A DNA stretch of 45,126 bases from positions 1 through 45,126 of the forward strand of contig CAIYXV010000130.1 in the NCBI GenBank assembly GCA_903930225.1. Reading direction: 5' to 3'. Under the pieces are notes generated by a model. That model had not been told where the DNA came from. It saw only the letters and a list, made by a program, of their open reading frames with translations, and did no database searches. Position 1 is the stretch's first letter, and each line of letters starts with the position of its first letter. The DNA comes from an uncultured bacterium. GTDB lineage: Bacteria; Margulisbacteria; WOR-1; XYC2-FULL-46-14; WPAF01. The position numbers were made by a program, and so were the translations under genes. This document shows positions 1-45,126 of the stretch, piece by piece.

Positions 1-1134
1 AATTCGGCTGCCGGTGCTTTATATAATACGGCGGTTGGGCATAGTTCGCTCTCTAATAATACTGATGGCTATCGTAATACGGCAATCGGTAATTTTTCGC
101 TTATATCAAATTCAACTGGCGCAGGCAATACTGCCGTTGGCAACAGCGCGGGAGCTTATGGGGCCGCCAGCAATACTACCGAAAATTACAACACATATTT
201 AGGCTTTAGAACGGGGTTAACTGCCGCGGGATATAGTAACTCGACCGCGATTGGGGCCAATGCGATGATCGGGAAAAGTAATGCTATTATTTTGGGTGAT
301 TCGACAAATACTTCTCTGACGGTTGGCATAGGGACAAATGCCCCGCAATTTAGGCTTCATGTCTTAGGGGCGGGGACAACGACCGCCCTTATGGTAGACG
401 GTAGTACGAGTTCGGTCGGCATAGGAACTACCAACCCAAACACATATCAGCTTAGAGTGGATTGCACCGGATCGAATTCGACAGCGATACGGGGAGCATC
501 TGATGCGAGCAATTATGGTTATATAGGAGCTGCAACCGGGGTCGGGGTATTTGGAACGGGCACCAGCTGGGCGGGGTATTTCAGCGGAAAATTGAAAACC
601 ACGGACACCGGCGGCACAAACCATGTCTATGATATTGGCGAGCTTATACCGTGCGGAAGCGGCGTCGAAAACGCGGATGTGGTCATCGTAAATCCCCTGA
701 AATACCGCGAGGCCATAAAATGCGCCTCGGATAATGACCCTAAAGTGATCGGCATAATTTCCGATAGCCCGCAGTTCTCAATAGGGGATATGGATCAAGC
801 GAATAAAAAGAATCCAGGGAAGAATTTTAGATTTATAGCTCTTGCCGGCCAGGTGCAGTGCAAGGTTTCGACAAAGAATGGCATGATAAATCCGGGGGAC
901 CTTCTAACCACATCGGATATCCCCGGCCATGCGATGAAGGCGACCGGAGCGGGCTCCATTGTCGCCAAAGCTCTCCAAAAATTTGACGGCTCAAAAGGGA
1001 ACACGGGCAAGATCCTTGCTTTTGTCAGCGTAGGGTTTTCAAACAATGATCCTCAAACGGCCAAAGCATCGCAGAGTGAAATACAGGAACTTAAGTCCCG
1101 ACTCAAGGCGGTCGAGGAGAAATTAGCTAAATAG
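1..1134 (+). CDS. Fibre-like repeat protein, 5'-truncated (fibre gene 1)
   Basis: The reading frame is open from the first base of the window, so the N-terminus lies upstream; 377 residues are visible. The first ~85 residues are repeats of the type NTAVGxxSLxxNT / NTAIGxxSL / NTAVGxxAG, a pattern common in trimeric fibre and tail-like proteins. Two VGIGTxxPxxxLxV motifs follow (near residues 105-145), typical of phage-tail-like beta-structured proteins. The C-terminal ~170 residues contain VIGIISDSP, ALAGQVQCKV, GDLLTTSDIPGHAMKAT and ILAFVSVGF; this resembles the autoprocessing/chaperone-like end seen on many such fibres and is related in layout to the Peptidase_G2 domain of genes 2 and 4. 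The protein ends in a short coiled coil (SRLKAVEEKLAK), also found in gene 3. It is probably secreted and trimeric, but signal peptide and full length cannot be seen. The fold assignment is from pattern recognition. Confidence 0.75.
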   Translation, partial: NSAAGALYNTAVGHSSLSNNTDGYRNTAIGNFSLISNSTGAGNTAVGNSAGAYGAASNTTENYNTYLGFRTGLTAAGYSNSTAIGANAMIGKSNAIILGDSTNTSLTVGIGTNAPQFRLHVLGAGTTTALMVDGSTSSVGIGTTNPNTYQLRVDCTGSNSTAIRGASDASNYGYIGAATGVGVFGTGTSWAGYFSGKLKTTDTGGTNHVYDIGELIPCGSGVENADVVIVNPLKYREAIKCASDNDPKVIGIISDSPQFSIGDMDQANKKNPGKNFRFIALAGQVQCKVSTKNGMINPGDLLTTSDIPGHAMKATGAGSIVAKALQKFDGSKGNTGKILAFVSVGFSNNDPQTAKASQSEIQELKSRLKAVEEKLAK

Positions 1135-1179
1135 AAGCAAGTTTAAAGACCTTATCCTGATCCTAAAAGGGGGAAGAAT

Positions 1180-2694
1180 ATGAAAAAAGCAATTATCGGG
1201 TTATTTATTCTGATGAATTTTGCTATGCCTCAAGCTTGGGCGGCTGATGTAAACGTTATACTGGACAGCAGCGATGGAAGCACCGGAATGGTGATAAAAA
1301 ATAGCAATCTGGCATCGGTGGCGACATATGACAGCGCCGGTGCGATCGCGGCAAGAACCGTGTACGGATCGGGCCAAACTTATAATCTGGGGGCAGGCGC
1401 AAAATTCCTATGGTATCCCAAAAAAGCGGCGTTCCGGGCCGGGAACACGACCGGGGCGGAATGGAATGACGCAAGCATCGGAGGAGTTTCGGCGGCATTC
1501 GGGAATAATACGGTGGCGACCGGCGGCTATTCGCTTGCGACCGGCGCCGGAACCACCGCCAGCGGGAACTATTCGACCGCATTGGGATTTTCTACGGTTG
1601 CAAGCAGTGATGATGCTGTTTCTATGGGATCCTCAACGACTGCCAGCGGACCGGGATCGGTTGCGCTTGGATATAATATTAATAACTCTACCCCCTATTC
1701 TTTGGGCATTGGTTACAGCGGTTCAGGTGTTGGGAAGCCCTCTATTTTGCTTTCCGGGGAAGGGAACAGTTATTTTAATTCGAATGCCGGGAGCCTCAAT
1801 ATCGGCACCAAAGACGCCTTAGCCCTGATAAGGTGCAGTGTATGGGCTCCAAGTTCGGGAGGGGCGATAATAGGTTTCACCAATACGCAGTGTTATGGAG
1901 CGCTTGGATTCCCATCTTACGGGGTATACGCAAATACTACTCAAGGCGGGTATGGGGTGTACTCCGATGCAAGCGGCCCGTCAGCTGTTGGTGTTTATGG
2001 GAAAGGGGCCCTGACGGGCGTGGAGGGATATAATAATAGTAGCGGGGGGACCGCTGTAAAAGCCACTCAGAGCGGCGCAGGGTTTGCGCTCCAGTCGACG
2101 GGAGGAGTGAATTATTTGGACGGGGATACTGGGATCGGGACTTCAAATCCCGCCAATTATAAGCTGCATGTGACAGACACTCTCGCTAGCGGATTTGTGG
2201 CGATATTTGAGAACCTTGACACAGGCACAAACGGAGATGGCATAAGAATTCAGATCGGGCCGACTGCCAATCCAGGGGCAGGGAATCACTTTATTTCTTT
2301 TCGCGACGGCGATGGGACCGAGATCGGATCGGTAAAAGGGACAGGGGCGGCCTCGGTGAATTATTCGACCGTCGGCGGCGATTATGCCGAATATTTTGAC
2401 GCCGAGGAAGATGTCCCGCCCGGAGGCCTGGTCGGCTTGAACCTATTGTCCGGAAAAGCGAGAGCCTTAAGAGAAGGAGACCCGCTTATGGGAATTGTTT
2501 CGATCGCTCCCGGCTTTACCGGCAACACATATAATTCTGACTCTAATAAAAAGAAAGTCCTTATCGCGCTGGTTGGGCAGGTTGACATTAAGGATTTGCA
2601 CAAGATAAAGACCGATAACGGCGTTGTCAAGACAACTGATGGGCAAAAAATCGGCTATCTTTTGGCTAACGGGAAAGTATTCATTAAGTATTAA
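1180..2694 (+). CDS. Secreted YadA-head-like fibre protein with C-terminal Peptidase_G2-type domain (fibre gene 2)
   Basis: 504 residues. A signal peptide is clear (MKKAIIGLFILMNFAMPQAWA, cleavage after AWA). Next comes an N-terminal module (VNVILDSSDGSTGMVIKNS) shared with fibre genes 3 and 4. Residues ~105-165 hold Hep/Hag-like head repeats (ATGGYSLATG, ASGNYSTALG, ASGPGSVALG) as in trimeric autotransporter heads. Then come YGVY-type repeats and a GIGTSNPxxYKLHV motif. From about residue 397 the DYAEYF...GIVSIAPGFTGN signature matches the G2 intramolecular chaperone/protease domain known from phage appendages. There is no YadA-type membrane anchor, so surface attachment is unexplained. The start is supported by AGGGGG-type Shine-Dalgarno bases before the ATG and by the signal peptide. 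The gene lies 45 bp after fibre gene 1 and may be co-transcribed with it. Confidence 0.8.
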   Translation: MKKAIIGLFILMNFAMPQAWAADVNVILDSSDGSTGMVIKNSNLASVATYDSAGAIAARTVYGSGQTYNLGAGAKFLWYPKKAAFRAGNTTGAEWNDASIGGVSAAFGNNTVATGGYSLATGAGTTASGNYSTALGFSTVASSDDAVSMGSSTTASGPGSVALGYNINNSTPYSLGIGYSGSGVGKPSILLSGEGNSYFNSNAGSLNIGTKDALALIRCSVWAPSSGGAIIGFTNTQCYGALGFPSYGVYANTTQGGYGVYSDASGPSAVGVYGKGALTGVEGYNNSSGGTAVKATQSGAGFALQSTGGVNYLDGDTGIGTSNPANYKLHVTDTLASGFVAIFENLDTGTNGDGIRIQIGPTANPGAGNHFISFRDGDGTEIGSVKGTGAASVNYSTVGGDYAEYFDAEEDVPPGGLVGLNLLSGKARALREGDPLMGIVSIAPGFTGNTYNSDSNKKKVLIALVGQVDIKDLHKIKTDNGVVKTTDGQKIGYLLANGKVFIKY

Positions 2695-2755
2695 TCACTG
2701 GGAGTCATAATCGTAAAGCTTTATTCGCAGGCAATATTAATCATTCTTTCAACTG

Positions 2756-2783
2756 TGATATAATACTACTAGAATAATAGGGG
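2756..2783 (+). promoter_or_regulatory. Extended -10 promoter and Shine-Dalgarno of fibre gene 3
   Basis: TGaTATAAT (2756-2764) is a perfect extended -10 box with no good -35. It is followed ~15 nt later by the purine-rich GGGGG (about 2779-2783) just ahead of the ATG at 2789. Fibre gene 3 thus appears to have its own promoter. Read by eye. Confidence 0.6.
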
Positions 2784-2788
2784 GCATT

Positions 2789-4360
2789 ATGAAAAAACTA
2801 TTTATTTCCGCTCTTTTTGTCTTATTTATTTCTTCTGTAGTATTAGCCGCGAATGTAGAGGTAAAACTGGACAGTTCTAACGGCACCTCCGGATTATTAA
2901 TAAGGAATTCATTGTTGAACACCGTCGCCGCATTTGATTCATACGGGAATTTGACCGCCGCAAAGGGATTGTTTCAGGTCAGTGAAGGAAACCAGCAATT
3001 CGTGATCTATAACAATCCGGGGGATTTCAACGCGATGAACTATGCCGGGGATCGGAATGAAATGCTGTTTGGCGAATACGGAGCGGGAAGTTTTAGGGTC
3101 GGCATCCGGACCACAGAAGCGTATGCAACGCTCCAAGTGCACAATCCCGATGATACGACGACCAAATGGGCCATATTAGCGATGCAACCGAAATTGGCCA
3201 ATAATAATTACACTCAGATACTGCTGGGGAAACATACTTCAACGAACAATGCGGCGACCATCAGCTTTGTTCCCAACGCGACCGCGGCTAGATCCTCTTT
3301 AAGGCTGGGGCTCTATAATTCTTCGGATACTTTGTCTTTAAATGGCAATGGATATGTTGGCATAGGTACAGGCGAATCCAACGCGCCCTTAGAGATAAAA
3401 GGAGCGCAGTCATGGATGGACCTGACGACATCAAATAACACTAACGGATCGGTGCTGCAGTTGATCAATCTAAAGCCCGGACTGGGGCCTACCGACTTTC
3501 TTGGAGCGATAAATTGGGGAGCTGGTTACTCCGCCGGGATCGGCCAGATCGGATATTTGAACGGGGGAGCGATGACATTTACTACCGGAGGACGGAACAT
3601 GATGAATATAGATACGGTAGGGGTAGGAATCGGGACTTACCCATCGACTGCTTCATTGGAAGTCCATTCGAATCAGGGCAACAATGCGATAATGGGGCTT
3701 TATGGGCCCAGCACCGGCGGTCATTTACAGAATCTCGGGCAGCTCGGCGAGGCAGACAGAGGAGTATACGCACAGGGCGAACCGTATGGTCTTTACGCTT
3801 ATGGTTATACATACGGAGTTTACGGATACGCCTCAAACGGATATGGAGTTTATGGCCACGGGTCAACATATGGGGTATACGCGGAGGGCGCATCAATCGC
3901 AGCTGTATATGCTTCTGGCAAATTGGTGGGGACGGGAGGGGTCCAATTTACAGGGATTGGATCGGGAACGGGAACCACTCTGATCGTCGATGGCAGCGGG
4001 AATGTGCTTAAATCCACCTCGAGCAGAAGATATAAACACGATATAAAAGAATACGATTCCGATATTTCAAAGCTGGGAAAGCTCACACCGGTTAAATTTA
4101 AATGGAATCCAAACACCGGGTCCCCCAACCAGGAGGATTTCGGGCTGATCGCGGAGGATGTATATAAAATATTCCCGGAATTGGTAGGATTGGACAAAGC
4201 GGGCCGGCCCGATTCGGTAAAATACGATAAACTTTCGGTGATACTGCTGAAGGGGTATCAGGAAAAGGTCAAAGAGATAGATGCTTTGAAAGAAAAGAAT
4301 GAAAATCTCGAGTCCCGCCTCAAGGCGCTGGAAGAGAAGATAGGGGCAAGGGGCAAGTAG
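2789..4360 (+). CDS. Secreted fibre protein with C-terminal S74 intramolecular chaperone domain (fibre gene 3)
   Basis: 523 residues. The signal peptide begins MKKLFISALFVLFISS and is cleaved near VLAA; its first 48 nt are identical to those of fibre gene 4. The shared module VEVKLDSSNGTSGLLIRN follows. The middle contains VGIGTG-type tail repeats and a run of YGVYG/YGLYAYG repeats (about residues 325-370). From residue ~411 the pattern SSRRYKHDI, then FGLIAEDVYKIFPELV, then KLSVILLKGYQEK and a terminal coiled coil (SRLKALEEKIG) is the Peptidase_S74 (endosialidase/tail-spike chaperone) domain, with the S-x-R-x-K autocleavage motif intact. By family knowledge this domain trimerises the fibre and then cuts itself off. 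It differs from the G2-type ends of its neighbours. The last codons overlap an imperfect inverted repeat that flanks the downstream broken gene. Confidence 0.85.
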   Translation: MKKLFISALFVLFISSVVLAANVEVKLDSSNGTSGLLIRNSLLNTVAAFDSYGNLTAAKGLFQVSEGNQQFVIYNNPGDFNAMNYAGDRNEMLFGEYGAGSFRVGIRTTEAYATLQVHNPDDTTTKWAILAMQPKLANNNYTQILLGKHTSTNNAATISFVPNATAARSSLRLGLYNSSDTLSLNGNGYVGIGTGESNAPLEIKGAQSWMDLTTSNNTNGSVLQLINLKPGLGPTDFLGAINWGAGYSAGIGQIGYLNGGAMTFTTGGRNMMNIDTVGVGIGTYPSTASLEVHSNQGNNAIMGLYGPSTGGHLQNLGQLGEADRGVYAQGEPYGLYAYGYTYGVYGYASNGYGVYGHGSTYGVYAEGASIAAVYASGKLVGTGGVQFTGIGSGTGTTLIVDGSGNVLKSTSSRRYKHDIKEYDSDISKLGKLTPVKFKWNPNTGSPNQEDFGLIAEDVYKIFPELVGLDKAGRPDSVKYDKLSVILLKGYQEKVKEIDALKEKNENLESRLKALEEKIGARGK

Positions 4361-4366
4361 CAAGGT

Positions 4367-4390
4367 CCGAAGGACTCCGAGAGTCTTCGG
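4367..4390. repeat. Hairpin immediately after fibre gene 3
   Basis: CCGAAGGACTC (4367-4377), a CGA loop, then GAGTCTTCGG (4381-4390) form a ~10 bp stem with one bulged G. No T-run follows, so it is not a classical terminator. It may be a dispersed palindromic repeat, or it may protect or end the upstream transcript. Confidence 0.5.
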
Positions 4391-4413
4391 ACTCCTCGGA
4401 GGTCAAGAGGGAA

Positions 4414-4572
4414 ATGGGGGAAGGTTTTCGGGATCTAATTGTCTGGCGGAAGGCGTATAGTTTTGCTCTTGATATTTATAAGATATCAAAGCATTTCCCC
4501 AAAGATGAGAATTACGGGATAACTTCAAGAAACCGGCAGATTATTAACGGGATTGATCAATTCGTTAATTAA
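4414..4572 (+). pseudogene. Truncated four-helix-bundle (23S rRNA IVS-family) gene
   Basis: A 52-codon ORF begins MGEGFRDLIVWRKAY and continues with ALDIYKISKHFPKDENYGIT and SRNRQIINGID. This matches the N-terminal half of the four-helix-bundle family (TIGR02436 type: FRDLxVWQKA ... FPxxExYGLTSQxRRA). Family members are usually ~115-130 residues. Here the frame stops right after the second helix, where a conserved NIAEG-like stretch is expected, so about half the protein is missing. It sits alone between two fibre genes, and imperfect inverted repeats flank it. It is most likely a decayed or partial cassette. It could still be translated as a short protein, but I see no Shine-Dalgarno better than GGGG within the first codons. 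Confidence 0.7.
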
Positions 4573-4647
4573 ATAGTATTTTTCTGGACCCTTGCCCCAT
4601 GACCCTAGCCCCTTTTCCCCAATCCCGCTTGCCCGCCTTTGGAGGGC

Positions 4648-4680
4648 CTCAAGGCGCTGGAAGCTAAAATAGGCCGATAA
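4648..4680 (+). pseudogene. 3' remnant of a lost fibre paralogue
   Basis: The bases CTCAAGGCGCTGGAAG are identical to the end of fibre gene 3. In frame they read LKALEAKIGR followed by TAA, the coiled-coil tail that closes fibre gene 3 (LKALEEKIG). No open frame leads into it. This looks like the tail of a deleted S74-type fibre gene left just upstream of the fibre gene 4 promoter. With the four-helix fragment it accounts for most of the 376-bp gap between fibre genes 3 and 4. Confidence 0.65.
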
Positions 4681-4707
4681 AAGTACATGTTTTTCTTTCC
4701 CCGGCCA

Positions 4708-4733
4708 TGTTATAATACTGCGCTAAGGGAGAC
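4708..4733 (+). promoter_or_regulatory. Extended -10 promoter and Shine-Dalgarno of fibre gene 4
   Basis: TGtTATAAT at 4708-4716 is a perfect extended -10 box. AAGGGAGA (about 4726-4733) lies just before the ATG at 4737. The architecture is the same as at fibre gene 3 although the surrounding sequence is not similar. Confidence 0.6.
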
Positions 4734-4736
4734 TTT

Positions 4737-7403
4737 ATGAAAAAACTATTTATTTCCGCTCTTTTTGTCTTATTTATTTCTTCTATTGTATTAGCCGCGA
4801 ATGTGGACGTAAAACTGGACACTCTTAATGGCAGCAGCGCTTTGGTCATAAAGAACAGGAACGGAGTTGAGCAAAGCAGAATCGATTCGTTGGGCAGATT
4901 GGGGATCGGTGTCACTAGCCCAAACGCGCTGCTTGATGTTGGCTATGACGGTAATAATATTATTACCCCCAGAGGGTCCAAGAGCATTTTAGTGGAGCAC
5001 GATGGAGGAGACGGATATATTGAAACTTTTTCTAATGACGGATCAGAAGGGCTGATCCTGCGCGGCGACGACAGCGGAGATCAAGGCATGGTAAGGCAAA
5101 CAGCAGGATTGCCAGGCGGGTATACAAATGGATGGCCTCAAGGACTTCACATTTTTACCTCAAACGTTAATGACCCGATCATGTTTAAAACAAATACAAT
5201 TGAAAGGATGCGGATCAAAAGTAATGGCTATATCGGCATCGGGACGTCGGGCCCGCAAGCCCCATTAGAGATCTACTCCTCCGAGGCTTCTACTATGTGG
5301 AACCTTGTGATCAAACAACCGAACTTAGCAAACAATAATTACGAGCGGATCCTTTTGGGAAGAAGTTTTTCACCAAATGACTCGGCAACGATCAGCTATG
5401 TCCCTAACGCGACTCTGGCCAAATCGACATTAAGGCTTGGTCTTTATAATTCGCCTGATACACTGGCGATAAACGGTAATGGGAATGTCGGGATCGGATC
5501 ATCTGAACCGCAAGTTATGCTTGACCTATATTCAAGTTCTGGCAACAATAGAAACCTGGCAAGATTTAGAACAACAACCACCGGGTTTGCGGCCAGGGTA
5601 TTTATTGAGGATGACGATTACAATCCTAATGCCGGATTGGTATTAAGTAGAAATGGCGCCGAAACTTGGACTTTATATACAAATAATCCACTTTATCCAA
5701 CTATATCTAACGCTGATTTTGCTATTTATAATGGGCAAACTTCCACAAATTCATTGGTGATTAAAGGCAATTCTAATAATGTCGGCATCGGGACGATAAG
5801 CCCAACTGCGACCCTTGATGTCTATGCCAGTCAAAACACCGCCGGGAAATTTCGGTGCGCTTCCAACAGCGGCATCGGCGTATCGGGCAAGGCGGGAAAC
5901 GGTTCGGGGGCAGGGGTGTCATACGGAGGTTCATTTGAATCTAATTCTCAAAGCGGATATGGCGTATATGGATTGGCATCGTCGACCACGGGCTCCAATA
6001 CGGGAGTTTGGGGAAACTCGAATGGTGATTCAGGAGTGGGCGTAACCGGGAGCAGCAATGGGGCGAATGGGATCGGAGTGTCCGCTCAGGGACAAAAATA
6101 TGCAATCGATGCATACACCAGCAATCCTAGCGGGTATGCGATCCATGCGGTCCATAATGCAAGCGGCTATGCCATTTGGGCTCAGGGGGACAAGGATTAT
6201 TTCAGCGGTTATGTAGGCATTGGCGTTACCAACCCAGCCTGGCCTTTGCACATACAAGCGACGCGAGCAATCGCCTTATTAGACACTACGGGCAGTGCCA
6301 GCGGCGGAACGGTTCTCGAGCTGAGGAATTCTTATTCTTCGCCGTCAAATTATCTCGGAGCGATAAATTTCAATAATGCGGCGTTGACATACCCGGGGCA
6401 GATAGGATACCTCGTATCGGACAATATGACATTCAGAATAGCGGGCAATGAAAGGATGAGGATCAATTCAACCGGCAATGTGGGGATCGGTACGACTGAT
6501 CCAGCCTACAAGCTTCATGTTGACAGCGGAGCGAGCGTGGCGGCTCTCCATGCCCAATATAACAGCAATTCATATGTTGATCTGGCATATTCACAATATC
6601 AGGGAGTTAACGTTTATAATAATAATTCATCCGGTACCAGCATATATGGGAACCAGGCAAATGCGAGCGGGTTCTGCGTTTACGCTGACGGGGGCAAAAA
6701 TTATTTCGGCACAAAAGTCGGCATCGGCCAGAATTTCCCGGCTAATAAACTTGATGTCTCCGGTTCGGCGGCGATCGGGGCGGATTTCGGATACTCTGGA
6801 ACAGCCGCGCCTGCCAACGGACTGCTGGTGGAAGGCAGGGTGGGAGTGGGTTTATCGAACCCCAGTTACAAACTGGACGTGGTTGATACTAGATATAATA
6901 GTTATGTCGCAAAATTCAAAAATCTTGATACAAGTGCTGCTTCAAGAGGGATTATAATCCAATTAGGCGTAGCAAGCAATCTTTCAACCGAGAATGAATT
7001 TATTCAATTTATTAATACAGATGCGTCTTTTGGCGGCAGCGTAACGGGCAACGGGGGCGCAGGGATCCAATATAATACTGCCGGATCCGACTACGCGGAA
7101 TATTTTGTATCTGAAAAGAAATTGGAAAAAGACACACTGGTCGGATTAAACCCTGAAACCGGCAAGGTAAGGGCGTGGGAGAAGGGCGATCCGTTCATCG
7201 GGGTCGTTTCGAGCAATCCGGGGTTTGTTGGTAACAAGAAAATCGGAGGACCCAAGGACTTTGATGTTCTAGTCGCTTTATTGGGCCAGGTAAATATTAA
7301 GGATAAAGACAAAATTTCTATCAATGGCTCGCTGGTCAAGACGATAGATGGGCAAAAGATAGGTTACAAACTGTCCGATGGACGTATATTGATCGGACGA
7401 TAA
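4737..7403 (+). CDS. Large secreted tail-fibre-like protein with C-terminal Peptidase_G2-type domain (fibre gene 4)
   Basis: 888 residues. The signal peptide is almost identical to that of fibre gene 3 and is followed by VDVKLDTLNGSSALVIKN. The body is a string of phage-tail-like motifs: LGIGVTSPNALLDV, YIGIGTSGPQAPLEI, NVGIGSSEPQVMLDL, NVGIGTISPTATLDV, YVGIGVTNPAWPLHI, NVGIGTTDPAYKLHV, KVGIGQNFPANKLDV and RVGVGLSNPSYKLDV. These are separated by 50-100 residue inserts, including GVYG/GVWG/GVGVTG repeats near 410-450. One insert (QPNLANNNYERILLGR ... YVPNATLAKSTLRLGLYNS) is clearly paralogous to one in fibre gene 3. From residue ~781 DYAEYF, GVVSSNPGFVGN and VALLGQVNIKD form a G2-type chaperone domain closely matching fibre gene 2. 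The protein therefore pairs a gene-3-like front with a gene-2-like end, as expected from module exchange. The exact ligand or role is unknown. Confidence 0.85.
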   Translation: MKKLFISALFVLFISSIVLAANVDVKLDTLNGSSALVIKNRNGVEQSRIDSLGRLGIGVTSPNALLDVGYDGNNIITPRGSKSILVEHDGGDGYIETFSNDGSEGLILRGDDSGDQGMVRQTAGLPGGYTNGWPQGLHIFTSNVNDPIMFKTNTIERMRIKSNGYIGIGTSGPQAPLEIYSSEASTMWNLVIKQPNLANNNYERILLGRSFSPNDSATISYVPNATLAKSTLRLGLYNSPDTLAINGNGNVGIGSSEPQVMLDLYSSSGNNRNLARFRTTTTGFAARVFIEDDDYNPNAGLVLSRNGAETWTLYTNNPLYPTISNADFAIYNGQTSTNSLVIKGNSNNVGIGTISPTATLDVYASQNTAGKFRCASNSGIGVSGKAGNGSGAGVSYGGSFESNSQSGYGVYGLASSTTGSNTGVWGNSNGDSGVGVTGSSNGANGIGVSAQGQKYAIDAYTSNPSGYAIHAVHNASGYAIWAQGDKDYFSGYVGIGVTNPAWPLHIQATRAIALLDTTGSASGGTVLELRNSYSSPSNYLGAINFNNAALTYPGQIGYLVSDNMTFRIAGNERMRINSTGNVGIGTTDPAYKLHVDSGASVAALHAQYNSNSYVDLAYSQYQGVNVYNNNSSGTSIYGNQANASGFCVYADGGKNYFGTKVGIGQNFPANKLDVSGSAAIGADFGYSGTAAPANGLLVEGRVGVGLSNPSYKLDVVDTRYNSYVAKFKNLDTSAASRGIIIQLGVASNLSTENEFIQFINTDASFGGSVTGNGGAGIQYNTAGSDYAEYFVSEKKLEKDTLVGLNPETGKVRAWEKGDPFIGVVSSNPGFVGNKKIGGPKDFDVLVALLGQVNIKDKDKISINGSLVKTIDGQKIGYKLSDGRILIGR

Positions 7404-7433
7404 AACACTGTCAGGTAATTGTGTAAAAGTCGG

Positions 7434-7745
7434 CTAAACTGTAATCAGTCTGATAATCTCATAAGCCGGCTCTTCGTAGGGATGCGCTTTTTTCATGGCA
7501 CGGACCGCTTTTTTAAGTAAGTTCTTTGGTACAACTGCTTCAAGCCTTGCTTCCTTGACCATCTCCAGCTTCCCGATCTTTCCTTTGAATGGCTTTGCGC
7601 CTTTTAACGGCCGATAGGTCCCGATCCCTTCGGTCGTGAAAGTGCAGTGATCGTAATTGCCGATCCGGCCGGCCCCCGCCTCGCAGATTGCGTTTCTGAC
7701 TTTTTCAAGATGAGATTTTGGGATGAAGACGATGAGCTTGTACAT
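7434..7745 (-). CDS. YqfO/NIF3 C-terminal-domain-like protein
   Basis: 103 residues. YKLIVFIPKSHLEKVRNAI, GAGRIGNYDHCTF, GIGTYRPLKGAKP and KKAHPYEEPAYEI match the CutA/PII-like domain (COG3323) that occurs alone or inside YqfO-type Nif3-like proteins. The HPYEEPAYE motif is diagnostic for this group. The family is often described as metal-related, but its biochemical role is not settled. The product is likely cytoplasmic; no signal peptide is visible. The gene stands alone, convergent with fibre gene 4 (30 bp between stops). An extended -10 box lies six bases before the ATG and supports this start. Confidence 0.8.
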   Translation of the reverse strand: MYKLIVFIPKSHLEKVRNAICEAGAGRIGNYDHCTFTTEGIGTYRPLKGAKPFKGKIGKLEMVKEARLEAVVPKNLLKKAVRAMKKAHPYEEPAYEIIRLITV

Positions 7746-7751
7746 GGAGAT

Positions 7752-7760
7752 ATTCTAACA
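7752..7760 (-). promoter_or_regulatory. Extended -10 of the YqfO-like gene (near-leaderless)
   Basis: On the minus strand TGtTAGAAT ends six bases before the ATG at 7745, so the predicted transcript starts at or next to the start codon. No -35 is evident. Confidence 0.5.
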
Positions 7761-7797
7761 TAATAAAGAGATGAAGGTTTATTGGTGAATTATGGAT

Positions 7798-7945
7798 AAA
7801 ATCACAAGCGCCAAATCACAAATAGCAAACAATTCCAAAATATCAAGATTTAAATTTTAAAAATACCAAATCCTATTGCTTTGATATTTGAATATTTGAG
7901 CTTTGGTATTGTTTGGTATTTGCGGTTTGTGATTTGGAATTTATA
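7798..7945. repeat. AT-rich low-complexity inverted repeat downstream of the four-helix gene
   Basis: The left part (about 7798-7845: AAATCACAAGCGCCAAAT, then CAAACAATTCCAAAATA) is imperfectly complementary to the right part (about 7886-7940: TTTGGTATTGTTTGGTA, then GGTTTGTGATTTGG). The segment could fold into a long, imperfect hairpin. It carries no ORF. The left part also recurs in inverted orientation inside the 5' end of the adjacent gene (8312-8360). Confidence 0.6.
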
Positions 7946-7946
7946 T

Positions 7947-8378
7947 TTAAACTTTAAACATGCTGGATTTAAGGATGATAGCACTTAATATTTTAATAAG
8001 TTCAGTGGATTCCTGGATTAGCGCGAATTTCTCGCTTTCCTGCTTATTATCCGGGCTGGTTAGTTGCAGACAGTATCTGCTTTCCCGTGCTTCTTTTCGA
8101 GATATTTTTACCCTCATTGCGAAGTCTTTTTTACTCAAAGCTTCATTTGCCTCAATATAATTAGCGCCAATTGATCCTGCCGCCCTTACCAGTTGTTTCC
8201 CATTCTGAAGGTTCGAAATGGTTCTTGGGAGATTATTAACATAACTATTTGTCCTTCCTGCATAATTTAGCGTCCTTTCTTCCAGGTCGTATCGTTTTGA
8301 CCCTTGAATATTAGTATTTTGGTATTGTTTGATATTTGGCTCTTGTGATTTGAGATTTAATTCCCTAGACATATACAA
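7947..8378 (-). CDS. Four-helix-bundle protein, 23S rRNA intervening-sequence (IVS) family
   Basis: 143 residues. From residue ~29, YDLEERTLNYAGR, LPRTISNLQNGKQLVRAAGS, IGANYIEANEALSKKDF and RISRKEARESRY are characteristic of the TIGR02436/S23 four-helix-bundle family. That family is related to the Avd accessory protein of diversity-generating retroelements. Its general function is unclear; it is thought to be a positively charged, multimeric nucleic-acid-associated bundle. The first ~26 residues (LNLKSQEPNIKQ, then YQNTNIQGSK) are not part of the domain. They are the translation of a low-complexity repeat found inverted downstream. The start at 8378 has an AAGGAG Shine-Dalgarno six bases upstream. 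No rRNA gene is nearby, so this is a free-standing copy. A truncated relative lies at 4414-4572. Confidence 0.85.
   Translation of the reverse strand: MYMSRELNLKSQEPNIKQYQNTNIQGSKRYDLEERTLNYAGRTNSYVNNLPRTISNLQNGKQLVRAAGSIGANYIEANEALSKKDFAMRVKISRKEARESRYCLQLTSPDNKQESEKFALIQESTELIKILSAIILKSSMFKV
8312..8360 (-). repeat. Inverted partner of the 7798 repeat, inside the four-helix gene 5' end
   Basis: Read on the minus strand, AAATCACAAGAGCCAAAT and CAAACAATACCAAAATA match the + strand copy at 7798-7840 with one mismatch each, plus a short indel between the blocks. The two copies are ~500 bp apart, in opposite orientation, and bracket the conserved part of the gene. Confidence 0.6.
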
Positions 8379-8407
8379 TGCTCCTTACTGTTTTCAATTT
8401 ATAACTA

Positions 8408-8529
8408 AGCAATTTATATGCCAAAAAAAGGTCCAAATATGAGCAAATCTGACGAAAATTAAAGTAAATGTCTAAATTCGCGTCAAAAAAGGTCAAATGC
8501 TGACCATCTTTACTGGCATATCAATTGCT
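8408..8529. repeat. 122-bp intergenic segment with 16-bp terminal inverted repeats
   Basis: AGCAATTTATATGCCA (8408-8423) and the reverse complement of 8514-8529 (AGCAATTGATATGCCA) match at 15 of 16 positions. The space between holds two related CAAAAAAGGTC(C)AAAT blocks (near 8422 and 8484) and a small GGTCA-AATGC-TGACC hairpin at 8491-8505. It is AT-rich and non-coding, directly upstream of the ATPase gene. It could be a MITE-like insertion, a paired operator or a structured leader. The sequence alone does not decide. Confidence 0.5.
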
Positions 8530-8541
8530 CGCTAATGAGAC

Positions 8542-9522
8542 ATGTCGGAAAATGTGATCGGCATTCTGGATAAATTGATAGATGACGCGGTTAAATCGGG
8601 GGCGTCGGATATACACATCGAACCGCGAGAAGAATACGTGAGGATCAGATGCCGGGTTGATGGCCTTTTAGAGGACATTGAAACTATCCCCAAATCAATG
8701 CAGGCGGCAGTGATATCGCGGATAAAAGTTATGGTAAATCTGGATATCGCCGAATCCCGCGTGCCACAAGATGGCCGGGCGAATATAAAATCTGGCAAGA
8801 ATGACTACGATCTTCGGGTCTCGACCATGCCGACGATCCATGGCGAAAAGGTCGTTATCAGATTGCTGGAGCGGAAAAAAGCGTTGCTCAAGCTGGATGA
8901 CCTGGGAATGGGCGCGGAAGATATTATGGCTTACCGGCGGATGATATCTAAAAAGAACGGAATAATACTGATAACCGGACCGACCGGATCGGGCAAGACC
9001 ACGACGCTTTACGCCACGCTAAAAGAATTGAACTGCCGGGAAAATAACATAATGACCATTGAAGACCCGGTCGAATACCAGCTCCCCGGCATAAATCAGG
9101 TACAGGTCAATCAAAAAACCGGCCTGACTTTTGCCCGCGTTCTCCGTTCGACCCTTCGGCAGGACCCGGACATCATCATGGTAGGGGAGATCCGTGACCT
9201 GGAGACGGCGAGGATCGCGATCCAGGCGGCGCTTACCGGCCATCTGGTGTTTGCGACGCTGCATACCCGGGACGCCCATCAATCGGTGATCAGGCTGTGC
9301 GAAATGGGGATCGAGGAATATCTAGTCAAGGATTGCATGGTCGGAGCGGTCGCGCAGAGACTGGTCCGGATTAAACCGTCCGGACGAAGAGCGATCTTTG
9401 AGATCATGAACGGCTATCAGCCGCAGGAAGGGATGAGAAGATTGAAAGAGAAAGCGTTGGAACTGATAAAAAATGGGATAACCACAAATGAAGAGATCGA
9501 AAGGGCGATCTGTTTTGATTAA
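8542..9522 (+). CDS. Minimal GspE/PilB-like secretion or pilus ATPase
   Basis: 326 residues. The N2-type domain begins almost at once (SGASDIHIEP at 19-28) and the RecA-like core follows: Walker A GPTGSGKT (146-153), Asp box IMTIEDPVEY, Walker B MVGEIRD, His box ATLHTRDAHQS and AVAQRLVR. The ATLHTRDA/AQRLVR wording is GspE/PilB-like rather than PilT-like. However, the N1 (MshEN) domain is absent, and so is the zinc-binding CxxC module that normally follows AQRLVR; the chain passes directly to RRAIFEIMNG. Family members are normally ~550 residues. No other pilus or type II secretion gene is in the window. The product probably acts on the cytoplasmic face of the inner membrane with partners encoded elsewhere. 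I see no strong Shine-Dalgarno; the ATG was chosen by domain boundary. Confidence 0.8.
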   Translation: MSENVIGILDKLIDDAVKSGASDIHIEPREEYVRIRCRVDGLLEDIETIPKSMQAAVISRIKVMVNLDIAESRVPQDGRANIKSGKNDYDLRVSTMPTIHGEKVVIRLLERKKALLKLDDLGMGAEDIMAYRRMISKKNGIILITGPTGSGKTTTLYATLKELNCRENNIMTIEDPVEYQLPGINQVQVNQKTGLTFARVLRSTLRQDPDIIMVGEIRDLETARIAIQAALTGHLVFATLHTRDAHQSVIRLCEMGIEEYLVKDCMVGAVAQRLVRIKPSGRRAIFEIMNGYQPQEGMRRLKEKALELIKNGITTNEEIERAICFD

Positions 9523-9914
9523 TGTCCGCCCCCGCCAGCCCCGCCACCCGCGCCCCCTCCGCCGCTGCTTGCCCCTCCACTGCCCGACGATGTTCCCTGC
9601 GCGGATCCGCCGGTTGGAAGGCCAAAGGTTGCCATCATGAATATGGCCGTACCTACGATCTTGTCGAATATCCTGGGGATCATGTTTTCCATGGTGATCA
9701 CCTGGCAGCGATGGCATTTGGAGCAGATCTTGAATTTCATTTTGGTCGGGGAGCAGTTCTCGGTTTTGTAGAAGATGCATTGTAGCCCTTCCGCGGTCTT
9801 TGGCGTGAGCGGTTTTTTGGGATTTATCTCATCCAGTATTACTGTTTCAATTTCCATATATTTTAGGCCTAACCACCATGCCTCTATCTCGTCTTGCCAA
9901 AAGGATAATTTCAA
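9519..9914 (-). CDS. Small Cys/His- and Gly-rich protein of unknown function
   Basis: 131 residues from the longest start; an internal ATG at 9857 would give 112. The central part holds CIFYKTENC and CSKCHRC, a likely zinc-binding ribbon. Next comes MENMIPRIFDKIVGTAIFM, which could be a membrane-associated helix. The last ~35 residues are almost only G, S and A with a final His, a flexible tail. I do not recognise the family. The gene is convergent with the ATPase gene (stops overlap by three bases). At the other end it faces plsC, whose promoter overlaps the first codons of the longer form. That overlap slightly favours the 9857 start, although the segment DEIEAWWLGLKYMEIE looks protein-like. 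Confidence 0.55.
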   Translation of the reverse strand: MKLSFWQDEIEAWWLGLKYMEIETVILDEINPKKPLTPKTAEGLQCIFYKTENCSPTKMKFKICSKCHRCQVITMENMIPRIFDKIVGTAIFMMATFGLPTGGSAQGTSSGSGGASSGGGGAGGGAGGGGH

Positions 9915-9922
9915 GTTATTCT
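9894..9922 (+). promoter_or_regulatory. plsC promoter (near-leaderless)
   Basis: TTGCCA (9894-9899), a 17-bp spacer and TATTCT (9917-9922) end six bases before the ATG at 9929. The fit fixes the plsC start at 9929 rather than at the upstream in-frame ATG at 9878. Confidence 0.5.
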
Positions 9923-9928
9923 TTAGGC

Positions 9929-10642
9929 ATGAAGGTAGTAAGATCAGTAATATTTTATGCGATCGTTGTCGTGACTTTTATCATCGGAACGCTGATCACT
10001 ATCCCGATCGTCTGGTTCAGCCGGAATAAGATACGAACCTACCAGACCTCCGCTCGCATCTGGGCGAGGATGCTTGCCCGAGTTTCTATGATCCCGGTAA
10101 CGCTCGAGGGGCTCGAGAATTTCCCAAAAGACGAGGCGCTGGTGATGGTGTCAAACCACCAGGGAGCGGCGGATATATTGATCCTGCTGGCGTATTTGCC
10201 GTGCTATTTTCGGTTTATAATCAAAAAAGAACTTTTTAAAATACCGTTTTTCGGCTGGTACTTGAGGAAAGCGGGATATATTTCGGTGGACCGAGGGGCG
10301 GGAGAAAAAGCGCATAAGTTTATGTCTTCGGCCGAAGGAGTGCTCGCGTCGGGCGAAGGCATTCTGGTATTCCCAGAAGGGACAAGGACAAGAGACGGGA
10401 ACATCCAGCCGTTCAAGCGCGGCAGCCTGTTGCTGGCGTTCAAGGCAAAAAAGCGGGTCCTGCCGATCGCGGTAGCTGGCAGTTTCAATATTCTTCCGCC
10501 AAAAAGTGTTTTTTACAACCTGGTCCCGATCAAGATCAAGATCGGCAAACCGGTATCGCTTGATAAATACGGGACAAAGTATGAGCAGGCGCTCGTGGAG
10601 ATCCACGATCTGGTCAAAGGGATGCTTGAAGCGCCTCACTAA
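9929..10642 (+). CDS. plsC: 1-acyl-sn-glycerol-3-phosphate acyltransferase
   Basis: 237 residues from the chosen ATG. It transfers an acyl chain to lysophosphatidic acid to make phosphatidic acid, at the inner membrane. An N-terminal hydrophobic helix (VIFYAIVVVTFIIGTLITI) is followed by the catalytic HX4D motif in SNHQGAADI and by the substrate-binding FPEGTRTRDG; the RGAGEKAHKF and KRGSLLLA blocks also fit the LPLAT family. Length is typical (~240). An in-frame ATG at 9878 would add 17 residues, but it lies upstream of a good promoter and was not used. The gene is convergent with radA, and the two coding ends overlap by 29 bp. Confidence 0.9.
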   Translation: MKVVRSVIFYAIVVVTFIIGTLITIPIVWFSRNKIRTYQTSARIWARMLARVSMIPVTLEGLENFPKDEALVMVSNHQGAADILILLAYLPCYFRFIIKKELFKIPFFGWYLRKAGYISVDRGAGEKAHKFMSSAEGVLASGEGILVFPEGTRTRDGNIQPFKRGSLLLAFKAKKRVLPIAVAGSFNILPPKSVFYNLVPIKIKIGKPVSLDKYGTKYEQALVEIHDLVKGMLEAPH

Positions 10643-11975
10643 GGCTGGATACCGCTGCTAGTTCGATCTTGGCTTTCTTTATTTGCGGAGCGTTCCCCTT
10701 CGGTATGATTATTTTGGCGAACCCGAGCTTTTCGGCCTCTGCCACGCGCGCCTCGATCAGGTCGACCGCCCTTATTTCCCCCGCCAGTCCGATCTCTCCC
10801 ACCAATACTGTTTTTTGGTCGACCGGTTTGTTCTTGTGGCAGGAAGCGATCGCCACCGCGATGGGAAGGTCGCAGGCGGGTTCCTGCACCCTGATGCCGC
10901 CGGCGACATTAATATAGATATCTTCCGCTCCTAACTTAAGATTTATCCTTCTTTCAAGCACGGCGATGATTATGGAAGCGCGGTTGTAGTCGACGCCGAC
11001 CGCCGTTCGGCGGGGGATCGCCATTCCGGTATGCGAAGTCAGCGCCTGGATCTCGAGCAGGAGCGGGCGGGTCCCCTCGATCGTGGCGGTCACGACCGAA
11101 CCGCTCTGGCCGGAAGAACGCTCGGAGAGGAACATCTGCGACGGGTTCGCTACCGCGGTCAATCCCTGCTCTTTCATCTCAAATATCCCGACCTCGTTTA
11201 GTGATCCGAAACGGTTCTTGACGCCGCGCAATATCCGGAACTGCTTGTGCATGTCCCCTTCAAAATACAGGACCGTGTCAACGATATGCTCTAGGATCCG
11301 CGGCCCGGCGATCGATCCTTCTTTTGTGACATGGCCGACGATGAAGATCGGGACATGTGTTTCTTTGGCGATCCGGGTGAGATAGGCCGCGCATTCCCTT
11401 ACCTGGGAGACCGACCCGGGCGCGGCCGGAATATCGCCGCGGTACATAGTTTGAATGGAATCGATGACCAGCAGGCAGGGTTTAGATCCCGCGACCGTTT
11501 TTTCGATCAGGAATAGATCGGTTTCCGGAAGGACGCTTAAGTCTTTTGAAAGCGTCCCGATCCGCTCCGCGCGCATCCTGATCTGGCGCGCCGACTCTTC
11601 TCCCGAAACGTAAAGCACCGGACCTTTAGCCAGATTCGCGACCTGAAGCATTAGGGTAGATTTGCCGATGCCCGGATCGCCGCCGACCAGGATCACCGAG
11701 CCCGGCACGATCCCTCCGCCCAGCACCCGGTCAAGCTCCGGGATGCCGCTTGTCATTCGATCTTCTTTATTATAATCGATCTTCGTGATCAGCTGTGGTT
11801 GTTGAGGTTTGTAATTTTGAGATTGTAATTTATTTCGGATTTCTGACTTAGGATTTAGGATTTTCTCTTCAACCAGGGAGTTCCAGGCCCCGCAGGCCGA
11901 GCATTGGCCGGACCAGCGCGGATAATCGTTCCCGCACTCCTGGCAGAAAAAACGGACCTCAGCTTTTGAGGGCAT
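10614..11975 (-). CDS. radA: DNA repair protein RadA/Sms
   Basis: 453 residues. RadA is a RecA-like branch-migration helicase of recombinational repair. It shows the N-terminal C4 zinc finger (CQECGNDYPRWSGQCSAC, 11-28), Walker A GGDPGIGKST (98-107), the RadA signature KNRFGS (253-258) and a C-terminal Lon-protease-like domain (IYINVAGGIRVQEPACDLPI). The linker after the zinc finger (residues ~39-62: ILNPKSEIRNKLQSQNYKPQ and on) is low-complexity Asn/Gln/Lys-rich. Its DNA (11790-11861) reads as degenerate AAATCC/AAATC repeats like those near 7800 and 8330, so repeat DNA seems to have been absorbed into the linker. The start overlaps the clpC stop by 17 bp, a clpC-radA order also known in Firmicutes. 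Confidence 0.95.
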   Translation of the reverse strand: MPSKAEVRFFCQECGNDYPRWSGQCSACGAWNSLVEEKILNPKSEIRNKLQSQNYKPQQPQLITKIDYNKEDRMTSGIPELDRVLGGGIVPGSVILVGGDPGIGKSTLMLQVANLAKGPVLYVSGEESARQIRMRAERIGTLSKDLSVLPETDLFLIEKTVAGSKPCLLVIDSIQTMYRGDIPAAPGSVSQVRECAAYLTRIAKETHVPIFIVGHVTKEGSIAGPRILEHIVDTVLYFEGDMHKQFRILRGVKNRFGSLNEVGIFEMKEQGLTAVANPSQMFLSERSSGQSGSVVTATIEGTRPLLLEIQALTSHTGMAIPRRTAVGVDYNRASIIIAVLERRINLKLGAEDIYINVAGGIRVQEPACDLPIAVAIASCHKNKPVDQKTVLVGEIGLAGEIRAVDLIEARVAEAEKLGFAKIIIPKGNAPQIKKAKIELAAVSSLSEALQASL

Positions 11976-14421
11976 TTTCCTTGGCCGGCTTGGATCGGAA
12001 ACCCTTTTTCCCGGTGAAGACCAGAACGTCTTTTTTAAGGTCGGCCTTGATCTGATAGCCGGGGGTGAACTTTCCCCTTAAAACATCTTCCGAAAGCGGG
12101 TCCTCGATAAAATCCTCGATCGTTCTCCGTAAAGGGCGCGCGCCGAATTTGGGGTCGTACCCTTTTTCGACCAGAAATTCCGAAACCTTCTTGGTGATGA
12201 CCAGCGAGAGGTCCTTTTCAGACAGGCGGTGATTGAGGTCTTTTATCATTATATCCACGATCTGGCCCAGGTCCTCTTTGGAAAGCGGACGGAAGATCAC
12301 GGTCTCGTCGATCCGGTTCAGAAATTCCGGCCGGAAGGTCTTTTTGATCTCTTCCAGGATCTTTTCCTTCATCCGGTCGTAGCTGGCGAGGGCGTCGTTC
12401 CGGGTGACAAAGCCGATACCGGTCTCTTTTTTTATCAGATCGGCGCCGACATTGCTGGTCATGATGATGACGGTGTTCTTAAAGTCAACTTTCCGCCCCT
12501 GCGCGTCGGTGGCGTGGCCATCGTCAAGGATCTGGAGGAGGGTATTCAAAACATCCTGATGCGCTTTTTCCACTTCATCAAAAAGAACGACCGAATGCGG
12601 GCGGCGCCGGACCGGCTCGGTCAGCTGGCCGCCTTCGCCGAATCCCACGTAGCCGGGAGGGGAGCCGAGCATCCGGGAAACCGTGTGCGATTCCAGGTAT
12701 TCGGACATGTCGATCCTCACCATCGCGTCCATATCGCCAAAAAGGAATTCTGCCAGCCGCTTGGCGAGCTCGGTCTTGCCGACCCCGGACGGACCGAGGA
12801 AAATGAACGAGCCGATGGGGCGGCGGGGGTCCTTCAGGCCGGCGCGGGCGCGGCGGATCGATTTCGCGATCAGTTTTATCGCTTCGTCCTGCCCGATCAC
12901 TAACTTTTTAAGCTCGTCCTCCATTTTGAGGAGCCGTTCGGTTTCTTCAGAGGTAAGCTGGGTCACCGGCACGCCGGTCCAGGCGGAAACCACCTCCGCG
13001 ATCGTTTCCTGGTCAACGATCGGCAGGTTCTCATAGTTAATTTTTATTTTGCCCGCGGCCGCTTCATATTTCTTTCTGGTTTCCTCTTCGAGGTCCCTCA
13101 ATTTAGCCGCGTTCTCGAATTCCTGCCCATTGATGGCCGATTCCTTTTCGGCCTTGATCTTTTCCAGCTCGCGGGTGATCTCCACCAGTTCCGGCGGCGC
13201 GGTCTGCGATTTGAGCATAACGCGGCTGCTTGCCTCATCGATCAGGTCGATCGCCTTATCGGGCAGGCGGCGGTCCGAGATATACCGTTCGGATAACCGG
13301 GCCGCGGCGACCAGCGCCTCATCCGTTATCCTTACCTTATGAAAATCTTCATACCGGCTCTTCAGACCTTTGAGGATGTCGATGGTTTCCTGGGCGTTAG
13401 GCTCCGATACCATTACCGATTGGAACCTCCGCTCCAGCGCCGGATCGGATTCGATCTTTTTACGGTATTCGTCAAGCGTGGTCGCGCCGATACACTGGAT
13501 CTCGCCGCGGGATAACGCCGGTTTTAAGATGTTGGCCGCATCCATCGCGCCTTCAGCCGCGCCGGCGCCGATCAGGGTATGCAGTTCATCGATGAAAACG
13601 ACCACTTTTCTTGCTTTTCTGACTTCTTCGATCGCCTTTTTTAATCTTTCCTCAAACTCGCCGCGGTAGCGCGTACCGGCGATCATCAGACCCAGGTCGA
13701 GCGTCACCACTCTTTGGTCGAGCAGGATCGGAGGCACGTTTCCCGCAATGATCCTCTGCGCCAGCCCTTCCACGATCGCGGTCTTTCCCACGCCCGCTTC
13801 GCCGATCAGCACCGGGTTGTTCTTCTTGCGGCGGGAAAGGATCTGAATGACCCGCTCGATCTCTTTCCCCCTGCCCATCACCGGATCCAGCTTGCGGTCG
13901 CGGGCGAGTTTGGTCAGGTCCCGGCTGAACTGGTCGAGGGTGGGGGTGGTGGAGCGGGGAGGGTATTTTTTCTCCACGGAGGATTCCTCGCCCATCATAG
14001 AGATTAAACGGGTCTTGGCTGAGGCAGAGGTGATGCCGAAATCGGAAAGTATCTTATTGCAGAGGCCCGATCCTTCGCGCAGGATCGAGAGGAAAAGATG
14101 CTCGACCCCGATATAGTTGTGGCCCAGCCCGCGGGCTTCTTCCCAGGCCAGTTCGATGACCTTCTTGACCTGCGGAGAAAAGGGGATCTCGATCGCCGGA
14201 AGGTCCTCCTTCGCGCCGGTCGATTCATGCTCGATCCGGTCCTTCATTTCTGACGGGGATACGCGAAAATACTCCAGAAGCTTGGTTATCGCCTGCTCAT
14301 TCTCGCGGAGCATCCCCAGGATCAGGTGCTCCGAGGCAACCTGGCCCGCGGACAGCCGCTTGGCCTCTTCCTGGGAGGCCATGATAACCCGTATGGCGCG
14401 TTCGCTAAACCGTTCAAACAT
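11959..14421 (-). CDS. clpC: ATP-dependent Clp protease ATP-binding subunit ClpC
   Basis: 820 residues. This Hsp100 unfoldase feeds substrates to ClpP. It has the double Clp-N repeat (1-145), AAA module D1 with GEAGVGKT (207-214), a UVR-type linker ([19 protein letters not shown], ~434-452), module D2 with GPSGVGKT (543-550), and the ClpP-docking tripeptide IGF (~669-671). This combination separates ClpC from ClpB, ClpA and ClpE. Partner genes mcsA, mcsB, ctsR and clpP are not in the window. It heads the operon with radA. A near-consensus promoter ends eight bases before the ATG, with no Shine-Dalgarno between, so the message is probably leaderless. No CtsR heptad-type operator is evident. 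Confidence 0.95.
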
Positions 14422-14429
14422 ATGCCGGC

Positions 14430-14458
14430 ATTATAATCGTTAATACAAGTTTTATCAA
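14430..14458 (-). promoter_or_regulatory. clpC-radA promoter (near-leaderless)
   Basis: On the minus strand TTGATA, a 17-bp spacer and TATAAT are followed by eight bases and then the clpC ATG (14421). The expected transcription start falls within one or two bases of the start codon. Confidence 0.65.
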
Positions 14459-14490
14459 CCAGGATGCGATATATAGGATGGAGACAAACC

Positions 14491-14745
14491 ATGGCAATCG
14501 ACATCAAAAAGATCATTGAAGGGACGCTGAAAATCGAGCCCCCCAAACCGAGCGGGGTTTGCCGGATCGAATTACCCGACGGCGGTATAATGGAAGTCAG
14601 GACCGGAGGGAACATCGATCTGGGTGACGGCACGGATATAAAGATCGCTGAAGCCAATTATCGGTTGGGCGATTTTGAAGAGAATTATCACAACTATTTT
14701 ATGCGGGACAAAGCTAAACCTGGTCCATCCTCTGGGGTAAAGTAA
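14491..14745 (+). CDS. Small protein of unknown function
   Basis: 84 residues from the ATG at 14491, which has GGAG eight bases upstream; an in-frame ATG at 14464 would add nine residues and is less likely. The sequence contains IKKIIEGTLKIEPPKPSG, then CRIELPDGGIMEVRTGG and GDGTDIKIAEANYRLGDF. It looks like a small all-beta cytoplasmic protein with an acidic middle and basic tail. There is no signal peptide or metal motif and I do not recognise a family. It is divergent from clpC. Its last codons overlap the end of the convergent sensor kinase gene by 32 bp. Confidence 0.65.
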   Translation: MAIDIKKIIEGTLKIEPPKPSGVCRIELPDGGIMEVRTGGNIDLGDGTDIKIAEANYRLGDFEENYHNYFMRDKAKPGPSSGVK

Positions 14746-16927
14746 TAATAAAGGTCGTTCCTTTCCCGCTCCGGCTTTTAACTTTTATGCTGCCTTTGTG
14801 TAACTCGATTATCCCCAAGGTTATCGGAAGACCCATGCCCGTGCCTTTCATTTTTGTAGTATAAAAAGGATCGAACAGGCTCTTTATTTTTTCCGAATCG
14901 ATGCCCGGCCCGGTATCCGTGATCTCGATAAAAATGACCGGGATCGGCTGCGGCTGCTCTTCCTCCGCCTCCCAGACGATCTCGCCCTTTTCCGTCTCCA
15001 CCCCGGTGCGCGAAGGCCGGCCGATCCTGACCACTTCGCCGACATCGGTCTTTATGGTGAGCTCTCCGCCCTTGGTTTCCTCCATGGCCTGGATCGCATT
15101 AAGTAGGATGTTGACGAACGCCTGCGAAAGCTGCTGGGCGTCGCCGGTGATCTCGGGCAGTTCGGCCAGCTTGGTGGTGACGTGGATATTATTTTTTTTG
15201 CACTCGCTTTCAAACAGCATCATAATCTCGTCGAGAATGCTGTTGACGTTGATCTTGGTCAGTTCCGGCTTGGCCGGACGGCCGAACTTGAGCAAGCTTT
15301 CGGCGATCTTGTTGATGCGCTCGATCTCGTTGGGCACGATCTGCGCGAACTTAGTCCGGAACTCGGGATCATCCCATTTTTGCTGGATCAGCTGGCTGAA
15401 GGTGCGGAGGGAGACCAGCGGATTCTTGATCTCGTGCGCCATTCCCGCGGCCATGGTGCCGAGCGAGGCGAGCTTCTCGGAAAGGATCAGCCGCTCCTGG
15501 CTGTCTTTCAGGTCCTTGGTCATTTTATTAAAAGCTATGGCCAGCAAACCGATCTCATCGGCGGCGTCGATGTTGATGCGATGGTTGAGGTCTCCCTTGG
15601 AAACCGCTTCAGCTCCTCTGATGAGCTGTCTGATCGATCGTTCAATGCTCTGGGCAAAAAAGATCCCGGTCAATACCGTGAGGATAATACCGGCGATCGC
15701 GAACAGCAGGGAATTGGTCTCCAAGAGGCGCATTTGCGCGTATGCCTGCCGCAGCGGCTCTTCGACGATCACCGCTCCGCCGAATTTCCTTATTGGGGCG
15801 TAGGCGCCGGCGTTCTCCTGGCCGAACTCGTCGGGCGGGAACTGCCCGCCGCCGGTCTTGCCGGAAAGGGCAAGCGCTACTGGGATGCGTACGAGCGCGC
15901 TGGTACCGGTCTGCGGCTGGTCCTTATGGGCAACGATCACCCCTTTCTTATCGACCACATATACTATCCGCCCACCGACCGACTTTTCGCTGACCATTTT
16001 CTGTACCGCGGCCTGGTCAAAATTCGGGAGCTCTTCGATCTTGCTCGAAATGCTTTGCGCTATTTCTTTGTAATTATTGATGATCGAGGTCTGAAGCGCC
16101 TGCTTGCTTAAGGTCAGGGTGACAAGCGTGGTTATCCCGAACAATACCACGATCAAAAGGACAAAAATAAAGATGAGCTTGAAGAGAATGCGCGAACGGA
16201 AGAACCCGAGCGGCCGCTCCGCGTATATGGAAGCGGGCGGGATCACCTCGGAAAGATAAACGCCCAGCGCGCCGAACAGGATCGCCGCCCAGGAGAGTAC
16301 CAGGTAAAGGTTGTCCCCCAGATTTACATAGAACATGGTCAGGATATATGCGGATATGAAAAGCAGGCAGGAAGCGGAGAAAAGAAGGGAAAGGACCCTT
16401 TTGTGTTTTACCTCAAAGAAAGAGCGGATAAAGATCATGATTCCGGCAAAACCCCAAAGGGCGGAAAAGACCGGCCTAGAGAGCGCGGGAATGCTGCCGA
16501 AGGTTACCAGTGGTTCCAGCACATCGGAGCGGTAATTGAGGGTAGTGCCGGAGTCGGGGGTCGCGATGACGCGCCCGATCATAAAGATCACGGGCAGCGC
16601 GAGCAGCGCCATCAGCCAGTTGAGCTTCAGGCCGAATTTATTTTTCAGGAATACCAATATAAAATATGAACCGATCAGCAGGCTGATCTCGATCAGCTTC
16701 TGCAATAAGATCAGGTCGGACGGCTTGCGGTCCAGATCATAGAAGATCTGCGACAACACGGTCAGGATCGTGAACAGCGAGAAGCAGAGAAAGATCAAGG
16801 AAAGCGAAAGGTCCTTCCAGTTCCTCTCCTCAAGGAATTTCTTGAAAAAAGTATAGATCCCGGACAGCAGCACCCCGGAAGCGAAGATTTCCGTAAAGAT
16901 GCCGAGGAACGCCAGGGTGGTAATCAT
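14714..16927 (-). CDS. Membrane sensor histidine kinase (multi-TM + Cache-like + HAMP + HisKA + HATPase)
   Basis: 737 residues. Seven hydrophobic segments lie in 1-230. An eighth (~249-272) leads into a ~125-residue extracytoplasmic Cache-like domain (VVDKKGVIVAHKDQP), then a membrane segment (~407-425), HAMP (SIRQLIRGAEAVSKGDL), a HisKA H-box with the phospho-acceptor in MAHEIKNPL (His ~498), and ATPase boxes N (NILLNAIQAM), G1 (DTGPGID), F (FDPFYTT) and G2 (GTGMGLP). All catalytic boxes are intact, NtrB/ZraS-like. A ~35-residue acidic insert sits between N and G1. It is the last gene of the SLH/PorV operon, four bases after the preceding stop, with GAGGTG as ribosome site. No response regulator is adjacent, so its partner is unknown. 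It may sense envelope state, by context only. Confidence 0.9.
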   Translation of the reverse strand: MITTLAFLGIFTEIFASGVLLSGIYTFFKKFLEERNWKDLSLSLIFLCFSLFTILTVLSQIFYDLDRKPSDLILLQKLIEISLLIGSYFILVFLKNKFGLKLNWLMALLALPVIFMIGRVIATPDSGTTLNYRSDVLEPLVTFGSIPALSRPVFSALWGFAGIMIFIRSFFEVKHKRVLSLLFSASCLLFISAYILTMFYVNLGDNLYLVLSWAAILFGALGVYLSEVIPPASIYAERPLGFFRSRILFKLIFIFVLLIVVLFGITTLVTLTLSKQALQTSIINNYKEIAQSISSKIEELPNFDQAAVQKMVSEKSVGGRIVYVVDKKGVIVAHKDQPQTGTSALVRIPVALALSGKTGGGQFPPDEFGQENAGAYAPIRKFGGAVIVEEPLRQAYAQMRLLETNSLLFAIAGIILTVLTGIFFAQSIERSIRQLIRGAEAVSKGDLNHRINIDAADEIGLLAIAFNKMTKDLKDSQERLILSEKLASLGTMAAGMAHEIKNPLVSLRTFSQLIQQKWDDPEFRTKFAQIVPNEIERINKIAESLLKFGRPAKPELTKINVNSILDEIMMLFESECKKNNIHVTTKLAELPEITGDAQQLSQAFVNILLNAIQAMEETKGGELTIKTDVGEVVRIGRPSRTGVETEKGEIVWEAEEEQPQPIPVIFIEITDTGPGIDSEKIKSLFDPFYTTKMKGTGMGLPITLGIIELHKGSIKVKSRSGKGTTFIITLPQRMDQV

Positions 16928-16931
16928 ATTG

Positions 16932-17759
16932 CTATTGCACCTCTAGCTCAATTATGCCCGAAGTCTCGCCGCCTGCCAAGTTGGTTATTTTAACCGGGAG
17001 CCGCTTCACCCCGGACGAGACGCTGCTCGCGATTATCACGTTCTGGGAGAAGAAATCATCCTTGACGAACGGAAGTTTGATCTTGTCGCCGCCGATGTCT
17101 TTCAGGTCAACTTCAACTCCGGAGATGTCCTCGATGCGGCCCGGATTTTCCACCCGTACCGTCATCACGACGTAGCTGCCGGCGGTCACCTTGTCGGGCG
17201 TCGCGGTAGCGGAAAGCAGATCCGGGTTCGTTTCCACGTTCAGCGAGGTTTTGGAGATGGCGATCCAGCCCTTTTTATTGGCGGCGGTGACCGGGATCTC
17301 CTTGTCGCCCAACGGTACGTCTGGATTGACGGTCGTCTGGAGGGTATAAACCCCGTCCCCGGCGATCTGGTCGCCCCACAATCCATTGTCAACCATGATG
17401 GCATTGGCCAGCCGCCCGACGCCGCTCAAATCGGCTTTTACCCCGCTTATGTCCTTGGACCCTCCGGGATCCTGGACCGCGGCCGAGACCTCGATGATAG
17501 TGCGGCCGTCCGGCGGGATCTTCTTCGGTACCGCCTTGATCCAATTGATCATGGGCATCAGGCGGACCCGGTTGATCTTGGTGATGTCATAGCCCACGTT
17601 CCAGTTAAGCATTTGCGATTCTTTTTTCTTGACCGCCTGGCTCTTGGACAGAAGAGTTATGGCTTCCGACCTTGTCATTGCCTTATCCGCGAACGCGGCC
17701 GCCCCAGAGAGCGCCATTATGATGATATTCAATGTGATCAGTAGTTTAAGCTTTTTCAT
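16932..17759 (-). CDS. Secreted Ig-like domain protein of the envelope operon
   Basis: 275 residues. The signal peptide (MKKLKLLITLNIIIMALSG ... AFA) is followed by a short segment resembling the start of an SLH motif (AMTRSEAITLLSKSQ). Two Ig-like units follow: residues ~80-170 with VDNGLWGDQIAGDGVYTLQT, the DGxxGDxxxGDGxYTL pattern of surface beta-sandwich domains, and a second unit from ~178 (TATPDKVTAGSYVVMTVRV). The first unit is paralogous to the C-terminus of the operon's first gene (19453-20706). The product is probably periplasmic or surface-exposed. The start overlaps the stop of the upstream gene by four bases (ATGA), with GGAG ahead, implying translational coupling. Confidence 0.75.
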   Translation of the reverse strand: MKKLKLLITLNIIIMALSGAAAFADKAMTRSEAITLLSKSQAVKKKESQMLNWNVGYDITKINRVRLMPMINWIKAVPKKIPPDGRTIIEVSAAVQDPGGSKDISGVKADLSGVGRLANAIMVDNGLWGDQIAGDGVYTLQTTVNPDVPLGDKEIPVTAANKKGWIAISKTSLNVETNPDLLSATATPDKVTAGSYVVMTVRVENPGRIEDISGVEVDLKDIGGDKIKLPFVKDDFFSQNVIIASSVSSGVKRLPVKITNLAGGETSGIIELEVQ

Positions 17760-19456
17760 CTGATCACTCCGAATTTCTTGAAGATCTCTTCGCCCTCGGC
17801 GGCCGTGATGGTCGCGTTGGGGCGGAAAGTCCGGTCGGGGAAGGCTTTGATGAGCCCGCGGTCGACCGCGACTTTTATGTAAACGGCCAGCGGGTGCTCT
17901 TTGGGAACATCAACGAACGGATCGCGCGTTATTCTCGGCAACGGATAATTTGCGGCCTTGACCAGCCAGCTGCTAAGCTCGCCCCTGGTCACCGGAGCCT
18001 CGATCGAGAATGCCGCTTCCGGCGAAACCTCGACCACGCCCATGGTCACCAGCGTTTCGAGCCGGTCTTTCTTCTCGGCGATCTGGGCCTTTTCCTGTTC
18101 AAGCTGCTTTTTCTGTTCGGGGGTCTTGGCGACCTTGATCTGATTGTCGATCATTTTTTCTTCCGCCACGATCACTTTGGCCTTGCGGAAGACCTTTCTT
18201 TCGGTAGAGAGTTTGCCCCCTTCGTAGAAACTATCTACCACCAGCAGGTTTTTACCGACCCTTAACGGCACCAGCACGGAGAAATTCAGGTTCGGGTCAA
18301 TATTGATCGCCTGTTCGTTCAGGTAAACCTCGACCCCCGGTTTTGCGTTACCGGAGACCAGGATGTGATCGTCATAGGTAATGAGATTGTCTTCCGGCGA
18401 AAGGCCTTTTACCGGGTCCTGGATCTTCATGGTCGCGTACTGTTTGACCGGCCGGCGCACAAAAACCCATTCTTCGGGGAAGTAGAGGATCGAAAAGTTA
18501 ATCGTGTTCGAATTGGTCGCCGGGTCGGTTATGGATGCGATGTCAAAGCCCCAGGCCTCGGCTTTAATGCCCGCGCCGAAACTCACGCTTGATCTTTGCG
18601 GGCGGTTCACATAGCCGAGGCGGTAATAATAGGTACCGCTAAGCGCCCATTCGGCGCCGATATAAGTTGTGGGGGAGATCGCTTTCATGCTTTCAATGTC
18701 AAGATCAATGGTCAGTTCCTGATCTTCAACATAGAGCGGAGACCAGACATCGCCGATCACTTTCATTGACCCGCCCAGTCTAATAAAGGCCGGGGCCGCT
18801 TCCGAGATGCCGTTGTCCCACGACAGCTTTCCGCCGCTACCCATGAAGTTATTAGGAAGGAGGTTCGATCCGCTGAACCCGATCGAGGTAAAACGGTTCA
18901 GCCGGTAAAGCATTCCCAGGTCCAATTCCCAGCCCTGCGCGGTACGGTCCGTCCCGCCGGTTTCCCGGAGCGTCTGGCCGAGCAGTGTTTTTAAATTAAC
19001 GCCGAAGCCCAGGTTCTGGGCGATCTTATTTTCAGAGAGAGGGGGGAGGGCGGAAAGCTTGGTGCCGGCCGAAAGGACCAGCACGCTGCTGGTGAAGTCC
19101 GCGGCTTGTCCATTCTGCATGGGGACACCAAGCGCCCCTTTTTGGACGACCGCGATACCCAGGGTCGATCCGTATCCGGTCGGATAAGCCTGGCTCGCGG
19201 AAACATTGTTCAGGTCGCGGACGTTTACGGATATTCCTTTTGCCCAGGGAAGCCCGCCGGGATTATAGAAAGCGGAATTGACGTCGTTGCTTAAGCCTAT
19301 GAACGCTCCCCCCATGCCGAGCGGGCGCGATCCGGAATCGAGGCGGAATGGAGTAATGCCGATCTCAGACAGATACGCGTGGGATATGCCAGCCAGAAGA
19401 AGCAGCAAGATTATGGTGACGCGCAGCGCCTGGCGTACGATACGGATCGATCTCAT
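17756..19456 (-). CDS. PorV/UPF0164-like outer-membrane barrel with C-terminal SLH motif
   Basis: 566 residues. After the signal peptide (...AGISHA), SRPLGMGGAFIGLSNDVNSA and FYNPGGLPW are the hallmark of the PorV/UPF0164 (FadL-like) outer-membrane family. The barrel runs to about residue 340. An Ig-like unit (DHILVSGNAKPGVEVYLN) follows, then a charged helical stretch (KTPEQKKQLEQEKAQIAEKK) and one or two SLH motifs (PVTRGELSSWLVKAA; DPFVDVPKEHPLAVYIKVAV). A barrel and an SLH unit in one chain suggest a direct outer-membrane-to-wall tether, as in OmpM-type proteins though with reversed domain order. ATGA overlap with the next gene and a four-base overlap with the previous one place it mid-operon. 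Confidence 0.8.
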   Translation of the reverse strand: MRSIRIVRQALRVTIILLLLLAGISHAYLSEIGITPFRLDSGSRPLGMGGAFIGLSNDVNSAFYNPGGLPWAKGISVNVRDLNNVSASQAYPTGYGSTLGIAVVQKGALGVPMQNGQAADFTSSVLVLSAGTKLSALPPLSENKIAQNLGFGVNLKTLLGQTLRETGGTDRTAQGWELDLGMLYRLNRFTSIGFSGSNLLPNNFMGSGGKLSWDNGISEAAPAFIRLGGSMKVIGDVWSPLYVEDQELTIDLDIESMKAISPTTYIGAEWALSGTYYYRLGYVNRPQRSSVSFGAGIKAEAWGFDIASITDPATNSNTINFSILYFPEEWVFVRRPVKQYATMKIQDPVKGLSPEDNLITYDDHILVSGNAKPGVEVYLNEQAINIDPNLNFSVLVPLRVGKNLLVVDSFYEGGKLSTERKVFRKAKVIVAEEKMIDNQIKVAKTPEQKKQLEQEKAQIAEKKDRLETLVTMGVVEVSPEAAFSIEAPVTRGELSSWLVKAANYPLPRITRDPFVDVPKEHPLAVYIKVAVDRGLIKAFPDRTFRPNATITAAEGEEIFKKFGVIR

Positions 19457-20706
19457 CTTACCACCGTAATGCTGGCCTGGCCGGTCCCGGTCCAGCCCGA
19501 TTTATCGGTCGCGGTAACGGTTATGACCTTTTCGCCGTAAGCTTCGGAAGTCGCCATGAACCTTAATGTATAAATGCCGTCGCCCTTTTTCTCATCCCCA
19601 TAAGTTCCATCGTCCCTCATTTCGGCATCGGGCGGTCCTCCCAGATCAGAGATATCAGCCTTGAGCGAGAGGATATCCTCCAGCCCCTGCCGGTCAGAGA
19701 CCCCGGCGGTGAGAGCGACGATCGGGTTTTCGTCGAAAATGCTGAAGCTTGACGGGTCCGCGGCTACATAAGTTATCGTCGGCGCCGTATTTATCTTGCA
19801 TAGCGTTTCACTGTTATATCCATACCGGAAATCGAACAGCCATTTTTCCATCCACTTTATCCGGCCGAACCGTGAAAAAAGGATCGCGCATTCGGCCCGG
19901 GTTATTTCCCGGTTGGGCTGGAAGATCGGAACGGTCCTGGAAATACCTTTGAGCAGTCCGCTCTCTCTCGCCTTTTTTATTTCAACATAAAAAGGGTTAT
20001 TCTCGGGCACGTCATAAAAGAGAGAAGGGATCTCTTTTAGGAATTTCCCGCCTTCCGCCGCATAAACGATATCGGCGGCTTCTCCTCGGGTCAGGGGTTC
20101 GTCCACGCCGAAAATATTTGGCGCGACCGGCTTCATGTAACCTTTCTGGTAGGCGATCTTTATGTAAGGCGAGCGCCAGTGTTCCTTGGGGACATCAAAG
20201 AAAACATCCTGATATTCCAAACCGACGGGAAGCCCCTTGGCTTTTACCAGCCAGGTAGCGAATTCGCCGCGGGTGACCGGCTGGCTAAGATAAAAATTGC
20301 CGTCGGGATAGCCTTCCACGATCTGCAGGGAAGCGAGCGTCAGGATCTCGTGGCGGGCCCAATGCTTCCGTTCGTCGTAGGTTATTTCGGCGTCGGGGAA
20401 CGAAACCAGGCGCAGTACCCTTAAAGTTTTTTCCTGGAACTTCCCGGAATTGTCCCAGGCCTTGACCTCAACATAATTTTTACCGGGGCCCAGCAGCAAT
20501 CCGCAGGAAAAAGCCCCGTCGGCGTTGATCTCGACCGGGATATCGTTTACCGTAACGCTATTTAAATTATCCCCCGAACCGGACAAGGTGATTAGATCCT
20601 GATTGGTCAGGGTTTTGTCTTTGGGCTGCTCGATATTTAAAAACGACGCGTTCCCGGAGGAACTCAGGCAGCATAAGAGAAAAAAGCAGATCAGGAAATT
20701 CCTCAT
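19453..20706 (-). CDS. Secreted protein with three SLH domains flanked by Ig-like domains
   Basis: 417 residues. A signal peptide (MRNFLICFFLLCCLSSSGNA) leads to an Ig-like unit (IEQPKDKTLTNQDLITLSGS). Three SLH repeats follow: residues ~110-155 (VEGYPDGNFYLSQPVTRGEF), ~165-220 (FFDVPKEHWRSPYIKIA; PLTRGEAADIVYAAEG) and ~225-280 (FYDVPENNPFYVEIKKA; EITRAECAILFSRFG). The C-terminal unit (MRDDGTYGDEKKGDGIYTL) is shared with the 16932-17759 protein. SLH domains typically bind peptidoglycan-linked polymers. It heads a four-gene operon with a PorV-like barrel, an Ig-like protein and a sensor kinase. An extended -10 (TGcTAAAAT) lies ten bases before the ATG. Confidence 0.85.
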   Translation of the reverse strand: MRNFLICFFLLCCLSSSGNASFLNIEQPKDKTLTNQDLITLSGSGDNLNSVTVNDIPVEINADGAFSCGLLLGPGKNYVEVKAWDNSGKFQEKTLRVLRLVSFPDAEITYDERKHWARHEILTLASLQIVEGYPDGNFYLSQPVTRGEFATWLVKAKGLPVGLEYQDVFFDVPKEHWRSPYIKIAYQKGYMKPVAPNIFGVDEPLTRGEAADIVYAAEGGKFLKEIPSLFYDVPENNPFYVEIKKARESGLLKGISRTVPIFQPNREITRAECAILFSRFGRIKWMEKWLFDFRYGYNSETLCKINTAPTITYVAADPSSFSIFDENPIVALTAGVSDRQGLEDILSLKADISDLGGPPDAEMRDDGTYGDEKKGDGIYTLRFMATSEAYGEKVITVTATDKSGWTGTGQASITVVR

Positions 20707-20716
20707 TTTCGCTGTT

Positions 20717-20766
20717 ATTTTAGCATAAACCCGTTTGTTTGCAAGGAAGCTTTTTTATGATAGAAT
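20717..20766. promoter_or_regulatory. Divergent promoters for the SLH operon (-) and smc (+)
   Basis: Minus strand: TGcTAAAAT (20717-20725) ends ten bases before the ATG at 20706. Plus strand: TTTGCA (20738-20743), 17 bp, TAGAAT (20761-20766) ends nine bases before the smc ATG at 20776. Neither leader has room for a Shine-Dalgarno at normal spacing. Confidence 0.5.
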
Positions 20767-20775
20767 CTAGCAACG

Positions 20776-23070
20776 ATGTTTTTAAAAACCCTGACATTGC
20801 GCGGATTCAAGACCTTTGCCGAAAAGGTCGACTTCCAGTTTGAGTCGGAAGGCGGGATTACGGCGGTGGTGGGGCCCAACGGCTGCGGCAAGAGCAACAT
20901 CGTTGATGCTTTTCGGTTCGCTCTGGGCGAAGGAAATTTCCGCGAGCTGAGAGTGAACAACCTTCCGGAAGTGATCTTTGCCGGGACCGCGGTTAGAAAA
21001 TCCCTCTCCATGGCGGAAGTTTCCATCACTTTTGACAACACCAGCAGGCTCCTGCCCGTAGAATATTCCGAAGTGATGGTGAAGCGGCGCACGTTCAAGG
21101 ACGGCACCTCCGAATTCTACATTAATCAGCAGGCCTGCCGCCTTAAGGACATTCGGGCCCTTTTCCTCGATACCGGAGTAAGCTGCGAATCGCTGTCGAT
21201 CATCGGGCAGGGAAGGGTCGACGCCATCCTGACTTCGCGCCCCGAAGAGCGCCGGGCCTTTTTTGAAGAGGTAGCAGGGATCCATAAATACAAGACCAGA
21301 AAACTGGAGGTCGAGCGCAAGCTGATTATTTGCGAGCAAAACCTCCTTAGAATATCCGACCTCAAGGTCGAGATCGGCGAACAGGCGATAACCCTGGAAT
21401 CGCAGGCGAAGAAAGCACAGGAATACAAAGAGATCCAGGCGCGTCTTAGCGAACTCGAGCTCGGGATGTTCAAGAAGCAAAGGGCCAATCTCATTCCCAA
21501 GATCGAAGAAACGGAAAAAATGATATCAGAACTGAAGCAGAGAGAGCAGGCAATAACGGACCGGACCCATAAGCTTTATGAAGAAAAGCTGAATCTCAGG
21601 GAAAAGACCCGCCGGCTCGACTCTCCGATCGAAAACACCCGCCGGACGATCGAAGAAATACGGGAGAAGATAAAGAACGAACAGAACAGCCTCCTGATCG
21701 AGCATGAAAGAACGATTTTTTCCGAAAAGAACCGGTTAAGGGACCTGGCCGAGGAGGAGCGTTTCGTCAGATTTGAGATGGGCCGGATCGGGGATTCGAT
21801 AAAAGGCCTGCAGGCAAAAAAAGAAGAAGTAAAAAAGCAGATCTTGGAATGGTCCGAGTCCGATCCGTCCGAATTTATGGAACTTGCCCCTGTGATCCAG
21901 CTCTCGCTCAAAGCGATCGAACAGCTAAACGGCATCGCGCTCAGCATTTGCGGGAAAGAAGGGGTCTTGCTGCGCGCGCACGAAGAGAGCAAGGTGTTCG
22001 AACTGTTCCGCGCGGAAGCCAGGAAGATCGACGAAGAAGAGCTTTCGCTTTCCGACAGCTTAAAAGCGAGGAACGAAGAGCATGATCGCCTTAAAGAAAA
22101 AGAAGAACAGCTCAAAAAAACATTAGAACAGATCGAAAAGGCTGAGGTGACCGTCGAGAGCGAAGAAACGGGACGGTTGAAAACGCGGCTTTTGGAGCAG
22201 GAAGACGCGATGATCCGCTTGAGGGAAGAAAAAGATCGGGCGCAGAAAGCCCTGGACGATCTGGAAATGCAGCCCGCACAGGGATCACAGGATATAAGCG
22301 AGCTGATGCGGGAAGAGATCACCCTGGCCAGACTGCAGGCGGAAAGCGCACAGATCATCGAGCGCGTTCAAGCGGAATATGGACTGACCGGTGAAGAGCT
22401 TTTAGCCCAGCCGGCGGTCGCCGAGAACGTGGCAAGAAGCAGGAAGGAAGCGGAAGAAGCAAAAGCGCGCTTGAGGATGTTGGAGCCGGTCAATCTTCTG
22501 GCGATCGAGGAATATGAAAAAGTGAAAGAACGGCACACGTTCATCGAGTCTCAATACCATGACCTTTCAGCTGCCCGCGAGAACCTCCGCAGTCTGATCA
22601 ATGAACTTGATCTTAAAGCCGGCCAGGATTTCAGTAAAACCCTGGAAGTGGTCACTAAGAACTTCAAGGAAATATTCGCCAGCCTGTTCGAGGGCGGCGA
22701 AGCCGAGATCGAAGTGGTCGGCAATGAAAGCATAGAGATCTCGGTCTGCCCGTCCGGAAGAAAGCTCCTCAATCTATCGCTTTTGTCGGGCGGAGAGCGT
22801 TCCTTGGCCGCGATCGCCCTCCTGCTCGCGTTCCTGAAAACCCAGCCATCGCCCCTCGTAATCCTTGACGAGGTTGATGCCGCGCTGGATGAGGCCAATG
22901 TTAACCGGTTTTCCCGGTTCATAAAGGATTTTTCCGGCAAGACCCAGATCATCGTGATCACGCATAACAAACGGACCATGGAAGCCGCGGACGTGATCTA
23001 CGGGATCACCATGGAAGAACCCGGTGTCTCAAAAATGGTTTCCATGAAGCTTGAAAAAGTCGGCGCGTAA
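20776..23070 (+). CDS. smc: SMC-family chromosome segregation ATPase, short-armed form
   Basis: 764 residues, against ~1150-1200 for normal bacterial SMC. The N-terminal half-head is typical (LRGFKTFAEKV; Walker A GPNGCGKS, 33-40; IIGQGRVDAIL). The C-terminal half-head is also intact (MLEPVNLLAIEEYEKV ~568; signature LSGGERS 669-675; Walker B LVILDEVDAALDEAN 694-708). Between them only ~400 residues remain: two coiled arms of roughly 160-190 residues and, at ~360-415, a ~55-residue non-coil segment. That segment shows none of the Gly-rich SMC hinge features. The heads are more SMC-like than RecN- or SbcC-like. It probably organises or segregates DNA. The ScpA/ScpB partners are not in this window. 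No frameshift or stop interrupts the frame, so the short form looks genuine. Confidence 0.8.
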   Translation: MFLKTLTLRGFKTFAEKVDFQFESEGGITAVVGPNGCGKSNIVDAFRFALGEGNFRELRVNNLPEVIFAGTAVRKSLSMAEVSITFDNTSRLLPVEYSEVMVKRRTFKDGTSEFYINQQACRLKDIRALFLDTGVSCESLSIIGQGRVDAILTSRPEERRAFFEEVAGIHKYKTRKLEVERKLIICEQNLLRISDLKVEIGEQAITLESQAKKAQEYKEIQARLSELELGMFKKQRANLIPKIEETEKMISELKQREQAITDRTHKLYEEKLNLREKTRRLDSPIENTRRTIEEIREKIKNEQNSLLIEHERTIFSEKNRLRDLAEEERFVRFEMGRIGDSIKGLQAKKEEVKKQILEWSESDPSEFMELAPVIQLSLKAIEQLNGIALSICGKEGVLLRAHEESKVFELFRAEARKIDEEELSLSDSLKARNEEHDRLKEKEEQLKKTLEQIEKAEVTVESEETGRLKTRLLEQEDAMIRLREEKDRAQKALDDLEMQPAQGSQDISELMREEITLARLQAESAQIIERVQAEYGLTGEELLAQPAVAENVARSRKEAEEAKARLRMLEPVNLLAIEEYEKVKERHTFIESQYHDLSAARENLRSLINELDLKAGQDFSKTLEVVTKNFKEIFASLFEGGEAEIEVVGNESIEISVCPSGRKLLNLSLLSGGERSLAAIALLLAFLKTQPSPLVILDEVDAALDEANVNRFSRFIKDFSGKTQIIVITHNKRTMEAADVIYGITMEEPGVSKMVSMKLEKVGA

Positions 23071-23092
23071 AGGCAGATCCGGAATAAATAAA

Positions 23093-25765
23093 TTGAAGAC
23101 AATCAACCATTGTATCCTAATATCCGCATTATTTTTCCTGACCTCGTGCGTTTATGCGCAAACCCCGGTCGGGCAGTGGGGGCCGTTCGGCCTGGTGGTG
23201 GGGGATGCGGCCGGACGCACCTCCCATATCAATCCCCGGATCGCGGAAGCGAAGGTTGGCGCTTACTTTACGGCGTGGGAGGATTCCCGTTCGGGCAAGT
23301 CGAATATTTACATCCAGAAGATCGGACATGACGGCACTCCACAGCTTAATGCCGACGGTCAGGCGGTTTGCAAATTCGCGGAAGACCAGACCAATCCTGA
23401 GGTTATACCCGACGGCAGCGGCGGGGCGATCATTATCTGGCAGGACAACCGCATGGGTAATTTTAATATCTATGCCCAGCGGGTGGACCAGAACGGCAAT
23501 AGTTTGTGGGCCCATGACGGGGTACCGGTCTGCGAATTTCCGGCCGGCCAGTTTTTCCCTGAAGTTATAAGCGACGGCCAAGGCGGCGCGATCATTACCT
23601 GGTATGACTACCGGTCCGGCAGCGAGGATGTCTATGCCCAGCGCGTGAACGCGCAGGGGCAGCTGCTTTTTGCTCCGGAAGGAGTGGCGATCTGCAAGGC
23701 GCCGGGAACGCAATGGTTCCCTAAAATAGCGACCGACGGCCAGAATGGTGCGATCATTACCTGGATGGACCGGCGGAGCGGGAATTTTGACATTTACGCC
23801 CAGCGCATGGATTATTCGGGTAAAACCCTATGGGCCGAGGACGGCGTTCCGGTATGCGTGATGGATGGGAACCAGGAGAACGTCGAGATCATTGATGACG
23901 GAGCGAGGGGAGCGTTCATCGCCTGGAAAGATTCACGATCGACAGCGCCCGGTCTGTATTTTCAAAAGATAAACAAGGAAGGAGCATCGCTCCTGACAAC
24001 TAATGGAGAAATGGTCGCGCAGGAGACCGATCTGGCCTCTTCCCTGGACCTGGCGAAGACCAGCCAGGGAGGCGCGCTGATCGTCTGGAGCGATCCTCAT
24101 GCGGGGGATTCTGATGTTTATATACAGCTGATAGATGCGAGCGGTAAAATAGGATGGATAGGAGAACAACCGATCGCCCGGCTAAGAGGGCCGCAGGATA
24201 ATCCCAGAATATTCGGCAACGCGCCGTACTACTTTATTGTATGGGAGGACAGACGGAAGGGCTCTCCCCAGCTTTACTGCCAGAAAATAAAGGAGAACGG
24301 CGAATTGATCCTGGCGGAGAACGGGATCCCAATCTCGGATTCGGGTGTGGAACCGATGTTGGGCGGAGCGGTTTTTTCAAATTCGGGGAATTTTATATTT
24401 GTTTACCAGGACCGCAAGAGAGGCAATAACGACATTTACGGCGGAAATGTTTCAAAAACCGGCAAACTGGACTGGCTTGGCGTGATCAACGACACATTGG
24501 GGGCGGTGGTCCACGACAACCTTGACCTGGCAGCAACCAGCGATGGCATGGTGTTCGCATTCCGGGATTTCAGGAACGGGTTCTCCAACATTTACATGCA
24601 AAAAGTTTCAAAGGCCGGCAAAGCGCTTTGGCGGGAGAACGGTATCGCCGCGGCACCGGGCATGTTCAACCAGCGAAGTCCCAAGGTGGTATCGGACGAC
24701 AAAGGCGGTGCGATCGTGATCTGGGAAGATTACCGGTCAACGGTCGGCTCCAGGATATTCGCCCAGCGGATCGGGTCGGATGGCAGTGTGATCTGGGACG
24801 AAGATGGAGTTCCCCTGGCGCCAAGAGCGCCTTCGATCGATCAGATAAAACCGAATGTAGTCGAGGACGGGGCGGGCGGCGCGATCGCAGTTTATGTCGA
24901 TTACCGCAGCGATCTTAATTATCAGGACATTTTTGCGCAAAGGATCGATCCGAACGGGGGAATACTGTGGGGCGGCGAAGGAAGGGCGGTAACGACCGCC
25001 AACGGCAACCAGGATGATCCGGTGATCGCGCCGAAAACATTGTTTGTAGCCTGGACGGATTACCGGAACGGCGACCGCAATTCGGATATTTACGCCCAGA
25101 AGCTTGATCTTATAGGAAAGACGCTCCTGCTGGAGGATGGCGTACCGGTCTGTGAAGCGCCGGATTCCCAGCGCGATCCATCGATCATGAATGATGAAAA
25201 AGGCGGCGCGGTCATCGCCTGGACCGACCGGGGCGGCGGAAGTTTTGACATTTACGCTCAAAAGCTTGACGCTTACGGCCGTCCCGTATTTACCAAGGAC
25301 GGCATCCCGATCTGCCAGGCGGCGCGCACCCAGCAGGGAGTGGCCATGGCGCGAACGGCCGGCGGCACCATGATCTTCTGGGAAGATTTCCGGTTCGACA
25401 ACTGGGATATTTTTACCCAAAAAATGAACGATGACGGACAAATGACCCTGACCGAAGAAGGCATTCCGGTATGCATCGCGCCGAACACACAATATTCTCC
25501 ATTTACGGTCGCGCTGCCGAATGCGTCGCTTCTGGCATGGGAAGATTACCGCAACGGAAAAAATTACAGCATTTTCATGCAGGAAGTTTCAAACGACGGT
25601 AATATGCTCCTTCAGGGCGACGGGTTCCCGGTGGTCGAATCGTCGCTTGGGGGAAGACACCCAAAAATGGCGGTCCTTCCCGATAACAGCGTGGTGATGG
25701 GCTGGGAAGACCACCGTTACGGACGAAGGTCGATCTACGCCCAGCGATTTATTTTTAACCGGTAA
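23093..25765 (+). CDS. Secreted lipoprotein of about 16 tandem propeller-like repeats
   Basis: 890 residues from a TTG start at 23093; a longer frame from 23051 would put 14 charged residues before the signal sequence. The signal is MKTINHCILISALFFLTSC with lipobox LTSC (Cys19), so it is probably a lipoprotein, although cleavage after VYA is an alternative. The rest is ~16 repeats of ~45-55 residues with core GGAIIxWxDxRxGxxDIYAQRxD, then LWxxDGVPVC. Examples are at 23581-23644 (GGAIITWYDYRSGSEDVYAQ) and 25201-25263 (GGAVIAWTDRGGGSFDIYAQ). Regular four-strand-sized repeats suggest one or two beta-propellers. Function is unknown; such repeats often bind glycans or proteins on the cell surface. 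It follows smc by 22 bp and may be co-transcribed, but nothing links their functions. Confidence 0.75.
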   Translation: MKTINHCILISALFFLTSCVYAQTPVGQWGPFGLVVGDAAGRTSHINPRIAEAKVGAYFTAWEDSRSGKSNIYIQKIGHDGTPQLNADGQAVCKFAEDQTNPEVIPDGSGGAIIIWQDNRMGNFNIYAQRVDQNGNSLWAHDGVPVCEFPAGQFFPEVISDGQGGAIITWYDYRSGSEDVYAQRVNAQGQLLFAPEGVAICKAPGTQWFPKIATDGQNGAIITWMDRRSGNFDIYAQRMDYSGKTLWAEDGVPVCVMDGNQENVEIIDDGARGAFIAWKDSRSTAPGLYFQKINKEGASLLTTNGEMVAQETDLASSLDLAKTSQGGALIVWSDPHAGDSDVYIQLIDASGKIGWIGEQPIARLRGPQDNPRIFGNAPYYFIVWEDRRKGSPQLYCQKIKENGELILAENGIPISDSGVEPMLGGAVFSNSGNFIFVYQDRKRGNNDIYGGNVSKTGKLDWLGVINDTLGAVVHDNLDLAATSDGMVFAFRDFRNGFSNIYMQKVSKAGKALWRENGIAAAPGMFNQRSPKVVSDDKGGAIVIWEDYRSTVGSRIFAQRIGSDGSVIWDEDGVPLAPRAPSIDQIKPNVVEDGAGGAIAVYVDYRSDLNYQDIFAQRIDPNGGILWGGEGRAVTTANGNQDDPVIAPKTLFVAWTDYRNGDRNSDIYAQKLDLIGKTLLLEDGVPVCEAPDSQRDPSIMNDEKGGAVIAWTDRGGGSFDIYAQKLDAYGRPVFTKDGIPICQAARTQQGVAMARTAGGTMIFWEDFRFDNWDIFTQKMNDDGQMTLTEEGIPVCIAPNTQYSPFTVALPNASLLAWEDYRNGKNYSIFMQEVSNDGNMLLQGDGFPVVESSLGGRHPKMAVLPDNSVVMGWEDHRYGRRSIYAQRFIFNR

Positions 25766-25779
25766 TCCGGCCCCGGAAA

Positions 25780-26979
25780 TTACTTTTTAGCGGCAGATTT
25801 TTTAAGGGTTTCCGCTTTATCCGTTTTTTCCCAGGGAAGGTCAAGCTCGGGCCGCCCAAAATGACCGTAAGACGCCACCTGCCTGTAAAGCGGTCTTCTA
25901 AGATCGAGGTTCTTGATAATAAATCCCGGCCGCAAATCGAAGTTCTCATCGATCAATTCAACGATCCGGCCGTCTTCTATCTTGCCGGTGCCGAAGGTGT
26001 CGACCATCACGGATAGCGGCCTCGCCACGCCGATAGCATAAGCGATCTGCACTTCGCATCTTTTTGCCAGGCCGGCGGCCACGATGTTCTTTGCAACATG
26101 TCTGGCCGCGTAGGTGCCGGAGCGGTCGACCTTGGTCGGGTCCTTGCCGGAAAAACATCCGCCGCCGTGCCGGGAGTACCCCCCGTAAGTATCGACGATG
26201 ATCTTTCTTCCGGTGACGCCGGTATCTCCCTGAGGGCCGCCGATGACAAAACGGCCGGTGGGATTTACGAAATATTTTATTTTCTCGTCCACCAGTGCTT
26301 CGGGCAGGATTGGAAGGATGACCCTCTCTATAATATCGTTCTTCATCTGTTTTGAATCAATGTCGGGGGAATGCTGCGCGGCAATGAGCACGGTATGAAC
26401 CCTTGCCGGCTTGTCCCCGTCGTATTCGATCGTGACCTGCGACTTGCCGTCGGGCCGGAGGTACGACAGTTCGCCGGTCTTTCTGACCTCGGCCAGTTTT
26501 TTCGCCAGACGGTGAGCCAGGGTTATGGGGAGAGGCATAAGCTCGGGGGTTTCATCGCAGGCGTAGCCGAACATGAGGCCCTGATCGCCCGCGCCCAGAC
26601 CTTCCAGGTCCTCCTTTACCACTTCTCCGCCCTTTATTTCGAGCGCCTTGTCCACTCCGCGGGCGATATCCTTGCTTTGCTCTTTCAATGAAACCAACAC
26701 CCCGACGGTCTCGTAATCAAAGCCGTATTTTGCGCGGGTGTAGCCGATCTCTTTTATGACATCGCGGCAGATGGTCGGGATCTCGACATAACAGCCGGTA
26801 GTAACCTCTCCCGCGACCATGCAGATGCCGTTGGTTACCAGGGTTTCAACGGCGACGCGGCCGACCGGGTCCCGGGAAATGATCGAATCGAGAATGGCGT
26901 CGGAGATCTGGTCGCAGATCTTATCGGGATGACCTTCGGTGACGGACTCGGAAGTGAACAAACGAACATACTTTTTCAT
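25780..26979 (-). CDS. metK: S-adenosylmethionine synthetase
   Basis: 399 residues, normal length. The enzyme makes S-adenosylmethionine from methionine and ATP in the cytoplasm. Diagnostic blocks are [20 protein letters not shown] at the N-terminus, [15 protein letters not shown] in the middle, and [15 protein letters not shown] followed by [10 protein letters not shown] near the C-terminus. All are intact. The start has GGGAGG eight bases upstream. A TTGACA promoter (27029-27058) gives a leader of about 40 nt, too short for a SAM riboswitch. The gene stands alone, divergent from the M15-type peptidase gene and convergent with the repeat lipoprotein gene (14 bp between stops). Confidence 0.97.
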
Positions 26980-27028
26980 ATTAGTGCCTCCCTCATACGA
27001 GCGGACCGGATTTCTATGAAACTAAAAG

Positions 27029-27058
27029 ATGCTAGCACGCGGTCATTTGCCATGTCAA
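27029..27058 (-). promoter_or_regulatory. metK promoter
   Basis: Minus strand TTGACA (27053-27058), 18-bp spacer, TAGCAT (27029-27034) with TG just upstream of the -10. It overlaps the divergent promoter of the M15-type peptidase gene, so the two may compete for polymerase. Confidence 0.6.
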
Positions 27059-27075
27059 GGATTGAGCGGTATAAT
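27047..27075 (+). promoter_or_regulatory. Promoter of the M15-type peptidase-xer operon
   Basis: TTGCCA (27047-27052), exactly 17 bp, TATAAT (27070-27075). The ATG at 27085 is nine bases downstream, so the transcript should be leaderless or nearly so. An earlier ATG at 27079 would lie upstream of the expected transcription start. Confidence 0.65.
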
Positions 27076-27084
27076 TGAATGATC

Positions 27085-27516
27085 ATGGGAGATCTCTCGG
27101 AACACTTTAATCACAAGGACTTCGCCTGCCGCTGTCCGGAATGCAAAGGCGGCGAATACAAGGTCCATCTGGGAATGGTCGGCGCGCTGGAGATGCTGGC
27201 CGAGCATTTTAAAAAACCGGTCAAAGTAGTTGCCGGCTACTGGTGCGAGGGTTATGACGAAAGCCTGAAAAGGGAAAAAGTAAGCTATCACGTTAAAGGA
27301 AAAGCGGCGCACATTATGGTCGAAGACGTCCCACTGGCGGAAGTGTTCAAATACGCCGAAACCCTGCCCGAGATCCATGGGGTCGGGTTTTATCCAAAAG
27401 AAGGGTTCATTCATGTCGATACCCGCCCCAAGGAAAAGAAGGACGCCTGGATCAGGGAAGGCGACCGCTATGCGCCGGCCACACCCGAAAAACGTAAACA
27501 GTATGGCCTCCTCTGA
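27085..27516 (+). CDS. M15A-type (Peptidase_M15_3) metallopeptidase-like protein
   Basis: 143 residues from the second ATG, chosen by promoter geometry. The pattern LSEHFNHKDFACRCPECKGG, then VVAGYWCEGY, SYHVKGKAAHIMVEDV and GVGFYPKEGFIHVDTR follows the D-Ala-D-Ala carboxypeptidase-like M15_3 family (zinc ligands in SxHxxGxAxD and HxD). The aspartate of the first motif is His here (KAAH), so either a His ligand replaces it or activity is altered. There is no signal peptide, so a cytoplasmic or phage-like release role is possible; periplasmic peptidoglycan cleavage would need an unseen export route. The stop overlaps the start of the recombinase gene by 14 bp. Confidence 0.75.
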   Translation: MGDLSEHFNHKDFACRCPECKGGEYKVHLGMVGALEMLAEHFKKPVKVVAGYWCEGYDESLKREKVSYHVKGKAAHIMVEDVPLAEVFKYAETLPEIHGVGFYPKEGFIHVDTRPKEKKDAWIREGDRYAPATPEKRKQYGLL

Positions 27517-28396
27517 TTACCGGGTTTATGTAGAACAGTTTATCGATTCATTAAGGACGGAAAGAAACTTTTCCCAGTACACTTTGACCAATTACCGGAT
27601 CGATCTGCTGCAGCTGTTAGGATTCATAAAAGAAAAGGAGCGGCAGCTATTTGCTATTGACCGTGCCTCCGCCCGCGAATTCCTCTATTTTCTCGAGAAG
27701 CGGAAATATGGGAGGCGGTCGCTGGCCAGAAAGATCTCGGCCATTCGTTCGTTCTTCCGTTTTTTGGTACGCGAAAAGAAGACGAAAGCCAATCCCTTTG
27801 TCTTGATTTCTACCCCAAAACTGCAGAAAAAACTTCCGAATTTCCTTTATCTCACAGAAATGGAAAAACTGCTGGATGCGCCTGACGTTGGGACCTTCCC
27901 GGGCAAGAGGGACCGGGCGATGATCGAATTGCTGTATGGAAGCGGCATTCGCGTTTCGGAAGCGACAAAACTTAACCTTTCCGATATGGATCTTAACAGC
28001 GGGGAGATCAGGGTGTTCGGAAAGGGAAGAAAAGAGAGGATCGTCCTGATCGGCAAATACGCCATTTCGGCGTTAAAAGAATATCTGTCCGCCCGCGGCA
28101 AGCCGGAGACCCGGGCCGTGTTCTTAAACCAGAGAGGCGGCAGGTTCACAGAGCGGAGCGTGGAGCGGATGATCAAATCGTATGCAAAAAAAGCGGGGCT
28201 GGAAAAACCGATCACTCCGCACACCCTCCGGCATACCTTTGCGACCCATCTTTTGGGCAGCGGCGCGGACTTGAGGACGGTACAGGAATTACTGGGACAC
28301 TCTTCTCTGCAGACTACCCAGGTTTACACTCATGTGACAAAAGAAAAGTTAAAATCAGTATATGACCTTGCGCACCCGCGAGCAAAAATAATATAA
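27503..28396 (+). CDS. xer: Tyrosine recombinase of the XerC/XerD family
   Basis: 297 residues from the ATG at 27503, matching the usual ~300. These enzymes resolve chromosome dimers at dif with FtsK. The SAM-like N-domain (VEQFIDSLRTERNFSQYTL) is followed by the catalytic set R150 (GSGIRVSE), K174 (GKGRKERI), H240 and R243 (PHTLRHTFATHL), H266 (ELLGHSSLQTT) and Y275 (QVYTHV), all present. The sequence does not separate XerC from XerD; it could be a single Xer acting alone. There is no integron or integrase neighbour. The frame could be extended to 27377, but only through a region coding the peptidase in another frame. No clear dif site was recognised. Confidence 0.9.
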   Translation: MASSDYRVYVEQFIDSLRTERNFSQYTLTNYRIDLLQLLGFIKEKERQLFAIDRASAREFLYFLEKRKYGRRSLARKISAIRSFFRFLVREKKTKANPFVLISTPKLQKKLPNFLYLTEMEKLLDAPDVGTFPGKRDRAMIELLYGSGIRVSEATKLNLSDMDLNSGEIRVFGKGRKERIVLIGKYAISALKEYLSARGKPETRAVFLNQRGGRFTERSVERMIKSYAKKAGLEKPITPHTLRHTFATHLLGSGADLRTVQELLGHSSLQTTQVYTHVTKEKLKSVYDLAHPRAKII

Positions 28397-28397
28397 T
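28392..28397 (+). promoter_or_regulatory. -10 box ahead of the membrane protein/tamB/bamA genes
   Basis: TATAAT ends ten bases before the ATG at 28408. A weak TTGCGC (28368-28373) sits 18 bp upstream, inside the xer 3' end. It would allow independent transcription of the downstream envelope genes. Confidence 0.45.
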
Positions 28398-28407
28398 CAT
28401 CTATATT

Positions 28408-28758
28408 ATGCTTATTATGATGATCCGTCTTTTAACGGCGACATTTGGCGCATCCTTGGTTCTGGCGATCGCGTTCAACCTTCTTAAGATCGAACGCAGA
28501 AGGAAGATCGACTGGGATGGGATCGGCGAGAGGGCCTTGATCGTGATCTTCTACACGGCCGGCGGGGTTTGGCTCCTGCTCATTCCGCTTACGATCCTGC
28601 TTCGGGTTTCATATTATCTCTATACGCACTGGAAAAGCTATCTTTTTGAAAAGGGGGAGCCGGCGCTTGATTTCCAAAGGGCGGAGTTCAAAACTGAGAT
28701 GTTGCTGGACCTGATCCTAAGCCCGGCGCTGGGGCTCCTGGTCTGCCTGATCTTATAA
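28408..28758 (+). CDS. Small membrane protein of unknown function
   Basis: 116 residues; Met residues at positions 4 and 5 offer slightly later starts. Three hydrophobic segments are visible: LLTATFGASLVLAIAFNLL, ALIVIFYTAGGVWLLLIPLT, and LLDLILSPALGLLVCLIL at the C-terminus. They are separated by a basic stretch (KIERRRKIDWDGIGERA) and a charged loop. I do not recognise the family. Its stop overlaps the tamB start (TAATG), so the two are probably translationally coupled. That points to an inner-membrane role near the TamB/BamA system, by context only. Confidence 0.7.
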   Translation: MLIMMIRLLTATFGASLVLAIAFNLLKIERRRKIDWDGIGERALIVIFYTAGGVWLLLIPLTILLRVSYYLYTHWKSYLFEKGEPALDFQRAEFKTEMLLDLILSPALGLLVCLIL

Positions 28759-31700
28759 TGAAAAAAGTCATTACGATATTTATCCTGCTGGCGTCGGCGT
28801 TTTTTATTTCGGGCTTTACTTTTTCCTCGATGGTTTCGCCCCTTACCGGCCCGGTATATCAAAATATCAAAGAACAAGCGGTGGCCAGCTTTTCCGGCAT
28901 GTTCTCCGGCAAGGTAACGATTGGCAGTGCGGGGGGGGTGGTGATCGGGCAGATCGTATTGCGCGATGTGCGGATCGGGAGCGATATCCGCGCGCAAAAG
29001 ATCGTGATCGATTTTAATCCGATCGAATATGCAAAGGCCAAGGGAGACGTGGTCCCGGCGATAACCACGATCAGGGTGATCGGCGGAAAGGCGAATATAA
29101 TCAGAAAAAAGAACGGTGATATTAACGCTTTGCATTTTTTAAAACCGGCAAAACCGGGAGAAAGCGCGGTCCCGTTCAAGGCCAAGCTGGTGCTGGAAGA
29201 TTGCCGCGCGAATTACCTTGACGAGGGCGGTTTACCGTACCGGAAAAGGGACCATCCCTTCGGAACGGAGCTTTCAAATATCCGGGGGATCGTCGACCTT
29301 GTCCGTCCGCCCAAAGTGAAGCTGGACCTCTATGCCCTCCAGGCAGGGAGCCAGATCCATTTTAACGGAGATATAAACCAGGAAAATAACCAGATCGCCC
29401 TTAAGCTGGTAGCGAGGGACCTTGACCTTTCGAACTGGGGAACGTATGTGGTCCCTTATCTTGATGTCAAAAAAGGAAGAACCAATCTGGTTCTGGATAT
29501 ATCAAACGATCGGATGGATGTTCAGCTCGCCGGCGCTTATGAAAAAGCATCGTTCACCGTTTCCGGACAAGTCGTAAATCGGCTCGATCTTTCCGTTTCT
29601 ATTAAAAACGCTGACCTTAAAAGCTTAAAAGAAATGGTGCCGGATGCCAGGAATATCGATCTGTCCGGCTCCGGAGATATGGACCTGACCATAGCCGGCC
29701 CATACGATCGGATCGGGGCTAAAGTATCGGCAGCCGTAAGCCGGGCGGAAATATACGGACAAAAGTTTTCCGGCAACGCCAAACTTGATTACGCCGACCG
29801 CAAACTATCGTTAACGGGATCAAATATCTATGCTTATGGCGGGAACCTGGTGGTCAGCGGGGAGGCGGACTTGTCCTCTGCGGTACCGGTCCTAAAGCTC
29901 ACGTCTGACCTTAGAGGCCTGGACCTTAATCAGATCGCGAACCGGTCCCCGGTCGTTTCCGGCCGGATCTCGGGAAAAGCAGAGGCAACGGGTCGGGTTG
30001 ACGATCTTACCGGCTATTTAAAATCGGATCTGACCGCCTGTTCGGTGTTCGGACAGCCGATCGACAGTGGAGAAGCCAGTTTCAGTTTCAAGAACGGGGA
30101 ATTGAAAATCGACTCCATTGATCTGATCTCTGAAAAAGCCAGACTTTCGGGTTCCGGCTCTCTTTCCTCCGACCGGTGGCTTAAGTTAACCGCTTCAGCG
30201 AAGGGGATATTGTTAAAAGGGACGGGGATCATGGGCGATATGCAGGCAAAGGTCAATGATTTTAACGGCAGCGTTGCGTTCCGGCTGGATGACGAATTTA
30301 TAAAAGCCCCGCTAAAAAAGCTGATCGCCTCCGGCACCACTGAAGTCTCGGATATAATGATCGGCGATCAGGTGATCGATCGCGCGGCGGGAGGCATCAC
30401 CCTTTATGAAGGGAAAATTGACCTTATTAATTCTTATCTGATGAAAGGATCATCCATCGTCTATATCGCAGGAGAGGCCGGAGCGAATATCCCGACCAGT
30501 ATCTCGCTTTCCGGGAACAGGATACAGCTTTCGGACCTTAAGATAATTAACGCCTTCCTGCCCGGGGAGCTGCGGAACCCATCCGGGACATTGGACATAG
30601 ATGTAAAGGTCGGGGGAAAGCTCGATAAACTGAATTCGCCCGAAGATCTTCTAAACCTGTCGATCCGGGGAAAGATCGCGATCAGCAATGGGAATTTCGG
30701 CGGGATGGCGCTGAACCGCGTTTATCTGGATGCGGCATGGGAGAACCGGGAGATCAAGATCCAGGATCTTAATATAGGAACAGCAAGATCGGAAATTGCC
30801 GGACGCTACCTGATCCGGAACGGTTCGATCGAAGCGCAGCTGACCGGCAACCTTGATTTTGATGATTTTTCCCCGGTTACAAAGAGAGCCGGCATTATTT
30901 CAGGCCTGGGGAAAGTCTCGCTTTCTTTAAAAGGCGACCCCCGCTCTCCCCAGGGAACGGCCACGATCTCAATGAAAGGGATGCGATACAATTCGATCCA
31001 GCTTCAAAGCATCGACGGAGCGATCGAGAACCGGGGGGCAAAACTGACGCTTTCCCGGCCGATCGTGATCGTGGCGGACAAGGAAGATCAATTAAAAATA
31101 TCGGGCGGCGCGGTGTTGGGAGAAGAGCTTAATAAATCCGACCTAAAACTTGAGCTGCAGTTGGAAAAAGGGAATATCATTATTTTTGCCGATCTTGTGA
31201 AGAACATTTACATGGAAGCCTCCAAATTCTCAAAAACTTATAATTCCGGACCGATCAGTATTGATACCGGCAAAATAGGGATCTGGCCGCCGATATTTTC
31301 TGACCCGGCTTACCATGAAGGCAAGTATGGAAGATACCTTAAATATTTTGAAAAGGTATCATCCGAGGTTTCGGACTACCAGAAAAAATATGAGATCCCG
31401 GCGCTGATGAAAATGACCGGATCGATAACCGGGAAATTAAAGATCTCCGGGACGATCGAGAACCCGACGGCGGAGCTGGTCTCTTATATCTATAATGGAT
31501 CGTACGGTAATTATAATTTTGATCTGCTGTCGGCGAACGCAATGTATTCCGGCGGAACCTTTATTGTAAAAGGATTGTCTATAATGGACGGAAACGGTCG
31601 GGCGGATATCTGGGGGACGATCAGCCACGAAGGGGGGCTAAACCTTAAGGCCACAGCCCAATCGTTGCCATTGAACATTATTAGAATAGCGGTGGATAAG

Positions 31701-33464
31701 AAATTTGACGGCTGGCTGGACCTTACTTCGGATATCGAGGGAACCGTGAAGGCCCCGCAGGTCACTTCTATTTTTAAAGGATCAAGAGTAGGCCTGGCAG
31801 GGATTAATTTTGACGAGTTTTCCGGCCAGGCAGCATATAATGCGGGCGTGCTAAGCGTCAACGGATTTAAGCTTATCCGGGGAAAAGACATTTCATTGCT
31901 TGATGGGTATCTTGATATCGGCAAGCAGACCGGTCATCTGCGGGCCAGCCTTGAAGGAGAAGCGGTCGGATTGGTGAATTTATTTAGCGATGATATCGAA
32001 TGGCGGGGAGGACGGTCAGAAGGCATTCTGGACGTCGATTTGAAACATGGGCGATTGGGGCTTAAAGGATATTTAAACTTAACCGAGGCCGATTTCTATA
32101 TTAAAAAGATCGATTCTGACCTGTATTCAGTGAACCTTACCATGGAATCGGACGGGAAAGAGCTTCTGGTAAGCTCCTTTCGCGGGACCTGGTTCGGGAA
32201 ATCAAGCCGGTATAAGCAGAACAGCCTTTCTGCCACCGGCTCCTTCGACTTTGACTCCGGACATACACAATGGCTGCTGGCCGATACGCATTTGAACCTT
32301 GATTTCCCTGATCTTTATAAAGGAGAAGCGCAGATCGGAGGATTGAGCCTGATCGGCGATCCCGGGAACCTTACGGTCAAAGGAAAGATAGACCTTAATG
32401 ACGGGATATTGAGCCTGCCGAAAGGAGTACAGTCAGGCGGAAGCGGGCCGGCGATTGCTGTGGAATCGCCGGTTAAATTCTATCTCCTGATAAACTTAAA
32501 TAAGAACATGTACCTAACCGCAGGAGATGTTATGACCCTGGACTTAAGCAACCTTTTTATGAATCTTGAAATGGCCGGTCAGGGCCTTCAGTTCACGGGA
32601 AGCGTTGCGGACCCAAAACTTTCAGGCAAGGTGAGCTTTAAACGCGGGACCGTCAATATCTTAAACCGGGAATTTTCACTGCTTTCGGAGGATGAGCAGA
32701 AACAGTATTATCCTTATGACCTATCGCAGGTTTCTGGAAATTACGCGCAGTTTGGCGGGGAGGGAGTAATGCCCACCCTACGGTTGTCCGCCATGGTCAA
32801 GGTGGAAGATCAGGCCCAGGTCGACAGCAATGGACGGGCCAAACAGGTTGTGATCATTTCAAACCTCAACGGGACGCTTCAATCCCAGGAAGAATCGAAA
32901 AGGCTTATGGTCAACTTTGACGCTTTTGAACAGGATCCTACCAAAACCTCTCCGCAAATGGTCAAAGCGAATTATTCCGATGACCAGATCAAATTGCTCC
33001 TGCTGCCGGATTTTATAAAATCCATGGCTGGTATAGGGAAGGCGGAGGGGGCAAACGGGCTGGTGGCCGATTATTTAAACAGCCGTATCCAGTCCCTGCT
33101 TTTCCGGAACCTGGAAAGAGGGATCGAGTCAGCGCTGGGGCTCGAAAGCTTGACCCTGGGATATAATTTCGGTTCTGATATCAGAAGGGCGCTGGGAGTA
33201 CAGGATACGGGGGTGGTAGAGCGGACCGGGTTCGGGGTTGGATTCGTCAAGGGATTCTTTGACAAGCTGTATATAGGTGTGAGATACTCACAAGATATAG
33301 GGCAGCAGCAGGTAGCCGGTCAGCAGAGCACTTTCTTGAATTATCAGGTAACCTACAAGTTGTCGCCGATCTGGTCGGTCGCCTATTACAGGGAGCCGGC
33401 CAATATTTATGACCTTAATTCCGGATATTACAAAACAACCCTGAATGCCGGATATTCATTCTAA
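28758..33464 (+). CDS. tamB: TamB-like translocation and assembly module protein (AsmA/DUF490 family)
   Basis: 1568 residues. The N-terminal hydrophobic anchor (VITIFILLASAFFISGFTF) is followed by a very long chain of amphipathic beta repeats (for example LSGSGDMDLTIAGPYDRIGA and LRGLDLNQIANRSPVVSGRI). It ends in the conserved TamB/DUF490 C-terminal block: YSDDQIKLLLLPDFIKSM, RNLERGIESALGLESL, FGVGFVKGFFDKLYIGVRYS and a final GYSF. By family knowledge such proteins bridge the periplasm as a hydrophobic groove, either helping outer-membrane protein insertion or carrying phospholipid. A BamA/TamA gene follows ten bases later, the usual pairing. Length is in the family's range (E. coli 1259). 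It starts on TAATG overlapping the previous stop and has no clear Shine-Dalgarno. Confidence 0.9.
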   Translation: MKKVITIFILLASAFFISGFTFSSMVSPLTGPVYQNIKEQAVASFSGMFSGKVTIGSAGGVVIGQIVLRDVRIGSDIRAQKIVIDFNPIEYAKAKGDVVPAITTIRVIGGKANIIRKKNGDINALHFLKPAKPGESAVPFKAKLVLEDCRANYLDEGGLPYRKRDHPFGTELSNIRGIVDLVRPPKVKLDLYALQAGSQIHFNGDINQENNQIALKLVARDLDLSNWGTYVVPYLDVKKGRTNLVLDISNDRMDVQLAGAYEKASFTVSGQVVNRLDLSVSIKNADLKSLKEMVPDARNIDLSGSGDMDLTIAGPYDRIGAKVSAAVSRAEIYGQKFSGNAKLDYADRKLSLTGSNIYAYGGNLVVSGEADLSSAVPVLKLTSDLRGLDLNQIANRSPVVSGRISGKAEATGRVDDLTGYLKSDLTACSVFGQPIDSGEASFSFKNGELKIDSIDLISEKARLSGSGSLSSDRWLKLTASAKGILLKGTGIMGDMQAKVNDFNGSVAFRLDDEFIKAPLKKLIASGTTEVSDIMIGDQVIDRAAGGITLYEGKIDLINSYLMKGSSIVYIAGEAGANIPTSISLSGNRIQLSDLKIINAFLPGELRNPSGTLDIDVKVGGKLDKLNSPEDLLNLSIRGKIAISNGNFGGMALNRVYLDAAWENREIKIQDLNIGTARSEIAGRYLIRNGSIEAQLTGNLDFDDFSPVTKRAGIISGLGKVSLSLKGDPRSPQGTATISMKGMRYNSIQLQSIDGAIENRGAKLTLSRPIVIVADKEDQLKISGGAVLGEELNKSDLKLELQLEKGNIIIFADLVKNIYMEASKFSKTYNSGPISIDTGKIGIWPPIFSDPAYHEGKYGRYLKYFEKVSSEVSDYQKKYEIPALMKMTGSITGKLKISGTIENPTAELVSYIYNGSYGNYNFDLLSANAMYSGGTFIVKGLSIMDGNGRADIWGTISHEGGLNLKATAQSLPLNIIRIAVDKKFDGWLDLTSDIEGTVKAPQVTSIFKGSRVGLAGINFDEFSGQAAYNAGVLSVNGFKLIRGKDISLLDGYLDIGKQTGHLRASLEGEAVGLVNLFSDDIEWRGGRSEGILDVDLKHGRLGLKGYLNLTEADFYIKKIDSDLYSVNLTMESDGKELLVSSFRGTWFGKSSRYKQNSLSATGSFDFDSGHTQWLLADTHLNLDFPDLYKGEAQIGGLSLIGDPGNLTVKGKIDLNDGILSLPKGVQSGGSGPAIAVESPVKFYLLINLNKNMYLTAGDVMTLDLSNLFMNLEMAGQGLQFTGSVADPKLSGKVSFKRGTVNILNREFSLLSEDEQKQYYPYDLSQVSGNYAQFGGEGVMPTLRLSAMVKVEDQAQVDSNGRAKQVVIISNLNGTLQSQEESKRLMVNFDAFEQDPTKTSPQMVKANYSDDQIKLLLLPDFIKSMAGIGKAEGANGLVADYLNSRIQSLLFRNLERGIESALGLESLTLGYNFGSDIRRALGVQDTGVVERTGFGVGFVKGFFDKLYIGVRYSQDIGQQQVAGQQSTFLNYQVTYKLSPIWSVAYYREPANIYDLNSGYYKTTLNAGYSF

Positions 33465-33474
33465 GGAGAAACCA

Positions 33475-35142
33475 ATGAAAAAATTATTAATGATAATGAT
33501 GGTCATGGCTATAATGACGGTCCCGGTCCTGGCGGATACGATCGAGGCCGCCGCCAAGATCAGCGCGATAGATATTGTCGGACTTAAGCACGCGCCTGAA
33601 AGCGAAGTGCGCGCGGCTTTGTTTTCGCGCGTGGGCGAGAATCTCGACGAACAAAAACTTAACAACGACATTAAAGCGATCTACGCTCTGGGGTATTTTG
33701 AGGACGTTACCTCCGACATGTCGGATTTCAAGGATGGGACAAAGATCATCTATAAAGTCATAGAGAACCCGATCTTAGTTAAAGTGAGTGTCGAAGGGAA
33801 CACTGTGTTTTCCACAGCCGAACTGTTGTCTCGGGTATCCCTTAAATCGGGCCAGCCCTTAAACTACAAGTCAATGCGGTCAGATATCGAAACGATCAAT
33901 CAACTCTACAAAAAAGCCGGATACATAATGTCCCGGGTAGCGGATGTTTCGGTCGGCAAGGATAAATCCAGCGTTCAATTTCAGATCATTGAGGGGATGG
34001 TTGAGGGTGTTACCCTGGAAGGCAATGATGTGACCCGGGATTACGTTATTTTAAGAGAAATGAACACTAAAGCCGGATCGATCCTCAACGAAGAAGTACT
34101 GTCAAAGGATCTGCGCCGGGTGTTTAACCTTGGCTTTTTCTCGGAAATAACGCCTCTGTTCGAAGCGGGATCGACCCCGGATAAGACCGTTATGAAGTTA
34201 AAGCTGACCGAGACCCGGACCAACACCATTAATTTCGGCGGAGGGTATGGGGAGCAGGAAGGCTGGTTCGGGTTTGCCGATCTGCAGATCAACAATTTAA
34301 TGGGCACCGCCCAGGGCCTGATGCTTAAAGGGCAAGCCGGTCAGCAGATGACCACGTATCAGCTTAAATATTTTAATCCCTGGATGCTTCCAGAAAAGCT
34401 GGGGGACCGGACATCTTTTACCATGAGACTGTGGAACACGATGGGAACGGATATTTATTTGACCCAGCAGGATGAGTTCCACGTCGGCTGGGATACGACC
34501 ATCGGAAAAACACTTAAGGACGATTATCAGACCTCCTTCTCTCTCGGATTCGAAAGGGTCACCCCCCGGGGGTCGGCCACTTTTGAAGGATACGATTCGG
34601 CCTTTTTCGGCTGGAACTTTTCTTACGACACCCGCGACTTCTGGATGAACCCGACCAAGGGGGTTTACCACACCCTTTCATTCAAGCAGGGCTTCAAGCA
34701 GACCGACGTCACGACCAGCTATACCAAATTCGGACTGGATCTCAATGCCTATTATCCGATCAGGGAGCACCAGGTGCTGGCCTGGCATCTGGGGTCGGGC
34801 GTTGGGGTGGGGGATATCCCGCTGGGCGAGCTCTACTATGTCGGCGGCCCGACCACGGTCCGCGGCTACGGAATAAACGACGTTCATAAAGGCGTTTACC
34901 GGCTGATCGGCAATCTTGAATACCGCTATACCTTTAATGATATCTTTCAGGGTGTGATATTTGTCGATGCCGGCGACGCCTGGAACTATGGACTGCCGGA
35001 TAAAAGTAGTTTTCTTACCGGCTGGGGGCCGGGCTTGAGGCTGAATACGCCGATGGGCCCGATCCGTCTTGATTACGGCATCGGCGCCGGGAAGAACTAC
35101 GGTGAAGGGATCCTTCACTTCTCGATCGGACAGGCCTTTTAA
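33475..35142 (+). CDS. bamA: Outer-membrane assembly protein, BamA/TamA (Omp85) family
   Basis: 555 residues from the ATG at 33475, which has AAGGAGA seven bases upstream and opens a signal peptide (MKKLLMIMMVMAIMTVPVLA). Three POTRA domains follow: IDIVGLKHAPESEVRAALF, VSVEGNTVFSTAELLSRV and VTLEGNDVTRDYVILREM. The 16-strand barrel contains the loop-6 motif VRGY (GPTTVRGYGINDV) and ends with a terminal Phe (LHFSIGQAF), the standard sorting signal. Three POTRAs and ~560 residues are TamA-like, but many non-proteobacterial diderms have only one Omp85 protein, which then serves as BamA. A second copy elsewhere in the genome would favour TamA. It sits in the tamB operon. Confidence 0.9.
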   Translation: MKKLLMIMMVMAIMTVPVLADTIEAAAKISAIDIVGLKHAPESEVRAALFSRVGENLDEQKLNNDIKAIYALGYFEDVTSDMSDFKDGTKIIYKVIENPILVKVSVEGNTVFSTAELLSRVSLKSGQPLNYKSMRSDIETINQLYKKAGYIMSRVADVSVGKDKSSVQFQIIEGMVEGVTLEGNDVTRDYVILREMNTKAGSILNEEVLSKDLRRVFNLGFFSEITPLFEAGSTPDKTVMKLKLTETRTNTINFGGGYGEQEGWFGFADLQINNLMGTAQGLMLKGQAGQQMTTYQLKYFNPWMLPEKLGDRTSFTMRLWNTMGTDIYLTQQDEFHVGWDTTIGKTLKDDYQTSFSLGFERVTPRGSATFEGYDSAFFGWNFSYDTRDFWMNPTKGVYHTLSFKQGFKQTDVTTSYTKFGLDLNAYYPIREHQVLAWHLGSGVGVGDIPLGELYYVGGPTTVRGYGINDVHKGVYRLIGNLEYRYTFNDIFQGVIFVDAGDAWNYGLPDKSSFLTGWGPGLRLNTPMGPIRLDYGIGAGKNYGEGILHFSIGQAF

Positions 35143-35162
35143 TTAATTAATATGGCGTATCA

Positions 35163-35786
35163 ATGAAAAATACCTGCCTGCCGGCAGGCAGGTCAAATGA
35201 AGACAAATTATTTGATATATATCTTCGCGAACTGACCGAATGGAATAAAAAGTTTAATCTAACCTCGGTCGACGACCCCGCTCAAATAAAAGTTCGGCAT
35301 TTTGAAGATTCACTTTCTATCCTGCAGGCGATCGATCTTACCAACCAATACGTGGCGGACGTGGGAGCGGGGGCGGGGTTTCCCGGCATTCCGCTTAAGA
35401 TCGTCCGGCCGGACCTGACGCTGGTGCTGATCGAGGCCACCCGCAAGAAGGTCGACTTTCTCAATCATGTTATCGGAGCGCTTAAATTGGAAAAGACAGT
35501 TGCGGTGTGGGGGAGAGCGGAACAGCTTAACCGGGAAGAAAAGTATAAAGAAAAATTCGATGTCGTGGTTTCGCGGGCGGTGTCGAAACTGCCGGAATTA
35601 TGCGGATACTGCATTCCATTCCTTAAAAAAGGCGGGATCTTCGCGGCGATGAAGCAGGAGCAGGTGGAAGAGGAGCTGTCGTTGGCAAAAGATCGGCTTA
35701 TAAAACTGTCGGCCGCGGTGAAAATGATTAAAAAAGTGACGGTCGGCGGGATAATCCGTTCTATAGTATTGATTGAAAAATTGTAA
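35163..35786 (+). CDS. rsmG: 16S rRNA (guanine-N7) methyltransferase RsmG
   Basis: 207 residues. RsmG (GidB) methylates G527 of 16S rRNA. Diagnostic blocks are EWNKKFNLTSVDDPAQIKVR, HFEDSLSILQAI, the SAM site VADVGAGAGFPGIPLKI and VVSRAVSKLPEL. The first codons run through a 22-bp perfect palindrome (35172-35193), giving an unusual N-terminus (NTCLPAGRSNED) ahead of the conserved DKLFDIYLRELTEW. No convincing later ATG exists in frame, so the palindrome seems to be translated. The gene is followed by parA and parB, a classic order often found near the replication origin. The parA promoter lies inside its 3' end. Confidence 0.9.
   Translation: MKNTCLPAGRSNEDKLFDIYLRELTEWNKKFNLTSVDDPAQIKVRHFEDSLSILQAIDLTNQYVADVGAGAGFPGIPLKIVRPDLTLVLIEATRKKVDFLNHVIGALKLEKTVAVWGRAEQLNREEKYKEKFDVVVSRAVSKLPELCGYCIPFLKKGGIFAAMKQEQVEEELSLAKDRLIKLSAAVKMIKKVTVGGIIRSIVLIEKL
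35172..35193. repeat. 22-bp perfect palindrome in the rsmG 5' coding end
   Basis: Half-site ACCTGCCTGCC followed by its exact reverse complement. The encoded CLPAGR peptide is one I associate with dispersed palindromes in several uncultured bacterial genomes. The palindrome lies just after the start codon and could fold at the ribosome-binding region of the message. Confidence 0.7.
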
Positions 35787-35801
35787 ACGGCTTGGTATAA
35801 T
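35773..35801 (+). promoter_or_regulatory. parAB promoter (near-leaderless)
   Basis: TTGAAA (35773-35778), 17-bp spacer, TATAAT (35796-35801), inside and just after the end of rsmG. The parA ATG at 35812 lies ten bases after the -10. Confidence 0.65.
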
Positions 35802-35811
35802 TGACATTCCA

Positions 35812-36579
35812 ATGGGGCAGACCACATCCTTCGTCAATCAAAAAGGCGGGGTCGGTAAAACCACGACAACCATCAATCTCGCGGCTTATCTGGCCACTTT
35901 CGGTAAAAAAGTACTCCTGATCGATAGCGATCCGCAGGGGAACGCGTCGGTAGGGGTTGGGATCGACCGTGGCAAACTGGAACTCTGCCTTTATAATGTC
36001 CTGATCGAGAGCTACCCCATCTCCAGCGTGATCCAGAAAACCAATCTAAGCAATCTCGACATCGTCCCGTCCACGGCCAAGCTGGCGGGCGCGGAGGTCG
36101 AGCTGGTCGGAGAGGCGGAAAGGGAGATGCGGCTCAAGAACGCTCTCTTAGAAGTAAAAGATTATTACGATTACATCCTGATCGATTGCCCCCCGTCGCT
36201 CAATCTTTTGACCGTTAACGCGCTGGCCGCCTCTGATGAAGTGATCATTCCTATTCAATGCGAATACTACGCGCTGGAAGGGATCAGCCAGTTGGTTAAG
36301 ACGCTTGACCTGGTCAGGGAAGGGCTGAACCCGATGCTTAAGATCGGCGGCATCATATTGACCATGTATGATTCGCGGACCGTGCTCTCGAACCAGGTGG
36401 CGGAAGAAGCCCGCCGGCATTTCGGCAACAAAGTCTTTGAGACCATCATTCCCAGGAACGTGCGCCTGGCGGAGGCTCCGAGCTTCGGGCAGCCGATCAT
36501 ATTCTACGATCCGTCGAGCTCCGGCGCGACGGCTTATGAAAAATTATCCAGGGAGGTGATCGGTGATTATGCAGCCTAA
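35812..36579 (+). CDS. parA: Chromosome partitioning ATPase ParA
   Basis: 255 residues from the ATG at 35812; upstream extension to 35773 would read through the promoter. The deviant Walker A FVNQKGGVGKTTT (Lys ~16), IDSDPQGNASVGVG, the switch region DYILIDCPPSLNLLTVNA and IPIQCEYYALEGISQL are those of the Soj/ParA group. ParA forms ATP-dependent dimers on the nucleoid and moves ParB-bound origins. parB follows with a 11-bp overlap. No parS site (a TGTTTCACGTGAAACA-like 16-mer) was noticed in the window. Confidence 0.95.
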   Translation: MGQTTSFVNQKGGVGKTTTTINLAAYLATFGKKVLLIDSDPQGNASVGVGIDRGKLELCLYNVLIESYPISSVIQKTNLSNLDIVPSTAKLAGAEVELVGEAEREMRLKNALLEVKDYYDYILIDCPPSLNLLTVNALAASDEVIIPIQCEYYALEGISQLVKTLDLVREGLNPMLKIGGIILTMYDSRTVLSNQVAEEARRHFGNKVFETIIPRNVRLAEAPSFGQPIIFYDPSSSGATAYEKLSREVIGDYAA

Positions 36580-37507
36580 AAAAGGACTGGGAAAAGGATT
36601 GAACGCATTGATCCCGCAGGGTTCCGTGTTCACGGGCGGCCGCACGATCGTGAACATTGAGATCAGCAAGGTGACGCCGAACCCGAGACAGCCGCGCACC
36701 GTATTCAAGGACGAGAGCCTGGCCGAACTTGCCGACAGTATAAAGAGCAAAGGCATCGCCCAGCCAATACTGGTAAGGACGCGCAAAGGCGGATACGAAC
36801 TGGTGGCCGGAGAGCGGAGGCTGCGCGCGGCAAAACTGGCCGGACTTTCGTCCGTGCCGGCGATCATCAAGGATTTTAGCGATGAGGACAGCGTTGAGCT
36901 CTCCATTATTGAAAATGTCCAGAGGGAAGACTTAAATCCGATGGACGAGGCGGAAGCCTACGATAAACTGATAACCGAGTTCAAGCTCACCCAGCAGGAA
37001 GTGGCAAAAAAAGTAGGGAAGAACCGTTCAACGGTGGGCAACGCCCTCCGGTTCATAGAACTGCCGGCCGAGATCAAAAAATCACTGCGAAAAGAGGAGA
37101 TCTCGGGCGGCCACGCCCGGGCGCTGCTTGCCATAGGCGACAAGGAGAAAATGTTTCTGGTGTTTCGCGATGTGATAAAGAACAAGCTCTCCGTGCGCGA
37201 TATCGAGGTCCTGGTATACGGCGCGCCCAAGACCGATGAAGGAAAAAAGAAGACAAAAAGGAAGACTGAGGTAAAGAACCCGGAGCTTCAGCCCTTCATC
37301 GACAAATTATCGGGCCACTTCGGGACAAAGGTCGCGATAAAGGGAACGGTGGCCAGGGGAAGGATCGAGGTTGAATACTATTCCCAGGAAGACCTGGAAA
37401 GACTGTTCGAGATCATGACCGGACAAAAGAATGCCCGGCCGGAAAAAATGGAGACATTGGATGCGCCGATCGCACCGGATGAGGAGGTGACCGCAGTTGT
37501 TGAGTAA
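36569..37507 (+). CDS. parB: Chromosome partitioning protein ParB
   Basis: 312 residues from the ATG at 36569, which lies eight bases after GGAGGTGAT; a GTG at 36563 is too close to that site. The N-terminus KKGLGKGLNALIP is typical (ParA-stimulating end). The CTPase/ParB box GERRLRAAKLAGLSSVPAII, the helix-turn-helix TQQEVAKKVGKNRSTVGNAL and a C-terminal dimerisation part (EVEYYSQEDLERLFEIM) are all present. ParB loads at parS and slides along DNA. A Lys-rich linker (KKKTKRKTEVKN) separates the DNA-binding core from the dimerisation end. A further small gene follows immediately. Confidence 0.95.
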   Translation: MQPKKGLGKGLNALIPQGSVFTGGRTIVNIEISKVTPNPRQPRTVFKDESLAELADSIKSKGIAQPILVRTRKGGYELVAGERRLRAAKLAGLSSVPAIIKDFSDEDSVELSIIENVQREDLNPMDEAEAYDKLITEFKLTQQEVAKKVGKNRSTVGNALRFIELPAEIKKSLRKEEISGGHARALLAIGDKEKMFLVFRDVIKNKLSVRDIEVLVYGAPKTDEGKKKTKRKTEVKNPELQPFIDKLSGHFGTKVAIKGTVARGRIEVEYYSQEDLERLFEIMTGQKNARPEKMETLDAPIAPDEEVTAVVE

Positions 37508-37632
37508 GATCATCAAAATATTGATCGGCATCGCGCTGATCGCTCTGGGTATCTGGACGATCGTTATCTGGTGGGGGGATGTCCTGTCCCTGATCCGCGG
37601 CGGAATCGGGATGGGGCTGATCCTGGCCGGAC

Positions 37633-37658
<26 letters not shown>
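37500..37658 (+). CDS. 52-residue two-helix membrane peptide downstream of parB
   Basis: A short frame starting TTG at 37500 (or TTG at 37497) encodes LSKIIKILIGIALIALG, then IWTIVIWWGDVLSLIRG and GIGMGLILAGLIAFAVLD. That is two transmembrane helices joined by a short loop. GAGGAGGTGA lies 7-10 bases ahead, inside parB, a strong ribosome site. It overlaps the parB stop by 8-11 bases and runs 26 bp into the end of the convergent ATPase gene. No family recognised. It is likely co-expressed with parAB. Confidence 0.65.
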
Positions 37659-40208
<2,550 letters not shown>

Positions 40209-40212
<4 letters not shown>

Positions 40213-40460
40213 CTCTTTTCCTGTCCCTCCGGTATTTTTTTATTCACTGACCTTGACATTTTTTCGATCGCTTCTTCAGCGGTCAGGCCGTCTTTGGCAG
40301 CCTCCCTTAAGACCCGGTAGAGTATTTGGGTGCTTTCGCTGGATTGAAAGATCGATTTGTTCAGCTGCGCCTCAAAAGCGGCCTTTGCTTCAGGAGAAAG
40401 TATCTTGTAAGTGTTGATGAACGCTCCTACCTGGTCGTTCAGATCATCGAAATTTGGCAT
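40209..40460 (-). CDS. Small helical protein upstream of the P-type ATPase
   Basis: 83 residues from the ATG at 40460; the ATG at 40469 lies one base after the -10 box and would precede the expected transcription start. The sequence (MPNFDDLNDQVGAFINTYKI, then LSPEAKAAFEAQLNKSI, LYRVLREAAKDGLTAEEAIE) appears wholly alpha-helical, acidic early and basic at the end. It has no signal, membrane segment or metal site. No family recognised. Coupled to the ATPase by an ATGA overlap, it might be a regulatory subunit, but that is context only. Confidence 0.65.
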
Positions 40461-40462
40461 AT

Positions 40463-40492
40463 TTGTCATTATTATATCATATATGGTATAAT
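40463..40492. promoter_or_regulatory. Back-to-back promoters of the ATPase operon (-) and DUF1015 gene (+)
   Basis: Minus: TGaTATAAT (40471-40479) ends ten bases before the ATG at 40460. Plus: TTGTCA (40463-40468), 18 bp, TATAAT (40487-40492), 13 bases before the ATG at 40506. The two -10 boxes are the arms of a near-palindrome (40471-40492), so polymerases on the two strands probably exclude each other. Confidence 0.6.
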
Positions 40493-40505
40493 TACATTAT
40501 AAAGT

Positions 40506-41840
40506 ATGGCAAAGATCTATCCATTCAAGGGCATTCTTTACAATAAAAAAAAGATCAAGAACCTCAACGCCGTAATGTCGCCTCCTTATGATGTGATCTC
40601 ACCGGAACAACAGGATAATTTTTACAATATATCCGACTATAACATGATCAAGCTGGTGCTGGGCAAGGAATTTGCGGGGGACACGCAGTATAACAACAAA
40701 TACGTGCGCGCGGCCGCGACCTTTGAAGGGTGGATGCGACACGAAATACTGCTTCAGGATCCCAAACCGGCGATCTATATATATGAACAGAAGTTTTCCG
40801 CCGCCGGAAAGACCTGGGAGAGGCTGGGATTCATCGCGCTTATGAGGGTCGAGGACGGAGGAAGAAGCAAGCTTTACCCGCATGAGGAAACCCTGATGGC
40901 TCCCAAGATGGACCGGGTGGAGCTGATTCGGGCGACCCAGGCCAACTTTGACTGTATCTTTACGCTTTATCAGGACCCGGAGAACAAGCTCTTCAAGGCC
41001 ATGCGCAAGTCCATGCGCCGAAAACCGTTCATCGATGTGAAAGACCAGGACAAGGTTGTTCACCGGCTGTGGAGGATCGATTCCCGTCCGGTGATCAACA
41101 AGTTCATGAAAGAAATAAAGGATAAATCCATCTTTATTGCCGACGGGCATCACCGCTTCGAGGCGGCGACCAGGTTCAAGAACGAGATGAAGGAGCGGAA
41201 CACGCGTTTTTCGGAAGATGAAGCTTACAACCACGTAATGATGTATTTCACGCCGGTCGAAGGGAAAGGCCTCCTGGTCCTGCCGATCCACCGCCTGGTG
41301 GTGCCGGTCCCGCACCTTGAGATCAACAGTTTTGAAGAAGAGCTGAAGCAGTATTTCGACATTAAGCTGTTCCCCTATTCGAAAAAGACCGAGCCGCAGG
41401 CGAGGAAAAAAGCGATCAAAGAAATGGAAAAAAGCGCCGACCGGCATTCCTTTGTAATGGGGATAAAGGACATACAAAGATATTATCTATTGACCTTAAA
41501 GAGCGAGGACCTGGTTGACCAGATGCTTGAGGAAGAAAAACCGGCGGCCTACAAGCATCTTGATGTGACCATCCTTCATACGATCGTGATGAAAAAGATC
41601 CTGGGGCTGACGCAGGAAGAGCAGATCAGCTATGCCAAAGATATTGAAGAATCGATTGCCGGGATCCATAAAGGTCCGTATCAGTTCGTCTTCCTTATGA
41701 ATCCTACCCGGGTTCCCGATATCATCGAGATCGCGGCCAGGGGAGAGAAGATGCCGCAGAAATCAACTTTCTTCTATCCCAAGCTTCTCTCCGGCCTGGT
41801 CATGAACAAGATCGTGCATGGAGAGAAGATCGAATACTAG
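40506..41840 (+). CDS. DUF1015 family protein
   Basis: 444 residues. IYPFKGILYNKKKIKNLNAV, MSPPYDVISPEQQ, KLYPHEETLMAPKMDR, ADGHHRFEAATRFKNEM and the C-terminal VFLMNPTRVPDIIEIAARGE match the DUF1015 (COG4198) family throughout. The conserved GHHR block is probably part of an active or nucleotide site. The family is widespread and sometimes next to serine-pathway genes, but its reaction is not established. The product is cytoplasmic. Complete, usual length (~400-440). It stands alone with its own promoter, convergent with the 43-residue ORF (11 bp between ends). Confidence 0.85.
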   Translation: MAKIYPFKGILYNKKKIKNLNAVMSPPYDVISPEQQDNFYNISDYNMIKLVLGKEFAGDTQYNNKYVRAAATFEGWMRHEILLQDPKPAIYIYEQKFSAAGKTWERLGFIALMRVEDGGRSKLYPHEETLMAPKMDRVELIRATQANFDCIFTLYQDPENKLFKAMRKSMRRKPFIDVKDQDKVVHRLWRIDSRPVINKFMKEIKDKSIFIADGHHRFEAATRFKNEMKERNTRFSEDEAYNHVMMYFTPVEGKGLLVLPIHRLVVPVPHLEINSFEEELKQYFDIKLFPYSKKTEPQARKKAIKEMEKSADRHSFVMGIKDIQRYYLLTLKSEDLVDQMLEEEKPAAYKHLDVTILHTIVMKKILGLTQEEQISYAKDIEESIAGIHKGPYQFVFLMNPTRVPDIIEIAARGEKMPQKSTFFYPKLLSGLVMNKIVHGEKIEY

Positions 41841-41851
41841 TATCGTCTATC

Positions 41852-41975
41852 TTATTCCACCTTTTCGTAAGAGATTATCCTTTCTTTAAGCCAGACCCAT
41901 CTCAGCCAGGCGTGGAGTTCCTTCGAGGTCATGTAGATCTCCCGGATGTGATTGAAAGGGAGCTGATAGATCACT

Positions 41976-41983
<8 letters not shown>
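41852..41983 (-). CDS. 43-residue ORF downstream of comM
   Basis: The frame reads MYKVIYQLPFNHIREIYMT, then SKELHAWLRWVWLKERII and SYEKVE. An AAGGAGGTGA ribosome site, one of the best in the window, ends five bases ahead of the ATG. The start overlaps the comM stop by eight bases, so translation is probably coupled. The peptide is rich in Trp, Tyr and His with a basic amphipathic middle. No signal peptide. I do not recognise it. Confidence 0.65.
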
Positions 41984-43506
<1,523 letters not shown>

Positions 43507-43526
<20 letters not shown>

Positions 43527-43875
43527 CCTTTATATGCTCAATCGCGACCGAGCCGTCGGTCCCAGTATTAAAGGACACGACATCAAAGCGGCAGTTTACG
43601 CCCCGGATGTTTTTTTTCATAAGATAAGTTTGGGCGGCGTGGATAATGCTCTGGCGCTTACTTTTTCTGACCGCGCCGAGCGGCGAGCCGAAGCTGCGAA
43701 AGGAATAATTCTTTACCTCTATGAAGACGAGGACGCTTCCGTCATACGCGATGAGGTCGACCTCTCCCTGCTGGGAACGAAAATTCCTTTCAACGACGCG
43801 GAACCCTTTTTTTGCCAGGTATTCGCAGGCGGCGTTTTCTCCCCGATCCCCAAGCTCCTTGCTTTCTTTTGCCAT
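43507..43875 (-). CDS. yraN: YraN family (UPF0102) endonuclease-like protein
   Basis: 122 residues from the ATG at 43875; the open frame continues upstream to 44004, but only through the hup terminator. KELGDRGENAACEYLAKKGF, NFRSQQGEVDLIAYDGSVLVF, IEVKN and KSKRQSIIHAAQTYL are the conserved blocks of UPF0102. The fold is restriction-endonuclease-like (GEVDLIA ... FIEVK resembling the PD-(D/E)xK site). Role unknown; probably DNA-related given its constant neighbours rnhB and comM. Length is typical. Confidence 0.9.
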
Positions 43876-43970
43876 GATGCCTGCGGTAAAGCAATTATCA
43901 TTCCCGGATAAAAGGGGGAAAAGCGCGGTTAATGGATAGATTTTCGTCGGAGAGGCGTTAAAATTCGTCT

Positions 43971-44023
43971 GACAATAAAAACCCCCGCCTCCAACCGCGA
44001 TCAATTCGGGGTGGGGGCGGGGG
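43971..44023 (-). terminator. Rho-independent terminator of hup
   Basis: On the minus strand CCCCCGCC (44023-44016) pairs with GGCGGGGG (43989-43982). The pairing extends inward by several imperfect pairs, and TTTTTATT follows. It lies ~10 bp after the hup stop and before yraN, so hup appears to be transcribed on its own. Confidence 0.75.
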
Positions 44024-44033
44024 CGCAGGGATA

Positions 44034-44306
44034 CTAGTTGAGAATATTGTAGAGATTCTCGCTCATGTTGAATTTTGCCACGTTGCGGGCCGGAATGTTG
44101 AGGCTCTTCCCGGTCTGGGGGTTGCGTCCCACCCTGGCTTTGCGGCGCTTCTTCTTCCAGGTCCCGAAACCGACCATCCTTACTTCCTGTCCCTTTTTAA
44201 GGGCGCCGGAAATGGCGTCAAAAGTGGTGTCGATGACTTTGAGGCACTGGCTCTTTGGCATTTTTGTCTTTCCAGAAACGAAGTTGCAGAGTTCTTGTTT
44301 GTTCAT
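44034..44306 (-). CDS. hup: HU family DNA-binding protein
   Basis: 90 residues. The small dimeric nucleoid protein bends DNA non-specifically. MNKQELCNFVSGKTKMPKSQ at the N-terminus, GQEVRMVGFGTWKKKRRKAR and the arm/tip motif GRNPQTGKSLNIPARNVAKF are typical; the RNPQTGK tip with its Pro is intact. GAGGAGGTG eight bases ahead of the ATG is a very strong ribosome site. It has its own promoter inside the rnhB end and a strong terminator. The position between rnhB and yraN is unusual, since these two are normally adjacent. Confidence 0.95.
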   Translation of the reverse strand: MNKQELCNFVSGKTKMPKSQCLKVIDTTFDAISGALKKGQEVRMVGFGTWKKKRRKARVGRNPQTGKSLNIPARNVAKFNMSENLYNILN

Positions 44307-44330
44307 TTAATATTCACCTCCTCTATGAAA

Positions 44331-44359
44331 ATTCTATAAGCGGTAGGGCTAAAAGTCAA
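44331..44359 (-). promoter_or_regulatory. hup promoter
   Basis: Minus strand TTGACT (44354-44359), 17-bp spacer, TAGAAT (44331-44336). It gives a leader of about 18 nt that contains the strong Shine-Dalgarno, unlike the leaderless pattern at several other operon heads. Confidence 0.6.
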
Positions 44360-44978
44360 GCGGAATCTGGATTATAGAGGAACGCCTAATCGGAAAATAT
44401 GACCGGCGGTGGATCGGACAGGGGCCGAATTCGCGGATCCGGGCAAGATGCTCCCGGGTCCCGTAACCTTTATGTCTTTTAAATCCGTACTGCGGAAAGA
44501 TCAAGTCGAAATGCTCCATGATCTTGTCCCTTATCACTTTGGCGACTACGGAGGCCGCGGCGATCACGCAGCATTTTGAATCACCTTTGACGATCGCGGT
44601 CTGGGGAAGAGGATGGCGGATCCGATAGCGGCCGTCGATCAAAAGATGATCAGGCTTAACCTCGAGCGCGTCGACCGCCAGCTTCATGGCCAGATGCGAA
44701 GCGCGGAGAATGTTAATGCGGTCGATCGTTTGCCAGTCAACGATCCCGACCCCGATCGCGAGCGCGCGTAGGCTTATGATCTTGAAGACCTCGTTTCTTT
44801 TTTTGGGGGAGAGCTTTTTTGAATCGTTGAGGCCTTTGATCGTTGATCGGTCAGGAAGAATAACTGCCGCCGCCAGCACCGGACCGGCTAATGGTCCAAC
44901 CCCGACCTCGTCCAGACCGGCGACAAATCGGCAGCCGTTTTTGATCAGCTGGTCTTCGAATTTGCGGGTGGGCGGCAT
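44349..44978 (-). CDS. rnhB: Ribonuclease HII
   Basis: 209 residues. The enzyme cuts RNA in RNA-DNA hybrids and at single ribonucleotides in DNA. The catalytic acids are present: Asp and Glu in AGLDEVGVGPLAGP, Asp in HLLIDGRYRI and Asp in VVAKVIRDKIMEH. NDSKKLSPKKRNEVF and FPQYGFKRHKGYGT also fit RNase HII rather than HIII. One oddity: the GRG motif that reads the ribonucleotide 2'-OH, usually DEAGRGP or DEVGRGP, is GVG here. The ATG at 44978 lies six bases after an extended -10 and 16 bases after the lepB stop. Confidence 0.93.
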   Translation of the reverse strand: MPPTRKFEDQLIKNGCRFVAGLDEVGVGPLAGPVLAAAVILPDRSTIKGLNDSKKLSPKKRNEVFKIISLRALAIGVGIVDWQTIDRINILRASHLAMKLAVDALEVKPDHLLIDGRYRIRHPLPQTAIVKGDSKCCVIAAASVVAKVIRDKIMEHFDLIFPQYGFKRHKGYGTREHLARIREFGPCPIHRRSYFPIRRSSIIQIPLDF

Positions 44979-44984
44979 GCGCCC

Positions 44985-45014
44985 AGTATAGCATTTACCG
45001 GGGGATCAGACCAA
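44985..45014 (-). promoter_or_regulatory. rnhB promoter (near-leaderless)
   Basis: Minus strand TTGGTC (45009-45014), 18 bp, TATACT (44985-44990) preceded by TGc. The -10 ends six bases before the rnhB ATG; the -35 is within the lepB 3' end. Confidence 0.5.
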
Positions 45015-45126
45015 GTTTGAAGAGCGGCCAGATGCGGATCATCGCGGGGCCGATTATGTTCTTTTTAGGAAGGAATCCCCAGTATCTGGAATCCGCAGAA
45101 TTGGGACGATTGTCGCCCATCATGAA
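44995..45126 (-). CDS. lepB: Signal peptidase I, 3' part
   Basis: Only the last 43 residues are inside the window; the rest lies beyond its right end. [18 protein letters not shown] is the conserved box E region of type I signal peptidases (MGDNRxxSxDSRxWG), followed by the usual [16 protein letters not shown] and a short C-terminus. The catalytic Ser and Lys are not visible. Signal peptidase I removes signal peptides at the outer face of the inner membrane. The lepB-rnhB order is widely conserved. Confidence 0.9.

Follow-up and report, generated by a model that had tools for sequence, protein, structure and literature searches.

Tandem genes for predicted exported fibres with phage-tail-type chaperone ends in the genome of an uncultured bacterium

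Fibre gene cluster and its genomic setting

The window, the stretch of DNA analyzed here, is the whole of contig C130 (45 kb) of a 137-contig, 1.69-Mb MAG. Four successive frames on the + strand, at positions 1 to 1134, 1180 to 2694, 2789 to 4360, and 4737 to 7403 (genes 1 to 4), confirm an earlier note on this DNA, which had described four consecutive fibre genes with one cut at the window edge. Since the window is a complete contig, gene 1, which lacks a start codon, was cut by the assembly. Gene 1 is the 3′ part of a fibre gene, with a YadA-head-like shaft, VGIGT caps, a G2-like end, and a C-terminal coiled coil, as judged from the frame, homologues, and a structure model; the start of a paralogue on contig C73 shows 86% identity over 84 amino acids (aa). 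Gene 2 encodes a 504-aa fibre with a predicted signal peptide, a short N-terminal module (N-module), YadA-head repeats, and a G2 end (frame, Pfam, and composition). Gene 3 encodes a 523-aa fibre with a predicted signal peptide, the N-module, a shaft, an S74 end, and a coiled coil (frame and Pfam), and gene 4 encodes an 888-aa fibre with a predicted signal peptide, the N-module, a long VGIGT-capped shaft, and a G2 end (frame, Pfam, and cap count). All features described below lie on the same strand.

The fibre genes are followed on the right by ordinary chromosome, including genes for a GspE/PilB-like ATPase, an acyltransferase, RadA, ClpC, a histidine kinase, S-layer-homology (SLH) proteins, RecN, MetK, a tyrosine recombinase, TamB, Omp85, RsmG, ParA, and ParB. 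The SLH proteins are located at 17759 to 20706, and SLH proteins are also found beside a fibre cluster on contig C76. The recombinase gene (27377 to 28396) is situated about 20 kb from the fibre genes, among core genes.

The fibre genes could be left over from the tail fibres of an integrated phage, either maintained for the phage or travelling with it, since S74, G2, and PHROG tail-fibre profiles match them, a recombinase gene is present, and the contig end cuts gene 1 and leaves the left side unseen. However, no terminase, portal, capsid, or tail gene was found in the 45-kb window, which begins at the contig start, and the recombinase is distant and surrounded by core genes. Moreover, paralogous fibre clusters elsewhere in the genome adjoin PolA, Lgt, ProC, and ClpC-type genes, 15 copies have one N-module in common, and the proteins carry predicted signal peptides, which phage fibres assembled in the cytoplasm do not need. 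The phage-remnant explanation is very unlikely, and a prophage was rejected on the basis of the core flanks, the lack of phage genes in the window, and the paralogue clusters beside core genes; the fibre locus is not a prophage. The earlier observation that no phage structural gene lies nearby holds within the window, and the flanks, in which tail, capsid, and terminase genes were looked for, consist of core chromosome instead (ClpC, RadA, RecN, MetK, ParAB, TamB, and Omp85).

Comparison of the locus across related genomes, which had been proposed earlier, revealed the same conserved flank block without fibres alongside in two genomes of the same family (G001 and G002), in which only about 1.3 kb and 8 kb, respectively, are visible to the left of the block. 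The fibre cluster thus seems to be specific to this lineage and to have been added next to a conserved block.

Within the 45 kb, TGNTATAATACT has only two mismatch-free occurrences, at 2756 and 4708, shortly before genes 3 and 4. Exact-match searching places extended −10 promoter-like elements at 2756 to 2767 for gene 3 (TGATATAATACT) and at 4708 to 4719 for gene 4 (TGTTATAATACT). This shared element makes the previously suggested separate promoters of genes 3 and 4 plausible, but a general promoter scan of the window performed at chance level.

Signal peptides, N-module, and shafts

Genes 2 to 4 begin with K/R, a hydrophobic stretch (Kyte-Doolittle 12-mer mean of 2.4 to 2.9), and an Ala-rich cleavage region, a composition that bears out the intact signal peptides claimed for these three genes; no lipobox Cys was found by composition in their predicted signal peptides. 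The predicted signal peptides are encoded at 1180 to 1242 in gene 2 (composition and alignment), 2789 to 2848 in gene 3 (composition), and 4737 to 4796 in gene 4 (composition and alignment), and composition and alignment predict signal peptides in 12 paralogues as well. The shared N-module follows directly, at 1243 to 1350 in gene 2 (A1 profile, E value of 6.8e-26), 2849 to 2965 in gene 3 (2e-26), and 4797 to 4940 in gene 4 (1.1e-28). A search of the PDB with the N-module gave no convincing relative (best E value, 0.25). The start cassettes of genes 3 and 4 (2787 to 2873 in gene 3) share 95% DNA identity over 87 bp.

The earlier note had assigned VGIGT caps and YadA-head repeats to all four genes, which stands only in part. 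Gene 4 contains 8 VGIGTxxPxxxL caps versus 0.02 per shuffle, while the strict pattern occurs once in gene 1 and is absent from genes 2 and 3, in which the caps are degenerate. Among genes 1 to 4, YadA-head repeats are significant only in gene 2 (PF05658, 8.6e-10), and they also occur in several paralogues. These repeats, together with the logic of a trimeric fibre, would fit trimeric autotransporter adhesins of the YadA family (type Vc). The C terminus of a type Vc adhesin is a membrane barrel. In the fibres described here, a phage-type chaperone end (S74 or G2) replaces this C-terminal barrel anchor, and the polarity is opposite to that of type Vc. A YadA autotransporter was rejected for this reason and is highly improbable; the absence of a YadA anchor noted earlier is borne out.

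S74 end of gene 3

The C termini were searched for PF13884 and PF11962, as had been proposed, and the S74 and G2 calls have HMM or fold support. In gene 3, a Peptidase_S74 intramolecular chaperone domain is encoded at 4019 to 4186 (PF13884, E value of 2.7e-14), with a Pfam score of 50.1 bits versus a cut-off of 22 (E value of 3.5e-13), followed by a C-terminal coiled coil at 4250 to 4357 that was identified by sequence searches. The end aligns to the long tail fibre of phage S16 (6f45, E value of 1.8e-5), and the putative catalytic residues Ser411 and Lys416 are kept. The S74 end previously assigned to gene 3 looks intact. The spacing of these residues is that of Ser1264/Lys1269 in the S74 domain of phage T5 (PMC4690869). 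Gene 3 resembles the phage S74 chaperones of K1F endosialidase, T5 pb1, and the S16 long tail fibre in the domain, the Ser/Lys spacing, and the terminal coiled coil. It differs from them in that the domain sits on a cellular protein with a predicted signal peptide and in having Ser in place of Asp after the catalytic Ser.

G2-type ends of genes 1, 2, and 4

The G2 tip of gene 4 is encoded at 7089 to 7400 and was recognized by Pfam (PF11962, 31.8 bits versus a cut-off of 25), alignment, modeling, and Foldseek. It aligns to phi29 gp12, whose Ser691/Asp692 site falls on Ser784/Asp785. Confidence in the model is restricted to the tip (about residues 85 to 189 of the 189 submitted), and phi29 gp12 supplies the top Foldseek matches of this monomer model (3gqh, E value of 1.4e-4, and 3suc, 7.1e-4). 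The G2 tip of gene 2 (2380 to 2691) has Gly instead of Ser before Asp401 and scored 23.5 bits, just under the PF11962 cut-off of 25. Of the G2 ends assigned earlier to these two genes, that of gene 4 stands on its Pfam score, and that of gene 2, which narrowly missed the cut-off, is backed by 47% identity to the gene 4 end.

The G2-like tip of gene 1 (631 to 1041) keeps the D-x-x-E motif as DIGE (D211) and is followed by a C-terminal helix, a coiled coil, at 1051 to 1128 (residues 159 to 184 of the model). Although this end has no Pfam match, its AlphaFold2 model is confident (pLDDT of 86.9), and the monomer model matches phi29 gp12 first in Foldseek (3suc, E value of 1e-4) and then phage capsid-surface proteins, which supports the earlier G2-like assignment. 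Long G2 ends in other bacteria include many homologues of the gene 1 end, and the D and E of the motif are invariant in 24 homologues. Viral models also match this end.

The G2 tips share with the C-terminal autochaperone of phi29 gp12 (Peptidase_G2; 3gqh and 3suc) the D-Y/F-A-E-Y-F start and the fold, and in both cases the tip is the C terminus of a fibre-like protein. In genes 2 and 4, the second half differs from that of phi29 gp12 and is shorter (about 105 versus 163 aa), and the proteins carrying G2 here are, unlike gp12, cellular host proteins with predicted export. The Asp and Glu of the D-x-x-E motif are present in all three G2-type ends. The Ser/Asp site of phi29 gp12 is kept in gene 4 only; in the other two ends, the cleavage-site Ser is replaced by Gly (gene 2) and Tyr (gene 1). 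Thus, of the S74 and G2 self-cleavage invoked earlier, cleavage by the putative Ser411/Lys416 pair of gene 3 is well supported by the sequence, while among the G2 ends only gene 4 retains the site. Release of the phi29 chaperone requires ATP; given this requirement, an exported G2 domain must be released otherwise or not at all.

Viral contigs among the matches listed for the gene 2/4 tip mostly match its first half (about residues 81 to 135). Residue 188 is reached by one viral contig (L152) among the matches listed, compared with about 14 of 74 cellular loci. On the basis of two scans rather than a phylogeny, the second half of the tip therefore looks like a mainly cellular form.

Fibre repertoire of the genome

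The signal peptide and 35-residue N-module are common to 15 proteins of the genome. These are the products of genes 2 to 4, four proteins from contig C129, a pair from each of C76 and C5, and a single protein from each of C65, C58, C37, and C73; those of C58, C37, and C73 are cut by contig ends. Beyond the window, about 14 more fibre genes or fragments lie among core genes; those on C21 and C55 have other N-terminal starts. The tips found in the genome include S74 (four), G2 (two), a beta-rich tip ending in YIELPL or similar (five), and others, so that a constant base is combined with diversified C-terminal tips. For the YIELPL-type tip of the five paralogues, Pfam gave no match above a cut-off and the PDB no convincing relative, and a profile search of 69 genomes found it at full length only in this genome.

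The leader of the C73 fibre shares 96% identity with that of gene 2 over 50 bp. Judging from such identities, the paralogues either exchange start cassettes or have copied them recently, and shared repeats of this kind are the probable reason that several contigs end within fibre genes.

The proteins could also be exported and trimeric but structural, forming a sheath or surface layer or mediating cell-cell cohesion rather than acting as recognition adhesins. Their many copies in a small genome and the SLH proteins in the window and beside the C76 fibres agree with such a role. However, a constant base whose tips diverge and can be swapped has the look of a recognition protein, and Bd2439, one of the Bdellovibrio MAT fibres compared below, binds glycans (PMC10769870). 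A purely structural function is therefore considered unlikely.

Relation to Bdellovibrio MAT fibres

The mosaic adhesive trimer (MAT) fibres with which the predator Bdellovibrio recognizes its prey are exported, S74-chaperoned, and trimeric, a principle published in 2024; the superfamily of Bdellovibrio bacteriovorus comprises 21 paralogues with S74 or other tips and a beta-rich domain of about 130 aa after the signal peptide, and its invariant N terminus is thought to be responsible for surface retention, with the partner left unnamed (PMC10769870). The idea of a cellular, Sec-exported fibre system with phage-style chaperones, put forward in the earlier note, is thus supported by the context, the S74 and G2 ends, and the paralogues, but its principle is not new.

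The MAT superfamily, as described there, and the present fibres are alike in the signal peptide, the constant N terminus, the S74 or other tips, and the large paralogous repertoire. The distal shaft of gene 4 (6300 to 6900) has solved relatives only among Bdellovibrio MATs. A PDB search at E values up to 0.1 returned four sequences, all assignable to the MAT study through their names or entry series (8ond, 1.6e-10; 8ojn, 4.8e-5; 8ol4, 1.1e-4; and 8oml, 3.5e-3), the best of which is labelled bd2133, although low-complexity repeats can inflate shaft similarity. Both shafts have VG..xxPxxxL caps, which are far above chance in gene 4, and the MAT shaft is beta-helical. In a scan of named genomes with the gene 2/4 tip, Bdellovibrionia MAGs ranked first, followed by Cloacimonadota, Peribacteria, and Bacteroidales, and three of the Bdellovibrionia relatives open with a signal peptide followed by a region consistent with the MAT N-domain as judged by the published description.

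In contrast, genes 2 to 4 lack the MAT-type N-domain of about 130 aa, and their 35-aa N-module runs straight into the shaft. A profile built from five N-terminal regions of G2-tip relatives found none of genes 2 to 4, but this profile is weak and also misses the C55 fibre. Pairwise BLASTP was therefore used, by which the N terminus of the C55 fibre proved similar to that of one of these three Bdellovibrionia proteins (E value of 2e-6). The G2 and YIELPL-type tips are not mentioned in the available text of the MAT paper (PMC10769870). Although the fibres appear to function as MATs do, they lack one defining feature, the N-domain; they are therefore regarded as a MAT-like repertoire with a different N terminus and are not filed as MAT members. 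No literature on the fibres of this lineage was found.

Proposed mechanism and significance

The locus is likely one of several clusters of the bacterium's own mosaic, Sec-exported trimeric fibres working like the Bdellovibrio MAT adhesins. Each fibre protein would be exported by its predicted signal peptide. By homology, three chains would then wind into a beta-prism/beta-helix fibre, either in the periplasm or outside the cell, with winding nucleated by the C-terminal S74 or G2 chaperone and VGIGTxxPxxxL loops capping the fibre at intervals. The S74 chaperone of gene 3 would cut itself off at Ser411, gene 4 may cut between Ser784 and Asp785, and the G2 domains of genes 1 and 2 may stay as permanent trimeric caps. 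Export across the outer membrane would place the fibres at the cell surface, where the shared N-module is the natural candidate for a retention element in place of a YadA anchor, and the varied distal ends may bind glycans, surfaces, prey, or partner cells. The repertoire would have diversified as genes were duplicated and as start cassettes, shaft modules, and tips were exchanged.

A bolder interpretation, which is possible but doubtful, is that these proteins form an independent mosaic fibre class, present in bacteria other than predators and built on a minimal N-terminal base of its own. In such a class, remodelled phi29-type G2 domains, with a new second half and the cleavage Ser often lost, would serve as permanent extracytoplasmic trimer caps without the release step of the phage.

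The bacterium probably encodes at least 15 exported surface fibres, trimeric, on one short base and with swappable phage-tail-type chaperone tips. The MAT-type principle of recognition fibres, for which a single predatory bacterium is the known example, would thereby extend to an uncultured small-genome lineage, which would add the phi29-type G2 chaperone to the tips used by cells. Two questions become testable, namely how fibres lacking a membrane anchor stay on the cell surface and whether a G2 autochaperone can function outside the cytoplasm, and the N-module and tip together provide a sequence handle for finding such repertoires.

Distribution of fibre modules in related genomes

Two further genomes of the order clearly contain the N-module, and the matches elsewhere are weak and partial. 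Of 74 genomes of the phylum, 23 contain S74 and 12 contain G2. Tandem signal-peptide fibres at other loci, which the earlier note had named as support for an exported fibre system, were found in this genome on C129 (a run of four), C5, and C76, and S74 frames also occur in tandem in three other genomes of the phylum (G027, G028, and G029).

Fibre frames outside the window

Tandem S74 frames, at least three and each of approximately 1,100 amino acids, were found in other genomes of the same phylum (G027:C49, G028:C1, and G029:C31). At locus L033, outside the window, an open frame of 2,740 amino acids (L033:5793-14012), interrupted at the contig end, has an N terminus like that of the mosaic adhesive trimer (MAT) fibres of Bdellovibrio and contains 10 VGIG caps. 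A G2 protein was also observed in Gottesmanbacteria (locus L085), and the same frame continues into a region (GSCLTGDTLLPI...) that, by eye, looks like a Hint/intein-type sequence.

Neighboring genes

A short frame at 4415-4575, in the interval between fibre genes 3 and 4, reads EGFRDLIVWRKAYSFALDIYKISKHFPKDENYGITSRNRQ...; in our reading it resembles a 23S rRNA intervening-sequence protein, of which it would be the N-terminal portion. A possible protein of this type (PF05635) lies at 7947-8378 on the minus strand, and no match was found between the two. A 61-bp repeat (82%) has copies at 7888-7947 and 8304-8362.

At 17756-20706, two SLH-domain proteins are encoded side by side, and a Glucodextran_B domain is present in one of them. 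Contig C76 of the same MAG (here L027) carries two fibre genes and encodes another SLH/Glucodextran_B protein (L027:2583-4556).
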